NCBI GenBank assembly: GCA_000798955.1 | Contig: JTLC01000010.1 | Span: 1 to 64,000, forward strand | Origin: Firmicutes bacterium ZOR0006 | GTDB lineage: Bacteria > Bacillota_I > Bacilli_A > Culicoidibacterales > ZOR0006 | DNA: 64,000 bases | Direction of reading: 5' to 3' | Part shown: in pieces, positions 1 through 64,000 of the stretch | Layout: every line of letters begins with the position of its first letter | How positions within the stretch are numbered: position 1 is the stretch's first letter | Notes under the pieces: generated by a model | Told to the model about the DNA's origin: nothing | Database searches by the model: none | Seen by the model: the letters and a program-made list of their open reading frames with translations, nothing else | Program-made: the position numbers and the translations under genes

Positions 1-278
1 CTCATTCTCACTCAAAAATGAGTTTTGTGAAAATGATTATTTTTCATCCGCAATTGATGCAAGCAACGACTTCATCACTCAAAAAATAACATGATTCAGC
101 TTTTGCTTCCTTGCAAAAACATTTTGTCCATTTGATGTACTTTGGATCAATGTTCAAAATTTATTTTGCGAACCGGAAGCAATTCTGCCATGAGAGAAGT
201 CGTGTGCAGAAGCAGCTTCATCACTCAAAAAAAGAAAAGGAGCGTTTATTTCTGCAAGAAATAAACATGTGAATAACA
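1..278. other. Intergenic leader region upstream of pgmB
   Basis: No gene is visible in this stretch. Positions 1-27 (CTCATT...AATGAG followed by T's) look like the terminator of a gene lying left of the window. The 17-nt word CTTCATCACTCAAAAAA occurs twice, at 70-86 and 216-232, and a shorter TCACTCAAAA occurs near position 8. The function of the repeat is unknown. The right end holds the unusual pgmB translation leader, listed separately. Confidence 0.5.
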
Positions 279-281
279 ATG
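235..281 (+). promoter_or_regulatory. pgmB translation start with hairpin between SD and ATG
   Basis: A strong Shine-Dalgarno AAAAGGAG (235-242) lies 36 nt before the ATG at 279. The gap holds a perfect hairpin, GTTTATTTC (244-252), loop TGCAA, GAAATAAAC (258-266). Removing the 23-nt hairpin leaves a spacing of about 13 nt. No other SD is near the ATG. The same arrangement precedes degV at the other end of the window. The hairpin may bring SD and start together, as described for some phage T4 genes, or it may be a regulatory site. That role is inferred. Confidence 0.6.
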
Positions 282-950
282 GCACAATATCAATCAGTTG
301 TATTTGATTTAGACGGAGTGATTACCGACACAGCGCACTATCACTTCTTAGCATGGCGTAACTTAGCCAATAAATTAGGAATCGCTTTTGACGAAGCTTT
401 CAATGAGGAACTAAAAGGGATTAGCCGGATGGAAAGCTTAGAGAAAATTTTAGTCAAAGGTGGCGTAGCTGATCAGTATACAGCTGAAGAAAAAGCAGTT
501 TTAGCTGATCAAAAAAATGTTGAGTATGTGGCTTTATTAGTCGATATGTCACCAAGCGATATCTTCCCAGGGATTGAAACGTTATTAACAGAATTACGTG
601 CTCAAGGAACGAAAATCGCTTTAGCATCAGCATCAAAAAATGCACCAATGATTTTAGACGCTTTAGGAATCACGGCATTATTCGATTATGTTGTTGATCC
701 AGATGAAGTACCAAATGGAAAGCCAGCACCAGATATCTTCGTTCGTGGCGCAGAAGCAGTTGGAGCAGATCCGAAAATGAGCATCGGTGTTGAAGATGCC
801 GTTGCCGGCATTCGTGGAGTCTTAGATGCGGGAATGTTTGCTGTTGGGGTCGGAACACCAGAACAAATGGAACAAGCCGGAGCCCACTTAGTCGTTGAGG
901 ATACAACTGACTTAACAGTCGCATTATTAAATGCTAAATACCAAAAATAA
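279..950 (+). CDS. pgmB: Beta-phosphoglucomutase
   Basis: This 223-residue HAD-superfamily protein should interconvert beta-glucose 1-phosphate and glucose 6-phosphate in the cytoplasm. The N-terminal FDLDGVITDTA carries the nucleophile and acid/base aspartates (D10, D12). The helical cap follows, then the SASKN motif and the GVEDAVAGI acidic motif near residue 170. Length and motif order match beta-PGM rather than other HAD phosphatases. Enzymes of this type consume beta-G1P made by GH65 phosphorylases, so a maltose, trehalose or kojibiose phosphorylase is likely just left of the window (inference). The amylosucrase gene follows, but a strong terminator separates the two. Confidence 0.9.
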   Translation: MAQYQSVVFDLDGVITDTAHYHFLAWRNLANKLGIAFDEAFNEELKGISRMESLEKILVKGGVADQYTAEEKAVLADQKNVEYVALLVDMSPSDIFPGIETLLTELRAQGTKIALASASKNAPMILDALGITALFDYVVDPDEVPNGKPAPDIFVRGAEAVGADPKMSIGVEDAVAGIRGVLDAGMFAVGVGTPEQMEQAGAHLVVEDTTDLTVALLNAKYQK

Positions 951-980
951 GCGCGACCAAACCGAACAAACAACTATTTT

Positions 981-1008
981 AGAGTAGGTCACTGACCTAC
1001 TCTTTTTT
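981..1008 (+). terminator. Rho-independent terminator after pgmB
   Basis: AGAGTAGGT and ACCTACTCT form a 9-bp stem with a 5-nt loop, followed by seven T's. It ends about 12 bp before the SD of the amylosucrase gene. No promoter fits between the hairpin and that gene, so the gene probably depends on read-through. Confidence 0.85.
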
Positions 1009-1027
1009 TAATAAAGGGGACAAAATC

Positions 1028-2854
1028 ATGGAACAATTACACACAATCCAGCACTTATATCAACAGTTTTATGGACCATTTGGTGCTCAAGAAGCCGATT
1101 TTGCTGACTTAACGGCAAAAATGACAGCAGCACGCAAAATTCGGCAAAAAAAATTCGCTGATTTAGACCAAAAACCGCATGATTGGTACATGTCAGAACA
1201 GATGGTCGGAACCGTATTTTATGTTGATTTATTTGCTAATAATCTCAAAGAACTGAAAAAGCAAATTCCGTACTTCCAAGATTTAGGGGTCACGTATGTG
1301 CACTTAATGCCATTGTTAAAGCCACGTACAGGAAACAGTGATGGTGGTTATGCGGTGGAAAACTATCGTGAAATCAACGATGTGTTAGGGACGATGAATG
1401 ATTTCCGATCAGCAATTAAAGCTTTAAAAGAAGCCGGAATTTCAGTATGTATTGATTTTGTCGTCAACCATACAGCCAAAGAACATGAATGGGCGCAAAA
1501 AGCTTTGGCTGGTGATTCAACATATCAGAACATGTATTTAATGTATGACACACCAGAACAACCAAATTGGTATAATGAAACGGTACCGGAAGTCTTACCA
1601 GACCTTTATCCGGGAAACTTTACGTACTATACTGAATTACAAAAATATGTCTTTACGTCTTTCAGTGAATTCCAGTGGGACTTAAACTTCTATAATCCGC
1701 GTGTCTTCAATGAAATTGTTGATATTTTACTATTTTTGGCGAATACTGGAGTCGAAATTATTCGTTTAGATGCGATTCCATTCATGTGGAAAGAGCTTGG
1801 GACAATGTGTCGTAATCTACCGAAAATTCATGAATTATTGCATCTGATTCATTTAATTAAGGAATATGTGTGCCCGAACCTCGTGTTACTTGGAGAAGCA
1901 ATTGTTGAACCACATGAAATAGTGACGTATTTCGGGAATGAACAAGCACCAGAATGTGGCTTGATGTATAATGCAACAGGAATGGTGAACATTTGGGATG
2001 CATTAGCGACACGTGATGTCGAAATGTTACGTGTTGATGCGAGTCGTTTTTATATTCCGAAAACGGGAACGTGGATGAATTATGTCCGTTGTCACGATGA
2101 TATCGGTTGGGGCTTCAATGAAGAATTGATTCAAGCGAAAGGCCAGACGCCACAAGCACATAAACAGTTTTTAATTGATTTCTACGCCGGGCGTTTCCCG
2201 AATAGTTTTGCGGAAGGGGAAATTTATCAATATAATCCCGTGACGCATGATGCACGAATTAACGGAACGCTAGCAAGTCTCTGTGGTTTAGGCAAAGCAA
2301 TGCGTGATGAAGATACGAGTGGGATTGAAATTGCCCTCAAACGCATTCAGATGATTACAGCATATCTTGTTGTCCAACCAGGAATTCCTTTAATCTATAG
2401 TGGAGATGAATTGGCACAACTCAATGATCATACGTATCTGCAAGATCCAGCCAAAGCAGTTGATGGGCGTTGGGTTCATCGTCCAGCTTTTAATTGGGAA
2501 AAGGCAGCAACACGTACTGATGAAACGACCGCTCACGGAAAAATGTTCCAAAAAACCAAGGCTGTGATTGCCCTGCGTAAAAACGAACCATTACTTCATG
2601 CCCAAACACCAACGGAAATTTTAGCGTTAACGAATACGGCTGTTCATGGTATTATTCGTCATGGAATTGGTGAAAAGCTTGTCTGTTTATTTAACTTCTC
2701 TGAGACAGTGCAAGTGATTAATCCCCACCAATTTGGTTATTTACCAAACGGTGAACACGGTGTTAATTTAGAAACGGGTGAAACAGTTTCGTTTGCTCAC
2801 CAAACGCTGACGTTAGCACCATACGAATATAAGCTTGTCAAACTTCAAGGCTAA
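1028..2854 (+). CDS. Amylosucrase-like GH13 enzyme
   Basis: This 608-residue GH13 protein resembles amylosucrase (subfamily GH13_4), which cleaves sucrose and transfers glucose to alpha-glucan, or the related sucrose hydrolases. The family's long helical N-terminal region comes before the barrel. The barrel motifs are present: DFVVNHT near 143-149, EIIRLDAIPF with nucleophile D248, LLGEAIV with acid/base E290, and CHDDIGW with the third acid D357. There is no signal peptide, so it acts inside the cell. The SD AAAGGGGA precedes the ATG. Polymerase and hydrolase activity cannot be separated from sequence alone. Neighbouring pgmB fits a shared alpha-glucan or sucrose pathway. Confidence 0.82.
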   Translation: MEQLHTIQHLYQQFYGPFGAQEADFADLTAKMTAARKIRQKKFADLDQKPHDWYMSEQMVGTVFYVDLFANNLKELKKQIPYFQDLGVTYVHLMPLLKPRTGNSDGGYAVENYREINDVLGTMNDFRSAIKALKEAGISVCIDFVVNHTAKEHEWAQKALAGDSTYQNMYLMYDTPEQPNWYNETVPEVLPDLYPGNFTYYTELQKYVFTSFSEFQWDLNFYNPRVFNEIVDILLFLANTGVEIIRLDAIPFMWKELGTMCRNLPKIHELLHLIHLIKEYVCPNLVLLGEAIVEPHEIVTYFGNEQAPECGLMYNATGMVNIWDALATRDVEMLRVDASRFYIPKTGTWMNYVRCHDDIGWGFNEELIQAKGQTPQAHKQFLIDFYAGRFPNSFAEGEIYQYNPVTHDARINGTLASLCGLGKAMRDEDTSGIEIALKRIQMITAYLVVQPGIPLIYSGDELAQLNDHTYLQDPAKAVDGRWVHRPAFNWEKAATRTDETTAHGKMFQKTKAVIALRKNEPLLHAQTPTEILALTNTAVHGIIRHGIGEKLVCLFNFSETVQVINPHQFGYLPNGEHGVNLETGETVSFAHQTLTLAPYEYKLVKLQG

Positions 2855-2884
2855 CCAGCTAGAGAAAAGATAATTAAATGTAAA

Positions 2885-2909
2885 AACACGACTGATGGTC
2901 GTGTTTTTT
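2885..2909 (+). terminator. Terminator after amylosucrase gene
   Basis: AACACGAC and GTCGTGTT form an 8-bp stem with a TGATG loop, followed by a T run. It lies between this gene and the convergent AraC gene. Confidence 0.85.
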
Positions 2910-2939
2910 GTTGAACTTATATAAGTGAATAGTTAGTTA

Positions 2940-3779
2940 TTAATCAGGTTGTTTAGACAGTGATTGTTGAGTTGAACGATAATTTGTTGGAGAGATGCCA
3001 GTCGTTTTTTTAAAAGTTTTCGAAAATAAAAGTGTATCTGGATAACCAACAGAACGCGAGATGTCACCAATTGATAAGCTAGTAGTAGTTAGAAGCTTGA
3101 TTGCTCGTTCAATTCGAAAATTCGTTAAATATTGCTGTGGAGATAAATTGAGTTGTTTTTTAAAGAGTCGATGCAAGTAGGAGCGATCAATTGCTAAATA
3201 AGTTGCAATATCTTGGATAAGAATACTATTATCATAGTTTGTGTGGATGAAAAGAAGAGCATCTTCAACATAAGTCAGTTGTTTAATTTCATTTTGTTGA
3301 GTTGAATCTGGAAAGTGTTCACATAATTGATAAAAAAAATCATACAAAGAACTGAAAATTTTGAGTTTTTTATTTTCTTTCAATTGTGAGGCTGCAATAA
3401 TTGTTTCGATTTTTGTTACGAGTATCGGGGAAATTGTAAAAATCGGAGTTTGTTTAGAAATTGCTGTTTGAGTGAGGTACGTTTCAACTTGAGTACCAAC
3501 AACACCAATCCACATGTATGACCATGGATCAAGGGCATCGGCTTCATAGATAATCCGAGTATTAGGTGGAATGAAAAACGCCATTCCTGATTGAAGCTCA
3601 TAAGTTTTATCTGAAATTGTATAACGGCCACGTCCTGATAGAATGAAATGAAATAAATAACCACTACGTACAGCAGGGCCATATGTATGGCTTGCAAGAC
3701 ACTGCTCGCTTCCACATGTATATAAGTTTAATTCGATGTTATCAAGTAAATGAGTAGATGAGAAAGTAAAGGGTTTCAT
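2940..3779 (-). CDS. AraC-family transcriptional regulator (alpha-galactoside operon)
   Basis: This cytoplasmic regulator of about 279 residues has an N-terminal cupin-like ligand domain (motif near GYLFHFILSGRG) and a C-terminal double helix-turn-helix AraC domain (DIATYLAIDRSYLHRLFKK; SIGDISRSVGYPD). It is of the MsmR/RafR type that activates alpha-galactoside genes. I chose the ATG at 3779 because GGAG lies six bases upstream; in-frame starts exist up to 3818. It is divergent from the alpha-galactosidase and PTS genes with about 120 bp between, so it very likely controls them. The specific inducer is not visible. Confidence 0.85.
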   Translation of the reverse strand: MKPFTFSSTHLLDNIELNLYTCGSEQCLASHTYGPAVRSGYLFHFILSGRGRYTISDKTYELQSGMAFFIPPNTRIIYEADALDPWSYMWIGVVGTQVETYLTQTAISKQTPIFTISPILVTKIETIIAASQLKENKKLKIFSSLYDFFYQLCEHFPDSTQQNEIKQLTYVEDALLFIHTNYDNSILIQDIATYLAIDRSYLHRLFKKQLNLSPQQYLTNFRIERAIKLLTTTSLSIGDISRSVGYPDTLLFSKTFKKTTGISPTNYRSTQQSLSKQPD

Positions 3780-3900
3780 AAGGTGCTCCATTTTCATAAT
3801 ATTAGTCACATAATGCATATTGTTGTCTACATTATTCTATATTAAACGATTTTAATAAAAAGTAAAATGGAAAAGAAGAAAAAGAAAAGGAGTACTGACG

Positions 3901-6090
3901 ATGGCGATTAAAATTGATTTACAGAAACAAGTATTTCATTTGCAGACGCGTGAAGCGAGTTATGTATGTGGAATTGTTGAGGGAGAATATTTAGCCCATT
4001 TTTACTATGGAAAGCGTATCCAATCCTATAATGGAAGTAATGCAATTGCGTATATTGATCGTGGTTTTGCACCAAATCCACCTGGAAAACCAAGAACATT
4101 TTCACTAGATACACTGCCACAAGAATATCCTTGCTATGGAAATGGTGATTTCCGTCAACCAGCTTATCAGATAGAATTTGCGGATGGGACACGTGTAAGT
4201 GACTTGAAGTATGAAACATATAACCATAATATAGGTAAATCTGAATTAGCTGGATTACCAGCAACGTATCCTTTAGAGAGTGATACATGTGAGACACTAA
4301 CGATTAGTTTGTATGATAAAATCGCTAAAGTGCGCGTTATTTTGACTTATACTGTTTTTGAAGAAAAAAACATGATGACACGTCATGTACGAATTATCAA
4401 TGAATCAACTGAAAATCTTCACCTGCTAAGATGTTTGAGTATGAATATTGATTTTCGAGATAGTGATTTTGAGTTGTTGACGTTATACGGTGCACATAAT
4501 AACGAAAAAAATGTTGAGCGACGACAAGTAAACCATCAAATTCAAAAAATTGAAAGCAGTCGTGGGACGAGTAGTCCGCATCAAGCACCATATTTCGCCC
4601 TGTTGCGCAAAGAAACAACTGAAACGCAAGGTGATGTTTATGCATTTAATTTTGTCTATAGCGGGAATTTTGTTGCTCAAGTTCAACAAGATCATTATGA
4701 TTCGGTTCGGGTACAAATGGGAATCAATGATTTTGATTTCAAATGGCAATTAAAACCAGGGCAAGATTTCCAGACACCAGAAGTTGTGATGTCATATACA
4801 AGTCAAGGTCTTGGTGCCAGTTCACGAGATTTCCATCAATTTTATCGACATAACTTATGTCGGGGACATTTTAAAGAGAAATCACGTCCAATTTTGATTA
4901 ATAACTGGGAAGCAACATATTTTGATTTCGAAGAAAAAAAATTGCTTGAGATTGCTAAAAAAGCACAAGCAGTTGGGATTGAACTCTTTGTCTTAGATGA
5001 TGGTTGGTTTGGAAAACGTAACGATGATACAACATCACTTGGTGATTGGGTTGTCAATGAAGAAAAATTACCGAATGGATTAAATAATTTAGCAACTTCG
5101 ATTACTGGTTTAGGCATGGAGTTTGGGATTTGGTTTGAGCCAGAGATGATCTCGCAGGTTAGTGATTTGTACAAACAGCACCCTGATTGGTGCCTACGAA
5201 TTGAAAATCGCGAACCAACGATAGGACGTGGACAACTCGTCTTGGACTTAGGTAATCCAGAAGTTATTAATTATTTGTTTAATGCTATTACTAAAATTTT
5301 AGAATCAGCACCAATTACTTATGTGAAATGGGATATGAATCGTCATCTAACTGATTTAGGATCAGCAATTTTACCGACAATCCAACAAAGTGAAGTTGTT
5401 CATCGGTACGTTCTGGGATTATATAACTTGATGGAACGTTTAACAACTAAATTTTCAACTGTGTTATTTGAGAGTTGTTCGAGTGGTGGCGGACGCTATG
5501 ATGCTGGGATGCTATACTATATGCCACAAACATGGACAAGTGACAATACTGATGCAATTTGTCGCTTATCAATTCAATATGGGACTAGTCTTGTGTACCC
5601 ACCAGTAACAATGGGGTGTCATGTTTCGACGACACCAAATCACCAAGTAGGAAGAGAAACACCGCTACAAACACGAGGGGTTGTCGCGATGGCTGGAAAC
5701 TTTGGCTATGAGCTAGATGTTACGAAGTTGGAACCTACGGAATTAGCAGAAATTGAACAACAAATTCAACACTATAAAAAATATCGTGATATCTTTCAGT
5801 TTGGTGATTTATATCGCTTACTCGCACCAACTCAAGCAAATGATGCTGCTTGGAGCATGGTAAGCCGTGATAAAGAGATTGCGATTGTGACCTATGTTAA
5901 GTTATTATCATTACCAGCAGCACCAATTAAAATATTAAAATTACAAGGACTTGAAGAAACAGATATTTATGAACATACCGAGACGGGTGAATGTTTTTCA
6001 GGTGATGAACTAATGAATGCAGGGATAACGGTTCCGCGTGTGAAAGTTGATTTTCATAGTCAACAATGGATTTTCAAAAAAAAGCAGTAA
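3901..6090 (+). CDS. Alpha-galactosidase, family GH36
   Basis: This 729-residue GH36 enzyme hydrolyses terminal alpha-1,6-galactose from melibiose, raffinose or stachyose. It has an N-terminal beta-sandwich (about 1-330), a catalytic barrel, and a C-terminal beta domain. The barrel shows LDDGWFGKR, YVKWDMNRHLTD with nucleophile D478, and ESCSSGGGRYDAG followed by TSDNTD with acid/base D548. These features and the length fit the Firmicutes AgaA type. No signal peptide is present, so it is cytoplasmic. The SD AAAGGAG is well placed. It is the first gene of an operon with the PTS EIIBC 15 bp downstream. Confidence 0.95.
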   Translation: MAIKIDLQKQVFHLQTREASYVCGIVEGEYLAHFYYGKRIQSYNGSNAIAYIDRGFAPNPPGKPRTFSLDTLPQEYPCYGNGDFRQPAYQIEFADGTRVSDLKYETYNHNIGKSELAGLPATYPLESDTCETLTISLYDKIAKVRVILTYTVFEEKNMMTRHVRIINESTENLHLLRCLSMNIDFRDSDFELLTLYGAHNNEKNVERRQVNHQIQKIESSRGTSSPHQAPYFALLRKETTETQGDVYAFNFVYSGNFVAQVQQDHYDSVRVQMGINDFDFKWQLKPGQDFQTPEVVMSYTSQGLGASSRDFHQFYRHNLCRGHFKEKSRPILINNWEATYFDFEEKKLLEIAKKAQAVGIELFVLDDGWFGKRNDDTTSLGDWVVNEEKLPNGLNNLATSITGLGMEFGIWFEPEMISQVSDLYKQHPDWCLRIENREPTIGRGQLVLDLGNPEVINYLFNAITKILESAPITYVKWDMNRHLTDLGSAILPTIQQSEVVHRYVLGLYNLMERLTTKFSTVLFESCSSGGGRYDAGMLYYMPQTWTSDNTDAICRLSIQYGTSLVYPPVTMGCHVSTTPNHQVGRETPLQTRGVVAMAGNFGYELDVTKLEPTELAEIEQQIQHYKKYRDIFQFGDLYRLLAPTQANDAAWSMVSRDKEIAIVTYVKLLSLPAAPIKILKLQGLEETDIYEHTETGECFSGDELMNAGITVPRVKVDFHSQQWIFKKKQ

Positions 6091-6105
6091 AAGGGGATTT
6101 TTAGT

Positions 6106-7539
6106 ATGAGTAAACAGCAAGAATATATTCAAGTTAGTCAAAAGTTAGTCGAGTTATTGGGTGGGAAAGATAATATCCAGGGGGTTGCTCATTGTGCAAC
6201 TCGGTTACGAATTGTTTTTAATGATAAAGAGCTTATTAATGAACAAAAAATCGACGAATTACCAGAGGTGAAAGGAGTTTTTTTTGTTGGTGATCAACTT
6301 CAAGTTATTTTTGGAGCTGGACTTGTGAATGAAGTCTACGAAGCCTTTATCAAAACAACTGGTCTTGAAAAAATGTCATTATCTGATGTGAAAAAAACAT
6401 CAACACAAAAACAAAATTGGTTCCAACAAGGGATTAAATCAGTTTCTGATGTTTTTATCGAAGTGATGCCTGCAATTTTAGCTGCAGCGTTATTATTAGG
6501 TTTATCAGGTTTGCTTGGTCAAGCAGGAATTTTTGGTGAACAAGCTGTCGTAGAAATGGTACCATGGTTAAGTGGGGTGAATACTTTTGTACATATTGTT
6601 TCGGCGAGCGTCTTTGATATTTTACCACTGATTGTTATTTATTCTGCAACTAAGCGTTATGGCGGTCGACCGGTGCTTGGGTTAGTAATCGGGGCATTGA
6701 TGTTGAGTGGGAAGTTAGCGAATGCTTATGATGTTGCGCAAGGAATTGTGTCAGCTGAGACAATTCATGTCTTTGGCTTACCGATTGACTTGATTGGATT
6801 CCAAGGGGGAATTATTATTGCTGTCATGATGGGAGCAGTTGTAGCATATTTTGATCGGTTATTCGAACGTGTTATTCCAAGTAATTTTAAATTACTCTTT
6901 TCACCAATGTTAACAATTTTTGTATCGGCACTTTTGCTGTTTACGATTGTTGGTCCATTTGGTCGATTACTAGCAGAAATTGTGACAGGCTCACTACTTT
7001 GGACGACAACTAATTTAGGAATTTTCGGGTATATGATTTTTGCCGGAGTACACCAAATTATTGTTATTAGTGGGTTACACCATATTTTTGGTGCAATTGA
7101 ATCACAGTTACTAGTTGATACCGGAACGAATTTTTTAAATCCTATTTTTTCGGTAGCTGTTGCAGCACAAGGAGGAGCAGTACTTGGCTATTTAGCAATG
7201 AATTGGAAAAATCAAAAAGCAAAACAAATTGGAATTTCATCATTTACTTCGACATTATTTGGAATCTCAGAACCGGCAATTTTCGGGGTTACGTTACGAT
7301 ATCGTTATTTATTATTAGCAGGTTGTTTGGCCGCGGCATGTGCTGGTGGATATATTTATGTCACAGATTTAACTGCCATTGGATTTGGAACGACTGTTTT
7401 ACCTGGATTTACAATTGTAAACCCAGCAAATAATGGCTACTTGCATTATGCTGTTGCGCATCTGATAGCAGTTGGTGGCGGATGTTTACTTGCTATAATT
7501 TTAGGTAAATGGCTCCAAATGAGAAAGTTGAAAAAATAA
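6106..7539 (+). CDS. PTS EIIBC component, glucose/sucrose superfamily
   Basis: This 477-residue integral membrane protein imports and phosphorylates a sugar. Residues 1-90 form the EIIB domain, with phosphorylated cysteine C30 in GVAHCATRLRIVF. From about 105 to the end there is an EIIC domain with roughly ten hydrophobic segments and the typical ISGLHHIFGAIE and FGISEPAIFGVTLR motifs. It ends without an EIIA domain, so it must borrow a glucose-type EIIA from elsewhere. It sits 15 bp after the alpha-galactosidase, which suggests an alpha-galactoside substrate such as melibiose. By sequence alone it looks like sucrose/trehalose permeases, so substrate assignment is inference. Confidence 0.88.
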   Translation: MSKQQEYIQVSQKLVELLGGKDNIQGVAHCATRLRIVFNDKELINEQKIDELPEVKGVFFVGDQLQVIFGAGLVNEVYEAFIKTTGLEKMSLSDVKKTSTQKQNWFQQGIKSVSDVFIEVMPAILAAALLLGLSGLLGQAGIFGEQAVVEMVPWLSGVNTFVHIVSASVFDILPLIVIYSATKRYGGRPVLGLVIGALMLSGKLANAYDVAQGIVSAETIHVFGLPIDLIGFQGGIIIAVMMGAVVAYFDRLFERVIPSNFKLLFSPMLTIFVSALLLFTIVGPFGRLLAEIVTGSLLWTTTNLGIFGYMIFAGVHQIIVISGLHHIFGAIESQLLVDTGTNFLNPIFSVAVAAQGGAVLGYLAMNWKNQKAKQIGISSFTSTLFGISEPAIFGVTLRYRYLLLAGCLAAACAGGYIYVTDLTAIGFGTTVLPGFTIVNPANNGYLHYAVAHLIAVGGGCLLAIILGKWLQMRKLKK

Positions 7540-7549
7540 AGTAGTATCA

Positions 7550-7592
7550 ACCGATATATCGAGGACTAACTCTCACGATGTATCGGTTTTTC
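7550..7592 (+). terminator. Terminator of the alpha-galactoside operon
   Basis: ACCGATATATCG (7550-7561) pairs with CGATGTATCGGT (7576-7587) with one wobble, followed by TTTTT. It lies just after the EIIBC stop codon. Confidence 0.85.
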
Positions 7593-7777
7593 TATCTTAA
7601 GGCACTGCTATTTTCTAAACCTAGTTTTTATTTGGGAGAGTAATTGTCTTACAGGTCCATTCATTTATAGCAGGGGTGAATTGGAATAATGTCAGAATCA
7701 TACGGATAGATTTCGATTGTGAAAAGAGCAGCGACACTCCCAAACTGAAATAAAAAAATAAATATTTTGAAAAGCTG
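7593..7777. other. Noncoding stretch before the sugar-binding protein promoter
   Basis: I see no gene here. TTTGGGAGAGT near 7631 and ACTCCCAAA near 7737 form a loose inverted pair about 100 bp apart, and TTTGGGAG recurs near 7873. The meaning of these words is unclear. Confidence 0.35.
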
Positions 7778-7987
7778 TTGACTTTTAAAACAGATGAACG
7801 TATACTAATTATTGTAAGAAGAAAACGTTTTCGGAAAACGCGTTCACAAATTTGCGAGAAATCGTCTTTTTGTTTGGGAGTTTACTAAAACGTTTTCGAA
7901 ACCCTCTGCTCGTTCGAAAAACAGAGTAGAGACTATAGCGGAAAAGTGAATTAGGAAATTTCTCGTCGACTTTTACTAAAACGTTTT
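7778..7987 (+). promoter_or_regulatory. Promoter with multiple LacI-type operators
   Basis: TTGACT (7778-7783), a 17-bp spacer and TATACT (7801-7806) make a near-consensus sigma-A promoter. Four LacI/CcpA-type palindromes follow: GAAAACGTTTTC (7821-7832), GAAAACGCGTTC (7834-7845), AAAACGTTTT (7887-7896) and AAAACGTTTT (7978-7987). The last two lie in an identical 18-nt word, TTTACTAAAACGTTTTCG. A TATAAT at 7991 just after the last site may be a second -10. The sites miss the cre consensus at their outer bases, so a dedicated MalR-like repressor is at least as likely as CcpA. Confidence 0.75.
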
Positions 7988-8051
7988 CGGTATAATTGAA
8001 TTGTTACTACAAGTAACCAAAAAAAGAAATAAATTCAAAGGGGTAGTAAAA

Positions 8052-9296
8052 ATGAAACTAAATTTTAAAACCGTATCAAAATTAGCCGTAGCAACTTTAG
8101 CAACAACAGGATTAGTTGCCTGTGGATCTGGGGAACAAGCGAGTGATACAATTACACTTGCAACATGGGGTTCTTCTCCAGCAGAAGTAACAGCGTTAGA
8201 GGCAACAATTGCTTCATTTACGGAAGCAACAGGGATTAAAGTTGAAATGGAAGTTATCCAAGATAAATATATGGATGTCATGAAAGCTCGTTTTGCCGCT
8301 GATAATGCACCAGATGTGATGTACCTTGATTCATTCGAAGCACCTGGTTTAGCAGCAAGTGGGGTCTTATACGATCAAGCATCATCATTAACAGAACAAG
8401 AAGATTTCTATGCACCATTATTAGATGCTTTCAAAGGTGAAGAAGGTCAAGTGTGGGGAGCACCAAAAGACTATTCAACATTAGCGCTTTATGTGAATAC
8501 TGATTTATTAAGTGAAGCAGGGTACACAACTGCGGATATCCCAACAACAATGGAAGATTTCTTACCATTCTTAAAAGATGTGCAAGTAAAATTACCAACT
8601 GGTGTTGGATCAATGTTAGTTGAAAAAGACTTAGCTCGCCATTTAGATGCATTTGATGCTGTTGGTGCTGAAGTCATTACTGAAGATGGACAAGCAAACT
8701 TTGCAGAAAACGCTGATGGGAAAGCTTATTTACAACAATTAGTTGATGGGAAAAGCGAAGGGTATTTACACATTGCTAAAGATGACCTTGGAAGTGATTC
8801 AGCAATTGCAGCCTTTGGAGCTGGAAAAGCCGCAATGATGATTGAAGGAAACTGGACATTAGGAGCATTAGCACAAGATTTTGCTGACCTACAGTTTGAA
8901 ACGTTAGAATTACCAACGATTAAAGGGAGCCAACATACAATGGCCTTTACAGTTGGATACGCAATCAATAATGAAGCGAAAAACTTAGATGGTGCGATTG
9001 AATTTGTTAACTACATGACAAATGAAGGTCAAGCTGAGTGGACACAAGGTGCAGGTGTATTACCTTCACGTCAATCAGTAGCCGAAGCAACTGATGTAGC
9101 GAATGATCCGTTAAAAGCACCGCATATTGCGGGAGCTGACTATGCAACAGTATGGTCACGTGGGACAACGTTACCAGTTATCAATACAGCCTTTGGTAAC
9201 CAATTTACAGCAGCATTAAATGGTATGATTTCAGTTGATGAAGCAGTTCAAGCAATTGACAAAGAAGCTAACGACGAAATCGCTCGCCAACAATAA
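8052..9296 (+). CDS. Sugar ABC transporter substrate-binding lipoprotein (orphan)
   Basis: This 414-residue lipoprotein belongs to the family-1 solute-binding proteins (maltose/multiple-sugar type). The signal peptide ends in a lipobox, GLVACGSG, with lipid-anchored C24. The mature part begins with DTITLATWGSSPAEV and has the typical PDVMYLDSF and MMIEGNWTLG motifs. The ATG at 8052 is chosen because AAAGGGG precedes it and the signal peptide starts there. No permease or ATPase gene lies beside it, so it must serve a transporter encoded elsewhere. The operator array upstream suggests induction by a glucoside such as a maltodextrin. The ligand is inferred. Confidence 0.9.
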   Translation: MKLNFKTVSKLAVATLATTGLVACGSGEQASDTITLATWGSSPAEVTALEATIASFTEATGIKVEMEVIQDKYMDVMKARFAADNAPDVMYLDSFEAPGLAASGVLYDQASSLTEQEDFYAPLLDAFKGEEGQVWGAPKDYSTLALYVNTDLLSEAGYTTADIPTTMEDFLPFLKDVQVKLPTGVGSMLVEKDLARHLDAFDAVGAEVITEDGQANFAENADGKAYLQQLVDGKSEGYLHIAKDDLGSDSAIAAFGAGKAAMMIEGNWTLGALAQDFADLQFETLELPTIKGSQHTMAFTVGYAINNEAKNLDGAIEFVNYMTNEGQAEWTQGAGVLPSRQSVAEATDVANDPLKAPHIAGADYATVWSRGTTLPVINTAFGNQFTAALNGMISVDEAVQAIDKEANDEIARQQ

Positions 9297-9330
9297 TTAA
9301 ACAACAAAAAAATAATTAACTCATACCCGA

Positions 9331-9361
9331 AAAAAGAGAACTCATTTGAGTTCTCTTTTTT
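9331..9361 (+). terminator. Terminator after the orphan binding protein
   Basis: AAAAAGAGAACTCA and TGAGTTCTCTTTTT form a long, nearly loopless stem. It can act in both directions. Confidence 0.85.
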
Positions 9362-9504
9362 CGTTACCCGGGGAACGATAATTATTGTCAGACACCGAGT
9401 AGTCCTATTTTCTTCAATCATGGTTGCTTTAGGAATTCCTCTCACTCAAACATGTCGAGCGAGCGTCTATGACACACCGTTAGCTACAGTGAATTCAATA
9501 CAAA

Positions 9505-9540
9505 AAAACTGTCTCATCATTATCGATGGGACAGTTTTAA
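9505..9540 (-). terminator. Terminator of the sodium:alanine symporter gene
   Basis: AAAACTGTC-CATC pairs with GATG-GACAGTTTT, with A's to its left giving a U-tract on the minus strand, immediately past the stop at 9546. Confidence 0.8.
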
Positions 9541-9545
9541 AAGAA

Positions 9546-10952
9546 TTATTTATTTTGCCATTCAGTCACATAAGGAATCTCTGGTAAATCAGTAATCACA
9601 AAAACGGGATCTTTTCCTTCACGTTTTTGCTGCTCATAATTTTTCAATAATGCCAGAGCATATTTACCAAGCAATACAACCGCAATCAAGTTAATAATAG
9701 CCATTAATGGCATAAATAAATCGGCTAAATTCCAAACAATGGCAACTTCCGCACTTGCGCCAAATGTTACCATTCCGATAACTAAAAGGCGATAGAGTAG
9801 CAGTGCGTGCTTATTTTTTGTCAAAAACTCAACATTTGACTCACCATAAAAATAGCCACCGATTAATGAACTAAAAGCAAAGAAGAAGATACACACTGAT
9901 AAGAACACGCCACCGATAGCACCAAATTGCCCATTTAATACATTTAAGACAATTGCGACACCTTCACCTTCAACTTGCCCAAGTGTTGGTAATAAAATCA
10001 TAAAAGCAGTCGCATTACAAATGAGGACAGTATCAATGAAAACGCTGAGTGTCTGGATGAATCCTTGTTTAGCTGGATGCGATGTTTCAGCTGTCGCGGC
10101 AGCATTAGGTGCACTTCCCATCCCAGCTTCATTTGAAAACAACCCACGTTTTACACCAAGTAAGAACACGCCACCAAGTGTTCCACCAACTATTTGTTCT
10201 AAACCAAAAGCATTTTCAATAATTAATCTGAATACTGCTGGTAAATGGTGAATGTTTGTCCCAATCACAAACAACGCGACTGCCAAATAGGCAACGGCCA
10301 TCACTGGGACAATCACTTCGGAAATCTTCGCAATACGATGGACACCGCCAAAAATAACAAACGCTGAGAGCAGTGCTAACCCACCGACGACGAATGTCGG
10401 ATCTAAATCGAATGTTTCAATAATTGATGTCGTAATTGCATTCGCTTGAACCGCATTCATTACAAAACCATAGCCAACAATCATCAGAAAAGCAAAAATA
10501 ATTCCTAACCAGTGCTTTTGCAATCCTTTTTTCATATAGAATGCAGGACCACCAACAAAAGTATTGTCATCGACACGTTCTTTGTATAGCTGTGCTAACG
10601 TTGATTCAACAAAGCTTGTTGATGCTCCCAATAATGCTACTAAGCTCATCCAGAAAATTGAACCCGGACCGCCAAGTGAAATTGCGATGGCAACACCGAT
10701 AATATTTCCTGTACCAACACGTGCTGCGGTACTAATACAAAATGCTTGAAATGACGAAATATTTCCTTTTTCCTTTTGTTCATCCGTCATCGAATTTTTA
10801 AATAATAACTTCCACATTTCACCGAAATGACGGAATTGTACTCCTCTTGTTAAAACAGTGAAGTATATGCCAATGCCGACTAACATCGGAATCCCAATCC
10901 ATGCCCATAATTGGTCGTTCAATTGTACAATTACTTCATTTAACATCTCCAT
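9546..10952 (-). CDS. Sodium:alanine symporter, AGCS family
   Basis: This 468-residue polytopic membrane protein should take up alanine or glycine with sodium. It shows the AGCS hallmark regions: TRGVQFRHF after the first membrane helix, ARVGTGNIIGVAIAI, GGPAFYMKKGL and KRGLFSNEAGMGSAP. About ten to eleven hydrophobic segments run to residue 440. The ATG at 10952 has GGGAGAG six bases upstream. The gene stands alone with its own terminator. Its GC content and style match its neighbours. Substrate choice between alanine, glycine and serine cannot be settled from sequence. Confidence 0.93.
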   Translation of the reverse strand: MEMLNEVIVQLNDQLWAWIGIPMLVGIGIYFTVLTRGVQFRHFGEMWKLLFKNSMTDEQKEKGNISSFQAFCISTAARVGTGNIIGVAIAISLGGPGSIFWMSLVALLGASTSFVESTLAQLYKERVDDNTFVGGPAFYMKKGLQKHWLGIIFAFLMIVGYGFVMNAVQANAITTSIIETFDLDPTFVVGGLALLSAFVIFGGVHRIAKISEVIVPVMAVAYLAVALFVIGTNIHHLPAVFRLIIENAFGLEQIVGGTLGGVFLLGVKRGLFSNEAGMGSAPNAAATAETSHPAKQGFIQTLSVFIDTVLICNATAFMILLPTLGQVEGEGVAIVLNVLNGQFGAIGGVFLSVCIFFFAFSSLIGGYFYGESNVEFLTKNKHALLLYRLLVIGMVTFGASAEVAIVWNLADLFMPLMAIINLIAVVLLGKYALALLKNYEQQKREGKDPVFVITDLPEIPYVTEWQNK

Positions 10953-11388
10953 GTCTTTCTCTCCCTTATATATATCACTTAAAACAGTTCATTATTATTT
11001 TCAAATTATGAAATGTTTTTTCTTATTCTATCATGTCTTTGTTTTATTGTCTTTGTTTTTTGTTTTTTCTACTATTTTTTATCGTTTCCATTTAATTTTT
11101 TCTCATTGAAAGAAGAAAAAAACATTAAGATGTTGGAAATTATACTTGTGTAAGAGAAAACACTTTCTTGTGAATTTTTACAAATAGTACCAAGAAAGTT
11201 GTGAACGGAAACACAAAAACAACTGTTGAGGCAGTATCCCAACAGTTGCTTTTGTGTGATATTGATTAGTAGGTCCGGAAACTTTCAATGATTTTTGATA
11301 GTTTGGACTTGGATAATGATTTCTTTATTATTTTTGAATTGCTCGGATAATATTTGATTTTTTTTCTAAAATTACGTTCTGTTTTCGT
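10953..11388. other. 436-bp noncoding region with two hairpins, possible small RNA
   Basis: No protein gene is visible. CTTTCTTG and CAAGAAAG form an 8-bp hairpin (about 11163-11201). A larger structure (about 11211-11259) pairs ACACAAAA-CAACTGTTG with CAACAGTTG-CTTTTGTGT. The second looks like a bidirectional terminator but has no adjacent gene end, since the nearest genes stop at 11389 and start at 10952. A small RNA ending at 11259 is possible; no convincing promoter supports it. Confidence 0.35.
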
Positions 11389-11754
11389 TTACCGGCTCTG
11401 CAAGTATTGGTGGAAATAGTTGCCTAAATGGAGCGTGAAAATTACGGAATGAAGATAGAGATTAACTAAGCCATAGCCGAATAATAGACCGGTCACGACA
11501 CGCTTAAAATTATTGCTCTCATACTTCGTCAATAACTGAAGAAAGCCATCGATTACCATGGGAATCATCAATAAAATACAGGTTATAACAGGAGTAGCGA
11601 TACTCGTAAATAAAAAGATTGCACCGAAGATTCCGATTAGTTCACCGGTACAACGAGCACAGATGGGAAATTTTCTTCCCTTCCAGTAAAACGAACGATC
11701 TTCACGACCATGACAACCGAAGCAAATCGGTAACCATTTGTATAAAAAAATCAT
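11389..11754 (-). CDS. DUF2085 small membrane protein
   Basis: This protein of about 121 residues resembles the DUF2085 family of unknown function. It has two cysteine pairs near its start, CFGCHGRED and CARCTGE, which could bind a metal, followed by three hydrophobic segments. I place the start at 11754 because GGGGTG precedes that ATG; the open frame reaches 11844, but the extra residues overlap the next gene. It lies downstream of the zinc-ribbon membrane protein on the same strand and may be cotranscribed. No function can be given. Confidence 0.7.
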   Translation of the reverse strand: MIFLYKWLPICFGCHGREDRSFYWKGRKFPICARCTGELIGIFGAIFLFTSIATPVITCILLMIPMVIDGFLQLLTKYESNNFKRVVTGLLFGYGLVNLYLHSVIFTLHLGNYFHQYLQSR

Positions 11755-11815
11755 AAAATCACCCCTATGATAATAAAAAAAGTGATATTGCGTATCACTT
11801 TTCCAATCCCGTTTT

Positions 11816-12109
11816 TTAATAATAAGCAATTCCAGAGAAGCCAATGATAAAGAAGATTACATACATTAAAATTCCTAATCCGACAGAGACTACTGCCCCG
11901 ATTCCAGCAGCTTTTGCTGTTTTTGGTTTATTATCTTTCCAGACTAAGAATAAAACAAGTCCAACAATTGGAATACAGCATCCTAATAATCCCCAACCGA
12001 AACCACCGTTATCTTTTTCGGCAACTGTACCATTACCAGTGGCAACACCACAGTTAACACAAACAACAGCATTATCATCGATTTCTTTACCACAATTTTT
12101 ACAATACAT
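11816..12109 (-). CDS. Zinc-ribbon membrane protein
   Basis: This protein of 97 residues starts with MYCKNCGKEID and continues to CVNCG, which form an N-terminal zinc ribbon (CxxC...CxxC). A glycine-rich linker and two hydrophobic segments (GLLGCCIPIVGLVLFL and AVVSVGLGILMYVIFF) follow. GAAGGAGG lies seven bases before the ATG at 12109, which fixes the start. Proteins of this shape are common in Bacillota and their role is unknown. It lies about 60 bp upstream of the DUF2085 gene. Confidence 0.75.
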   Translation of the reverse strand: MYCKNCGKEIDDNAVVCVNCGVATGNGTVAEKDNGGFGWGLLGCCIPIVGLVLFLVWKDNKPKTAKAAGIGAVVSVGLGILMYVIFFIIGFSGIAYY

Positions 12110-12195
12110 ATGTTCATCCTCCTTCGTCAATCTTTTTTTGATTATAACATTAAAAAAACTAATTTCCAATCTTTTTGTAATTTAAATAATATTTT

Positions 12196-13209
12196 TTAAT
12201 TATCCGCCAATTCTGAGAGTGGCAGAAAAGTGGGGGCTTGATGCAATTGCCAAACACGAATAGTTTGAAGCAAACTGTCGACAATCAAGAAAATGACAAA
12301 GCCAAGAAAAATCACATGTTGGACCAGAAGCCAAGTAACAGTAATTGAAATTGGGGCAGTTATCAAAATAGCAAATTCGCTAATAAATGTCGGATTCCAT
12401 AAGCGTGGTTCGAACATGATCAAACCGACAGTAATAGTATTAATCAAGTTTGAAATGATGACGATTGTGAGAACTGGGTAATTCCATTGACCACTCATTA
12501 ATTTGGCAATATGGCAAGCACTACTACTAGCAAGTAAGATAATAAAAAATGGTAAGAAATTCGGAAAAGCTGCGAGATTGAAAACCGAAATAATCCGCCA
12601 ATCACCAGTTAAATCAAAAATTCCAATAATTTGGGGACTAAAATAACAGAGAGAGAAGAAAACGGCGGTTAGGAGTAAACCGATAATTGGCTCAAAGGGA
12701 GGAATCGCATCACCTAGTTTACTCGCAGGTGGTAGTTTCGTTGGGTGCCAGTTATGAGGTAAAGTAATTTGGAGCCCATAGCGCTCAAAGACGATAAAAA
12801 CAATGGTAATCCATAAAAAAATTTGGGCAATTGCACTCAGTATATTTGTCAAAAACGAAAACAGGAGTTGTGAACCTGCAGGGAAGCCATTGAAAATGAC
12901 ATCAATACTTGTCGCAATACTTAAACTCACAAAAACCGTGATAGCCACCAATTTGAGAATTAACCAATACGAGTCATATGCATAGGGACCAATAATATAA
13001 CGGGGGACGGCAATGAAGCGATTGACAACTTGTGAAGGTGGACCAACTTCAAGTAAAACGTCAATTAATTTTTGTTCAAGCGGTAATTCCCGATGATCTT
13101 GGGCGAGTTTCGCTTCGATGAGAGAACGGGTAATCTTCACAATTCGCATACGTTCTTGAAAAGGTGTTTGTTTGGCAACGGCCGTTAAATACCGGTTCAT
13201 AATATCCAT
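12196..13209 (-). CDS. Polytopic membrane protein with HAAS-like N-terminus
   Basis: This 337-residue protein has a helical cytosolic N-terminus of about 70 residues (ERMRIVKITRSLIEAKL through VGPPSQVVNRFI) resembling the HAAS domain found in PadR-controlled membrane proteins. Roughly seven hydrophobic segments follow to the C-terminus. Two starts are possible, 13209 or 13200, and neither has a strong SD. No PadR regulator is adjacent, which is unlike most HAAS genes. The function is unknown; a signalling or envelope-stress role is only a guess. Confidence 0.6.
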   Translation of the reverse strand: MDIMNRYLTAVAKQTPFQERMRIVKITRSLIEAKLAQDHRELPLEQKLIDVLLEVGPPSQVVNRFIAVPRYIIGPYAYDSYWLILKLVAITVFVSLSIATSIDVIFNGFPAGSQLLFSFLTNILSAIAQIFLWITIVFIVFERYGLQITLPHNWHPTKLPPASKLGDAIPPFEPIIGLLLTAVFFSLCYFSPQIIGIFDLTGDWRIISVFNLAAFPNFLPFFIILLASSSACHIAKLMSGQWNYPVLTIVIISNLINTITVGLIMFEPRLWNPTFISEFAILITAPISITVTWLLVQHVIFLGFVIFLIVDSLLQTIRVWQLHQAPTFLPLSELADN

Positions 13210-13371
13210 TCATTATAACCAACTTTCGCAATATGATGCTTGTATTATACAATTATTATTTGAAATATCAAAGTTATACGCAATGATTTACCTGAATTTT
13301 GAGCGTCTTTTATGGTAATTTTTAGAAAAAGTAAAGAAACTTATACCGATTAGCCAAATGAGATAAAGTGC

Positions 13372-13402
13372 TTGACTTCAAGTTAACTCTAAGTTGTATC
13401 AT
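13372..13402 (+). promoter_or_regulatory. MerR-type promoter with 19-bp spacer (acetyltransferase)
   Basis: TTGACT (13372-13377) and TATCAT (13397-13402) are separated by 19 bp, too long for normal sigma-A activity and diagnostic of MerR-family activation. The spacer holds a dyad around GTTAAC (CTTCAA-GTTAAC-TCTAAG). A related dyad and the same spacing occur at the promoter of the nearby MerR gene, so that regulator probably controls both. There is about 80 bp from the -10 to the start codon at 13485. Confidence 0.75.
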
Positions 13403-13484
13403 GATAAGTGAGTCCTTTTGACTAGGCAGACAGATTGCCCTGAAGTTAAGGATAACATTTTCAGAAAAAGTAGAGGGAATATCA

Positions 13485-14066
13485 ATGTATCTTGAGAAAT
13501 TTCTTGCACATGTGCAAGCGCAAAAACCAATTGTGTTCAATTCCGAAATGCACCATTTTATGGTAGCAATCAGTGATGAAGCTCGGCGCATTACAGCAAA
13601 ATTAAATAATGCCTATCGCACGCCAGCCGAAATTACAGCGTTAATGAGCGAGTTAACTGGTCGAAAGCTAGATCAAAGTTTTGCGATGTTTCCACCATTT
13701 TATACGGATTTCGGCAAAAATATCGTTATTGGTAAAGACGTATTTATCAATTCGGGTTGCCGCTTTCAAGATCAAGGAGGAATTGTCATCGGTGATGGGA
13801 CATTTATTGGCCATAATGCGGTGTTAGCGACCTTGAATCATGGGATTGCCATCAAAGAGCGCCGCGATACCTATCCGCAACCAATCCAGATTGGACAAAA
13901 TGTTTGGTTAGGTGCTAATGTGACGATTACACCAGGGGTAACAATTGGTGATGGAGCAATTATTGCTGCTGGCGCGGTCGTGAATCGTGATGTCGCTGCG
14001 TATACAATTGTCGGTGGAGTACCAGCAAAATTGCTTCGTGAATTGACAAGTGCTGAAAAAGAATAA
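13485..14066 (+). CDS. Sugar O-acetyltransferase, left-handed beta-helix family
   Basis: This 193-residue protein has an N-terminal helical part similar to the maltose/galactoside acetyltransferases, followed by hexapeptide repeats ([46 protein letters not shown]). The catalytic histidine lies in [10 protein letters not shown]. It should transfer acetyl from acetyl-CoA to a hydroxyl of a sugar or similar acceptor as a trimer. The GAGGGA SD is before the ATG. The promoter is of the MerR type, so the gene may belong to a stress or aldehyde response rather than sugar metabolism. The acceptor is unknown. Confidence 0.85.
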
Positions 14067-14067
14067 A

Positions 14068-14107
14068 AAAACAACAGCCTCAGAAGATTTCTGGGGCTGT
14101 TGTTTTT
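14068..14107. terminator. Bidirectional terminator between convergent genes
   Basis: AAAACAACAGCC pairs with GGCTGTTGTTTT, with A and T tracts on both sides. It ends both the acetyltransferase gene and the opposing histidine phosphatase gene. Confidence 0.88.
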
Positions 14108-14696
14108 AAAAGAGGTGGGCATCATCATGAGTGATAAGCTCAATAAACTTGAAATTCCCATCTTCATATTCATATTTTAAAATGCAACAATTACTTAACC
14201 GTTCGGGTAATGATTCGCGAGTATTGCGTGTGAGATAAAAGCTATAACATGCTCCGCCATGGCTGACAGCGAGGACGTTCTGATGTGTTTCGATTTGCAT
14301 TATTTCATGAAGAGCAAGATTCATGCGCGTTTGAACATCGACAAAAGCTTCCCCACCATAGGCAACAAAAAATTCATCGTAATGGGGATTATGAGCAGAC
14401 GGCTTTGGGTTAAGGGCTTCGCTTTCACCTTCAAATCGACCAAAATCCCATTCTTTTAACGCTTTGAGACGCGTATATGGTTGATTTGTAATCAATTCAA
14501 GCGTATCACTTGCTCGTTCTTGAGTTGAGGCGTACGCTGCATCAAATTCAATCCCATTTTGTGTGAAATACGCCTTAGCAAGCTGGGCTTGTGCAACTCC
14601 GATATCAGTCAGTGGTGAATCACAGGCTCCTTGGATTTTTTTCAGTTGATTAAAGCGTGTTTGACCATGGCGCATAAGATAAAGTGTTTTTTTCAT
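14106..14696 (-). CDS. Histidine phosphatase family protein
   Basis: This 196-residue protein has the phosphoglycerate-mutase-like fold. LYLMRHGQTRFN carries the catalytic RHG near residue 9-11, and LAVSHGGACY carries the second histidine. The conserved acid E lies in DFGRFEGE. It should dephosphorylate a small phosphorylated metabolite, though the substrate is unknown. It lies 24 bp downstream of the MerR gene on the same strand and is probably cotranscribed with it from the 19-bp-spacer promoter. Confidence 0.85.
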   Translation of the reverse strand: MKKTLYLMRHGQTRFNQLKKIQGACDSPLTDIGVAQAQLAKAYFTQNGIEFDAAYASTQERASDTLELITNQPYTRLKALKEWDFGRFEGESEALNPKPSAHNPHYDEFFVAYGGEAFVDVQTRMNLALHEIMQIETHQNVLAVSHGGACYSFYLTRNTRESLPERLSNCCILKYEYEDGNFKFIELITHDDAHLF

Positions 14697-14720
14697 GATA
14701 GTTCTCCCCTTTTATTTTGT

Positions 14721-15089
14721 TTAATTGATTGGTTCAGTTGCAGAAAGCTGGTCCTGATATAACGTCATTTTAAAATCTAAATAGTCTAGTGTTTCTTGCA
14801 GTTCTTGGAGTTTTTGCATTGTCTGGGCTTTTTGGACTGCTAATAAATCAATTCGTTCAGGTAACGTTTGCTCTCCTTGACGGTATAAGGCTAAGAAATG
14901 TAAAATTGTTTCCAATTCCATTCCTGAGCGCTTCATACAGCGGATAAAGTTCAGTTGATCGATATCGCTTTGTTTAAAATGGCGAATATTTTGCCGCTTT
15001 TCAATCGGTCCAATTAAACCAATTTTCTCGTAGTAACGAAGGGTATCGGCACTCATTTGCAGCTGAGCACTGACTTCACTGATTTTCAT
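14721..15089 (-). CDS. MerR-family transcriptional regulator
   Basis: This 122-residue regulator has the N-terminal winged helix (MKISEVSAQLQMSADTLRYYEKIGLIGP) followed by RRNIRHF-like residues and a C-terminal dimerisation coiled coil with YLDFKM. It resembles the AdhR/YfmP-type MerR proteins. There is no cysteine in the sensing region that would mark a metal sensor. I chose 15089 because AAAGGAG lies nine bases upstream; the frame extends to 15113. Its own promoter and that of the acetyltransferase share a 19-bp spacer and a similar dyad, pointing to autoregulation. Confidence 0.88.
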   Translation of the reverse strand: MKISEVSAQLQMSADTLRYYEKIGLIGPIEKRQNIRHFKQSDIDQLNFIRCMKRSGMELETILHFLALYRQGEQTLPERIDLLAVQKAQTMQKLQELQETLDYLDFKMTLYQDQLSATEPIN

Positions 15090-15146
15090 AGTTAATCTCC
15101 TTTTTTTGTTCAATGATCATCGCCAACCAGCGGATGTCTTAGCTTT

Positions 15147-15177
15147 ATTGTAACTCCTAGAGTTGGCTCTAAGTCAA
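15147..15177 (-). promoter_or_regulatory. MerR-type promoter with 19-bp spacer (merR operon)
   Basis: Read on the minus strand, TTGACT (15177-15172) and TACAAT (15152-15147) flank a 19-bp spacer. The spacer region carries CTTAGAG-CCAA-CTCTAGG, a near-perfect dyad. This is the expected architecture of a MerR-activated, autoregulated promoter. Confidence 0.8.
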
Positions 15178-15345
15178 GTAGGAATTGGTGAAAATAAGAG
15201 AAAAGACAGTTTGTGAACTACTTTGAATGTGTTTCGAAAAAATTTACAGATGGGAATGTCTGAATTTGGGAAGTAGTCGAGAGGATTTTTTCTTGGCTTT
15301 TCTTTAAATTTTCTTGATTTAGTGGATTTTTCCGAGAAAGGTTTT

Positions 15346-15359
15346 TGAAAACGTTTACT
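15346..15359 (+). promoter_or_regulatory. cre site (CcpA) upstream of ROK-manA operon
   Basis: TGAAAACGTTTACT matches the Bacillus consensus TGWAARCGYTWNCW at every position. It lies about 46 bp before the ROK start codon, so CcpA would repress these genes when preferred sugars are present. It also resembles the LacI-type operators near 7.8 kb. Confidence 0.7.
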
Positions 15360-15405
15360 AAAAATGTTTTTTTTCTTAAACTTAAAAGGTAGGAGGGATT
15401 ACTTT

Positions 15406-16329
15406 ATGAAAACAATAGGTATTGATATAGGTGGAACACAGACGCGTGTAGCCGTATTTGAAGGGAATCAGCTGATTGCCCAACAACGCTTTGCAACAGA
15501 TACGCAAAATCCAAAGCAACAAGTACAGCTACTCGCTCAAACAATCAATGAGCTAACAGCAACATACGAAGCAATTGGCGTTGCTTGTCCTGGGCCATTA
15601 GATGTGAAAACAGGGACGATTTTAAATCCACCCAATTTACCAGGATGGCATAATTTTCCATTGCAAACGGAACTGGAAATAGCGACGAAGAAAATGGTTG
15701 TAATTGATAATGATGCGAACTTAGCTGCCTTTGCTGAAGCAAAAGTCGGAGCGGGAAAATGTCATGATGTGGTCCAATTCATCACGCTTTCGACTGGAGT
15801 CGGAGCGGGCCTTGTCGTTGATGAGCGTATTTTTCATGGTGCCCGAGGATTCGCTCAAGAAGTAGCAAACGTTATCGTTGATGAGCAGTGTGATGTGAGC
15901 GGTGAAACCGTGAAGGGAAGTGTGGAACGAATTTGTTCAGGTACCGGAATTTATGAACTTGCGAAACACCAAGGACTAAACGTAGCCTCGACAGCGGAAG
16001 TCTTTGCACTAGCACAAAATCAGAATCAAGTTGCTATCCAATTAATCGATTATGTTGCTAATGGGTTAGCTAATTTTTTAGCAAGTCTGCAAGGAGTCAT
16101 TGATCCGAGTATTATTATTGTTGGCGGAAGTGTCGCGCTCCATAACCCAGAATTTATTCAAAAAATTGCAGCAAAAGTTAAAACGAAAGTTTATGCGAAT
16201 GTGAGTGAACATGTGCAAATCGTTATTGCTGAATGTGGTGATGCTGCTGGTGTCGTTGGTGCGGGCTTATGGGCACAAAAGCAACATAAATTAAAAATGA
16301 ATCAAGGAGAAGCATATGAGTCTTGTTAA
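15406..16329 (+). CDS. ROK-family sugar kinase (probable manno- or fructokinase)
   Basis: This 307-residue kinase starts MKTIGIDIGGTQTR, the ROK phosphate-binding motif. It continues with DNDANLAAFAEA, containing the catalytic aspartate, and LSTGVGAGLVVD. The zinc-binding cysteine cluster usual in ROK kinases is degraded here to one cysteine, in DEQCDVSG. The start at 15406 follows AGGAGGG; the longer frame to 15364 is spurious. The gene overlaps manA by 14 nt, so the two are translated together. Phosphorylating mannose for ManA is the likely job, with fructose or glucose as alternatives. Confidence 0.85.
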   Translation: MKTIGIDIGGTQTRVAVFEGNQLIAQQRFATDTQNPKQQVQLLAQTINELTATYEAIGVACPGPLDVKTGTILNPPNLPGWHNFPLQTELEIATKKMVVIDNDANLAAFAEAKVGAGKCHDVVQFITLSTGVGAGLVVDERIFHGARGFAQEVANVIVDEQCDVSGETVKGSVERICSGTGIYELAKHQGLNVASTAEVFALAQNQNQVAIQLIDYVANGLANFLASLQGVIDPSIIIVGGSVALHNPEFIQKIAAKVKTKVYANVSEHVQIVIAECGDAAGVVGAGLWAQKQHKLKMNQGEAYESC

Positions 16330-17125
16330 ACTTTTACCATGTCATTGTCCGAAAATTTGGGGGTTTGAGGAGTGGCAATTTTCAACGCATCACAATGGGA
16401 TGACGAAAGTTGCAGCAACAAATCAAGCGCTCGAGACGTATCTTGGGCAGCAACTGCCAATTTTAATCAAATATATCGAAGCAAATGAAACTTTATCGGT
16501 GCAAGTCCATCCCGATGATGAGTACGCTCAAGCACATACGAGTGATCGCGGTAAAACAGAATGTTGGTATATTACGGAAGCAGAGCCGGGAGCGCAATTA
16601 ATTTTTGGCTTAAAGCCAACACTCACGGCAGATGTACTGAGGCAATTAATTGCTGAGCAGAAGTTAGAAGACCAATTAGCATTTATTGATATTCAAGCTG
16701 GGGACATGATGTATATTCCAGCCGGAACAGTACACGCAATTATGGGCGGAATTAAGTTGATTGAAATTCAACAAAGTAGTGATACCACATATCGCCTCTA
16801 TGATTGGGGACGAGATCGTGAGTTACATATTGCTGAGTCACTCGCAGTGATTGATTATGAGCACAAGAATGGTGCGAAGAAAATTCCAGCGAGTGAATTT
16901 ACACGCTTAGAAACACCATATTTTACCGTTGAAAAATATCACATTCAAGATCAATTCCGACTTGAATCAAGACAAGCAGCGACGCTGACGTTAGTCGAGG
17001 GGTCACTATACTATGAGCATGAGCAACAACAAAATAGCATCCAGTTAAACGAAACGCTGTATCTTGAATCACAAGCAGTCCAATTAATTGGAACGGGAAC
17101 AGTACTGATTACGACATGGGACTAG
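16316..17125 (+). CDS. manA: Mannose-6-phosphate isomerase, type I short form
   Basis: This 269-residue cupin enzyme interconverts mannose 6-phosphate and fructose 6-phosphate in the cytoplasm. Metal-binding motifs are visible: LSVQVHPDDEYA, GKTECWYI and AGTVHAIMGG. QQSSDTTYRLYDWGR is typical of the short Firmicutes form. SD GGAG lies just before the ATG, inside the preceding ROK gene. In this locus it would channel mannose released from N-glycans into glycolysis. Confidence 0.92.
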   Translation: MSLVKLLPCHCPKIWGFEEWQFSTHHNGMTKVAATNQALETYLGQQLPILIKYIEANETLSVQVHPDDEYAQAHTSDRGKTECWYITEAEPGAQLIFGLKPTLTADVLRQLIAEQKLEDQLAFIDIQAGDMMYIPAGTVHAIMGGIKLIEIQQSSDTTYRLYDWGRDRELHIAESLAVIDYEHKNGAKKIPASEFTRLETPYFTVEKYHIQDQFRLESRQAATLTLVEGSLYYEHEQQQNSIQLNETLYLESQAVQLIGTGTVLITTWD

Positions 17126-17191
17126 TATTTGCATAGGTGAACTAAAAACACTGGCAATAAATGGCGATTAGCACCTATTTATTATAAATAA

Positions 17192-17236
17192 AATAGAAAA
17201 AGTGGCTTCCGATGAAAGAAACCACTTTTTCTATTG
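17192..17236. terminator. Bidirectional terminator between manA and the DUF624 gene
   Basis: AATAGAAAAAGTGG pairs with CCACTTTTTCTATT around a 16-nt loop. It serves both convergent genes. Confidence 0.82.
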
Positions 17237-17291
17237 AAAATAAGATGTAAAAATTTTTTTGTGATATAATGTATATATCCTTAATTTATAA

Positions 17292-17966
17292 TTATTTCGC
17301 AATGAGAGACTTCCCTTCAAGTTTTTCCAGGAGTGGGATATGTAGCTTCATGACGAGGAATGCCCAAATTGTGAAGAAAAAGGCACTTGAATATCCAGCA
17401 ACACTATCAAGTAAAATCAACATGAACAGTAAGAAAACAAAGTGAAAGGCAGTAATCAGAGGATTATTAAACATGAGACTAAATGATAGCTTAAACGTTT
17501 TAACAACTGAGAGCTGGTAACGGGAAATAACCGTGAAAATGTAAGGAATAACGAGCAGCAAGAAGAGCGCGGCTACAACGATTAAAGGGGAAAGAAATAA
17601 TCCAAAAGGGATCATATCGAGATAGGCAAAATCGTAACCAATAAAAATCGCAAATGCAGCGAGAATCAAGGAGCAACGAAGACTAAACCAAAATTCTTGG
17701 CGATAAATCCGCCAGAAATCACGTTTGAAATTAATATCGTAGAAAATAACAAAGCGTGTCATTGTGAAGTGCAACGCCACAAATGCAGGTCCGAGTGGTA
17801 CGAGACATAAGATGAAGACTGGGAAGTAATCGAAAATCCCTTGCATGCCATAGGCGAAGTAAAAAATAATTGCAGGTAGACCGCCAAGAAGTAAGGTAAA
17901 ACAATTTAAGAGAAAAAACCAAAACACATATTGAAATCCAGACATAATACGAGAACTAAAATTCAT
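17292..17966 (-). CDS. DUF624 (YesL-like) membrane protein
   Basis: This protein of 224 residues has five to six hydrophobic segments and resembles the DUF624/YesL family. YesL-type genes commonly sit next to YesMN two-component systems and Lpl-type ABC permeases, exactly as here, but their function is not established. I use the ATG at 17966, ten bases after AAAGGA; an upstream TTG at 17975 is the alternative. It points away from the sensor kinase gene, with their starts about 115 bp apart. Confidence 0.75.
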   Translation of the reverse strand: MNFSSRIMSGFQYVFWFFLLNCFTLLLGGLPAIIFYFAYGMQGIFDYFPVFILCLVPLGPAFVALHFTMTRFVIFYDINFKRDFWRIYRQEFWFSLRCSLILAAFAIFIGYDFAYLDMIPFGLFLSPLIVVAALFLLLVIPYIFTVISRYQLSVVKTFKLSFSLMFNNPLITAFHFVFLLFMLILLDSVAGYSSAFFFTIWAFLVMKLHIPLLEKLEGKSLIAK

Positions 17967-18056
17967 ATAAATCAAATCCTTTCAAGTAACTTTTTTTTTA
18001 AGTATAGCAGAAAGCGCATCCAAAAAAATCGCGTTTTGCTGTCTGACTAGAAAAAG

Positions 18057-18069
18057 TCCAATAAACCTA
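18057..18069 (+). promoter_or_regulatory. Repeated 13-nt word, copy 1 (candidate response-regulator site)
   Basis: TCCAATAAACCTA precedes the sensor kinase gene, touching its SD. The identical word occurs at 21296-21308 upstream of the ABC permease operon. A role in binding the adjacent AraC-type response regulator is inferred from this sharing. Confidence 0.4.
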
Positions 18070-18083
18070 GGAGAAATGCATTG

Positions 18084-19820
18084 ATGTTGAAATTAAATTT
18101 AACAATCTATAAAAAACTGTTCATTTCGGCAAGCACGGTCTTTGTTGTGTTTGTCATTGGAATTTTTTTAATGATTTCCTATAGCTACTTTGATATCCAA
18201 ATTACAAACGAACATGAATTAAACGAAAAAAAAATGACGGAAGTAATCGAAAACATTCGCTATGATTTATTATCGATTGATAATACGATTTATTCACTCT
18301 ATGAAAATCCACAAACGCTCACAGATACGATTAATTATTTGGTCTTAAATCCAGACCAGTATTATAGCTTTCGGCTCTCGTATGTGTCTAAGCAAGCAAA
18401 TTGGTATTACCAAGGGCACGAAACTTTTGTCCAAAATATTTTCAATCGCAACCAACGCGTGGTTGGTGTTGGACTATATAGCTATGATCAAGATAAAATG
18501 ACAACGTTTCGACCGTATGGGAGTTCAGTTATTATCAATCAAGTGAGTAAGCAGAAAAATACCAATGCTTTGGATGAAATGGTGAAAACGCGGTTTGCGC
18601 TCGAAAATCAATATGCATTGCCAGTTTCCTATCCGGTAAAAAATGGCGATGCCCTCGTTGGCGAAATTGTGATTTTTCAAAATATGAATTTTATTGATGA
18701 AGTATTACAGCGCTATGAACAAGGAAATCGGGCGATTGAGATTGCTCATAATGAGAAAATTATTTATGATTCGACCCAGACGCAAGCATATTTGTCGCCA
18801 GTTGCTACAAATCGTCAGTCATTCAATTGGGAAACACACAAGTTAGTTGCAAGTAATCAAGAATTGACAGTCTATGAAGAAAAGCCAACCAAAAACGTTT
18901 TAGCTTACATGGGGAAAGCTTATTGGAGTGTGGCTGGTGCCGTTGTGGTCAGCCTGTTTCTCGGTGTGTATTTTATTTGGCGGCGAATGAAGCAAGCAGA
19001 GCAACGGCTAGAATCAGTCTTAATTGGTATTAGTAAAATTGAAGCTGGCGATCTGGATGCCGTGATTACTGTTAGTGGGGAAGGTAATGATGAGATTACG
19101 ATTATTGCCAATCGTTTAAATGCGATGAATAAAGAAATTAAACAACGGATTCAAGAGCAATATTTGAGTGAAATTACACAACAAAAGGCAGAACTCGCCT
19201 TTCTACAATCACAAATCAATCCACATTTTTTATATAATACGTTAGAAACAATTCGAATGAAAGCCATTGTCGAGGGAAATCGGGAGGTTGGCCAATTGAT
19301 TTTCGGTCTAGCAACATTGTTTCGTCAGACGTATCAAAAATCAAGAATTATCACAATTCACGAAGAAATTGAATTAATCGAAACGTATTTGAAACTCTTT
19401 ATGAATCGGTATCCGGATGTTTTTCGCTATCAAATTGCCTGCGAACCACAGTTGCGAGATGTCTACATTGTCAAATTTATTTTACAACCAATCATTGAAA
19501 ACTATTTTGTCCATGGAATTGATTACGATCAAAGCAACAACTTGATTAGCATTGAAATTACGTCACACGGGGAAAAAATCCAGATTATTTTATCGGATAA
19601 TGGAAGTGGGATGAATTATGCTGAAATTGAAGCACTCAATGATAAATTGACGAACGCGAAAATTTATGAATTAGAACAATCGATTGCCTTGGTGAATATC
19701 AATAAACGATTGGAGTTAACATATGGAACTGATTATAGTTTTGAATTTTATCAAAATGAGCATGGCGGTTTGAGTATTAAAATACTGATTCCAAAATTAG
19801 CGGGAGAAAAAGGGGAATAA
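18084..19820 (+). CDS. Sensor histidine kinase, YesM type
   Basis: This 578-residue membrane kinase has a first membrane helix (about 10-32), a large extracytoplasmic sensor region to about 275, a second helix (VAGAVVVSLFLGVYFIW), a HAMP domain and a His_kinase domain. The phosphorylated histidine lies in QSQINPHFLYNTLE, and the ATP lid in LSDNGSGM. This is the YesM/LytS-like arrangement that senses carbohydrates outside the cell. AGGAG lies before both a TTG at 18081 and the ATG at 18084. It is cotranscribed with the response regulator one base downstream. It probably senses host glycans or the loaded binding protein. Confidence 0.92.
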   Translation: MLKLNLTIYKKLFISASTVFVVFVIGIFLMISYSYFDIQITNEHELNEKKMTEVIENIRYDLLSIDNTIYSLYENPQTLTDTINYLVLNPDQYYSFRLSYVSKQANWYYQGHETFVQNIFNRNQRVVGVGLYSYDQDKMTTFRPYGSSVIINQVSKQKNTNALDEMVKTRFALENQYALPVSYPVKNGDALVGEIVIFQNMNFIDEVLQRYEQGNRAIEIAHNEKIIYDSTQTQAYLSPVATNRQSFNWETHKLVASNQELTVYEEKPTKNVLAYMGKAYWSVAGAVVVSLFLGVYFIWRRMKQAEQRLESVLIGISKIEAGDLDAVITVSGEGNDEITIIANRLNAMNKEIKQRIQEQYLSEITQQKAELAFLQSQINPHFLYNTLETIRMKAIVEGNREVGQLIFGLATLFRQTYQKSRIITIHEEIELIETYLKLFMNRYPDVFRYQIACEPQLRDVYIVKFILQPIIENYFVHGIDYDQSNNLISIEITSHGEKIQIILSDNGSGMNYAEIEALNDKLTNAKIYELEQSIALVNINKRLELTYGTDYSFEFYQNEHGGLSIKILIPKLAGEKGE

Positions 19821-19821
19821 C

Positions 19822-21225
19822 ATGTTTAAATTAGCTATTATTGATGACGAAAAATTTATTGTGCAGGGGTTAGAAATTTTAATTGATTGGAAAAGCTTAG
19901 GAATTGAAGTGGTGTGTGCAACTACTAAAACCGAAGAAATTCTTGCGAGAAGTAGCGAATTTGACTTTTTACTGACAGATGTACAAATGCCTAAAATGAC
20001 TGGGATTGAATTAGTTGCTCAAGTAAAAGCAAAAAACCCAACTGTTGAATGTATCATTTTAAGCGGCTATGATGATTTTAAATTTGCCCAGCAGGGGATG
20101 CAAGTTGGTGTGAGTAATTATTTATTGAAGCCGGTTGATGAAGAAGAAATCGTGAATACATTTAAAAAATTAAGTATTCGTGCAGCAGAGAAACAGCAAG
20201 AACAGAAAATAATCCAACAACAGGTTTACTATCAGTTGCTCGAAAATCCAGATGAAGTCGATCTCACAACCGTACTGCCAAAGTTAGGGGCAGAGATGGC
20301 GTATTATCTGTTCTGTGCTCGGACACTGCCACAGTTAGCAGCTAATCAACAATTGATGATGCAGTGGCTTTTCGAACAGCCAAAACAGATTGGTATATGT
20401 TGGTTTCCAAAAACAGCAGCCAATCAGGTGAAACAGTATTTAACTTTAGGGGATGTGCAAATTATTAGTTCACTAGGACAGACAGCAGCAGATTTTCACA
20501 CATGTTTTGCTAGCTTACATGAAGTCGTCATCTTTGATGAAAGTCAAACAGTTATTTGGGAAGAGCTTGAAACACAGACGTTTGACTTTGTTCAAGCACT
20601 CGAACAAATTACAAAATTTCAAAACTTGCTGATTCAAGATGATCGGGAAAAACCGACAGACATAATAATGGCGGAACTGAATAATACATATACAAAATCA
20701 GAGTTTGAAAATCTCGCCTTACTATATGTAATTGCCTTACAACAATTTGCCGCACATCAAAATCTCGATTTTCATGCTGAAAGCAATAAGATGGCCCCAC
20801 AAATATTAGCAGAACTCAATAAATTACCATCTGGTCAAGCAGTTGTTGACCAATTATGCCAGTGGACAACAGAAATTCACGAACAGTTCCACCAAAAAAT
20901 TACCAATTATACGCCGATTATTCGGCGAGTGATGACGATTATCGAACAAGAATATAACCAAGATATTTCACTCAAAACGCTAAGTCATAAGCTAAATATG
21001 AATGCCTCTTATCTTGGACAAGTATTTAAAGAGGAAGTCGGTACGAGTTTTAATTTTTATATCAATAAAATGCGCATGGAAAAAGCACAAGAATTACTGC
21101 TCAATAGCCATTTGAAAATTAATCAAATTGCTCAGCATGTCGGATTTCAAGATAATAGCTATTTTTATCGCAAGTTTAAAAGTCACTATGGCTACTGTCC
21201 AAATACAGTGCGTAAAAGTAAATAA
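19822..21225 (+). CDS. AraC-type response regulator, YesN type
   Basis: This 467-residue regulator has an N-terminal receiver domain with acidic pair IIDDE (8-10), phosphoacceptor D53 in LLTDVQMPKMTG, and lysine in YLLKPVDEEE. A divergent linker of about 230 residues follows, then a C-terminal AraC double helix-turn-helix (LSHKLNMNASYLGQVFKE; INQIAQHVGFQDNSYFYRKFK). It forms the partner of the sensor kinase. Known relatives activate neighbouring ABC and glycosidase genes, and in pneumococcus a system of this kind (TCS07) controls N-glycan use. Control of the downstream locus is therefore likely. Confidence 0.92.
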   Translation: MFKLAIIDDEKFIVQGLEILIDWKSLGIEVVCATTKTEEILARSSEFDFLLTDVQMPKMTGIELVAQVKAKNPTVECIILSGYDDFKFAQQGMQVGVSNYLLKPVDEEEIVNTFKKLSIRAAEKQQEQKIIQQQVYYQLLENPDEVDLTTVLPKLGAEMAYYLFCARTLPQLAANQQLMMQWLFEQPKQIGICWFPKTAANQVKQYLTLGDVQIISSLGQTAADFHTCFASLHEVVIFDESQTVIWEELETQTFDFVQALEQITKFQNLLIQDDREKPTDIIMAELNNTYTKSEFENLALLYVIALQQFAAHQNLDFHAESNKMAPQILAELNKLPSGQAVVDQLCQWTTEIHEQFHQKITNYTPIIRRVMTIIEQEYNQDISLKTLSHKLNMNASYLGQVFKEEVGTSFNFYINKMRMEKAQELLLNSHLKINQIAQHVGFQDNSYFYRKFKSHYGYCPNTVRKSK

Positions 21226-21242
21226 AGTTGGCAAAAAGAAGA

Positions 21243-21268
21243 AGGTGGAGGAAATTCCACCTTTTTTT
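21243..21268 (+). terminator. Terminator after the response regulator gene
   Basis: GGTGGA and TCCACC form a short hairpin followed by seven T's, between the two-component operon and the ABC operon. Confidence 0.75.
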
Positions 21269-21295
21269 GCACAAAAATGCAATTCGTGAAAAAAA

Positions 21296-21349
21296 TCCAA
21301 TAAACCTATAATTTATCAAATATACATGATAGCGATTTCAAATTATACT
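21296..21349 (+). promoter_or_regulatory. Probable activated promoter of the ABC/GH38 operon
   Basis: TCCAATAAACCTA (21296-21308, identical to a word before the sensor kinase) is followed 20 bp on by the similar TCAAATATACAT (21316-21327). A -10 box TATACT is at 21344-21349, but the -35 position reads TATACA, which is poor. A good -10 with a bad -35 and two upstream half-sites suggests activation by the YesN-type regulator. Inference from sequence only. Confidence 0.45.
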
Positions 21350-21380
21350 AAGTTTAGAAAGGTTGAAAGGAGGAAAAAAA

Positions 21381-22310
21381 GTGTTTAAGAAACAAATAAG
21401 AACGTTTAAACGAAATCAAACGTTATTCATGCTGACAATCCCAGCAACAATTTGGTATGTCATCTTTGCGTACTTACCAATGATTGGGGTGTTATTAGCA
21501 TTTAAACGCTATCGTGTGAATGGGGGATTCTTCACGAGCTTATTTACAAGTGAGTGGGTTGGATTTGATAATTTCAAATTTTTATTTTCAAGTAGTGATG
21601 CTTGGTTAATTACCAGAAATACAGTGCTTTATAATATTGTGTTTATTGTTTTAGGGGTAGTCATTCCAATTTTATTAGCAATTGGAATCAATGAATTATT
21701 GAATAAACGATTAGCCAAATTTTATCAAAGTATGCTCTTCTTACCATATTTTATTTCTTGGGTTGTTGTGAGTTACTTTGTGTATGCATTCTTGAGCCCA
21801 GAATCAGGATGGATTAATGGGATTATTGAACAAATGGGTGGCAATCCGGTTTCCTGGTATTCCGAAGTCAAGTATTGGCCATTTATCATTATTTTCATGG
21901 GTGTTTGGAAAACGCTCGGATATAACATCGTTGTTTATCTCGCAGCAATTTGTGGAATTGATCAGACGTATTATGAAGCAGCGATGCTCGATGGTGCAAC
22001 GAAATGGCAACAAATTCGCTATATTACAATTCCATTATTGAAACCAGTTATTATTATTCTCTTCATTTTAGCGGTTGGTCGAATCTTCAGTGCTGACTTT
22101 GGTCTTTTCTACCAAGTAACACGCGATTCAGGTGCACTCTACTCAGTAACGAATGTTATTGATACTTATGTTTACCGTGGATTAATGACACTTGGTGAAG
22201 TCGGAATGAGTTCAGCAGCAGCATTATACCAATCAGGTGTTGGTTTCATCTTAATTATTATTACCAATGCTATTATCAAAAAAATCGATAGAGATCAAGC
22301 CTTATTCTAG
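21381..22310 (+). CDS. ABC transporter permease, LplB type
   Basis: This membrane permease of about 309 residues belongs to the LplB/YteP carbohydrate uptake family. It has six hydrophobic segments and the EAA loop YYEAAMLDGATKWQQIRYITIPLL. The likely start is the GTG at 21381, because AAGGAGG (21367-21373) is correctly placed for it; the TTG at 21363 would contain the SD. The second permease follows in 17 bp. Relatives import oligosaccharides, including N-glycans. Confidence 0.9.
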   Translation: MFKKQIRTFKRNQTLFMLTIPATIWYVIFAYLPMIGVLLAFKRYRVNGGFFTSLFTSEWVGFDNFKFLFSSSDAWLITRNTVLYNIVFIVLGVVIPILLAIGINELLNKRLAKFYQSMLFLPYFISWVVVSYFVYAFLSPESGWINGIIEQMGGNPVSWYSEVKYWPFIIIFMGVWKTLGYNIVVYLAAICGIDQTYYEAAMLDGATKWQQIRYITIPLLKPVIIILFILAVGRIFSADFGLFYQVTRDSGALYSVTNVIDTYVYRGLMTLGEVGMSSAAALYQSGVGFILIIITNAIIKKIDRDQALF

Positions 22311-22327
22311 GCTGAAAGGAGGTTACT

Positions 22328-23248
22328 ATGGCGAGAGCTATATCACCAATGCAAGATATTCATTCAATTGGGAAGAATCCCAATCGAATTTTAAATGTTA
22401 TTTTTATCGCCCTGGCTTTCTCGTGTATTATTCCATTTATCTTTATTTTGATGATTTCAATTTCATCAGAAGATTCAATTAAGGAGTTTGGATATCAATT
22501 TATCCCACAAGCCTTTAGTTTAGAGGGGTATAAATACGTCATTAGTGGGAGTGACCAATTAATGACATCGTACATGGTTACGATTACCGTAACAATACTA
22601 GGAACGCTTGGAGGACTCTTCCTCATTTCAACATATGCATATGCGTTATCACGACGTGATTTTGCTTACAAACGTTTCTTTACCGTGATTGCCGTGATTC
22701 CGATGCTCTTTGGCGGTGGAATGGTCGCCAACTATATGATTGTTTCACGGTTCTTAGATATTAAAGATACAATTTTTGCCTTAATCCTACCAATGATGAT
22801 GAACTCAACGTATATGTTTGTTTTGAAAAGTTTCATCACTTCATCAGTACCAGATGCAATTGTCGAATCAGCAAGAATCGACGGGGCGTCGGAGTGGCGC
22901 ATTTTCTTCCGTGTCGTGATGCCAATGGTTGTTCCAGGGCTAGCAACAATTGCCCTCTTCCTTGTACTTGGGTATTGGAATGATTGGATGAATGCCATGC
23001 TTTACATTGAAACCGATAAACTGATGCCATTGCAATATTTATTGATCAGGATTGAAAATAGTATGAGCTTCCTGGCTGATAATGCTGCCCAAATGGGTGT
23101 CACCGGAATTGAAGCTGCCGCTAACTTACCGAAAGATTCGGCAAAAATGGCAATTGTTGTTTTATCTACAGTTCCAATATTATTTGCCTATCCGTTCTTC
23201 CAGAAGTATTTTGTGAAGGGGTTAAACCTCGGAGCAGTTAAAGAATAA
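22328..23248 (+). CDS. ABC transporter permease, LplC type
   Basis: This 306-residue membrane protein is the second permease of the heterodimer. It has six hydrophobic segments and the EAA motif ESARIDGASEWRIFFRVVMPMV. The SD AAAGGAGG is well placed. No ATP-binding subunit is encoded in the locus, which is normal for this family; a shared MsmK-like ATPase elsewhere in the genome is expected. The binding protein is encoded three genes downstream, after the mannosidase. Confidence 0.92.
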   Translation: MARAISPMQDIHSIGKNPNRILNVIFIALAFSCIIPFIFILMISISSEDSIKEFGYQFIPQAFSLEGYKYVISGSDQLMTSYMVTITVTILGTLGGLFLISTYAYALSRRDFAYKRFFTVIAVIPMLFGGGMVANYMIVSRFLDIKDTIFALILPMMMNSTYMFVLKSFITSSVPDAIVESARIDGASEWRIFFRVVMPMVVPGLATIALFLVLGYWNDWMNAMLYIETDKLMPLQYLLIRIENSMSFLADNAAQMGVTGIEAAANLPKDSAKMAIVVLSTVPILFAYPFFQKYFVKGLNLGAVKE

Positions 23249-23284
23249 ATCAAAAGCGTTAAAAAAGAGAGGAATTATATTATT

Positions 23285-26200
23285 ATGTACTATGTATTAG
23301 AGAGAATTCAAAAAATTTGTGACGATTTAAAAGATTTACAGTATCGTGAAAAAGTAAAAATTAGTGAATATCAAAAACACGAAGGAAATTTTAAAAATTT
23401 AACTGATTTAGCACAACGAGCGACAACGGAAGGTTGGCAGACATTTACAACTGGCGAACTTTGGGGTGGCTATGATCAACATTGCTGGTTTACATCATCA
23501 GTTACAGTGCCGGAGCATTTTGCTGGGCAACCATTAGTACTCGAATTTTACACATTTGATGAAGGTTGGGATGCGACAAACCCACAATTCATGCTCTATA
23601 TCGATGGAGTTCACGTTCAAGGATTAGATATTAACCACCGCGAGTACGTTTTAACAGATGCTGCTGAAGCCGGTAAAACATATACAATCGATTTACATGC
23701 GTATAGTGGATTAAATGATAAACAGGCAACATTACATGGTGTGCTTGCAGTACTTGATCGCCCAGTTCGTGATCTTTACTATGATTTACAAGTACCAATT
23801 TGGGTATGTGAAAAACTTGAAAAAGAAGATAAGCGACGCATTGATATGCTGACAACACTCAATGATGCGATTAACTTACTCGATTTCCGCAAAGTTCGCA
23901 GTGAAGCCTTTGATATGAGTGTCGAAGCAACGCATGAATTTTTAGCCAAAAATTTCTATGATGAAATGTGCGGCCATAGTGAAACAATTGCTACTTGTAT
24001 CGGGCATACACATATTGATGTGGCCTGGCACTGGACAGTTGCACAAACACATGAAAAAACTGGACGGAGTTTTGCGACCGTTTTATCATTGATGAACCAA
24101 TATCCAGAATATAAATTCATGTCAAGTCAACCGCAGTTATATGAATTTTTAAAACAAGACTATCCAACACTCTATGCTCAAGTGAAAGAGCGTGTTGCCG
24201 AGGGTCGCTGGGAACCAGAAGGAGCAATGTGGCTTGAAGCTGACTGTAATGTGACTTCAGGTGAATCACTTGTGCGACAAATTCTTTTCGGAAAACGCTT
24301 CTTCAAAGAAGAATTCGGAGTGGATAATAAAGTGTTGTGGTTACCAGATGTATTTGGTTACTCAGCAGCACTCCCACAAATTATGAAAAAAACCGGAATT
24401 GAATATTTCATGACAACAAAAATTGCTTGGAACCAATTCAATAAAATTCCGTATGATACATTTAAGTGGCGCGGAATCGATGGTACGGAAATTTTGACAC
24501 ATTTCATTACGACGAAAGATCCGTATCAAGAGAAAGATTCGTTCTTTACAACATATAATGGCAACTTACACCCAGGAGCAGTGATTGGTGCTTGGGATCG
24601 CTATCAACAGAAAGCCTTAAATAATGATGTGATGATTAGTTATGGTCATGGTGATGGTGGTGGAGGACCAACATACGAAATGTTAGAAGTTGGTCGCCGG
24701 TTAGAAAAAGGGATTCCAGGAGCACCACGTGTGCAACAAGGACATAGTTTGGATTACTTTAAACGCCTTGATGAAAAAGTGGGGACAAATCCAAAGCTGC
24801 CAACATGGGCAGGGGAACTCTATCTTGAGTATCACCGCGGAACATATACATCAATGGCACGTAACAAACGTGACAACCGGAAAAGTGAGCAAGTGTACCA
24901 AGCTTTAGAGAAAATGAATAGCTTCGCAATGTTACACGGAAAAACATACCCACAAGAGCAAATCAATAAACATTGGAAAACAATTTTATTGAACCAATTC
25001 CATGATATTTTACCTGGGACATCAATTAAACCAGTATATGATGTCACGGCAGAACAATATGCAGAAATTTTAGCCGATGGTCGTCAAATGCTAGATGAAG
25101 CAATTGATTATATTGGGACAAACATTCCAACACAAGCGCAAACATTATTAGTGACAAATACATTATCATTTGATCGTGATGACGTTGTTGAATTTACTGC
25201 ACCAGAAGGAATGACAACATTCCATTTAGTTGATGGTGAAACATCAATTCCATGTCAACAAACACATAAAGGCACATATGTAGCTTTCGTACATAACATT
25301 CCGGCAAATGGTTATAAAACACTGGAATTTGTCGCCGGAGCAACAGCAGTAGCACCAGCAACAATTGCGACACCAACACAATTAGAAAATCAATATTTCG
25401 CGATTACTTTAGATGAAGTTGCCGAAATGACATCAATTTTTGATAAAGCAGCACAACGTGAAGTATTAAAACCAGGTCAAAAAGGAAATCAAATCCAAGC
25501 CTTTGAAGATAAACCAATGTTCTGGGATAACTGGGATATCGATATGTACTACACGGAAAAAATGTGGCCAGTAACTGATGTCCAAGCAATTGAAGTTATT
25601 GAACACGGAAGTGTGCGTAGCGTCCTACGGATTGAACGTAAATTTGTTGATTCAACGATTATTCAAGATGTGATTATTTATGCCAACTTACCAAAAATCG
25701 ATTTCCAAACATTCGTTGATTGGAAACAAAGCCAAGTGTTATTAAAAGCTGCTTTCCCAGTTGCGATTAATACAAATAAAGCAACATATGAAATTCAATA
25801 CGGAAACTTAGAGCGTCCAACTCACAAAAACACATCATGGGATCAAGCCCGCTTTGAAGTATGTGCGCATAAATGGGCAGATGTTTCTGAGGGAGCTTAT
25901 GGAGTCAGCTTATTAAATGAAAGTAAGTATGGTCATGATATCATTGATGGGAATATGCGATTAACACTCTTAAAATCAGGAACAATGCCACACCCAACAA
26001 CAGATCAAGAAGAGCACTTCTTTACATATTCATTACATCCACATGCGAATGGATGGCAAGATGCACAAACAGTTGAATTGGCGGAAATGCTGAATGTTCC
26101 ATGTCAAACACAAGTCTTAGCAGCGCAACAAGAAGGAACATTACCACAAGTATTTAGTTTGTTAGCAGTCGATCAAGCCAATGTCTTAATCGAAGTGATT

Positions 26201-26419
26201 AAAAAAGCTGAAGCCGATGATTCAATCATCGTCCGGATGTATGAAAATAGCAATAAACAAACAACGACACTTTTAACAAGTGGCTATGAAATTGTTGAAG
26301 CATATGAAACAGACATGCTTGAAGTCAATGAAACGAAATTGGATGTTGATGGTGCAAGAGTTGCCCTGACATTCAAACCATTTGAAATCAAAACAGTACG
26401 TGTACACTTAAATAAATAA
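23285..26419 (+). CDS. Alpha-mannosidase, family GH38
   Basis: This 1044-residue cytoplasmic enzyme hydrolyses alpha-linked mannose. The zinc-site motif GHTHIDVAWHWT (240-251) supplies H241, H243 or D245, and LWLPDVFGYS contains nucleophile D355. The long C-terminal beta domains run to the end. There is no signal peptide. The gene sits between the ABC permeases and the binding protein, so it most likely trims mannose from imported N-glycan fragments, as pneumococcal GH38 does. Linkage specificity cannot be told from sequence. Confidence 0.95.
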   Translation: MYYVLERIQKICDDLKDLQYREKVKISEYQKHEGNFKNLTDLAQRATTEGWQTFTTGELWGGYDQHCWFTSSVTVPEHFAGQPLVLEFYTFDEGWDATNPQFMLYIDGVHVQGLDINHREYVLTDAAEAGKTYTIDLHAYSGLNDKQATLHGVLAVLDRPVRDLYYDLQVPIWVCEKLEKEDKRRIDMLTTLNDAINLLDFRKVRSEAFDMSVEATHEFLAKNFYDEMCGHSETIATCIGHTHIDVAWHWTVAQTHEKTGRSFATVLSLMNQYPEYKFMSSQPQLYEFLKQDYPTLYAQVKERVAEGRWEPEGAMWLEADCNVTSGESLVRQILFGKRFFKEEFGVDNKVLWLPDVFGYSAALPQIMKKTGIEYFMTTKIAWNQFNKIPYDTFKWRGIDGTEILTHFITTKDPYQEKDSFFTTYNGNLHPGAVIGAWDRYQQKALNNDVMISYGHGDGGGGPTYEMLEVGRRLEKGIPGAPRVQQGHSLDYFKRLDEKVGTNPKLPTWAGELYLEYHRGTYTSMARNKRDNRKSEQVYQALEKMNSFAMLHGKTYPQEQINKHWKTILLNQFHDILPGTSIKPVYDVTAEQYAEILADGRQMLDEAIDYIGTNIPTQAQTLLVTNTLSFDRDDVVEFTAPEGMTTFHLVDGETSIPCQQTHKGTYVAFVHNIPANGYKTLEFVAGATAVAPATIATPTQLENQYFAITLDEVAEMTSIFDKAAQREVLKPGQKGNQIQAFEDKPMFWDNWDIDMYYTEKMWPVTDVQAIEVIEHGSVRSVLRIERKFVDSTIIQDVIIYANLPKIDFQTFVDWKQSQVLLKAAFPVAINTNKATYEIQYGNLERPTHKNTSWDQARFEVCAHKWADVSEGAYGVSLLNESKYGHDIIDGNMRLTLLKSGTMPHPTTDQEEHFFTYSLHPHANGWQDAQTVELAEMLNVPCQTQVLAAQQEGTLPQVFSLLAVDQANVLIEVIKKAEADDSIIVRMYENSNKQTTTLLTSGYEIVEAYETDMLEVNETKLDVDGARVALTFKPFEIKTVRVHLNK

Positions 26420-26495
26420 CCAAAATCGTGAGGAGAGCTTCTAATCACTAGGGGCTCGCCAACGAAGCTAAATTCATAAAACGGGGGAAACAAAC

Positions 26496-27947
26496 ATGAA
26501 TTTTAAAAAGAGTCTTTGGTCAACAGCAGCAATTGCGTTAACAGCAACAACATTACTAACAGGATGTGGTGCCAGTGGCACAGCAACAAGTGGGAGTGAA
26601 GGTGGCGTAACCAATTTAACATGGTATGTCATTGGATCACCACAACGTGATACAGCAACTGTCCAAGAAAAAATTAACGAATATACATCCGAAAAAATTG
26701 GTGTCACAGTCGATATTAAATCCGTTGATTTTGGTGATTATAACCAAAAGATGCAAGTTGTCTCAAGTTCGGGGGAACCATATGATCTTGCATTTACAGC
26801 CGCTTGGGCGAATGATTATCTTGTGAATGCACGTAAAGGCGCATTTCTACCAATTGATGACTATTTAACAACAACAGAAGGACAAGAGCTATACGAAACA
26901 ATCGATGCACGTTTCTGGGAAGGAGCGAAAATCGGTGGGGAAACGTATGGGGTCCCAACTCAAAAAGAAATTTCAGCAGCACCAATGTGGGTGTTCACGA
27001 AAGAGTATGTTGAGAAATATGACATTCCTTATGAAGATATTCACACCTTACAAGATTTAGAACCGTGGTTACAACTGATTAAAGATAATGAACCAGGAGT
27101 AACACCGTTATATGTTTCACGTGATTTTTCAACACCATCTTCGTTTGATTTATTATTAGAGCCACTCGGAGTCGCGTTGAATAGTGAAGGTGAATTAAAA
27201 GTTGAAAATATTTTCGAAACACCAGAAAAAGTGCAAGCATTAGAAACAATGCGTGATTGGTACCAAAAAGGTTTAATCAATTCTGATGGAGCAACTGCTG
27301 GAGATGATAAATCAATTAAACGTTTTGTGACAAAAGGTGATGGGCAACCATATGCTGATGTTATTTGGTCAAAAGATTTAGGTTATGAAGTTGTCACGTC
27401 AGAAATCATGCAACCAGTGATTACAAACGCGAGTACAACTGGTTCATTAACAGCTATTTCTGCAACATCAGAACATCCAGAAGAAGCATTTAAGTTTTTA
27501 CATCTCTTGAATACAGATGAGTATTTACGGAACCTTGTGAACTATGGTATCGAAGGTACGCATTATGAAAAAGTAAATGAAACGCAAATCAAATTATTGC
27601 CAGAACAAAAAAATTATTCAATGCCTTACTTTGCACTAGGAAATATGTTTAATACGTATACGTTAGAAAACGAACCAGTTACAAAGTGGGAAGAATTTGT
27701 TGAATTCAATAATTCAGGAATCACATCACCAGCACTTGGGTTTAAATTTGATCCAACACCAGTTCAAACTGAAGTCGCTGCGTTCCGTAATGTGCTTGAT
27801 GAATTTGGCGCACCGTTAAATACGGGAACTGTTGATACAACAGACTACTTAAAGAAATTAAATGATAAACTCAAATCATCAGGAATTGACAAAGTGAAAG
27901 AAGAAATGCAACGTCAACTCGATGAATGGGTAGCAGAAAATAAGTAA
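26496..27947 (+). CDS. ABC oligosaccharide-binding lipoprotein, LplA type
   Basis: This 483-residue lipoprotein has a signal peptide ending in LLTGCGAS (lipidated C24), followed by the family start NLTWYVIGSPQRD. It belongs to the large LplA/YtcQ binding proteins that work with LplBC permeases, matching the permeases upstream. AAACGGGGGA is the SD. The 76-bp gap before it holds an AGCTTC/GAAGCT hairpin that may shield the mRNA and raise its level. The ligand, probably an N-glycan or mannoside, is inferred from the adjacent GH38, GH85 and ROK genes. Confidence 0.9.
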   Translation: MNFKKSLWSTAAIALTATTLLTGCGASGTATSGSEGGVTNLTWYVIGSPQRDTATVQEKINEYTSEKIGVTVDIKSVDFGDYNQKMQVVSSSGEPYDLAFTAAWANDYLVNARKGAFLPIDDYLTTTEGQELYETIDARFWEGAKIGGETYGVPTQKEISAAPMWVFTKEYVEKYDIPYEDIHTLQDLEPWLQLIKDNEPGVTPLYVSRDFSTPSSFDLLLEPLGVALNSEGELKVENIFETPEKVQALETMRDWYQKGLINSDGATAGDDKSIKRFVTKGDGQPYADVIWSKDLGYEVVTSEIMQPVITNASTTGSLTAISATSEHPEEAFKFLHLLNTDEYLRNLVNYGIEGTHYEKVNETQIKLLPEQKNYSMPYFALGNMFNTYTLENEPVTKWEEFVEFNNSGITSPALGFKFDPTPVQTEVAAFRNVLDEFGAPLNTGTVDTTDYLKKLNDKLKSSGIDKVKEEMQRQLDEWVAENK

Positions 27948-27959
27948 GGAGTGAAATCA

Positions 27960-28835
27960 ATGGCAACATTAGTCTATGACTTTGGTGGCACAGCGATTAA
28001 ACTCGGTTTATTTGAAGGAGAGGAGTTGAAGCTGCATACGCAGTTCCCAACTCCTTCAACTTTTGAAGAATGCCAAGCGTTGTTAATGAAGTCGATTACA
28101 AAATATGAACAGGAATATGGAATTGAAGGAATCGCCTTAAGTATGCCGGGTGCCGTGGATACGAAAACGGGAATAATTGGTGGTGCAAGTGCGATTCCAT
28201 ATATTCATAACTTTGAGTGGTATCCATTTTTTCAAGAAATTTTACCAGTACCAGTCAGTATGAACAATGATGCTAACTGTTCGGCATTAGGTGAAGTGTA
28301 CTATGGCAGTGCTACTGGAAGCCAAGATGTCTTGTTTATCGTCATTGGGACGGGAATTGGTGGTGCCATCGTCAAAGCTGGTCAAATTCATAGCGGTGTT
28401 CATTTGCATGGTGGTGAGTTTGGTTATATGATTCACAATCGTGAGACAATGCAAATTTGGAGCGAGCAAGCTTCAACGCATGCACTAATCAAAAGAATCC
28501 AACGACTGAATCCGACAATTCAGACAGGTGAACAAGTATTTGAATTTGCCAAAGAGAATCAAGAAATTAGTGCTGAAGTGGCTGCTTGGTATCACGATTT
28601 AGCACTTGGTATTTATAATTTACAGTATAGTTTTGATCCAGAGTGTATCGTCATCGCTGGTGGTGTGAGTGAACAAGCAGAGTTTCAAACACATCTTGAA
28701 CAAGCCATTACGCAAATTCTCGATCATGTTGGGATTGCAACAGTTGTGCCAACAATTAAAGTTGCTGCCAATGGGAATCGTTCGAATTTGTACGGAGCCT
28801 ATGCCTATCACCAACAAGTTCATCATTTAATGTAG
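27960..28835 (+). CDS. ROK-family sugar kinase, second
   Basis: This 291-residue kinase starts MATLVYDFGGTAIKLG with the ROK phosphate motif. It has NNDANCSALGE with the catalytic aspartate and IGTGIGGAIV. GGEFGYM replaces the usual zinc cluster, as in streptococcal ROK proteins of glycan loci. The ATG at 27960 follows AAGGAG; a GTG at 27951 lies inside the SD and is unlikely. It is the last gene of the ABC-GH38 operon, 12 bp after the binding protein. It probably phosphorylates mannose or N-acetylglucosamine released inside the cell. Confidence 0.85.
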   Translation: MATLVYDFGGTAIKLGLFEGEELKLHTQFPTPSTFEECQALLMKSITKYEQEYGIEGIALSMPGAVDTKTGIIGGASAIPYIHNFEWYPFFQEILPVPVSMNNDANCSALGEVYYGSATGSQDVLFIVIGTGIGGAIVKAGQIHSGVHLHGGEFGYMIHNRETMQIWSEQASTHALIKRIQRLNPTIQTGEQVFEFAKENQEISAEVAAWYHDLALGIYNLQYSFDPECIVIAGGVSEQAEFQTHLEQAITQILDHVGIATVVPTIKVAANGNRSNLYGAYAYHQQVHHLM

Positions 28836-28993
28836 AAGGAAGCTGTCAATGCCCTGACAGTTTGTGATAAATTACCCCAATTGAATTTTTTACCCCTTGA
28901 AAATTCAGTTACTCTCCAATAAGATAGAATTTGCTGGGTGCACAAAAAAGAACGCCAATGTAACAAAGTTACATCCTTAGGAGGCGATTTCTG

Positions 28994-29122
28994 ATGAAAA
29001 AAACAAGTAAATGGTTGTTAGAGTGGATCATTCCACCGATTGCTGATGAAACGACACCAAAGCCAGTGCGGCTGTGGTTATTATTTCACGCGGAAACACT
29101 ATTTTGTGCCTTTCACTTTTAG
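28994..29122 (+). CDS. Small protein of 42 residues, unknown
   Basis: A short open frame begins MKKTSKWLLEWIIPPI and ends ETLFCAFHF before a TAG. A clear AGGAGG (28979-28984) lies nine bases upstream, and a strong terminator follows at 29174. It is amphipathic at the start, with several tryptophans, and has no clear membrane helix. I recognise no family. It lies between the ABC operon and the GH1 gene, so it might be linked to the glycan locus or be an unrelated peptide. Confidence 0.55.
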   Translation: MKKTSKWLLEWIIPPIADETTPKPVRLWLLFHAETLFCAFHF

Positions 29123-29173
29123 GAAGTCCGTACCCAGCTCCTAATGTGGACGACGCGTAGCGGGTCCCAAAGG

Positions 29174-29207
29174 AAGCACCTCATTCAATGCGAGTGAGGT
29201 GCTTTTT
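29174..29207 (+). terminator. Terminator after the 42-residue ORF
   Basis: AAGCACCTCA and TGAGGTGCTT form a 10-bp stem followed by T's. Confidence 0.85.
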
Positions 29208-29213
29208 TATGCA

Positions 29214-29242
29214 TAAAAAAAGGAGCTGGCGAAGCCAACTCC
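29214..29242 (-). terminator. Terminator of the GH1 gene
   Basis: AGGAG-TGGC and GCCA-CTCC pair with a GAA loop. A's to the left give a U-tract on the minus strand. It lies immediately past the GH1 stop at 29249. Confidence 0.8.
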
Positions 29243-29248
29243 GGATGA

Positions 29249-30634
29249 TTATTCAACATCAGGGAGCACATTTGTTTCAGCTAAGGCTTTGAACCAAAGA
29301 CCAGAACGTTTGACAGTGCGGGTTTGAGTTGCTAAATCGAGAGCGATGAGACCGTAGCGATTTTTATACGCATTCAACCACGACCAGTTATCAATGCCTG
29401 TCCAAACATGATAACCAACACAATTTGCTCCGGATGCGAGAGCTGAGGCTAAGGCCGAAAGGTGATCATGAAAAAACTGGATGCGATAAGTATCTTGAAT
29501 TTGACCAGTTTCATCAAGAAAACGTTGTTCATTTTCAACACCCATGCCATTTTCAGCAACATACCACCGCGGATTCCCATAGTCATTTTTTAAACGAATC
29601 GCTAAATCAAACAGGCCTTGAGGATAAATTTCCCAGCCACGATACGGATTCATGATACGCTCGGGCCACTCGTAATGAGCAAAATATGTTTCGGGCATGA
29701 GTTGTTCGGGTTGATGAGTTGGTGCTTGAACACGACGCGGTTGATAGTAGTTGACACCTAAAATATCAACAGTATTTTCGGCAATGATTGCTAAATCGTG
29801 CTCGGTGTAATTTGGGAGAGCATCATGAGCTTGCAACAGATCCACTAATGGTTGTGGGAATGTGCCTTTTAAAGCCGGGTCTAAAAACGAACGATTGAAG
29901 AAACAATCGGCAATCAAGGCGGCTTGTTTATGCTCAGGACTCAGATCTTTTGGATAAATTGGTGATAAATTGACGATAATGCCAATCTCACCGGGAAATT
30001 TTCCGGAACGAAAAGCAGCAACGGCACAGGCATGGGCAAGAGCGAGGTGATAGCCAACTTGAGCTGCACGTTTGCTATCAACAACGGCAGGATAGTGGAA
30101 TTGATAGAGATAGCCACACTCAACAATGACAATCGGCTCGTTAAAAGTAAACCAATGAGCAACTAAATCACCAAACAGAGAGAAACACGTTGACGCATAG
30201 GTAGCAAAGGCAGAAACAACATGCCGGTTTTCCCAACCACCAAGATTTTGCAACGGCAGTGGTAAATCAAAATGGAACAAATTAACAAAAGGTTCAATCC
30301 CAACTTCATGCATTGTGGTGAAGATATCGCGATAAAAAGCTACTGCTTGCTCGTTGATTTCACCAGTCCCTTCCGGGAATATGCGCGACCAGCTAATTGA
30401 AAGACGTAATGAATTTAAGCCAATTGAGCGTAATAAACGTAAATCTTCACGATAGTTTTTCGCAAATGTTGATGTTGTTTGTGGACCAACCTGGTCAAAA
30501 AACAGCTCGGGATTTTCTTCAAACCAATAATCCCAAATATTTTGCCCTTTGCCATCATCTGGTAAGTGGCCTTCACTTTGTGGCGCTGAGGTTGCGCTCC
30601 CCCAATAAAAATTGTGTGGAAATGTATATTTCAT
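29249..30634 (-). CDS. GH1 glycosidase (beta-glucosidase/beta-mannosidase type)
   Basis: This 461-residue enzyme has the GH1 fold. The acid/base glutamate lies in FTFNEPIV (E167) and the nucleophile in YVAENGMG. The C-terminal NWSWLNAYKNRYGL region lacks the canonical S-K-Y signature of phospho-glycosidases, so a non-phosphorylated substrate is likely. There is no signal peptide. It lies 65 bp downstream of the GH85 gene. In this setting it could cleave the Man-beta-1,4-GlcNAc core bond left after GH85 and GH38 action, but a plain beta-glucosidase remains possible. Confidence 0.85.
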   Translation of the reverse strand: MKYTFPHNFYWGSATSAPQSEGHLPDDGKGQNIWDYWFEENPELFFDQVGPQTTSTFAKNYREDLRLLRSIGLNSLRLSISWSRIFPEGTGEINEQAVAFYRDIFTTMHEVGIEPFVNLFHFDLPLPLQNLGGWENRHVVSAFATYASTCFSLFGDLVAHWFTFNEPIVIVECGYLYQFHYPAVVDSKRAAQVGYHLALAHACAVAAFRSGKFPGEIGIIVNLSPIYPKDLSPEHKQAALIADCFFNRSFLDPALKGTFPQPLVDLLQAHDALPNYTEHDLAIIAENTVDILGVNYYQPRRVQAPTHQPEQLMPETYFAHYEWPERIMNPYRGWEIYPQGLFDLAIRLKNDYGNPRWYVAENGMGVENEQRFLDETGQIQDTYRIQFFHDHLSALASALASGANCVGYHVWTGIDNWSWLNAYKNRYGLIALDLATQTRTVKRSGLWFKALAETNVLPDVE

Positions 30635-30699
30635 CATCAGAACTCCTTTATGAGAAAAGTACGGTCCAAGAAATGTTGGACCGTACAGTAGTAGCGGTA

Positions 30700-33456
30700 T
30701 TAATTGGCAATACCATTGACATCAATTGAATAAATACGAACGGCCGAGTCAGCACCTTGTGTTGGTTTGTTAATCGTAATTTTCACATAACGTGCACGAT
30801 GAGCGGCAAATGTATCTGTTGTCTCAGCGGCAGTGTTTTTCTTCACTTCAACAATCGGAGCAAAAGCGACACCGTCAAGGCTCGTTTCGATCGTATATGA
30901 CTGCGTATTCATATCAGGGCCTTCACCACCAGCTTCAGCGTGTGCCATGTAGACTTCGCTAATCAGTGTTTCTGCACCTAAATCAATGGTAATGTCATGT
31001 GGAGCTGGGCCAACAGCACACCATTTAGTTGATAAATCGCCGTCAAGAACGAATTGTGGTGCCTCACCATCATGAATGAAGCTAGAAGCAGTTGCCGTTT
31101 TTCCAGCAGAGACACTCGTGATCGTAGCAGCAGCAGGATCAACAGTAATTAAATCAATAATTTCGCGGGTATCCTCACCTTTCTCATTTTTGGAAATGAG
31201 TGTGACAGGATACGTACCTGGTGTTGAATAGGTAACAGTTGGTTCGGTATCAGTCGATGTTTCGACATCACTACCTGGCAGCAACCATGAAAATTCGGTA
31301 CTTGTTTGCGAACTTAAATTTGAGAAGGTGACAGTTTCACCGGGAGCAACAAGCGTTTGACTCGCTTTGAAATTTGCTTTCGGTAACGTGTTATCTGGCC
31401 AAGTCAACGTTGTAATTTGTTTCTCACCGCGTTCGTAATTGGCATTGAGTGCGTAAACAGCAAACTGTGTTTCATTTCCGGTTTCTGCACGTTGAAGTGC
31501 ATTCACAAAGAAAATATCATTCGGCGTTGCTCCTAAGAATGAGAGTGAACCATCTGGATTTTCGCGATAGACTTCGTAAAGTTTTGCATCAGCAACTGGC
31601 TCGAAATCAAGCGTTACACCAGCAAACATATCATCCTCTTCGAATAATTGATCTGTGATTGTGATCGCAGACATATCGAGTGTTGGCACTTTTGCATCTG
31701 TTGTCAATGCCAGTTTTCCAAGATTGAAGCTGAGTTTGTTTACTTCGGTATCAGCACTTACTTTAAGGCTCACAGTCGCCAATGTTTTTCCACTGTATGG
31801 ACTTAAATCATACGTTAAGGTTGACCACGATTCTGTGATGGTCTCACCAGTAATTGTGGCAGTTTCGCCATCCGCAAAAGTTAAGACAAGATCAACAGTG
31901 ATTGGATTATTCGACTGCAGAGAAATGCTCGCAAGTGCCGACTCCGGGATTGCGGCTTGGGCACTATATAAAGTCCAATAAGAAGGCATGTTTGCTTCTA
32001 AGTTTCCTGTGACTTTTAAACTATTTCCCCCGTAAAAGGCATTAGCATAATCAATTGAAACACCTAAATTATTGGTACCTTCGTGTGTCCAGAGCCAACG
32101 ATAGGTTGGTAGTACATCAGCAAGACTGCGGTTGTTCCAATCTAACAAGGATACTTGTTCACCATCAATAAAATAGTTATAACCATTTCCCACGTTGAAG
32201 TGAGTTTGGAATGGGAATTGGGTCAACACCGAACGTTCAGCAACATAGGTAGAAATACCACGCCATTGCGTACCTGTTGTTTCAGTTAAAAGTGCTGGAT
32301 TTTGGAATTCATTGACCCAGAAACGATTTTCTTTCATTTCAAAATCATCGGGTGATTCTGATGAAGCGTAAGACCAACTCGGACTGTACAGACCTAAAGA
32401 TGTCTGTGTCGTATTTCCTTTTTCAAAGAGTTCCCATTTGACAGGCGTTGAGAACCCTTCGGCTTGAACATCAATTCCAGCATAGAGTTCATACGGATCA
32501 AAGCCAATTTGCGTTGCTAAGGTATTGGTTTGTTCGAGTAATTTTTCCGGTGCTAATTTATCGGTTGTCCACCAAAAGTTTAAAAACATGCTGTCAGCAA
32601 TTTGTTCTTTGTTTTCATCCATCAAGAAGAATTGATTTTCTGCTGTTAAGGCATTTTGCCAATCCATTTCTCCCGACTCTGTCATTGAGTCATACCACAT
32701 AATTTCTAATGATGGTGAGTCAGCTTTAAAAGCTTTGATGAAAGCTTGCATTTTTTTTGCATGTTCGGCTGTCAAAGGGGCTTCATCAGTTGATTCCGTT
32801 TCTTGATTGATAAACCAGCCTTCGAAGCCGTACGTTTCAGCAACTTCAATTAATTTGGGAATAATTGGAAAGTCACCATTCGCATCTTGTTCCAAAAATA
32901 AATCGAGCCACTCCATTTTCCCGCCATGAACAGTCATTGGGAAAAAGATTGTTCCTAAAACCGGTACGCCGTTTTTATGGGCAACATCAATGACATCAGC
33001 ACTTGGAGGAACAATAATTCCTTCGCCTGCTGACCCGCCCCAATACACGAGTTTATCAACATACTGCCAATACGAAAACGTGTTTGAACGGAAAGATGTA
33101 CTACCTTGGGCTGGATTCCCACTCGTGCTCGTATTCATCATCGAAATAGCTACTAAATTGGTGTCATGATTTTGTTTGTCATGCAACAAAGGTAAAGCAG
33201 CTTTGTCAACACGAGGAATGAGTGGCTGGCTACTCACATTAAATGCTGTTGTCTCTGCTGTGGTTGGATCCCATTCAAGTAATTCATCAGGATACCAGTG
33301 CGGTGCAAGCGGTTGATTACTCATTTTCAAAGTTGTACCTTCTTCGGTCACCTGGAAAGTTTGATTGGTTTGCGTAGCAGTCCCAGTCGTACAGGCACTG
33401 AGCAGTGTTGTTGCACCGAAGATGCAAGCAAACGAAACCCCAATTTTTTTGTTCAT
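30700..33456 (-). CDS. Secreted GH85 endo-beta-N-acetylglucosaminidase lipoprotein
   Basis: This 918-residue surface enzyme cuts between the two core GlcNAc residues of N-glycans. A signal peptide ends in LLSACTTG (lipidated C22). The catalytic domain begins with APHWYPDELLEW (51-62) and holds GFEGWFINQETES with N217 and catalytic E219, the GH85 signature. A PKD-like domain (about 690-775) and a discoidin/F5-8C-type carbohydrate-binding domain (about 785-915) complete it. SD and start are clear. A cre-like site lies 32 bp upstream, suggesting CcpA control. It should release host glycans for the adjacent ABC transporter. Confidence 0.94.
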   Translation of the reverse strand: MNKKIGVSFACIFGATTLLSACTTGTATQTNQTFQVTEEGTTLKMSNQPLAPHWYPDELLEWDPTTAETTAFNVSSQPLIPRVDKAALPLLHDKQNHDTNLVAISMMNTSTSGNPAQGSTSFRSNTFSYWQYVDKLVYWGGSAGEGIIVPPSADVIDVAHKNGVPVLGTIFFPMTVHGGKMEWLDLFLEQDANGDFPIIPKLIEVAETYGFEGWFINQETESTDEAPLTAEHAKKMQAFIKAFKADSPSLEIMWYDSMTESGEMDWQNALTAENQFFLMDENKEQIADSMFLNFWWTTDKLAPEKLLEQTNTLATQIGFDPYELYAGIDVQAEGFSTPVKWELFEKGNTTQTSLGLYSPSWSYASSESPDDFEMKENRFWVNEFQNPALLTETTGTQWRGISTYVAERSVLTQFPFQTHFNVGNGYNYFIDGEQVSLLDWNNRSLADVLPTYRWLWTHEGTNNLGVSIDYANAFYGGNSLKVTGNLEANMPSYWTLYSAQAAIPESALASISLQSNNPITVDLVLTFADGETATITGETITESWSTLTYDLSPYSGKTLATVSLKVSADTEVNKLSFNLGKLALTTDAKVPTLDMSAITITDQLFEEDDMFAGVTLDFEPVADAKLYEVYRENPDGSLSFLGATPNDIFFVNALQRAETGNETQFAVYALNANYERGEKQITTLTWPDNTLPKANFKASQTLVAPGETVTFSNLSSQTSTEFSWLLPGSDVETSTDTEPTVTYSTPGTYPVTLISKNEKGEDTREIIDLITVDPAAATITSVSAGKTATASSFIHDGEAPQFVLDGDLSTKWCAVGPAPHDITIDLGAETLISEVYMAHAEAGGEGPDMNTQSYTIETSLDGVAFAPIVEVKKNTAAETTDTFAAHRARYVKITINKPTQGADSAVRIYSIDVNGIAN

Positions 33457-33487
33457 TATTTATTTCCTCCTTTTTTTGGCGAATCAA

Positions 33488-33501
33488 GGAAAACGCTTTC
33501 C
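33488..33501. promoter_or_regulatory. cre-like palindrome upstream of GH85 gene
   Basis: GGAAAACGCTTTCC matches 12 of 14 positions of the cre consensus and sits 32 bp from the GH85 start. It may mediate catabolite repression. Confidence 0.5.
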
Positions 33502-33850
33502 CTCAATCGTGTTAATTGTATCATGGGGAAAAAACAACGATAAGTGGAGCTATTGTAGAAAAACTGGAAAAATCGCAGAATTTTGAATAATTCCTTCTAA
33601 CGAGTGCAAAATCGATAAATCATGGGGATGAGATATTCTTTTTAGGTACGGGAATTGATGCGAAATTGTCGAGTAAGCCTGTGATTGCTGCTCTTTTTTT
33701 GTCGGGAAACTGAAACTTGGAAAAAAATGAGTAATAAATGTGAAAAAGGTAATGAAAAGGTTAACTAGGCGGAAAAAGGTCGTTTTTTTGATGAGGAAGT
33801 TCGTCAGGAAATTCCTTTCACTTTGCTGAAATGTGAAAAAACCTTTATTT
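33502..33850. other. Divergent intergenic region between GH85 and GHL10 genes
   Basis: About 350 bp without a gene. Apart from the cre-like site at one end and the GHL10 promoter at the other I see no terminator or strong structure. It probably carries both divergent promoters. Confidence 0.5.
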
Positions 33851-33878
33851 TTGATACCGCTATCAGCTACACTATAAA
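33851..33878 (+). promoter_or_regulatory. Promoter of the GHL10 gene
   Basis: TTGATA (33851-33856), a 16-bp spacer and TATAAA (33873-33878), 25 bp before the start codon. Confidence 0.55.
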
Positions 33879-33903
33879 CGAGAAAAGAAGGGGGAATTAC
33901 AAC

Positions 33904-36054
33904 ATGAAAAAAACTTTAAAGATGCTAGCCGTTGGTGCATTAGCGGTTACAGCATTGCCACTGACAACATTTGCACAAATTGGGGAGCAGCAACCAGGGC
34001 AAGTGCAACTCTATAGCTTTGATAAAACAACAGGAGCCTACGACTTTAATAAGCCAATTCAACATAATATGAAAACAGATGGAACGGGGCAAGATGTTTT
34101 CATTCCAGAAACGGCACAAGCTGAAAAAGCAGAATTCCGCTCTGCTTGGACCGCAACGGTATTAAATTTAGATTTCTTAACAAATATGGATAAAGGTGGA
34201 ATTACGGAAGAAGTATTTAAAGCTGAATTTGAAAAATTGATTGATGCCCATGTTGAGAATGGCTTTAATGCAATGATTTTCCAAGTGCGACCTAAATTAG
34301 ATGCATGGTATCCATCGGAGCTCAATCCATGGTCAGAATATTTAGTAGGGACACAAGGAGCGACACCGGCATTTGGTGATTTCGATCCAATGGCCTATAT
34401 GGTTGAGCGTACACATGAAGCGGGAATTGAATTCCATGCGTGGTTTAATCCGTACCGTGTCAGCAATAATACGGGTGAATTAGATGACTTAAAAACAACA
34501 GAGCAAATTATGAGTGAACAAAAGTTAGCTGATACGAACTTTGCCGTACAAAATCAAGATTTAACCTTTAAATTTGCTGGTAAAGTGTATTTAAATCCAG
34601 GTGAGCCTGCAGTGCAAGATTATGTTGTCGACAGCGTGATGGAAGTTGTTGAAAAATATGATATTGATGGTGTCCACTTCGATGATTATTTCTACCCATA
34701 TAAATCATCAGGTTTAAAATATGTCCGTGATGAAAATGGCGCAATTGTCACTGATGAAAATGGAAACTGGGTGTATGAAAAAGATACTGCCGGGAAACCA
34801 GTCAAAGAAGATTTATTGTTTGAGCACTTTACGATTGATGGAACAACACCATTAGACCAAGCAACATATGAAAAATATGGCAATGGGATGGAAATCAATG
34901 ATTGGCGTCGTCACAATATCGATACGTTAATTGAACGTCTCAATAACGAAATTGATGCGCATAATGAAGCGAGCGATTTAACGACAGATAGCTATGTTAA
35001 ATTAGGAATTAGTCCATTTGGGATTTGGGGTCATGCCTCACATCCGGAAACACCAGAAGGATCAGATACACCGTTAGGGTCAACATCAAGTTATCTTGAC
35101 TTTGTTGATACGAAGAAATGGGTAGAAAATGAATGGTTAGACTATGTTATTCCCCAAATTTACTGGTCATTCCAACAGACAGCAGCACCGTATGCTGAAT
35201 TAGTTGATTGGTGGGCAAATACAGTTGAAGGAACGGATGTACAACTATATATTGGTCATGCAAACTATAAATACTACAATACATGGGATTCAACGTTTGG
35301 AAATCCCGAAGAGATTATCAACCAAATTCGCTTTAACTCAATGTATGATACGGTAAAAGGAAGTGCCTTCTTTGCATTAAAAGATTTTGTGAATGATCGA
35401 AATCCAAACTGTACAAGTAAACCAGATGCGTGTGCACTTGCGAAAGAAGCTGCCGAATTAGTGAAAGCAGAATATTTAGCAAAACCAGCGATTATGCCAG
35501 TTGATCCAACGCAAGCAGCATTAACACCGGATGCAACGCCAGTGTTCAATGTCCAACAAACACAAACTCAATTAACATGGGAAGATACAGCAACATCTTC
35601 AGCAAAAGCATATTTAATTTATGCGGTGAATGAAGCAAGTGGTGATGTGACAGCAGTCGAAAACTTAGTCGGGAAAGTTACACGTAATGGTGCAACACAA
35701 CTAAGCTATGAGTTGCCAGAAACAACGACAGCAACACACTACTATGTAAGTGCTGTCAATGGTGCGAGTGAAGAAACAAAAGCAGTGTCAACAAATAACG
35801 TACCAACATTTGTCGGTGTTGACGATGTGACACTTGAGCGAAAAACGAGCTTTGACGCACTTGCGGGTGTGACAGCAACCGATATTGAAGATGGTGATTT
35901 AACAGCAGCTATCGTTGTAAATAGTAAAAAAGTCAATGTCAATAAGCCAGGGACATATGAAGTATCATATAGTGTCACTGATGCCGATGGAAATGAAACG
36001 ACAGTCATTCGTCAAGTTACAATTTTAGAAAAAGAGAAACCAAATAAAAATTAA
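33904..36054 (+). CDS. Secreted GHL10-family glycoside hydrolase-like protein
   Basis: This 716-residue protein starts with a signal peptide (MKKTLKMLAVGALAVTALP, cut near TFAQ). A catalytic-like barrel of the GHL10 type (PF02638, YngK-like) follows: FRSAWTATVLNLDF near the front, DGVHFDDYFYPY in the middle and PQIYWS toward the end. The C-terminus has a fibronectin-III-like domain (about 550-640) and an Ig-like DUF5011-type domain. The start is set by AAGGGGGA. Substrate is unknown; related proteins act on glycan or cell-wall polymers. It is divergent from GH85 and may belong to the glycan locus. Confidence 0.82.
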   Translation: MKKTLKMLAVGALAVTALPLTTFAQIGEQQPGQVQLYSFDKTTGAYDFNKPIQHNMKTDGTGQDVFIPETAQAEKAEFRSAWTATVLNLDFLTNMDKGGITEEVFKAEFEKLIDAHVENGFNAMIFQVRPKLDAWYPSELNPWSEYLVGTQGATPAFGDFDPMAYMVERTHEAGIEFHAWFNPYRVSNNTGELDDLKTTEQIMSEQKLADTNFAVQNQDLTFKFAGKVYLNPGEPAVQDYVVDSVMEVVEKYDIDGVHFDDYFYPYKSSGLKYVRDENGAIVTDENGNWVYEKDTAGKPVKEDLLFEHFTIDGTTPLDQATYEKYGNGMEINDWRRHNIDTLIERLNNEIDAHNEASDLTTDSYVKLGISPFGIWGHASHPETPEGSDTPLGSTSSYLDFVDTKKWVENEWLDYVIPQIYWSFQQTAAPYAELVDWWANTVEGTDVQLYIGHANYKYYNTWDSTFGNPEEIINQIRFNSMYDTVKGSAFFALKDFVNDRNPNCTSKPDACALAKEAAELVKAEYLAKPAIMPVDPTQAALTPDATPVFNVQQTQTQLTWEDTATSSAKAYLIYAVNEASGDVTAVENLVGKVTRNGATQLSYELPETTTATHYYVSAVNGASEETKAVSTNNVPTFVGVDDVTLERKTSFDALAGVTATDIEDGDLTAAIVVNSKKVNVNKPGTYEVSYSVTDADGNETTVIRQVTILEKEKPNKN

Positions 36055-36085
36055 GTAACAAATAAATCACTACAGATAAAATGAG

Positions 36086-36113
36086 AAAAGCACGCCAAAT
36101 GAGGCGTGCTTTT
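36086..36113. terminator. Bidirectional terminator
   Basis: AAAAGCACGCC and GGCGTGCTTTT form an 11-bp stem between the GHL10 gene and the convergent helicase gene. Confidence 0.88.
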
Positions 36114-36123
36114 AAATTTACCA

Positions 36124-38589
36124 TTATTCAAATTGTTCGCGGTATTTTTCAAGACGAGCTTTTAAAAAGTGCTCACGGCGAAAGGCAATAATATCACGGA
36201 GATGAGCCACAAACATCGGCGTGAGTAATGAGGGATCAAGATGTAAAGTAAAGCCATCAATATCACCACTGAAAAAGCCTTGACCGGAGTTTTTAAAGGC
36301 ATTAATCGGATTGTTGGCAGTACGAACATAATCGGCTTCTTTCCATTCGGAAAAAGGTTTGGATTTTTTATTCCGAGTTAAATCAATTAAATGGGCTGGA
36401 ACCGAATAAAATTGATGGAATGAACGAATAATATCTTCCCGAGTAATTGTCGTTTTGATAGTATCATTATCGATAAAGGCTTGGAGCAATGGTAATTTAT
36501 ACAGCTGTGTCATGGTCGTTGTTTCCATAAGATTAAAAAATGTTTCAGCTTGTGTACCAACTAAGGCTAATTCTTCAGGACTTAATTCATTTTTATCGGC
36601 AAAGAAAGCTAAGTGTTGGCGTAAAGGACCCATCCGCATTTTCAAAAATTGGACCATCATCTCATCATCAAGATAACGATACGTTTCAGTTCGACTTGGG
36701 TGTTGAAATTGCGAAGCAGTCATGACATCTTCCCACTGAAGATAAACATTTTCGAGTGCTAAATCTTGCAGAACATGTTGTGAACGTTTGGCTTTTGCCA
36801 TTTCTTTCATCAGATTTACGACTTCAAAATCAAAATTGACATTACAGCCTTCGGGGAAGGTCGGAGTTGTTAAACTTTTTTCAACATTAGTATTTTTAGG
36901 CTGGAAATTTCCAGCTAAAACTTGAGGTAAAAATTCAACGTCGCGATAGTTACCAATGAAGTCGAGGACAATCACTTGTTGCTTGTCAGTACTCTTGCGT
37001 AAGCCACGGCCGAGCTGTTGTAAGAAAATCGTCACCGATTCAGTTGGGCGTAAGAAAAGCAGCAAGTCAATATGAGGAACGTCAACGCCTTCGTTGAACA
37101 TGTTGACACTGAAAATAATATCAATACTTTTATCGTTCAACCGTTCAATCGCTTCTTGACGAGGCATGAAATACCGGCTAGATTCTTCACCACTATAAGT
37201 AGCAAAGGCTTTGATACCTTGTTTGCTAAAATATTCCGCCATTTCGAGGGCATGGTTACGGCTCACACAGAAGCCAAGGGCAGTTCGGTTTTGGTATGGT
37301 AAATAGTGTTTGAAAATTAAATCGGCCCGCTTTGATTTGCGGAAAGCTTCTTCCAAGGCAAGCGTGTCATAGTGAGCACTTGTTCTTTTGACGTCATTAT
37401 AATTTGTTGGATCATAAATTCCGTAATAAGTAAACGGTGCAAGCCAGTCGCGTTCAATTGCTTCCGGAAGACGAATTTCATAGACAACATTATAATCACA
37501 CAGAGCAAAGACATCACGGTTGTCCATCCGTTCAGGTGTTGCCGTTAAGCCGAGTAAGAACTTTGGTTGAAAGTGTTCAATGATTTTCTGATAAGATGGC
37601 GCCGAAGCGTGGTGAAATTCATCAACAATCACATATTCAAACGCATCAGGATCAAATAAATCTAATCGATTCGATAAGGTTTGGACCGTCGCAAATAAAT
37701 GATCGACAGCACCATCTTTTTGAGCACCATAATAAAATCCTTGGGTTTTTTCAGGCATGACATTCGCAAAGGTTTGGGCAGCTTGTTTTAAAATATCTTC
37801 TGTATGAGCAAGAAACAAGACATTGGCAAAGTGAGTACTATCAAAAGCAGCGAGATACGTTTTTCCAATTCCCGTTGCAGCAACAATTAAGCCTTTATCA
37901 AAGCCGTCAATCCGAGTTTTTTGTAATTGGTAAAGCGCTTCGATTTGAGCACCTTTTGGTTGTGGTAAAGCATATTGTAGTGATTCTTCACTTGCGAGTT
38001 GCTCTTGTTGTGGAACGACTTTGGCAATTCCATCAATTAGTTGAATGGTCGGTGTCATTTTTGGTAAGCGATGTTGCCGAGCATATTGCCGCAAGAGTTC
38101 ATCGGTTGCGACTAAGGCTTCAGCAAACAACGTTTCGAATTCGTGTTGAAAAGCATCAAAATCAACTTGATGTTCGTGACGATAAAAACGATAATTCCAT
38201 TCAACAGCATTCGTTAAAGCTGATTTTGAAATGTTAGACGAACCAATGTACATCGTTCCACCGTTTTCACTCGAAAATAGGTATGATTTGGGGTGAAAAG
38301 AGTCAGTACCATTATAGATTCGAAGCTCAAATTGTGTCTCTGGTAAAGCCAAAAATGCCTGTTTTAAGAGATACAGTGCCTCAGGTTCAGTAATATTTAA
38401 ATAAATTCCTGTCAGGACGCGAATTTTAACACCACGTTGGGCAGCCGTTACGAGTTCTTCCAGCAATAACTTAATTCCACTGACTTTTAAAAAGGAAACA
38501 ATGATATCGATGTTTCCCGTTGCGGCTTGAATTTCAGTATGAAGGTGAGGCAACAGATAATTATCGCGACCAGTAATACTATTATTCAT
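36124..38589 (-). CDS. PLD-nuclease/SF2-helicase fusion protein
   Basis: This protein of about 821 residues joins an N-terminal phospholipase-D-like domain to a superfamily-II helicase. The PLD part shows DSFHPKSYLF and GSSNISKSAL (one HKD-type motif). The helicase has Walker A AATGIGKTYLA, the DEAH-like VDEFHHA, and motif VI QQLGRGLRK. The C-terminal 250 residues are not the DUF3427 domain that many relatives carry, so the protein is shorter than they are. It overlaps the MazG-like gene by 8 nt, so the two are translated together. A role in restriction or phage defence is likely but not proven. The start may be 38595 or 38589. Confidence 0.85.
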   Translation of the reverse strand: MNNSITGRDNYLLPHLHTEIQAATGNIDIIVSFLKVSGIKLLLEELVTAAQRGVKIRVLTGIYLNITEPEALYLLKQAFLALPETQFELRIYNGTDSFHPKSYLFSSENGGTMYIGSSNISKSALTNAVEWNYRFYRHEHQVDFDAFQHEFETLFAEALVATDELLRQYARQHRLPKMTPTIQLIDGIAKVVPQQEQLASEESLQYALPQPKGAQIEALYQLQKTRIDGFDKGLIVAATGIGKTYLAAFDSTHFANVLFLAHTEDILKQAAQTFANVMPEKTQGFYYGAQKDGAVDHLFATVQTLSNRLDLFDPDAFEYVIVDEFHHASAPSYQKIIEHFQPKFLLGLTATPERMDNRDVFALCDYNVVYEIRLPEAIERDWLAPFTYYGIYDPTNYNDVKRTSAHYDTLALEEAFRKSKRADLIFKHYLPYQNRTALGFCVSRNHALEMAEYFSKQGIKAFATYSGEESSRYFMPRQEAIERLNDKSIDIIFSVNMFNEGVDVPHIDLLLFLRPTESVTIFLQQLGRGLRKSTDKQQVIVLDFIGNYRDVEFLPQVLAGNFQPKNTNVEKSLTTPTFPEGCNVNFDFEVVNLMKEMAKAKRSQHVLQDLALENVYLQWEDVMTASQFQHPSRTETYRYLDDEMMVQFLKMRMGPLRQHLAFFADKNELSPEELALVGTQAETFFNLMETTTMTQLYKLPLLQAFIDNDTIKTTITREDIIRSFHQFYSVPAHLIDLTRNKKSKPFSEWKEADYVRTANNPINAFKNSGQGFFSGDIDGFTLHLDPSLLTPMFVAHLRDIIAFRREHFLKARLEKYREQFE

Positions 38590-38911
38590 GATCATGAACT
38601 TCCACTAAAAAGATTTTTTCGGCAAAACCACCACGTTTTTCGGCTTTACGAGCACGAATTAATTCTAATTCCGCAGGGGAACTCTGATGAACAGTCGTTA
38701 AGGCATGTAATAATTCTAATAAATCAGCTAACTCTTCAAGTGCCTCAGTATCATTGTCAGTAGCCAAATATTCAGCTAACTCCTCATGGAGTTTTTTTTG
38801 TAATTCTTGACGATAACTAGCATCATCTAAAATTTTCGTCTCACATGTTTTGTTATCAGCTTCGATAATTGCTGGGATTAAATCACGGACAAGTTTATTA
38901 TAAATAGGCAT
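38582..38911 (-). CDS. MazG-like nucleotide pyrophosphohydrolase
   Basis: This 109-residue all-alpha protein resembles the COG4997 MazG/phosphoribosyl-ATP-pyrophosphatase family. MPIYNKLVRDLIPAII starts it, and metal-binding acids lie in LHEELAEY and EALEELADLLELL. It should hydrolyse a non-canonical NTP to NMP and pyrophosphate. AGGGAGGG lies upstream of the ATG. It is the first gene of the operon with the PLD-helicase. Such pairs may combine nucleotide sanitation with DNA processing; defence is inferred. Confidence 0.82.
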   Translation of the reverse strand: MPIYNKLVRDLIPAIIEADNKTCETKILDDASYRQELQKKLHEELAEYLATDNDTEALEELADLLELLHALTTVHQSSPAELELIRARKAEKRGGFAEKIFLVEVHDHE

Positions 38912-38966
38912 ATAAAGCCCTCCCTTTTATTTATATATCAACTTTAGTATACCTGAAATAAAGGAG

Positions 38967-39027
38967 AAAATTCAATGACAGAAGTAAGTAGTCAGATCTT
39001 GTCAGATGATTTAATCTGTGATCTAAT
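38967..39027 (+). repeat. 61-bp direct repeat, copy 1
   Basis: This 61-bp segment recurs at 41002-41062 with six mismatches (about 90% identity). The two copies flank the DUF262 gene and lie before it and before the GHKL gene. Copy 1 contains the start of a 19-codon ORF with a good SD; copy 2 has lost that ATG and carries a stop. Confidence 0.85.
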
Positions 39028-39034
39028 AAAGTAA
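38975..39034 (+). CDS. 19-residue ORF upstream of DUF262 gene (fragment or leader)
   Basis: ATG with SD AAGGAG eight bases upstream opens a 19-residue frame (MTEVSSQILSDDLICDLIK) ending at 39034, 21 bp before the DUF262 start. The same coding pattern, ILS(A)DLICDLI followed by RKEEKRSEK, runs in frame into the GHKL gene start from the second repeat copy. It may be a leader peptide, or the leftover 5' end of a longer GHKL gene that was split by insertion of the DUF262 gene. Confidence 0.4.
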   Translation: MTEVSSQILSDDLICDLIK

Positions 39035-39055
39035 ATAATAAAAAGGGGAATGGTT

Positions 39056-40846
39056 ATGCAAAATAGTTATACAACATATATTCTGACATTTGAAGAATTG
39101 AACGCAAAAATTGTGAGTAAACAAATTACATTGCCAAAGTTTCAACGTAACGTTGTTTGGGGTAAACAAAAAATTATGAAATTAATTGAAAGTTTACAAA
39201 AAGGATATCCGTTTGGATCACTACTGTTATATAAAAAAGATGAAGAGAACTTCAAACTTATTGATGGATTACAGCGCTATAGTGCGATTTCAAAATATAG
39301 TAAAGAGCCAATGGAGTATCTTCCAGATTTTGATGAAAAGTTTGCAAAATTACAAGAAGATTTTTTAAAGTTGAAAGAAGAAAGTGGAAACAGCTATTCC
39401 GAAGCTGAATTTGAAAAAATAATTGAGAAAGTTCGAGAAAACGTTAAAAAATATAAACTCGAAAGTTCGACTACTTCACTAGTTAAACACGTGGATGATA
39501 AAGGGTTAGCGTTTGAAATGGTAGTAATTCTCGAAAAATGGATTCAAGAAATAAAAAATCAAATTAATTTTGCTGATTTGAAAATTCCTGTTATTTATTT
39601 TGAAGGAGATGAAGAGTCACTAACTGAAGTTTTTCAAAATATCAATGAAGGTGGGAAACCCTTGTCAAAATATGAAATTTTTGCTTCAGCATGGAGTGAT
39701 TACGAAATTCAAGATTACAGTAATAGCGACATCATGCAAGTATTACGCCAACGTTATGCTGATTTGCAAGAAAAATTGGATGATTTAAGTCTTGATTTTG
39801 AATTTAATGATGAAGCAACAATTAATATTTTTGAATATTGTTTTGCGCTATCAAAATTAGTTGCAAATCAACTTTCAAAAGAGAGTCAGGCTTCAGAAAC
39901 TGATTCGACTAAAATCGATACAATCGGATTTTCTTTGATTGCAGCAACGCTAGGGATAAAAAATAAAGAACTACATAAAATTGGTGATGTATTAAAAAAT
40001 TGGACACCAAAGTCACTGAATGAATTTCAAAAGATTATCGTTGAAAATAGTGGAAGTGTAATGAATACTCTATATAATAAATTCAGCTATAACCAATATT
40101 ATTTTCCGAAGAATATCAGTGAATTTCAATTAGTATCATTTATTGCAGCTCGTATTAAGATACAATACACAATTCAGCAGAATGGAAGTATTGCTGAAAA
40201 TAATGAGTCAGAAGTAAAGCAAGAGTTAAAGGTATTTACGAAAAATATTGAATTGTATTTCTTGAAGAATCTAATTGAAAAAAACTGGGGTAATGCTGGA
40301 GATACGAAATTGGATGAGTCACTAGGATTGAATACTGAGAAACGTTATTTACTCTATTTAAGCGGAGTGGATGAAGAAGGATTGGTTCAGGCGTTCAATT
40401 CATATATGGAAGAACAAAAAAATACAAATCCGATTAGAGTTTCAGCGGAAGCAAAATGTTTGTTGGCTTGGTTGCAAACGAAGATTGATCAACATGAAGG
40501 AAATAGTAAACAGTTTGAAAAATATGATATTGAGCACATTGTTCCGAAACAAATCTTGCAAAAAAATAAATTGGAACTAGTGTCACCACTAGCAAATTTA
40601 TGTATTTTACCGACGTATGACAATAGAAGTAAAAAAAATCAAACGTTATACGAGTGGACAGATCAAAGTGGGACACTATCAGTTGTTGAAGAAGATGTAG
40701 AGAAATATTTATATCCTTCAAAAACTGATATGAAATTTGTGAGCAATCATTTTCAACAATTAGATAACGAAATATACTTAGAGTTCTTGGAGCGTCGACA
40801 AAAAATTTTAGTTGAAAAATTTAGATACTATGTCCAAAAAATTTAG
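39056..40846 (+). CDS. DUF262/DUF1524 nuclease, GmrSD-like
   Basis: This 596-residue protein has an N-terminal DUF262 domain with the IDGLQRYSAI signature (D70-R74), which in GmrS/BrxU relatives binds and hydrolyses NTP. The C-terminal DUF1524 HNH-type nuclease shows YDIEHIVPK (near 492) and NLCILP...NRSKKN. Fused GmrSD enzymes are type IV restriction systems against DNA with modified bases. AAAAGGGG precedes two ATGs; the one at 39056 has better spacing than 39050. The gene is AT-richer than its neighbours, is flanked by the 61-bp direct repeat and has its own terminator, all consistent with being acquired. Confidence 0.88.
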   Translation: MQNSYTTYILTFEELNAKIVSKQITLPKFQRNVVWGKQKIMKLIESLQKGYPFGSLLLYKKDEENFKLIDGLQRYSAISKYSKEPMEYLPDFDEKFAKLQEDFLKLKEESGNSYSEAEFEKIIEKVRENVKKYKLESSTTSLVKHVDDKGLAFEMVVILEKWIQEIKNQINFADLKIPVIYFEGDEESLTEVFQNINEGGKPLSKYEIFASAWSDYEIQDYSNSDIMQVLRQRYADLQEKLDDLSLDFEFNDEATINIFEYCFALSKLVANQLSKESQASETDSTKIDTIGFSLIAATLGIKNKELHKIGDVLKNWTPKSLNEFQKIIVENSGSVMNTLYNKFSYNQYYFPKNISEFQLVSFIAARIKIQYTIQQNGSIAENNESEVKQELKVFTKNIELYFLKNLIEKNWGNAGDTKLDESLGLNTEKRYLLYLSGVDEEGLVQAFNSYMEEQKNTNPIRVSAEAKCLLAWLQTKIDQHEGNSKQFEKYDIEHIVPKQILQKNKLELVSPLANLCILPTYDNRSKKNQTLYEWTDQSGTLSVVEEDVEKYLYPSKTDMKFVSNHFQQLDNEIYLEFLERRQKILVEKFRYYVQKI

Positions 40847-40930
40847 AGGTAGTAATATTTAATTTATCAGGTGCGAAAAAATTATGAGAGTATAAACGTA
40901 ACAAATTTTCTTAATTTATGAACACACAAA

Positions 40931-40962
40931 GATCGATAGTCAGAAGCTATCGGTCTTTTTAT
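40931..40962 (+). terminator. Terminator after the DUF262 gene
   Basis: GATCGATAG and CTATCGGTC pair (one G-T) around a 7-nt loop, followed by TTTTT. Confidence 0.8.
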
Positions 40963-41001
40963 TTTTACTTGGCGTGAAAAAATATTACTGTATCTATTTA
41001 A

Positions 41002-41062
41002 AAAATTCAACGACAGAAGTAAGTCGCTAGATCTTGTCAGCTGATTTAATTTGTGATCTAAT
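41002..41062 (+). repeat. 61-bp direct repeat, copy 2
   Basis: Second copy of the repeat at 38967-39027. Here the ATG of the small frame is ACG and a TAG follows, so it no longer encodes the peptide. It ends 29 bp before the GHKL start codon, before the SD AAAGGAG. Confidence 0.85.
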
Positions 41063-41090
41063 TAGAAAAGAAGAAAAAAGGAGTGAAAAA

Positions 41091-42974
41091 ATGGGAATGT
41101 TTCAATTTGCAAGGTTACAAAATATTGAAGAACATAACTTTCACAATGTGTTGGAAGATTTTTATAAAATGGGAATTCGTGGTTTAGTTCGCGAAAATTT
41201 ACAAAACTCTTTGGATGCACGGTTGTCAAAAGATCAACCTGTAGTTGTGAAAATTACGTTTGGTGATTTAGCAGTCAACGATATTCCAGGAATTGACGAG
41301 CTGAAAGATCGGGTACAGTGTTTAGAGGGGAAAAACCAATATAGCCAAGCAACAATTAAGCGCATGCAAGAAGCGATGAAAGCCGAGGTTGTGCAATTCA
41401 TTTCTTTTGAGGATTGTAATACCAAAGGGTTAAGAGGTGCCAAGAACGGTCAGAGTAATAATCCCGAAGATACGTTTGGTGTGTATGCTTACAGCAAAGG
41501 TGTCCATGGTGTCGAGGATGATCCCGAAAAAGAAAAAGTTCGTGGTGGTTCACACGGAATTGGAAAAATTGCTTCCAACAGTGCATCCGATATTTACCTG
41601 ATGTACTTTGCCAATTGCGATGAACATGGTGAACAGCATATTGGAGGAACAATCCAATTAATTGAGCACCAATATCAACAAGCGTATTATCGAGCAACGG
41701 GATATTTTGCCCAAGCAAAAACGTATGGAGATGATCAAGTGCAAAAATTTCCCTACGAAAATAATTTCCACCATGTGTTTGCGAAAGATACACGTGGCCT
41801 GAAAATTATTGTGCCGTTTTTACGTGAAGGGTTTGCCGATGAAGTGGAAATGGTGAAAACCATTTGTGATAGCTTTTTAATTGCTATTCTGGAAAAGAAA
41901 TTAGTCGTTGAAATCAATGATAAAGTTATTGATGATAAAACCATCCATATGTATTTAAGTGATGAGCAGTATTATCAGAATGAAATTTCCGAGATGAAGA
42001 AAGAATTTACGCCGCTGTATGCTCAAACATATACTAAAATTCCGGCGCAAAAAATTCAAATTAGTAATAGTGAAACCACATTTAATTTTGACTTGTACTT
42101 CACGTATGATGAGAAAATTCCGGTAGGAAGAATGGCGATTTTCCGAACTGTCGGTATGAAAATTTCTGATTACAAAGTTTTGAATAATGTTCGAAAGCCA
42201 TTTAATGCGGTTTTGATTGGTGGTGCTGACGAAGATGTCTACTTGAAATCACTTGAAAATGAATCACATACCGATATCAGTGCGGATCATATTAAAGATG
42301 CCAAAACAAAACGTTTAGCGAGAAAGTTTTTAGCGAAATTGAATAGTGAGCTCGATCGCATTATTAAAGAAGAAATCAAAAAGCAAAATCCAGTCGATGG
42401 CATCATTGATACCTCGGATATTTTATATACAACCGAAATTCAATTTAAAAAACAAATTGAAAAAGCTTTAGGGACAGTCACGATTAATACGGGGAAAAAG
42501 ATGATGAAAACCAACGATGCCTCAGCTCCAAAAAAGCAGACGAAAAAAGGTGGGAAAAATAAAAAAGCGCCGGCGTTACAGAAAAAGCCAAATCCCCCAA
42601 AGCCAAATTTAACGGAACGAGACGATGAGTTGAAAAAAGATCGTTACAGTGTCCAACCGAATCTCGTGAAGCGATTAATTGTCAATGGTAAGGAAATTAT
42701 CCATTTTGATTTTAGCCAAGAAAAAGCAATGCAGTCAGCTGCAAACTGTGATATTTTATTTGAAATTATTGATGGAATGGGTGCGAAATATGCTTTTGAC
42801 TTAGCGAATAATTATCTTGAAATTTTAAACCGACATACTTTTTCGACGTATGCATTTGATGGCAACAAAATCAAAGGTGTAACAATTCCAAAAAATGGTA
42901 TTGTTGAGCTGATTGTGACGTTCAAGCCAACGTATAACAAAGCGTTGAAATTTAATTACCTAGTGGAGGTGTAG
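41091..42974 (+). CDS. GHKL-type ATPase, first gene of an unknown three-gene system
   Basis: This 627-residue protein carries a GHKL (gyrase/Hsp90/MutL) ATP-binding fold at its N-terminus. RENLQNSLDAR (34-44) is the N-box with E35 and N39, FEDCNTKGLRG near 107 is the G1 box with D108, and GGSHGIGKIAS (152-162) is the ATP lid. A lysine-rich, low-complexity linker (near 470-510) separates a C-terminal beta-rich part. It is reminiscent of bacterial MORC/paraMORC proteins known from restriction-modification clusters. AAAGGAG sets the start. It leads an operon with two unrecognised genes (3-bp gap, then a 10-bp overlap) beside other defence genes. Defence is likely but unproven. Confidence 0.75.
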   Translation: MGMFQFARLQNIEEHNFHNVLEDFYKMGIRGLVRENLQNSLDARLSKDQPVVVKITFGDLAVNDIPGIDELKDRVQCLEGKNQYSQATIKRMQEAMKAEVVQFISFEDCNTKGLRGAKNGQSNNPEDTFGVYAYSKGVHGVEDDPEKEKVRGGSHGIGKIASNSASDIYLMYFANCDEHGEQHIGGTIQLIEHQYQQAYYRATGYFAQAKTYGDDQVQKFPYENNFHHVFAKDTRGLKIIVPFLREGFADEVEMVKTICDSFLIAILEKKLVVEINDKVIDDKTIHMYLSDEQYYQNEISEMKKEFTPLYAQTYTKIPAQKIQISNSETTFNFDLYFTYDEKIPVGRMAIFRTVGMKISDYKVLNNVRKPFNAVLIGGADEDVYLKSLENESHTDISADHIKDAKTKRLARKFLAKLNSELDRIIKEEIKKQNPVDGIIDTSDILYTTEIQFKKQIEKALGTVTINTGKKMMKTNDASAPKKQTKKGGKNKKAPALQKKPNPPKPNLTERDDELKKDRYSVQPNLVKRLIVNGKEIIHFDFSQEKAMQSAANCDILFEIIDGMGAKYAFDLANNYLEILNRHTFSTYAFDGNKIKGVTIPKNGIVELIVTFKPTYNKALKFNYLVEV

Positions 42975-42977
42975 AAG

Positions 42978-43826
42978 ATGATTTATAAAAAAGATGCGAA
43001 CTTCCCTTATCCAATCCTGACAAATAGTTCATTTGATTATGAAGAAAGTGAATTTTATTTTGACATCGAGTTAATTGAAAATAGTGAATATTATCAATTT
43101 GTGATTGAAACGACATTGACGTCAAGCTTCATCAAGACTTTACTCGATTTGCAAAAAGTCGAATTGATTTTAATCGTCCAAGCGAAAGATAATAAATTTT
43201 ATCCTTTAAAAGGTCTAAACGATATCATTTTCATTCCTAAAAGCCGTGTTTCCTTGAACAAACGGACAACGCTCCAATTACAAATTCGAGCGAAAGCCCA
43301 AATTAACTTTAGTGCTAATCATGAGTTATCGCTGTTCTATATCCAATTTAAGGACAAAATGAATGTTGAAAAAAATGGGACACTAGGGTTCTCAAATATC
43401 ATCACTTTTGATAGCAGTAACAAGAAATCATACGATTTATTTGAAAAAAAGGTTGATCCGAATTTATTGTCAGAAATCAAAATTGAGTTAAGTACAGAAA
43501 CAATTGTGATTTACTATCGCAATGAAGAGATGCAGTTTGCTGGCTTACCACACCCAATTAATAATCTCTATGTTTATATGGGATTACGAACGGCACTGCA
43601 ACAATTTGTTTTGCTATTTGCTGAAGAAGGCGATGAATGTGTCTATTTAAATGATATTAACACACCAGAAGAAGGTCTGTACTTGAAGCTTCACCAATTG
43701 ATGAAACAAAAAGGTGTTGAGGAAATCAGTATGGATAATTTAGATGCCGTTATCTATCAAATTTCTGATCACATCATTACTAAATTTACACATACAGTGA
43801 GGGGGCTAGAAGGAAGTGCAATTTAA
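42978..43826 (+). CDS. Unknown protein, second gene of GHKL operon
   Basis: This 282-residue protein matches no family I recognise. Its N-terminal half is rich in alternating hydrophobic residues (FYFDIELIEN, VELILIVQA, TLQLQIRAKAQI), suggesting beta-sheet structure. The C-terminal part looks helical. No signal peptide, membrane helix or nuclease motif is visible. It follows the GHKL stop by 3 bp and overlaps the next start. As a fixed companion it may be an adaptor or target-recognition subunit (inference). Confidence 0.6.
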   Translation: MIYKKDANFPYPILTNSSFDYEESEFYFDIELIENSEYYQFVIETTLTSSFIKTLLDLQKVELILIVQAKDNKFYPLKGLNDIIFIPKSRVSLNKRTTLQLQIRAKAQINFSANHELSLFYIQFKDKMNVEKNGTLGFSNIITFDSSNKKSYDLFEKKVDPNLLSEIKIELSTETIVIYYRNEEMQFAGLPHPINNLYVYMGLRTALQQFVLLFAEEGDECVYLNDINTPEEGLYLKLHQLMKQKGVEEISMDNLDAVIYQISDHIITKFTHTVRGLEGSAI

Positions 43827-44574
43827 ACTACTTAAATCAGGTTATAAAAAAAATGCTGATTTTTATCAAGCGTTTGTAAATGAACGCTTAACGGCAGATT
43901 CTGAATTCTTCTCGAATGAAGTTGTTTATTTTCCAAGTAACAAACCATTTCCAATTTATATGGGTGTCAAAAAAAAAGGTGATAAAAAACAAGACTTTAT
44001 TGATGCGATACAAGTGATTACGAGCGATTACTTGCAAACAAGTCGAGAATTGCACTTTGAAGAAATCGTGTGGCATTCGTATTTTGTGAGTTGTCAACGT
44101 GAGTACATCATTGAGCAGTATCCAGACATTCTCGAAAGCCAGGCTGATTTTGAAAATATTGTGACCAAGAATTTTGACTGGGAAAATTATGTCTATAAAT
44201 GTGTTTTAGTCGCTGAATATGTTGCTGATTATAGCAAGGACAATGCTGAACAGAAGTTAAAACTTTACAATCTCGTGTACGATAATCTTGATTTATTTAA
44301 CTATATTATTAAATACCCTTTATTCCGCAATGGTGATTTTGTATTGAAGTTTTTGGAAGTCATTGATGAGCTGAAAATTTCGGATGTTATGAAAGCTAAA
44401 ATTCCTAACCGCCCGGATTTAGGGAAAGATGAACGCTATGGCCGACGAGTGATTCTCGAATTAAATAAAAGCTATCCTGTTATCTTAGTGCCAATGTTAA
44501 CGAAAGAAGAATTAAAAATTGAGGTTGAAAAGGCCTTAGCACTTTATTATCCTCAAGCAGATTCAGAAAAGTAA
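43816..44574 (+). CDS. Unknown protein, third gene of GHKL operon
   Basis: This 252-residue protein starts at a GTG (43816) inside the end of the previous gene; no ATG near it exists in frame. It appears helical, with many aromatic and charged residues, and I recognise no motif. RYGRRVILELNKSYPVILVP near the end is the most distinctive segment. No membrane helix is visible. It is the last gene before a terminator. Tight coupling to the GHKL gene suggests a complex. What it does is unknown. Confidence 0.6.
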   Translation: MQFKLLKSGYKKNADFYQAFVNERLTADSEFFSNEVVYFPSNKPFPIYMGVKKKGDKKQDFIDAIQVITSDYLQTSRELHFEEIVWHSYFVSCQREYIIEQYPDILESQADFENIVTKNFDWENYVYKCVLVAEYVADYSKDNAEQKLKLYNLVYDNLDLFNYIIKYPLFRNGDFVLKFLEVIDELKISDVMKAKIPNRPDLGKDERYGRRVILELNKSYPVILVPMLTKEELKIEVEKALALYYPQADSEK

Positions 44575-44589
44575 TCTTATAAATCATTC

Positions 44590-44623
44590 AAACGATACTC
44601 CAATTTGAGAGTATCGTTTTTTC
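44590..44623. terminator. Terminator of the GHKL operon
   Basis: AAACGATACTC and GAGTATCGTTT form an 11-bp stem followed by T's. Confidence 0.88.
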
Positions 44624-44734
44624 TTTTGGCGCTAGCCAAGCATTGCTTTCTCATGCCTTTGATTAATAATATGATTAAGATAACGATGAGAATAGCAACC
44701 CAAAAACTAGATGCGATATTGTGCTGATTTTCAT

Positions 44735-44763
44735 TTGGCATTCTAGGCAAAAACTGGTATGTT
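44735..44763 (+). promoter_or_regulatory. Promoter of the 56-residue charged protein
   Basis: TTGGCA (44735-44740), a 17-bp spacer and TATGTT (44758-44763), about 34 bp before the start codon. Confidence 0.55.
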
Positions 44764-44796
44764 AAAGATAAGTTTAATAACAAGGGGGATTTTGTT

Positions 44797-44967
44797 ATGA
44801 GTTATTACTGGGATGATACCGAAGTTGATGATGAAGCAGAAGCTGAAGCTAAAAAAGAGCAAAAGCGTCGTGAGGATGAACGTGAAGAAGAAGAGCGCCG
44901 GAAAAAAGATGATGATTTTAAACCAGGATCAGACATGCATACTTGGGCGACGACACGCTTCTTTTAG
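44797..44967 (+). CDS. Small highly charged protein, 56 residues
   Basis: ATG with AAGGGGG upstream opens a 56-residue frame: MSYYWDDTEVDDEAEAE, then a run of K, R and E predicted to form a single charged helix, then FKPGSDMHTWATTRFF. It has its own promoter and a terminator, so it is a real gene. No family is recognised. It could be a nucleic-acid- or protein-binding peptide. It sits just past the defence island, so a link to it cannot be excluded. Confidence 0.7.
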   Translation: MSYYWDDTEVDDEAEAEAKKEQKRREDEREEEERRKKDDDFKPGSDMHTWATTRFF

Positions 44968-44979
44968 GAGCTATTCGTA

Positions 44980-45020
44980 AAAAATGGGTTGGTACAAACT
45001 GTATCGACCCATTTTTTTTA
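44980..45020 (+). terminator. Terminator after the charged small protein
   Basis: AAAATGGGT and ACCCATTTT with an inner GTAC/GTAT pairing, followed by a long T run. Confidence 0.82.
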
Positions 45021-45043
45021 TATTATTTTCATAGTATCTTTCA

Positions 45044-45084
45044 TTTACTTCACCAATTACACAATATATAATATTTATTATATA
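45044..45084 (+). promoter_or_regulatory. TetR operon promoter and operator
   Basis: TTTACT (45044-45049), a 17-bp spacer and TATAAT (45067-45072). A perfect 20-bp palindrome, TATATAATA-TT-TATTATATA (45065-45084), covers the -10. This is a classic operator position for autorepression by the TetR protein encoded downstream. Confidence 0.7.
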
Positions 45085-45123
45085 ACAAGCATTATATTTA
45101 AGGTAAGAGAGAAGGAAACAAGG

Positions 45124-45672
45124 ATGCCACCAAAGGTGAAAATAACGAAAGAACAGATTATTCTAGGAGCAGTTGAGCTTGCTAGAGCAAATGAGTCACT
45201 GACAGCAGCAGCACTTAGTAAACAATTACAGTGTTCAACCCAACCAATTTTTTCACATTTTGCCAATATGGGAGAAGTGAAACAAGCCGTTCTCAAGCAA
45301 GCCGAACAAGAGTTCACCGAGTTTTTACGTAAGCCGCTTCCAGCAGTGGCACCCTATAAGGCGACTGGTTTGCGTTATATTCAATTTGCGCGGACTGAAC
45401 CACAATTATTCGCATTACTCTTTATGAGTCCACGAAGTGCAACGGAAAACATGTTGAACCAAAACTCGAGTACGGAATTTTTGATTGAATTGATTCGCGA
45501 AAGTGAGCAGCTGAGTCAGGAACAGGCAACGGAAGTCTATAAAATTATGTGGCTCTTTTGTCATGGAATTGCAACGATGATTGCAACCCAAACCGTTGAG
45601 ATAGCTGATGTGGAAATTTCGCAGCTACTCGATACCGTTTTTCAAAATATAAGAGGGGGGGGAAAAGAATGA
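45124..45672 (+). CDS. TetR-family transcriptional regulator
   Basis: This 182-residue regulator has an N-terminal helix-turn-helix (KEQIILGAVELARANESLTAAALSKQL within two segments, then CSTQPIFSHFANMGEV). The C-terminal ligand domain resembles the TetR_C WHG family. The ATG at 45124 is the first with MPPKVKITKEQ; the frame upstream to 44989 is noncoding. It overlaps the next gene by 4 nt (ATGA). It most likely represses its own operon, which encodes two flavoproteins. Confidence 0.85.
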   Translation: MPPKVKITKEQIILGAVELARANESLTAAALSKQLQCSTQPIFSHFANMGEVKQAVLKQAEQEFTEFLRKPLPAVAPYKATGLRYIQFARTEPQLFALLFMSPRSATENMLNQNSSTEFLIELIRESEQLSQEQATEVYKIMWLFCHGIATMIATQTVEIADVEISQLLDTVFQNIRGGGKE

Positions 45673-46184
45673 AATTAGTCCTAAGTGATACAGCTTTACC
45701 ACTTGATTTTTCGCAACAAGCTGATGCGAGTTATATAAACCTTGATGAGTTGAAAATTGCCACATGTATTGGTTGTTTTGGGTGTTGGACAAAAACCCCA
45801 AGTAAATGCGTCATTCGAGACGATGCCACAAAGGTTTATCCAATTATTGCGAAAAGTGAACACGTTATCTACGTGTCTAAATTACAATATGGTGGCTATG
45901 ATCTTCCAATGAAAACAATGCTTGAACGTGCAATCCCAACGCAACAAGCGTTTATTCGACTTGTAGATGGAGAAGCTCATCATGTCCAACGGAATGTGCC
46001 ACTGAAGGCAGCAACAATTATTGCTTATGGGAATATTTGCCAACAAGAACAAGCCATTTTTGAGCGACTTGTTGCGCGCAATGCACACAATATGAATTTT
46101 GCGAGTGTTCGTGTTATTTTTACATCGGAAGCACAATTAGAGACAGTCGTGATGGAGGAAGTTGCCGCATGGAAAAAATCTTAA
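45669..46184 (+). CDS. NAD(P)H-dependent FMN reductase-like protein
   Basis: This 171-residue flavodoxin-like protein lacks a clear N-terminal flavin motif but has CIGCFGCWTKTPSKC (33-47), the cysteine cluster of iron-sulfur flavoprotein and NADPH-FMN reductase relatives, and VYVSKLQYGGYDLPMK. The substrate is unknown. It overlaps TetR upstream by 4 nt and the next flavoprotein by 16 nt, so all three are cotranslated. The pair may be the two halves of one enzyme or act on the TetR ligand. Confidence 0.75.
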   Translation: MKLVLSDTALPLDFSQQADASYINLDELKIATCIGCFGCWTKTPSKCVIRDDATKVYPIIAKSEHVIYVSKLQYGGYDLPMKTMLERAIPTQQAFIRLVDGEAHHVQRNVPLKAATIIAYGNICQQEQAIFERLVARNAHNMNFASVRVIFTSEAQLETVVMEEVAAWKKS

Positions 46185-46777
46185 TTATTAATGGGAGCCC
46201 ACGGGCAAAAAAATCGAATTCCAAACAATATGGTGAACTGTTGGCTAGCTATGCACAACTCGAAAGTGAAACTGTTGTTATTACGAAACGCAATCATGCT
46301 GAAATTTGTCAGAAAATAACTGAGTACGAGCACGTCGTTTTCGTTTTTCCACTCTATGCTGATAGCATCCCTGCAACACTGTTACAATTTTTGATAGTCT
46401 GGGAACAACACCTTACGGCACAAACTTCACGACCATATTTTCATGCGATTGTGAATTGTGGCTTTATCGAAGCGATGCAAAACGATGTCTGCATCGAAAT
46501 GTTGCAATTTTTCTGTCAAAAGAATAAGCTAGAAATGGGATCAGTGCTTTCAATCGGAAGTGGTGAAGCAATCCTTGGAACGCCATTTAAAGTATTCGTC
46601 CAGTGGAAAATCCGGCAATTCGCACGATCATTGACACAACACCGATTTAAAAAATATGAAATCACGATGCCTTTAACGAAAAAAATGTATATTAAGGCAT
46701 CAACACAGTATTGGATTAATTACGGGAAACGTAATGGTGTCACCCAAGCAGAAATGGCAACGATGACGATTGAGTAA
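46169..46777 (+). CDS. Flavodoxin-family NAD(P)H oxidoreductase
   Basis: This 202-residue protein starts MEKILIINGSPRAKKSNSK, the FMN-binding loop of the flavodoxin/NADPH-quinone reductase fold, and has VVFVFPLYADSIPATLL. A C-terminal extension with aromatic residues follows. It is probably redox-active, but its substrate is unknown. GGAGG lies before the ATG inside the previous gene. It is the last long gene of the TetR operon; a 35-residue ORF follows in 21 bp. Confidence 0.8.
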   Translation: MEKILIINGSPRAKKSNSKQYGELLASYAQLESETVVITKRNHAEICQKITEYEHVVFVFPLYADSIPATLLQFLIVWEQHLTAQTSRPYFHAIVNCGFIEAMQNDVCIEMLQFFCQKNKLEMGSVLSIGSGEAILGTPFKVFVQWKIRQFARSLTQHRFKKYEITMPLTKKMYIKASTQYWINYGKRNGVTQAEMATMTIE

Positions 46778-46798
46778 GTAAAAAAAGGGGGAATTGAG

Positions 46799-46906
46799 AT
46801 GCAACAATGGAATGATTTAGCTGTATTTATTCCGACAAATTTAGAACAATGGCGTGAAGAACAAGAAGATGATGCGCAAGCAGATACTGAAGAAACACCT
46901 GAATAA
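46799..46906 (+). CDS. Small acidic protein, 35 residues
   Basis: ATG preceded by AAAGGGGGA opens a 35-residue frame (MQQWNDLAVFIPTNLEQW, then an acidic tail). It lies 21 bp after the flavoprotein and just before a terminator, so it is probably the last gene of the TetR operon. No family is recognised. Confidence 0.55.
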   Translation: MQQWNDLAVFIPTNLEQWREEQEDDAQADTEETPE

Positions 46907-46949
46907 GGCGTATACGACATAACGCCGTACAGCATAATGAGACTGAGGA

Positions 46950-46980
46950 GTTCATAACCAAAAGGCTATGAACTTTTTTT
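46950..46980 (+). terminator. Terminator of the TetR operon
   Basis: AGTTCATA and TATGAACT form a stem followed by a long T run. Confidence 0.82.
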
Positions 46981-47056
46981 GTTTTAAGATAAATGTTAAG
47001 AAAATGCAGTTTTTATCAATAATGGCCATTTTTACACCAAAAAAGTGAACGATAAA

Positions 47057-47085
47057 TTGTAAAAAAAGCTAAAAAATGTTAAAAT
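47057..47085 (+). promoter_or_regulatory. Promoter of the coiled-coil gene
   Basis: TTGTAA (47057-47062), 17 bp, TAAAAT (47080-47085). The leader downstream (47094-47170) holds a CTCG-TGACAAG-CGAG hairpin. The word TGACAAGCG(A/T)GC in it recurs at 48717 ahead of the DUF1659 gene. Confidence 0.55.
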
Positions 47086-47192
47086 ATTTTATGAAAGCAT
47101 CGGTGGAGTTGAAGCGGTGACTCGTGACAAGCGAGCGGAAAAGCTAGCCGACTTTGACCAGCAATGATAAAGAAAGCATATAGGTGAGAACC

Positions 47193-48248
47193 ATGATTTT
47201 TGAGAAGATCAATCAATTATTAGAACAACCAATTTCCCAAATTACGTTACGTGGCAGCTTGAAAAAACACCGGCAACACTTGCAAGCAGAGCTGACGCAG
47301 ATTCAAACAGCCTTAGCAGAACAAGCAGAGTGGCAAGAAAACAAAATGTTGAGCCAAGAGCAGCACTATAAAGCGAAATTGATGAAACTAAAAAAACAGC
47401 ACCAGCAAGAAAAAGGGCGTTATGAAGAGCAACTTGAGAAATTGTCGAAACAAAATCAGCAGTTATTAAAACAAGTGCCCAAAAAAGCGAATGCTTTACC
47501 AACAGAAATTAAAAATTATCAACAACGAATCGAAGTGTTACGTGCGCAGTATGAGCAACATCTCCAAATGTATGAACTTCAACACTCACAACTGAAGGCG
47601 ACAACAATGCGTGAACAACAGTATCAACAAGAGTGTGGGCAATTACAACTAGCCTATAAGGAACAAATCACAGCATTGAAAGCAGAGCAGCAACAAGTCG
47701 TAAAAAAATTGAAGCAAGAACTCATTCAAGTTAGTAAGAGTCAACCAACCGATGTTCGCCAAGCAGTTGCCGAGCTAAAAAAAGAGCAAAAAGCGACATT
47801 ACGGGCAGAATTAGCGGCAGCGAAAAAGGCACATACTGAGGCACTCAAAGGGCAAAAACAAGAGTTTGCTCAAACAAAAAAAGAACTGCAAGCAGCATTT
47901 CGCCTAGAGTTAACAGAGCTGAAAAAAGCACAGACACTGGCAGCAAAGACGCTCAAACAAGAAATCACACAATTAAAACGCCAACATGTCATCGAAATGA
48001 AGGATTCTGTTAAAGCCATCAAACAATATGAACAAGATCTGCAAGCTTTAACACAAACGAATCAAGAATTAGAAAACCGTGTACATGCATATGAGCAAGA
48101 AATTGTGGCTCTCAACCAAGCGTTCACAGCAAAAGAAGCCGAGCTACAAGCACGTATTCATGAATTAGAGCAAGAAGAACAAAAGTATGAAAATGCTTAT
48201 AAAAGTGTCAAAGGTCATTTAAAAGATACAGTGACAACAGTGAATTAG
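47193..48248 (+). CDS. Long coiled-coil protein, unknown
   Basis: This 351-residue protein is almost all coiled coil, rich in Q, K, E, A and L, starting MIFEKINQLLEQPISQ. No signal peptide, membrane helix or catalytic motif is visible. The ATG at 47193 follows AGGTGAG; a GTG at 47184 is less likely. Its own promoter precedes it and a terminator follows. The high lysine/glutamine content could support a scaffolding or DNA-binding role, but nothing specific can be said. Confidence 0.75.
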   Translation: MIFEKINQLLEQPISQITLRGSLKKHRQHLQAELTQIQTALAEQAEWQENKMLSQEQHYKAKLMKLKKQHQQEKGRYEEQLEKLSKQNQQLLKQVPKKANALPTEIKNYQQRIEVLRAQYEQHLQMYELQHSQLKATTMREQQYQQECGQLQLAYKEQITALKAEQQQVVKKLKQELIQVSKSQPTDVRQAVAELKKEQKATLRAELAAAKKAHTEALKGQKQEFAQTKKELQAAFRLELTELKKAQTLAAKTLKQEITQLKRQHVIEMKDSVKAIKQYEQDLQALTQTNQELENRVHAYEQEIVALNQAFTAKEAELQARIHELEQEEQKYENAYKSVKGHLKDTVTTVN

Positions 48249-48260
48249 CAATAAAAGATG

Positions 48261-48297
48261 AGGATACAGCAGCATTTTGCTATGTATCCTTTTTTGT
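48261..48297 (+). terminator. Terminator after the coiled-coil gene
   Basis: AGGATACA and TGTATCCT pair around a loop, followed by TTTTTT. Confidence 0.85.
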
Positions 48298-48371
48298 CGG
48301 AAACAACTTTATTTTCATGGCTAACTTTGGTACAATAAGAAAAATTTTCTTACTATGAGGGGGTATAGGAG

Positions 48372-48584
48372 ATGACAAAAACCGAATTTGAACAATTAGT
48401 ATTTGCAGCACGCTTTTCGCCAGATGCTGAAAAAGAACTAGAACGGTTTATGGATGAACAACCAGTTGCGTATGAAGCATTCACAGGGAAAAAACCACAT
48501 AGCCAAAGTGAATATGGCATTGTGAGTGATGAAATTTTTCATGGGGTATCAGAATATTACAAACACGAAAAAGATGGAAAATAA
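48372..48584 (+). CDS. Small acidic protein, 70 residues
   Basis: This 70-residue protein (MTKTEFEQLVFAARFSPDAE...) is acidic and probably helical, and I recognise no family. An AGGAG SD lies just before the ATG and a strong terminator follows the stop, so it is a monocistronic gene. It precedes the DUF1659 region but is transcriptionally separated from it by that terminator. Confidence 0.7.
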   Translation: MTKTEFEQLVFAARFSPDAEKELERFMDEQPVAYEAFTGKKPHSQSEYGIVSDEIFHGVSEYYKHEKDGK

Positions 48585-48592
48585 GGATTTTG

Positions 48593-48627
48593 AGCTAGAA
48601 ATTGTTGTAACAGTTTCTAGCTTTTTT
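48593..48627 (+). terminator. Terminator before the DUF1659/DUF2922 region
   Basis: AGCTAGAAA and TTTCTAGCT form a 9-bp stem around an 11-nt loop, followed by TTTTT. Confidence 0.88.
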
Positions 48628-48689
48628 CATTTTTAAAAAAAATTTTTTGTATATGTGTCCGTTTTTCATGAGTGTGGGCGATATAGAGG

Positions 48690-48810
48690 GTGTCAGCAAG
48701 GTTGGTACCACAACAATGACAAGCGTGCTTCAAGGAGCAAGGTTATGAAGAAAAAGTTCGCCAATGATCACGGCAGGAGAGCTTAGAAATTCAGCATTAC
48801 TGCTTGAAAC
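48690..48810 (+). ncRNA. Possible structured RNA module A0 upstream of DUF1659
   Basis: TTCAAG (48729-48734) can pair with CTTGAA (48803-48808) across 68 nt, echoing the middle stem of the two better-supported modules downstream. The word TGACAAGCGTGC just before it recurs near 47125. Evidence is weaker than for the other modules because no covariation is visible. Confidence 0.35.
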
Positions 48811-48838
48811 ACAAAAACAGAAAAAGGAGAATTTACAA

Positions 48839-49051
48839 ATGGCAAAAGTAGTAGAAAGTGTACAATTAGGTTTAGTTGTTCCCAATGGATTAGATGACAA
48901 AGGTATGCAAAAATTTCGTTCGATTTTGATTCGTCAAATTGATCCAGCATTCACAGATGAAGCAATCACCGCATTAGCAGCAGCAATTGATCAAGTTTTA
49001 ACCGAAGCAAGTGTCCGTAATGTTGTCACAACCAAAGAAGAAGTATATTAA
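48839..49051 (+). CDS. DUF1659 small protein
   Basis: This 70-residue protein resembles DUF1659 (MAKVVESVQLGLVVPNGLDD...DQVLTEASVRNV). Its role is unknown. It begins at the ATG preceded by AAAAAGGAG; the frame upstream to 48764 is noncoding. DUF1659 and DUF2922 genes are often neighbours in Bacillota, as here, but in this window they are separated by about 250 bp of structured noncoding sequence. The short YvrJ peptide that often accompanies them is not visible. Confidence 0.8.
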   Translation: MAKVVESVQLGLVVPNGLDDKGMQKFRSILIRQIDPAFTDEAITALAAAIDQVLTEASVRNVVTTKEEVY

Positions 49052-49052
49052 A

Positions 49053-49250
49053 AACCAAGTGCTGACGTCGGTACTATCAAAACAAGGAATGAAGGGATAG
49101 TATCAAGGCGGTATGGCAAATAAGCGAATGATTGATAGCAGTCTGAGATTGCGTCATCAACATTTGCGATTTGGCGAGCCTTGAAGACGGAAGCATGCCG
49201 AACCAAGTGCTGACACCGGTGTTTCAAAAGAGAGGTTCAAGGAAACAGTC
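49053..49250 (+). ncRNA. Structured RNA module A1-B1 between DUF1659 and DUF2922
   Basis: Two units begin with the word AAGTGCT (49057 and 49205). Unit A1 has stem P1 TACTATC/GATAGTA (49072-49078/49096-49102), then P2 TCAAGGC/GCCTTGA (49103-49109/49178-49184) enclosing P3 GCAAAT/ATTTGC. Unit B1 has TGTTTC/GAAACA (49220-49225/49242-49247). The same order and spacing recur after DUF2922, with altered bases that keep P1 and P2 paired. This covariation is strong evidence for a conserved RNA fold. Its function is unknown. Confidence 0.72.
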
Positions 49251-49306
49251 GATAATCGTGTAGATGAGGAAAAAATCAAAAATTAAAATATAAAGGAGAA
49301 ATGAAT

Positions 49307-49531
49307 ATGCAACAAACAACAACAAAATCTTTAGAATTACGATTTCAAGCCCCAATCAGTGGGAAAAAATATAATATTACAATTAGTAATCCGGCAATCG
49401 TAGAAAAACCAGTATTAGAGCAAGTGTTAACAAATATTGTCGCCAGCGGTGCTATTAAAGTATCAGGTGAAGCTATTATTGCACTAGATGCACGATACAT
49501 CACAAAAGTCGTCGATGGCTTTACAAACTAA
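49307..49531 (+). CDS. DUF2922 small protein
   Basis: This 74-residue protein (MQQTTTKSLELRFQ, then GKKYNITISNPAI) resembles DUF2922. Its function is unknown. The ATG at 49307 has AAAGGAG with a 9-nt gap; the ATG at 49301 is too close. Its TAA stop overlaps the AAGTGCT word that opens the next structured module, so coding and RNA structure abut directly. Confidence 0.8.
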   Translation: MQQTTTKSLELRFQAPISGKKYNITISNPAIVEKPVLEQVLTNIVASGAIKVSGEAIIALDARYITKVVDGFTN

Positions 49532-49714
49532 GTGCTCGAGTGCGTTGCTATCAGCAAAATAATTAAGGATAGCATCAAGTCGGCATGTGAAAAAAAGGAA
49601 ATAGCGTGGGAGAAAAATATTCAGACGATATTTCTGTTTTCACGAGACTTGAAGCATAAGACACGTTACGAAACCAAGTGCTAACACCGCTTTTGCAAAC
49701 GCAGTAGCAAAAGC
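49530..49714 (+). ncRNA. Structured RNA module A2-B2 after DUF2922
   Basis: AAGTGCT opens the two units (49530 and 49676). A2 has P1 TGCTATC/GATAGCA (49546-49552/49568-49574) and P2 TCAAGTC/GACTTGA (49575-49581/49646-49652). P2 encloses P3 GTGAAAA/TTTTCAC and an apical AAATAT/ATATTT. B2 has GCTTTTGC/GCAAAAGC (49689-49696/49707-49714). Compared with A1-B1, P1 changes an A-T pair to G-C and P2 a G-C to T-A with pairing kept. P3 and B differ fully in sequence but stay paired. Confidence 0.75.
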
Positions 49715-49816
49715 AAAAAGTTAGATATGTTTAGGGTGGTAGACCATAACTGAGAGCTGGCAGAGCGAGTGTTTCACAGATAATAGAATACTAATAATCG
49801 TAAATAGAACCAAGGA
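49715..49816 (+). other. Noncoding tail between module A2-B2 and the terminator
   Basis: No ORF of useful length is present. It links the second RNA module to the terminator and is probably part of the same transcript. GGGTGGTAGACC at 49734 faintly resembles part of a T-box but lacks the rest. Confidence 0.4.
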
Positions 49817-49857
49817 GAATAGAAATGAGACACGCACTCATTTCTATTTTTTTGATT
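49817..49857 (+). terminator. Terminator of the DUF1659/DUF2922 transcript
   Basis: AATAGAAATGAG and CTCATTTCTATT form a 12-bp stem around ACACGCA, followed by T's. Confidence 0.9.
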
Positions 49858-49986
49858 TTTTCATTCATTAACAAATAAAGCCGTAAAGCTGAAAAAAACA
49901 GAAAGAAATGAGAAAAAACATAATAAATTCATACATAACAGAAAGCAATTTGCTATACTAAATAACAAGTGTAAGGGAGTGAGACC

Positions 49987-51171
49987 ATGAAGAAGAAAAA
50001 GCTTATTGCTGTTTGTGGAATGGTAGTGCTCATCACCATATTTGTAGTAAGCTTGAGCGCAAATCAATCAGGAGTTAGTGCAGCACCATTTAAACAGCGG
50101 ATTTGGAGCGAGAATAGTTTACAATATCAGAGTCATCATTTCTATGGTGAATCATTGCACATCGAAACAGAACATACGAGCCCAAGTTATCGGTTGATTC
50201 ATATTCAGAGTGAAAAAGAGTATCTCTTTCAAGAACAAGAACTCGATAAAGGGATTGAACTTGAGACATTGCCAGTCGGCGAGTATGCGATTTTACTAGA
50301 CGATGCCCATGTAGAAGTCGCAACAAGTGATACTGTTTCACAAACATGGCATACAGTGAGTCGAAAAAAAAATACTAAGTCAGTGCAAGTGACGACGAGA
50401 GATGGAAGACTCATTTTGCTTGTTGAGCGAGTGAAACAACTACCAGAAACGATTTATGATATTGTCATCGATCCTGGACATGGGGGAATGGACAGTGGGG
50501 CATCGGGCTCTGGCTTAGTCGAAAGTGAAGTCATGCTTGAGTTAAGCGTATATTTAGCAGAGCAACTGGAAGCAGAAGGCTTCAAAGTGAAATTAACACG
50601 AACAGCAGATGTTGATCCAGCAGGTGATGATAGTTATAGTTTAGAAGAATCACCGTATTATCTAAATGGCAGAATTGAGCAGGTCTACCAACATGAAGCA
50701 AAGCTGTATCTTTCCAACCACCTGAATGCGACAGAAGGTCAGTTAGCGAATGGTTTTCAAATTTATTCTTCAGTTCAAACTACAAATGAACTCGCCCAAC
50801 TGCTTAGTACGGCGTTACAACAATCGGGTATGGAAGCAGCAACTCATGATAACCCTGGTGCACAGGGTGAGGGGACATTTACCAAAGTTGATACCTGTAT
50901 TGAACGGATTACCGGCCAGCAATCATGTCGCGATACAGAAGAAGACTATCTCTATGCCATTCGCGAAAGTGGGGGGAAACTCACGTCAGCACAAAAATTA
51001 GTTTTATATAATTTCGCATATGAATCGACACCGAATTTTGGTGCGGAAGGGATCTTAATTGAATATTTCTTTATGAATAATCAACGTGAAACTGAGTTGT
51101 GGCAAGAAAATTGGCAGACATATACCGATGCGATTGTCCAGGCAATCACACTATATTTACAGACACTGTAA
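49987..51171 (+). CDS. N-acetylmuramoyl-L-alanine amidase
   Basis: This 394-residue secreted or membrane-anchored enzyme cleaves the bond between muramic acid and the peptide in peptidoglycan. One N-terminal hydrophobic segment (about 7-25) serves as signal/anchor. A region of about 130 residues of unknown fold follows, then the Amidase_3 domain with VIDPGHGGMDSGA, VESEVMLELS, YLSNHLNA and EGILIEYFF, which carry the zinc ligands and catalytic glutamate. An insertion with TCIERITGQQSCRDTEED contains two cysteines that might form a disulfide. AAGGGAG precedes the ATG. Confidence 0.88.
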   Translation: MKKKKLIAVCGMVVLITIFVVSLSANQSGVSAAPFKQRIWSENSLQYQSHHFYGESLHIETEHTSPSYRLIHIQSEKEYLFQEQELDKGIELETLPVGEYAILLDDAHVEVATSDTVSQTWHTVSRKKNTKSVQVTTRDGRLILLVERVKQLPETIYDIVIDPGHGGMDSGASGSGLVESEVMLELSVYLAEQLEAEGFKVKLTRTADVDPAGDDSYSLEESPYYLNGRIEQVYQHEAKLYLSNHLNATEGQLANGFQIYSSVQTTNELAQLLSTALQQSGMEAATHDNPGAQGEGTFTKVDTCIERITGQQSCRDTEEDYLYAIRESGGKLTSAQKLVLYNFAYESTPNFGAEGILIEYFFMNNQRETELWQENWQTYTDAIVQAITLYLQTL

Positions 51172-51191
51172 GAGAAAGGGGACGGGGGGAA

Positions 51192-51881
51192 ATGAACGTT
51201 GTTTTAGCAGAATTACAACCACTGATTTTAGCACGATTACAGCAAGAATTGGTAAGGGCCGGAATGACGCCGTTAATATATAGTGAACCAGAAGATTTAC
51301 TTGAATTTGTGTTGGAAAATGAAAAAGTGCTAGTAATTTATGATGCTGATTTAATTGATGAGACAAAACATAATTTCTATCATAAAATTCGTCAAGTTCA
51401 AGGAGTGCCGATGATTGCATTGATAGCGCGAAGAACAGAATTTAATCGAGAAAACGGTCGGCATATTCGGGTAATTAAACCATTTGAAATTAGTGAAGTT
51501 TTAATCCATTGCCAGCAAGTACGAACATTATTGTTAAATACGCAGTTAGTTGATCGTGACGAACAACAATATTTAATTCACGGTGATTTATGTATCGATT
51601 TTGCTGGTCATGAAGTACGTTATCAAAATCAACCACTCAAGCTCAGTGCGAAAGAGTTTGCAGTTTTATGTCATCTAGCTAAGCAACCAAACCAAGCAAT
51701 GAGTCGAGAAGCACTCTTATCAGAAATTTGGGGGAGTACTCGAACGGCGCGTGATGTACGAACAGTCGATCACCAAATCAAAGGTCTAAGAAAGAAATTA
51801 GCATGCGTCCAAGCAGACGTTGAGATTACGACAGTCTATCGCGAAGGATACCAATTGACACTCATTTCTAGCCACCGATAA
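51192..51881 (+). CDS. OmpR-type response regulator with degenerate receiver
   Basis: This 229-residue protein joins a receiver-like domain to a C-terminal winged helix (YQNQPLKLSAKEFAVLCHLAKQP, RTVDHQIKGLRKKL, YREGYQL). The receiver starts MNVVLAELQPLILARL and lacks the usual DD pair; an acid in VIYDADL and lysine in VIKPFEI remain. No histidine kinase is adjacent. It may work without phosphorylation. AGGGGGGA sets the start at 51192; the frame upstream lies in the amidase gene. It follows that gene by 20 bp and may be cotranscribed. Confidence 0.82.
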   Translation: MNVVLAELQPLILARLQQELVRAGMTPLIYSEPEDLLEFVLENEKVLVIYDADLIDETKHNFYHKIRQVQGVPMIALIARRTEFNRENGRHIRVIKPFEISEVLIHCQQVRTLLLNTQLVDRDEQQYLIHGDLCIDFAGHEVRYQNQPLKLSAKEFAVLCHLAKQPNQAMSREALLSEIWGSTRTARDVRTVDHQIKGLRKKLACVQADVEITTVYREGYQLTLISSHR

Positions 51882-51994
51882 TGACAATAAAAAAAGTTGT
51901 AAAAAAAACAATAGTATTACATGATTAAATTCTGTATAATATTTTTATTGTCAAGAAAAAAGATGAAATGGAATTAATTTCGAGGTGGACGAAG

Positions 51995-53014
51995 ATGATT
52001 AAGTTATTCGTAACAGATTTAGATGGGACACTCCTTTACAAAAAAGTTAAAGGAATTGAACCAAACAAATACTGTAAAGAAGCAGTTGAGCGCTTACAAG
52101 CAAATGGTATTGATTTTGCAATTGCAACAGGACGCTATGATAGCGATGTGCAGCAAGTAGAAAATTATCTGCCATTAAAAAGAAAAGGGTACCGTATTGG
52201 GATTAATGGAGCAACGGTATATAACCCTGAAGGTGTTAAAATTCGCGAGCTATTTTTAGTAGATGAAAATGCACGAAATGTTTTTAATTTTGTAGATAAA
52301 AAACTACGTCGACAAACATCGTTTATCGTTACTTGTACGGAAACAGAAGAACGCTTCTATCACAAAGTCGGTTTTTTATTTAACCCGTTTTTATGGTTCT
52401 TTTGGAAAGGGCGTGCTGAAAATATCCGTTCGACTGATATCGAAGAATTTATCACATCTGATCGCCAGTTTTATAAATTATTAGTGAGTGCATCAAAAGA
52501 TAACACTGATTATATCGACTTGAAATTACAAAATCAATTTAGTGATTTTGAAGTTTTCAAAACGTCACCATACTCGGTAGAGATTTGTCCAGCTGGAGCA
52601 AATAAAGGAAGTGCTTTAGAGTATATCATGGAAGTAGAAGGGTTACGACCGGATGAAGTTGCTTTTGTTGGGGATTCAGGAAATGATATTGCTGCTTTTA
52701 AAGTTGTGAAGCATAGTTTTGTCATGAGTCATTCTGATCACTATGTGCAAGAACATGCTCGCTATGTAGTCAATGATGTTGCTGAAGCAATTGATATGGT
52801 ATTACGTTACAATGCTGATCTCTGTTGTCATTTACCAAAAGAAGAAACGGGGAAAATTGATAAAGTTGAAGCAATGCGTCAAGCCCAAATTGATAACCGT
52901 GAAGACAGAGAATTAATTCAAAAATATGAAGAAGATAAAACACAATTAACGCAAACACAACAAATTCGTGTGCAAAAAGTGCGACAACGTCAACGTGTAA
53001 ACCGCCAAAAATAA
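51995..53014 (+). CDS. Cof-type HAD phosphatase with C-terminal extension
   Basis: This 339-residue protein starts MIKLFVTDLDGTLL (nucleophile D8, D10) and has GDSGNDIAAFK near the end of the HAD domain. Cof-type members hydrolyse sugar phosphates, flavin phosphates or PLP. The region after about residue 275 is a charged, probably helical tail (KVEAMRQAQIDNREDRELIQ..., ending in RQRQRVNRQK) that Cof proteins usually lack. The tail could bind nucleic acid or a partner; this is a guess. The start at 51995 follows GAGGTGG; the longer frame is noncoding. Confidence 0.82.
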   Translation: MIKLFVTDLDGTLLYKKVKGIEPNKYCKEAVERLQANGIDFAIATGRYDSDVQQVENYLPLKRKGYRIGINGATVYNPEGVKIRELFLVDENARNVFNFVDKKLRRQTSFIVTCTETEERFYHKVGFLFNPFLWFFWKGRAENIRSTDIEEFITSDRQFYKLLVSASKDNTDYIDLKLQNQFSDFEVFKTSPYSVEICPAGANKGSALEYIMEVEGLRPDEVAFVGDSGNDIAAFKVVKHSFVMSHSDHYVQEHARYVVNDVAEAIDMVLRYNADLCCHLPKEETGKIDKVEAMRQAQIDNREDRELIQKYEEDKTQLTQTQQIRVQKVRQRQRVNRQK

Positions 53015-53091
53015 TAAAATTTCTCGAGCTTTGAAGTGAATTCAGAGCTTTTTTTAGTGGCATAAAAAAATAAAAGCAGAAATAAAATAAG

Positions 53092-53138
53092 AAAAAGTGC
53101 ACCTGCAAATGTGAAAACATAAGAAGGTGCACTTTTTT
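53092..53138. terminator. Bidirectional terminator
   Basis: AAAAAGTGCACCT and AGGTGCACTTTTT pair, with A and T runs at both ends, between convergent genes. A weaker hairpin near 53027-53056 precedes it on the plus strand. Confidence 0.85.
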
Positions 53139-53140
53139 AA

Positions 53141-53926
53141 TTAGTGTGAAATTTGGATTTCGATGCCAACATGATCAGAAATCATTGCTTTATCTTCACC
53201 TGTGAAATGGCGATTTGCTTTTAAAACGACAAACGGACAATTGGCAAAAAAGAAGTCAATGCGTCGACCATGAAATCCAGTTCCCTCCCAACCATCAATT
53301 TCTTCTGCGATTGTCCAGTCAGAATCAGAACCTTTTACTAAATATAAATCAGTCCAGCCCTTATTAATAACATCGATATATTCTGGACTGAAGCTTGTGA
53401 TATTGCAATCACCAGCAAGGATAGTTGGAAGGTGTGTTGTACGAACATCGTGATCAAAAGCCGTAAATTGCTGCGTGAATGGATCACTACTATCACTCCA
53501 ACTAAAGTGTCCACTTGCAAATTGGATAGGAGTGTCCCCAACCTGGAGTGTGGCGAGCATCAATACGCGGCGGTTAAAGTCTTTGCTGTCATCGGTGTGT
53601 GAAACACGAAGTACACGATGATCTAAAATCGGTAAACGTGTTAAAATGCCAACAAATTCATTACATGTATCCCAAGCTTCGTGTGCAAAAGCAGTTATAA
53701 GTTGATATTCGGTTCGGCCAGCACTATGTAAATAATGTAATAAAAATTCACCAGTGTCCCAAATATCATCCTCGGGTTTTGGATCAATGAGTGCAACAAT
53801 TTCTTGTAAGCAAACCACATCATAATCATTACTCGCAAGAAATGCTCCAAAGCGAGTAAGACAATCTTTTGGATTAGATTCACCTAATCCATGTAAATTT
53901 TGACTAAAAATTTTAAATGATTTCAT
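53141..53926 (-). CDS. Endonuclease/exonuclease/phosphatase-family protein
   Basis: This 261-residue protein has the EEP fold: SQNLHG near the start, VCLQEIVAL with the metal-binding glutamate, ILAGDCNIT, and MISDHVGIEIQI with the catalytic histidine near the end. It could be a DNase, phospholipase-like or sugar-phosphatase enzyme; the substrate is not evident. No signal peptide is present. It stands alone. Confidence 0.82.
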   Translation of the reverse strand: MKSFKIFSQNLHGLGESNPKDCLTRFGAFLASNDYDVVCLQEIVALIDPKPEDDIWDTGEFLLHYLHSAGRTEYQLITAFAHEAWDTCNEFVGILTRLPILDHRVLRVSHTDDSKDFNRRVLMLATLQVGDTPIQFASGHFSWSDSSDPFTQQFTAFDHDVRTTHLPTILAGDCNITSFSPEYIDVINKGWTDLYLVKGSDSDWTIAEEIDGWEGTGFHGRRIDFFFANCPFVVLKANRHFTGEDKAMISDHVGIEIQISH

Positions 53927-53992
53927 TTTTTTCCCCTCTCATTTAATACCTTCATCCTAGCAATTTTATGAGCAAATGACAATCAAAAAAAA

Positions 53993-54019
53993 CAAAAAAG
54001 CTCCTTAAGTAAAGGAGCT
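53993..54019 (-). terminator. Terminator of the TtcA-like gene
   Basis: AGCTCCTT and AAGGAGCT form an 8-bp stem with A's to the left, giving a U-tract on the minus strand. Confidence 0.8.
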
Positions 54020-54028
54020 AGAATGTAC

Positions 54029-54793
54029 TTAGTTTTTATTTGGACCGATATAGTTTGTCGTGAAATCTTCAATATCCCAAAGGCGAATATCATCAGTGTT
54101 TGTTAACATATTGACGAAGTTATTACGTGCTTGTGGATATTGGGCATAAATACTTTCCATTAACGCTTTGACATCCTCGCGTGAAGTGTGTTTATCCATT
54201 GGGCACATCGATTGGACAATAACTAAGTCTTCATTGCGTTCGTGGGCAGAAATAATATCAGCTTCATGAACGAGTGCAAATGGACGAATCATTTCCATCC
54301 CATCACGATCTAAATACATCTTTGGTACGAATGTTCCCAGTTTTCCATTGAAAATTGCATTCATAAAGACAGTTTCAATAGCATCATCAACATGATGACC
54401 AAAGGCAAATTTATTACATCCATTTTGTTTTGCATAATCGATAACTAAAGCTTTTTTGAATTTCGAACACAGTGAGCATGGAAGACGGCCATCTTTATCA
54501 GCGTTTGCTTCTAAAATTTTACGCATATCCGTATTATACGCGTGGTACTCAATACCGCGGTCAGCACAGAATTTTACTAGTGGATCAAAATCCATTCCAT
54601 CAAACCCAAACTTTAGTGTGATTCCGACAACTGAAAAATTTTTATCAGGAAAGTTTGTCGCATAAATGTGTAATGCCCAAAGTAATAAAACACTATCTTT
54701 TCCACCACTGACACCAACGGCAATACGATCTCCATCTTGAATTAAATCAAACATTTTATCTGCTTTTCGTAAGCTCCCTAAAATCTTGCGCAT
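54029..54793 (-). CDS. TtcA-like tRNA thiolation protein
   Basis: This 254-residue PP-loop ATPase has GVSGGKDSVLLL (28-39). C106, C109 (LPCSLCSK) and C197 (SMCPMDKH) match the three cysteines that hold the [4Fe-4S] cluster of TtcA, which makes 2-thiocytidine at tRNA position 32. HHVDDAIETVFMN is also typical. The ATG at 54793 follows AAAGGAG; the longer frame is noncoding. Other members of this family modify different tRNA positions, so the exact target is uncertain. Confidence 0.85.
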   Translation of the reverse strand: MRKILGSLRKADKMFDLIQDGDRIAVGVSGGKDSVLLLWALHIYATNFPDKNFSVVGITLKFGFDGMDFDPLVKFCADRGIEYHAYNTDMRKILEANADKDGRLPCSLCSKFKKALVIDYAKQNGCNKFAFGHHVDDAIETVFMNAIFNGKLGTFVPKMYLDRDGMEMIRPFALVHEADIISAHERNEDLVIVQSMCPMDKHTSREDVKALMESIYAQYPQARNNFVNMLTNTDDIRLWDIEDFTTNYIGPNKN

Positions 54794-54978
54794 AATCTTC
54801 TCCTTTAAATTGACATGTATCAATATTTTAGCGTATTTTGCAATAAAACCAAATGGAAATCAGCAATTCTTAACTGAGAAATAAGGATTCTAATCTCAAA
54901 AGTGCATGATACATTCATTTTTATTGATGAAAGTGGTAGAATAGAAAGGAAAACTGACAGAGAATGGAAGTAGAAGCG

Positions 54979-55887
54979 ATGAATGGAATTTTAGTTGTAA
55001 ATAAAGATAAAGGGATGACAAGCCATGATGTTGTCTTTAAATTACGAAAAATTCTGCAAACCAAAAAAGTTGGACATGCAGGAACATTAGACCCTGAGGT
55101 GGATGGTGTTTTAGTTGTTTGTGTTGGTACAGCAACAAAAGTAAGCCAGTTTATGATGGCGGGAACAAAAACATACCGCGGCGAAGTAACGATTGGTATG
55201 AGTACAGAAACTGAAGATGCTCACGGTGCAACGGTAATGACAAAAACTGTTGAGTCAAATCAATGGTCAGAGGCAGAAATTGCGGCTGTGTGTCAATCAT
55301 TTGTTGGAAGGATTCAACAAACCCCACCGATGTATTCAGCAGTCAAGGTGAAAGGGAAAAAACTATATGAATATGCTCGTGCTGGTGAAAGCGTAGAGCG
55401 TCCTATTCGTGAAGTGGATGTATTTTCATTAGCATGGGAACCAGAAACATTGATATATGAAAATGGAACAGCTCGATTTAGTTTCACGGTTACATCTTCA
55501 AAAGGCCTGTATGTCCGCACATTAGCGGTCCAAATTGGGGAAGCACTGGGGTATCCTGCCCACATGTCAAATTTACGTCGCCTTGGTTCTGGTGTATTTA
55601 CATTAGCAGAAGCCCAAACATTGGCTGAAATTGAAGCCAATGGTCCGAATTTACAGAGTATTGCCCAAGCACTACGAGTTTATCCGCACGTGCAAGCAAA
55701 TGCTCATATTGCGAAACTTGTTCGCAATGGTGTCGTCTTACGGGAAAGCCAGTTGCCATTTCCACTGACAACACCGGAAGTTGTTGTGTACGATGGTGAA
55801 CAAGCATTAGCTGTCTATGGTCCACACCCAACGAAGTCAGATGCCTGGAAAGCGATTCGTGTATTCCAACAAGAAGAAGGGGAGTAA
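54979..55887 (+). CDS. truB: tRNA pseudouridine(55) synthase
   Basis: This 302-residue enzyme makes pseudouridine at position 55 of the T-loop of tRNA. It starts MNGILVVNKDKGMTSHDVV and has HAGTLDPEVDGVLVV with catalytic D38. RIQQTPPMYSAVKVKGKKLYEYAR and GLYVRTLAVQIGEALG are diagnostic. A start at 54964 is possible. It lies 3 bp before ribF, the usual arrangement in Bacillota. Confidence 0.95.
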   Translation: MNGILVVNKDKGMTSHDVVFKLRKILQTKKVGHAGTLDPEVDGVLVVCVGTATKVSQFMMAGTKTYRGEVTIGMSTETEDAHGATVMTKTVESNQWSEAEIAAVCQSFVGRIQQTPPMYSAVKVKGKKLYEYARAGESVERPIREVDVFSLAWEPETLIYENGTARFSFTVTSSKGLYVRTLAVQIGEALGYPAHMSNLRRLGSGVFTLAEAQTLAEIEANGPNLQSIAQALRVYPHVQANAHIAKLVRNGVVLRESQLPFPLTTPEVVVYDGEQALAVYGPHPTKSDAWKAIRVFQQEEGE

Positions 55888-55890
55888 GCC

Positions 55891-56862
55891 ATGCAAGTGA
55901 TTACATTAAATGAAGAAAAGTTTCGGCATCACCGCGTGTGTCCAATCAAAAAGCCACTTGTTTTAGCATTTGGTTATTTTGACGGTGTTCATCGCGGTCA
56001 TCAAGGTTTGATCCAGCAAGCCCAACACTATGCGAAGCAACATGATGCTTTAACAGCTGTTGTCACTTTTTGGCCAAATCCCAATGTGATGTTAGGAAAA
56101 ACAGTAGAAGCAGGTGCGATTACACCCGTGCAAATGAAAGAGCGAGTGATGGCACATTATGGTGTTGATGTCTTAATTACCGTTGAATTTTCTACTTGGG
56201 TGCAAAAATTAGCACCGCACGAGTTTCTGGAGCGCCTTTTTGCGCAATTTCCAGTCGCTGCAGTTGTAGTTGGTTTTGATTTTCGTTTCGGAAAAGATGG
56301 GAAGGGGAATGCGGATTTGTTAGCTGACTTTCCGTATCCAGTCCATGTTATTCCCGAAATTCAATATCAGAATGAAAAAATTAGTTCAACCGTTTTACGA
56401 ACAGAAATTCATCAAGGACAAATTTCACATGTGAATCACATGCTTGGTCGTGCCTATGAAGTCTGTGGCGTTGTGATGAATGGATTACAGAATGGGCGCA
56501 AGCTCGGCTATCCAACGGCAAATCTTGCCTTACAAGAAGCCTATGTGTTACCAGCTACTGGTGTTTATGCTGTGCGTATTTATGTTTTTGGTCAATGGTA
56601 TCAAGGAATGGCTAATGTCGGCCACGCACCAACAATTCGGCGTGATGAATTAACAGGCTCATTAGGAAATACCCATGAACCACTTATTGAAGTTAACATT
56701 TTCGACTTCGATGCGACGATTTATGGTGAAAGTGTCCGAGTTCAATTTATTGAACGTATTCGGCCAGAACAAAAATTCATCGGTGTTGAGGCTTTAAAAC
56801 AACAACTTGCGAGTGATAAAGAAACCATTCGCCAGTATTTTTCTGAGTTAATCAATTCATAA
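55891..56862 (+). CDS. ribF: Bifunctional riboflavin kinase/FAD synthetase
   Basis: This 323-residue enzyme converts riboflavin to FMN and FAD. The N-terminal FAD synthetase has FGYFDGVHRGHQGL and GFDFRFGKDGKG. The C-terminal kinase has GRKLGYPTANL and GVYAVRIYV, with EVNIFDFDATIYG. It is 4 bp downstream of truB and followed by rpsO. Confidence 0.95.
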   Translation: MQVITLNEEKFRHHRVCPIKKPLVLAFGYFDGVHRGHQGLIQQAQHYAKQHDALTAVVTFWPNPNVMLGKTVEAGAITPVQMKERVMAHYGVDVLITVEFSTWVQKLAPHEFLERLFAQFPVAAVVVGFDFRFGKDGKGNADLLADFPYPVHVIPEIQYQNEKISSTVLRTEIHQGQISHVNHMLGRAYEVCGVVMNGLQNGRKLGYPTANLALQEAYVLPATGVYAVRIYVFGQWYQGMANVGHAPTIRRDELTGSLGNTHEPLIEVNIFDFDATIYGESVRVQFIERIRPEQKFIGVEALKQQLASDKETIRQYFSELINS

Positions 56863-56995
56863 TCACAGAGTTAGTTGCAACCGGCAGCACAATAGTGTAT
56901 AATTTGAAGCGACCTTGTTCTAGGCTTTTCGACCACTCCGGCGATTTGCTTTGATGAAGGCGACTTTTATTTCAACTCAAAGGAGGATATTACAA

Positions 56996-57265
56996 ATGGC
57001 AATTACTAAAGAACGTAAAAACCAAATCATTGCAGAATATGCAACGAAACCAGGAGATACAGGTTCTCCAGAAGTACAAATCGCTTTATTGACTGAAAAC
57101 ATCAATAACTTAAATGTGCACTTCAAACAACACAAACATGACCACCACTCACGTCGTGGATTATTACAAATGGTTGGACACCGTCGTAACTTATTAAACT
57201 ATGTTAAGTCAAAAGACGTAACACGTTACGTAGCGTTAATTAACCGTTTAGGATTACGTCGTTAA
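56996..57265 (+). CDS. rpsO: 30S ribosomal protein S15
   Basis: This 89-residue protein binds 16S rRNA ([52 protein letters not shown]). The SD AAAGGAGG is ideal. A leader of about 130 bp lies upstream with likely hairpins near CGACC...GGCG, where S15 autoregulation usually occurs. Confidence 0.97.
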
Positions 57266-57351
57266 TCCCAAGTGTTGTCAAACACACTTAACTTATTACT
57301 ATAATTTTCAAATCACAAAATCACAAAAAATATAAATCACAAATCACACCG

Positions 57352-57378
57352 AAAAGAGCCGAAAGGCTCTTTTTTTTG
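57352..57378 (+). terminator. Terminator after rpsO
   Basis: AAAGAGCC and GGCTCTTT form an 8-bp stem with a GAAA loop and a long T run. Confidence 0.92.
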
Positions 57379-57479
57379 ATTCTGAAAAGGCACTACTTGA
57401 AGTTGTCAGCCGAAGCGTGTATAGTCTATACGGATATAATAAAGATGTCGGGATATCAAAGTGTGAAAGGGGATTTCAA

Positions 57480-58910
57480 ATGGCGATTTTACATTCAAAT
57501 AAAAAAAATGATCAACATAATTTTACCAATAAAGAAAATTATGATACGCCATTATTTGGTACGAAAGAAATGGATTTAACATTGCCGAAGAAAACATTGG
57601 CACAAGCATCGATTAGCCCGCAAGTAGCCTATCGCTTAATTGCTGATGAACTGATGGATGAGGGCAATGCACGTTTGAACTTAGCAACATTTTGTCAGAC
57701 GTTTATGGAGCCCGAAGCAATTCAATTGATGACAGAATCACTAGAAAAAAATGCAATTGATAAATCAGAATATCCACAAACAACGGAATTAGAAAACCGA
57801 TGTGTGAGCATCATTGCGGATTTATGGCATGTTCAAGCAGGAGAAAATTATCAAGGAACATCAACAGTTGGTTCTTCGGAAGCATGTATGCTTGGTGGAA
57901 TGGCAATGAAATTCCGATGGCGAACACTTGCCCAACAACGCGGATTAGATATCAATAAGCAAAAGCCAAATTTAATTATTTCCGCCGGCTATCAAGTCTG
58001 TTGGGAAAAATTTTGTGTCTATTGGGATATTGAAATGCGAACGATTCCATTATCACCGACACAATTGAGCTTAGATATCGAACTAGCAATGGCTGCTGTT
58101 GACGAATATACCATTGGGATTGTGGGGATTTTAGGCATTACTTATACAGGGAAATTTGATGATATTGCAACTCTTAATGAGAGAGTAACTGCGTATAATA
58201 AAGTGCATGAGCACCAGCTCGTCATTCACATCGATGGTGCATCCGGAGGCTTATACACCCCATTTGTTGATCCAGAACTCATGTGGGATTTCCGCTTGGA
58301 AAATGTCGTTTCAATTAATACTTCAGGCCATAAGTATGGACTTGTCTATCCGGGTGTAGGTTGGATTATTTGGCGAGATGAACATTATTTGCCAGATGAA
58401 TTAGTGTTTTCTGTTAGCTATCTTGGTGGGGATTTACCGACGATGGCGATTAACTTTTCACATTCAGCTAGCCACTTAATTGGGCAGTATTATAATTTTT
58501 TACGATTTGGCTACAATGGTTATCGAGCAATCCATGAACGAACACGAGATGTAGCACAATATCTCGCGCAAGCAATGGCGGAAACAGGATTATTTGATAT
58601 CTACAATGATGCCACAAATATTCCAATTGTCTGTTGGCGGATGAAAGCTGAAACAGAGAAACGGTGGGATTTATATGATTTAGCGGATCGACTTTTGATT
58701 CATGGATGGCAAATCCCAGCTTACCCACTTCCAGCAAATTTAGAGGATATCATTATTCAACGAATGGTGATTCGTTCGGATCTAAGTATGGATATGGCTG
58801 AGTTGCTCGTTCGAGATATCCACCAGGCAATGAAAGAACTCGATAAAGCCCATTACCTAGTAAGTGGTTCACAAATCAAACATACCAAGCCATCAGGATT
58901 TACGCATTAG
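57480..58910 (+). CDS. gadB: Glutamate decarboxylase
   Basis: This 476-residue PLP enzyme converts glutamate to GABA, consuming a proton for acid resistance. It has GTSTVGSSEACMLGGMAMK, HIDGASGGLYTPF, and NTSGHKYGLVYPGVGW with the PLP lysine. The length fits the bacterial GAD family. The start at 57480 follows AAAGGGG; the frame upstream to 57417 is noncoding. The usual GadC antiporter gene is not beside it and may lie elsewhere. Confidence 0.93.
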   Translation: MAILHSNKKNDQHNFTNKENYDTPLFGTKEMDLTLPKKTLAQASISPQVAYRLIADELMDEGNARLNLATFCQTFMEPEAIQLMTESLEKNAIDKSEYPQTTELENRCVSIIADLWHVQAGENYQGTSTVGSSEACMLGGMAMKFRWRTLAQQRGLDINKQKPNLIISAGYQVCWEKFCVYWDIEMRTIPLSPTQLSLDIELAMAAVDEYTIGIVGILGITYTGKFDDIATLNERVTAYNKVHEHQLVIHIDGASGGLYTPFVDPELMWDFRLENVVSINTSGHKYGLVYPGVGWIIWRDEHYLPDELVFSVSYLGGDLPTMAINFSHSASHLIGQYYNFLRFGYNGYRAIHERTRDVAQYLAQAMAETGLFDIYNDATNIPIVCWRMKAETEKRWDLYDLADRLLIHGWQIPAYPLPANLEDIIIQRMVIRSDLSMDMAELLVRDIHQAMKELDKAHYLVSGSQIKHTKPSGFTH

Positions 58911-58984
58911 TAGTGTGCGGAATTTTCTACATAATTAGTCAGATGATTCATAAATAGAGAAAAATGCCAATGAATCACAAGATA

Positions 58985-59026
58985 AAACGCCAAGAAAGCG
59001 GACAATGAGCCGGTAACTGGCGTTTT
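58985..59026 (+). terminator. Terminator after gadB
   Basis: AAAACGCCA and TGGCGTTTT pair across a long loop, followed by T's. Confidence 0.7.
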
Positions 59027-59121
59027 TGTATTTTGCTAAATCTGGAAATAAGCTTTTTTTTGCGATTTTTTTAGCGTATAATAAAGAAGATTAAGCTGAA
59101 AAATTGGAAGGGGAACAATAA

Positions 59122-59487
59122 ATGAGTCAAGAACGAACAAAAAAACTATTCATGGAATTTGTCCAAAAAAAGGATAAAGCTCAGAGTTATTTTGAAAAAG
59201 GCGATGCAATGTTAGCATTCAGTAAATACACGTATTACATTGATCATGTTGATTTAAATGAGGCACTTGATTATGAGATGCTTGGAAAAATTAGTGAATA
59301 CGTGAAAGAAAAACATAATCTGAATCTTGATGCGATTATGACAGTAGGTATTTTGGATAAACGCAAGAATGAAGGCTTAGAATTAACACCAGAGCAAGAG
59401 ACTTTTTTAGCAGATGCTAAAACTTATGTCGATGAAACATGGTTACGCTTATTACTTCATTTAGAGCAACCACAATTCATGAAATAA
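59122..59487 (+). CDS. Unknown helical protein, 121 residues
   Basis: This 121-residue protein (MSQERTKKLFMEFVQKKDKAQ...) appears all-helical, with no motif I recognise. A -10 TATAAT lies about 40 bp upstream and AAGGGGA before the ATG; a terminator follows. It is a single-gene unit between gadB and a DUF4184 gene. No function can be given. Confidence 0.75.
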   Translation: MSQERTKKLFMEFVQKKDKAQSYFEKGDAMLAFSKYTYYIDHVDLNEALDYEMLGKISEYVKEKHNLNLDAIMTVGILDKRKNEGLELTPEQETFLADAKTYVDETWLRLLLHLEQPQFMK

Positions 59488-59524
59488 TGTACAGTGACTA
59501 ATTTTTGAATGAATTTGTCAATAA

Positions 59525-59552
59525 AAGCAAGCTGAAAGGCTAGCTTTTTTTA
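59525..59552 (+). terminator. Terminator after the helical protein
   Basis: AAGCT and AGCTT pair with inner matches, followed by a long T run. Confidence 0.7.
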
Positions 59553-59609
59553 TTGGTTTCAACTATGATGAAAACGAATAATTATTCGTAAAAAGGAGGA
59601 GATGAGACC

Positions 59610-60356
59610 ATGGCATTTACAGTTGCGCATACAATTTGTGCGATACCCTTTTATAAAAAACGGTGGTTTAGTGTATCAGCCATCACACTGGGGTTAATCG
59701 CACCGGATTTAGCCTATTTTATCTTGTTTCAAAAAAGCTCAGATGTTTCAACGAAATTGCCAGGCTTTCTTTGGTTTACACTGCCAGCGAGTTTTGTCCT
59801 TTGGTGGACTTGGCAGGCGATTATTGCCCCACATGTGTATGAATTTTTAGCAGTGAAGCTACCAGAACGATCACAAAAACCTGAAACATACCAAGTGCTC
59901 TGGGTACTTTCATCATTTTTTTTAGGGATTGCCTTACACCATTTTGTTGATAGTTTTGCGGAGCCAGGGGGGTTATGGGTAGAAATGTTTCCAGCCTTTT
60001 TTGATCAAGAAATTTTAACTGTGCAAGTCACGACTTGGTTTCAGTATGGATTGTCGGCGATGGGAACAATTAGCTTGGTCGTTGTTGTGCTCTATTGGTG
60101 GTTTAAAAAACCAAAACTTGCGAAAGCAGCACGCAATCAATTACTCAAAGAGTTGGGGATTTGTTTTGTTGGATCATTATTTTTAACGGCTGCGACATTT
60201 GTACTTGTCCCAATTTCGCCACGGAACATCATGTTTTTTGTCATTTTTACGCTTGTGCGGATGATTTCAATGGGAGTAGTCACACTCGTCAGCTATATTC
60301 TAATTACAAATTGGCAGCAAACAGGATATTTACTCGTTGATAGAGACCTTGACTAA
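59610..60356 (+). CDS. DUF4184 membrane protein
   Basis: This 248-residue protein starts MAFTVAHTICAIPF and has GLIAPDLAYF and HHFVDSFAEPGG, the family signature. It has about six hydrophobic segments. The conserved H and D residues hint at metal binding. The function is unknown. AAAAGGAGGAG precedes the ATG. A terminator overlaps its stop codon. Confidence 0.82.
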   Translation: MAFTVAHTICAIPFYKKRWFSVSAITLGLIAPDLAYFILFQKSSDVSTKLPGFLWFTLPASFVLWWTWQAIIAPHVYEFLAVKLPERSQKPETYQVLWVLSSFFLGIALHHFVDSFAEPGGLWVEMFPAFFDQEILTVQVTTWFQYGLSAMGTISLVVVVLYWWFKKPKLAKAARNQLLKELGICFVGSLFLTAATFVLVPISPRNIMFFVIFTLVRMISMGVVTLVSYILITNWQQTGYLLVDRDLD

Positions 60357-60383
60357 CCATTTGGCATCGCCAGATGGTTTTTT
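60355..60383 (+). terminator. Terminator overlapping the DUF4184 stop
   Basis: AACCAT-TGGC and GCCA-ATGGTT pair, followed by TTTT. It begins inside the stop codon. Confidence 0.8.
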
Positions 60384-60408
60384 CGTTTCCATGAGCGTTC
60401 CAAATGTT

Positions 60409-60435
60409 TTAGCACTCTTGTTGACAGAGTGCTAA
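60409..60435 (+). promoter_or_regulatory. CIRCE element 1 with clpB promoter
   Basis: TTAGCACTC-N9-GAGTGCTAA is a perfect CIRCE, the HrcA operator. The -35 TTGACA (60421-60426) lies inside it and TAAGAT (60444-60449) follows after 17 bp, so bound HrcA blocks the promoter until heat or protein stress. Confidence 0.95.
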
Positions 60436-60465
60436 AACGATGGTAAGATAAAACCAGAAAATGAA

Positions 60466-60492
60466 TTAGCAGTCGTTGTATTAGAGTGCTAA
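60466..60492 (+). promoter_or_regulatory. CIRCE element 2 in the clpB leader
   Basis: TTAGCAGTC-N9-GAGTGCTAA differs from the perfect CIRCE by one base. It lies just before the SD AAAAGGAGG, giving a second HrcA site in the transcribed leader. Confidence 0.9.
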
Positions 60493-60507
60493 AAAGGAGG
60501 ATTTAAC

Positions 60508-63093
60508 ATGATGGATGTCAATAAATGGACAACGAATTTACAATTAGCAGTGGCGAGTGCACAGTCGCAAGCAGTGAGCCAAGCACAAAGTGAAATCACA
60601 CAACTCAATCTGCTATCAGCATTTTGGACACAAGAACGTTCACTTGTCAAACGAATTTTTGCACGTGCTGGGATTCAAGAAGGGCTTTTTAATCAAGCGT
60701 TACAACAAGCAATTCAGCAACAGCCCAAACTTGGTACAGCCAATAATAACATTGGATTTAACACGAATGTGATGGTGCTTTTCGATAAAGCAGTGACCTA
60801 TATGAATAACTATCAAGATGATTATTTAGCAATTGAGCATCTGGTGCTCGCGATGACAAAGAGCCAAGATCAAGATATTAAAAAACTATTTACAACATTT
60901 GATATTACTAAAAAACGTGTAGTCGAAGCATTACAAATTATTCGAGGGAATCAACGCATCACTTCAAAAGAACCAGAGGCAACGTATGAAGTGCTTGAGA
61001 AGTATGGTCGTGATCTTGTAGCCGAAGCACGCAGTGGAAAAATTGAACCTGTCATTGGCCGCGATGAAGAAATTCGCCGCATGATTCAAATTTTATCACG
61101 TAAAACAAAAAACAATCCAATTTTGATTGGTGAACCAGGTGTAGGAAAAACCGCAGTTGTCGAAGGACTAGCAAGTCGGATTATTCGCCAAGATGTTCCC
61201 GAGTCATTAAAAGATAAAATAATTTTTGAACTCGATTTGGGTTCATTAATTGCTGGTGCAAAATACCAAGGTGAATTTGAAGAACGCTTGAAAGCAGTTT
61301 TAAACGAAGTCAAAGAAAGTGATGGGCGAATTTTATTGTTTATTGATGAAATTCATATGCTTGTTGGTGCAGGACAAACCTCAGGAGCGATGGATGCAGG
61401 GAATTTGCTGAAACCAATGTTAGCACGTGGAGAACTTCACTTAATCGGAGCAACAACATTAAATGAATATCAAAAACATTTGGAAAAAGATGCGGCACTT
61501 GAGCGTCGATTCCAGCGAGTTGTAATTGATGAGCCAACTGTTGAAGAAACAATTACAATTTTGCGTGGATTGAAAGAACGTTTTGAAATCCATCATGGTG
61601 TTAAAATCGCTGATGCGGCACTAGTGAGTGCAGCAGTCATGTCTGAACGCTATGTGACAGACCGTTTTTTACCAGATAAAGCAATTGATCTCGTTGATGA
61701 AGCGTGTGCAATGATTCGAACAGAGATTGATTCGATGCCAGCCGAATTAGATATGCTTGTTCGCAAAGTCATGCAGTTAGAAATTGAAGAAGTATCATTA
61801 AAGCAGGAGCGTGATGAGGCCTCAAAGAATCGGTTACAATTATTGCGCAAAGAACTTGCAGATGCCAAAGAACAGATGCAAACGATGCGTGAACAATGGG
61901 AATATGAGAAGGCAGCAATTGGTGGTGTTCAAAAGTTGAAAGAAGATTTAGAACATGCACGACATGCACTTGAAATGGCACAAGCAAAATCTGACTATGA
62001 ACAAGCATCACAAATTCAATATGAAACTATTCCAAATTTAGAAAAAGCGATTTTAACTGCTGAACATGCTGAAACACAAGATGATCGAGCACATCGACTT
62101 GTTCGAGAAATTGTGACTGATGAAGAGATTGCTGAAATTATTGCGAAAGCAACCCATATTCCGGTTGCAAAATTGTTACAGGGAGAACGAGAGCGGCTAT
62201 TGCATTTAAAAGCGACACTAGGTGAACGTGTAATTGGACAAGAAGAAGCACTCGAATTGACAAGTGATGCGATTATCCGTGCACGTGCAGGCATTAAAGA
62301 TCCCCAACGACCAATTGGTTCATTCTTATTCCTTGGTTCAACAGGGGTTGGGAAAACGGAAGTAGCACGAACACTAGCAGAAACGTTATTTGCCTCAGAA
62401 GAGCACATGATTCGTATTGACATGTCAGAATATATGGAAAAACATGCAGTCAGTCGATTAGTTGGTGCACCTCCAGGGTATGTGGGATATGATGAAGGTG
62501 GACAGTTGACAGAAGCCGTCAGACGTAATCCATATTCAATTGTTTTATTAGATGAAGTAGAAAAGGCGCACCCAGATGTCTTTAATATTTTATTACAGGT
62601 ACTCGATGATGGTCGGATTACCGATGGAAAAGGGCGAACAGTCAACTTCAAAAATACGATTATTATTATGACTTCTAATATTGGTTCACAGCATCTCTTA
62701 GCTGAGCCTGACTATGATCTTGCTTCTCAGCAAGTAAGAGCCGAATTACGGAATTATTTCCGCCCAGAATTTTTAAACCGGATTGATGAAATTGTGATTT
62801 TCAAACCACTAGCAAAAACACATATCCATGAACTTGTACAAAAACAACTCGCATTACTTAACACTCGTTTGATTGAGCAAGGTATTCGCGTACAATTGAC
62901 ACCAACAGCTGTTGATTATATTGTCGAACACGGATATGAACCACAATTTGGGGCGCGACCATTGAAACGCTTTATGCAAAAACATATTGAAACGCTCGTA
63001 GCCCGCTTAATTATTAGTGGTGAAGTCGTGATGAATCAAACGATTTTAATTGATGTTCACAACCAACAACTTGTTTCAGTCATCCAAAACTAA
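60508..63093 (+). CDS. clpB: ClpB disaggregase
   Basis: This 861-residue Hsp100 chaperone rescues aggregated proteins with DnaK. The N-domain (1-145) is followed by NBD1 with GEPGVGKTA, a middle coiled-coil domain (about 400-530) that identifies ClpB rather than ClpC/ClpE, and NBD2 with GSTGVGKTE, ending in the C-terminal [16 protein letters not shown]. Two CIRCE elements and a sigma-A promoter precede it, so HrcA controls it. Either of the first two ATGs may be used. Confidence 0.96.
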
Positions 63094-63226
63094 TCACAAT
63101 TCCTTATAAAAAAAGAGTTTGATTTAAAGTGGAGAGCATTAATGATAATTCGCAAAAAACATTGGTTTTTAGAGAGAGACTAGCTATAATTATTTTAAAA
63201 TCAAAGTATTTTATAGCTTGGATTTT
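63094..63226. other. Intergenic region between clpB and degV
   Basis: No gene and no clear terminator for clpB. A 13-codon ATG frame at 63142-63183 looks accidental. AGCTATAA near 63183 and TTATAGCT near 63211 can pair. Confidence 0.4.
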
Positions 63227-63277
63227 AACAAGTAGTTTGCAAAACTACTTGTTAAAGTATTTCTATAATTGTATAAT
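63227..63277 (+). promoter_or_regulatory. degV promoter with 27-bp palindromic operator
   Basis: TTGTTA (63249-63254), a 17-bp spacer and TATAAT (63272-63277) form a sigma-A promoter. A perfect inverted repeat, AACAAGTAGTTT-GCA-AAACTACTTGTT (63227-63253), overlaps the -35. Its size and position fit an operator for a dimeric repressor. The repressor is not in the window. Confidence 0.7.
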
Positions 63278-63322
63278 GGTATTATGATTTAAAACCTAAT
63301 GACACATCATAGAAATTTTGAG

Positions 63323-63368
63323 AAGGAGGAGTTAATAAACTAACTGTTTATTAACGAATAAATCAATG
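63323..63368 (+). promoter_or_regulatory. degV translation start with hairpin between SD and ATG
   Basis: AAGGAGG (63323-63329) lies 36 nt from the ATG at 63366. The gap holds a perfect 10-bp hairpin, GTTAATAAAC-TAACT-GTTTATTAAC (63331-63355). Removing it leaves 11 nt. The sequence after it, GAATAAATCAATG, resembles GAATAACAATG in the pgmB leader, which has the same arrangement. Confidence 0.62.
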
Positions 63369-64000
63369 AAATTAGCGATTATTGCAGACTCGACATTACA
63401 AGTCTTACCAGAAACTTTTACAAAATATCCAGTGTACGAAGTGGCACTTTCTGTTATTTTTGATCAAACAACATACAAAGAAAATATTGATATGGATTTA
63501 GAAACATTCTATAAGCGTTTAGAAGCTGGAGAATTTGCGACAACATCGCAACCAGCACCAGGAGACTTTTTAGTTGTGTATGAAGACTTAAAAGCTCAAG
63601 GCTATACAGATATTTTGGTTTATAGTGTTTCAAGTAAAGTGAGTGGAACATACAACTCAGCAACACAAGCAAAAGCAATGGTAACAGATGTTAACATTAC
63701 AATTGTTGATACACAACAAGCATCACCAATGGCTGGGGAAGTTATTAGCTATATTGCGGAGCAAGTATTTGACCATGGTTGGACAATAGAACAAGCAATT
63801 TCATATTTTGAAGCTGATCGTGATAATCACAATATCATGGTGACAGTTGATAATCTTGAAAACTTAAAACGTAGTGGACGTATGAGTTCAGCACAAGCGC
63901 TATTTGGGGGACTTTTAAATATTAAGCCAATTATTGAAATGCGTGATGGTCTTGTTGTTGCGACACACAAACAACGGACATCAAAACGTGCATTACAATT
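63366..64000 (+). CDS. DegV-family fatty-acid-binding protein (partial)
   Basis: The first 211 codons of a DegV/FakB-like protein run off the right edge. MKLAIIADSTLQVLPE is the typical start, TTSQPAPGDF and YSVSSKVSGTYNSA carry the fatty-acid-site residues, and NLKRSGRMSSAQALFGGLLNIKPI is diagnostic. These proteins bind a fatty acid and, with FakA kinase, allow its phosphorylation. The start is the ATG after the hairpin leader; no nearer SD exists. Confidence 0.9.
   Translation, partial: MKLAIIADSTLQVLPETFTKYPVYEVALSVIFDQTTYKENIDMDLETFYKRLEAGEFATTSQPAPGDFLVVYEDLKAQGYTDILVYSVSSKVSGTYNSATQAKAMVTDVNITIVDTQQASPMAGEVISYIAEQVFDHGWTIEQAISYFEADRDNHNIMVTVDNLENLKRSGRMSSAQALFGGLLNIKPIIEMRDGLVVATHKQRTSKRALQ

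Follow-up and report, generated by a model that had tools for sequence, protein, structure and literature searches.

Structured modules behind DUF1659 and DUF2922 genes are very likely copies of a mobile repeat that favors gene 3′ ends

The window analysed here, 64,000 nucleotides of contig JTLC01000010.1 from Firmicutes bacterium ZOR0006 (positions 1 to 64,000, forward strand), contains two small genes that are each followed by an array of structured repeat units. The first is a DUF1659 gene at 48839–49051 on the plus strand (Pfam PF07872, 36.2 bits), which belongs to the host and lies outside the element. Its start codon was picked by inspection, with AAGGAG as the ribosome-binding site, and its stop codon occupies 49049–49051. 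The leader of this gene (48690–48838) carries GATATANAGGGTGTCAG-like bases common to the sister genome, the only other member of the genus included in the analysis; it has no Rfam match and is not a unit. The first full repeat unit lies at 49053–49200 (+; R1 127.4 bits, R2 112.6 bits). Its outer stem is composed of P0a, in which GTGCT (49059–49063) pairs with AGCAT (49192–49196), then a tandem GA/GA, and then P0b, in which CGTC (49066–49069) pairs with GACG (49186–49189). Enclosed by this stem are P1 (49072–49102), formed by TACTATC (49072–49078) and GATAGTA (49096–49102), and the P2–P4 arm (49103–49184). The array closes with a half unit at 49201–49248 (+), recognized in the sequence by the 5′ strand of P0 and a P1 hairpin. 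Here the arm and the 3′ strand of P0 have been lost, and only a weak R2 match remains (49201–49301, 32.7 bits).

The second host gene, a DUF2922 gene at 49301–49531 (+; Pfam PF11148, 26.5 bits), ends in a TAA stop codon that overlaps the start of the second full unit (TAAGTGCT). This unit, at 49526–49672 (+; R1 118.9 bits, R2 120.5 bits), forms a three-way junction as in the first, and its array is again closed by a half unit, read from the sequence at 49672–49713 (+) as AACCAAGTGCTAACACCG plus a P1 of CTTTTGC/GCAAAAG. An intrinsic terminator with 17 pairs and a T tail is found 3′ of the second array at 49813–49853 (+), in agreement with the strong terminator that the first-pass annotation had seen at the end of the transcript. 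Elsewhere in the window, a further full unit is located on the minus strand at 83–230 (P0a GTGAT/ATCAT; R2 72.1 bits; fold z −3.05). A truncated unit in 1–85 follows it, and the T-rich flank recurs at the boundary between the two.

Much of what the first-pass annotation had read from this locus was borne out. The Pfam matches uphold its identification of both proteins, and the stems that it listed are present in the sequence, with P1 as TACTATC/GATAGTA and TGCTATC/GATAGCA and P2 as TCAAGGC/GCCTTGA and TCAAGTC/GACTTGA. The two modules do share one fold, since each of them folded alone gives the same three-way junction (z = −5.3 and −3.8). The motif AAGTGCT occurs at 49057, 49205, 49530 and 49676; the copies at 49205 and 49676 belong to half units and do not open full modules.

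From 5′ to 3′, a unit runs through the outer stem P0a (GUGCU/AGCAY), the tandem G·A, the 4-bp stem P0b, the P1 hairpin with a loop of ~15–17 nt and the P2–P3–P4 arm, and then returns through P0b and P0a. P0a is also the terminal inverted repeat present in the unit. Units are ~125–155 nt in length, and both full modules behind the DUF1659 and DUF2922 genes are ~147 nt. The arm sequence is almost completely turned over between copies, and the three-way junction is kept. By inspection, the units of one locus usually have P0a in common; neighbors are unlike in P0b, P1 and the arm.

In an alignment of 128 copies, standard pairs fill 90.8% of pair cells and the covariation score is 0.593, compared to 0.178 for shuffled and at most 0.10 for slid controls, although this alignment was fitted to the model and is hence biased towards structure. 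The first alignment, A2, was made with MAFFT and no structure fitting and gave 0.524 versus 0.20, the structure scored on it having come from A2's own sequences. Pairing therefore survives base change, as had been claimed from the two modules, with 961 two-sided cell changes among the 128 copies; as these copies are paralogs sharing descent, such counts do not represent independent events.

A covariance model built from 13 units returned 126 copies at E ≤ 0.01 in the 1.97-Mb genome and 30 in the sister genome. A DNA search had already turned up further copies in both genomes. The repeat makes up about 1% of the genome and occurs in head-to-tail arrays of 1–5 units. Many contigs of genome G000 (e.g. 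C21, C29, C33, C58, C81 and C85) start or stop either inside a unit or no more than ~500 bases away from one. Assembly breaks probably fall at these repeats, and more copies may exist than were counted.

Covariance searches of relatives and of class-wide Bacilli and phylum-wide samples yielded no convincing match outside the genus, with the proviso that the class- and phylum-wide searches score few candidates per genome and distant relatives could escape them. Weak class-wide matches in two genomes (G182, G236) were gone in a focused search, and plasmids and phages gave no match by distant blastn. A pattern scan of genome contigs, in a collection that excludes the window's own genome, found four scattered matches in unrelated phyla, none of which matched the model; among three pattern matches in viral contigs, only L228 had a model match, which was weak and did not overlap. 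From these searches, the repeat is so far confined to this genus. Nothing in Rfam reached the gathering threshold, and only spurious matches appeared at a relaxed one. The earlier remark that no described RNA has this layout around these protein families thus stands insofar as no Rfam family matches, but the layout itself is not special to DUF1659 and DUF2922.

The modules had been presented as belonging with these two gene families. If the DUF1659/DUF2922 operon had a structured RNA of its own, either cis-regulatory or stable and non-coding, the position of the two modules would indeed fit, as they follow both genes on the coding strand. In the sister genome, however, the DUF1659 and DUF2922 genes lie side by side, separated by 24 bp that hold no module, and because this site is empty the operon reading is contradicted. 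Nor was there a significant match to the model at 11 DUF1659 loci of other genomes, the sister locus included, where the covariance search had been suggested. Furthermore, the more than 120 other copies are located elsewhere, mostly 3′ of unrelated genes. We therefore regard an operon-specific RNA as extremely improbable, and the location behind DUF1659 and DUF2922 would be an accident of insertion. A literature search on DUF1659 and DUF2922 together brought up nothing useful under the terms tried.

Instead, the sequence comparisons make it very likely that both modules belong to a high-copy, non-autonomous mobile repeat that is specific to the genus. Identity between units of different loci ends mostly near the unit ends. 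A tnpB gene is broken by two antisense units, and two intact 378-aa tnpB copies are found in the same genome. Compared to the intact copies, site A carries a 125-nt insertion with CGA duplicated and site B a 128-nt insertion with no duplication. The units in tnpB are at L107 822–1173 and L021 2752–2794, and the tnpB beside the L021 array has a remnant at site A. Empty sites are also seen in the sister genome, the DUF1659–DUF2922 pair being one example; some array sites are common to both species and most are not. The last units of arrays are often decayed, although the comparison of first and last units gives only a trend (p = 0.055).

The host bases that precede an array reappear at its internal unit boundaries (e.g. 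TATCGTTT, TTTTGTGC and GCCT). Between the array flank and the first internal boundary, the mean common suffix is 4.9 nt, as opposed to 0.8 nt for shuffled loci (0/5000), in a test of 37 arrays for which the boundaries were chosen by the analyst and their sequences entered by hand. The length of the duplicated target varies, with 3 bp at tnpB site A, none at site B and 0–12 nt of host bases at array boundaries. Given this variation, the repeated host bases could also be explained if arrays grow by tandem duplication and gene conversion instead of taking up unit after unit at a single target. Near-identical neighbors (L022 units 2 and 3; L090) and identical host-derived bases at several boundaries within an array speak for such growth, but the arms of neighbors are often dissimilar, and the host bases that flank them remain those of the locus. 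We consider this a real alternative for how arrays lengthen, though less likely than not.

As to what moves the repeat, a reverse transcriptase (RVT_1, PF00078) has no match in either genome, and the Y1 transposase (PF01797) is matched once in the sister genome and not at all in the ZOR0006 genome. If the mover has to be resident, therefore, neither class accounts for the movement. On this count the repeat does not qualify as an IS200/IS605-derived or REP/RAYT element, nor as a derivative of a retroelement or group II intron. That no mover came to light among the two families searched counts against the mobile-repeat explanation. The look-up of partner transposons covered PF01797 and PF07282.

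The arrays are placed at the 3′ ends of genes far more often than chance would give. A gene in the same orientation lies upstream in 54 of the 58 arrays with an identifiable neighbor in the ZOR0006 genome, and the array starts within −10 to +12 nt of the end of a sense ORF in 41 of 58 cases here and 12 of 18 in the sister genome. Random non-coding sites fall within the same limit at a rate of 3.2%, as measured in the sister genome. The counts of 41 and 12 were made by hand from distance lists (the binomial test used 44 and 13, at a slightly wider limit), and the genes are simple ORF calls; the window's own DUF2922 array was scored as not close solely because its gene falls below the length cut-off. 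Several arrays have no stop codon anywhere near them, which counts against the mobile-repeat explanation in the form we favor. Arrays L082 and L083 begin right after the T-run of a terminator and not after a stop codon.

In most ortholog pairs, the protein ends at the identical residue whether an array is present or absent, and therefore the element sits behind the native stop codon. By the same agreement of ortholog ends, truncation of genes by a stop codon carried on the element was rejected for most sites. Many of the sister orthologs that have no array carry an ordinary terminator instead. A glycosidase frame enters the element in both species (L072 2201, L189 9865), and from the sequence its C-terminus appears to be element-encoded. 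A terminator-like hairpin occurs within 350 nt downstream in 41 of 52 arrays, by a crude scan that also catches the arms of further units. At L111 2201–2784, the downstream terminator looks like a P4 arm from one type of unit with a T-run after it, as if it had been made from an arm.

This placement raises the possibility that the repeat is mobile in origin but selected as RNA, an array being retained since the folded 3′ UTR affects how stable the mRNA of the upstream gene is or how its transcription terminates. The strong sense orientation and stop adjacency, the hairpins found downstream by the crude scan and the sites common to both species would all be in keeping with such a role. So would the pairing itself: with two columns left out, G–U pairs outnumber A–C mismatches (120 versus 71; p = 5e-4), and a fold of the sense-strand RNA is slightly preferred by this excess, a count that depends on the model-fitted alignment. 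However, most sites are not common to both species, last units are often decayed, arms diverge freely, and the BOX repeats, which are similarly placed, have been judged parasitic (PMC3049150). On balance, retention through an RNA function is a possibility that we would not bet on.

The fold could equally be kept up at the DNA level, with stems maintained by strand-switch correction of quasipalindromes or through the recognition of single-stranded DNA in its folded form, RNA having no role. The unit strand folds as DNA too, and paired changes are nearly all from one Watson–Crick pair to another (2789 Watson–Crick versus 229 G–U pair cells). P0a and P0b also change compensatorily even inside clusters of similar arms. 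On the other hand, the unpaired parts, namely the tandem G·A and the asymmetric loop GG-AUG/CGAG, remain unpaired in most copies, which a blind correction would tend to erase, and the sense-strand excess of G–U pairs likewise does not favor a DNA-only account. Upkeep of this kind is therefore also doubtful, to about the same degree as an RNA function. Of the earlier claim of a selected RNA fold, the conservation of the fold and its strong compensatory change stand; paralogous covariation alone is no proof of RNA function because palindrome recognition or correction at the DNA level can give the same pattern.

Under the mobile-repeat explanation, we propose that a putative enzyme would recognize the folded single strand of the unit and put it at a gene 3′ end with duplication of a short target. 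The same target might then be hit again and again, yielding arrays of unlike units, the distal ones of which would decay into half units. Once in place, the units would be transcribed as long structured 3′ UTRs, and their position suggests that they are probably co-transcribed in this way with the upstream gene. A more specific scheme is that of insertion addressed to stop codons, in which a hypothetical recombinase would stack three-way-junction units in sense orientation at gene 3′ ends and copy bases of the local target, thereby rebuilding the outer stem to suit each locus. We put this forward as a long shot.

The locus serves as a cautionary case, in which perfect-looking covariation beside two genes has its source in what we take to be a mobile repeat present in paralogous copies. 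The element itself is unusual in its share of the genome, in a junction that is kept despite the turnover of the arm and in its stop-codon placement. It lends itself to testing how small non-autonomous elements select gene 3′ ends and what role long folded 3′ UTRs play.

Among described elements, the closest in kind appears to be BOX of Streptococcus pneumoniae, which is modular and structured, extends operon transcripts at their 5′ and 3′ ends, and supplies the stop codon in 36 genes with no clear truncation (PMC3049150). The repeat described here is similarly high-copy, structured, intergenic and modular with tandem parts. Set apart by description, it is without the boxA/boxB/boxC layout of BOX, the whole unit forming a three-way junction, and whole units are tandemly arrayed with host bases recurring at their boundaries.

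Integron attC sites are recombination sites that fold into a conserved structure, are free to vary in sequence and lie in direct repeats just behind stop codons, and the resemblance in outline extends to the folded sites, the direct repeats and the stop codons. Unlike the attC hairpin, the unit here is a three-way junction, and the genes are ordinary chromosomal genes and not cassettes. The bcr1 repeat is ~155 nt long and makes a fixed 5-bp target duplication. Repeats of the bcr type in the Bacillus cereus group are often found inside transcript UTRs (PMC3446304). The likeness to bcr1 is that of high-copy, MITE-like repeats that are often parts of UTRs, but the repeat here occurs in arrays, has a variable duplication and forms a three-way junction.

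EFAR, as described by Venditti in 2007, is reportedly the same element as Efa-1, and is said to be assembled from sequence types, which makes its length variable, and to insert at stem-loop (terminator) targets. Efa-1 of Enterococcus faecalis is a 163-nt double-hairpin family (PMC2267715). With a length of ~163–170 nt, a double hairpin and an intergenic location, EFAR/Efa-1 is comparable to our repeat but, as described, differs from it in the three-way junction and the stop-codon adjacency found here. The best reading of these comparisons, which are by description only, is that the repeat is a new structured repeat of the BOX, EFAR and bcr1 kind that we do not assign to any of the named families.
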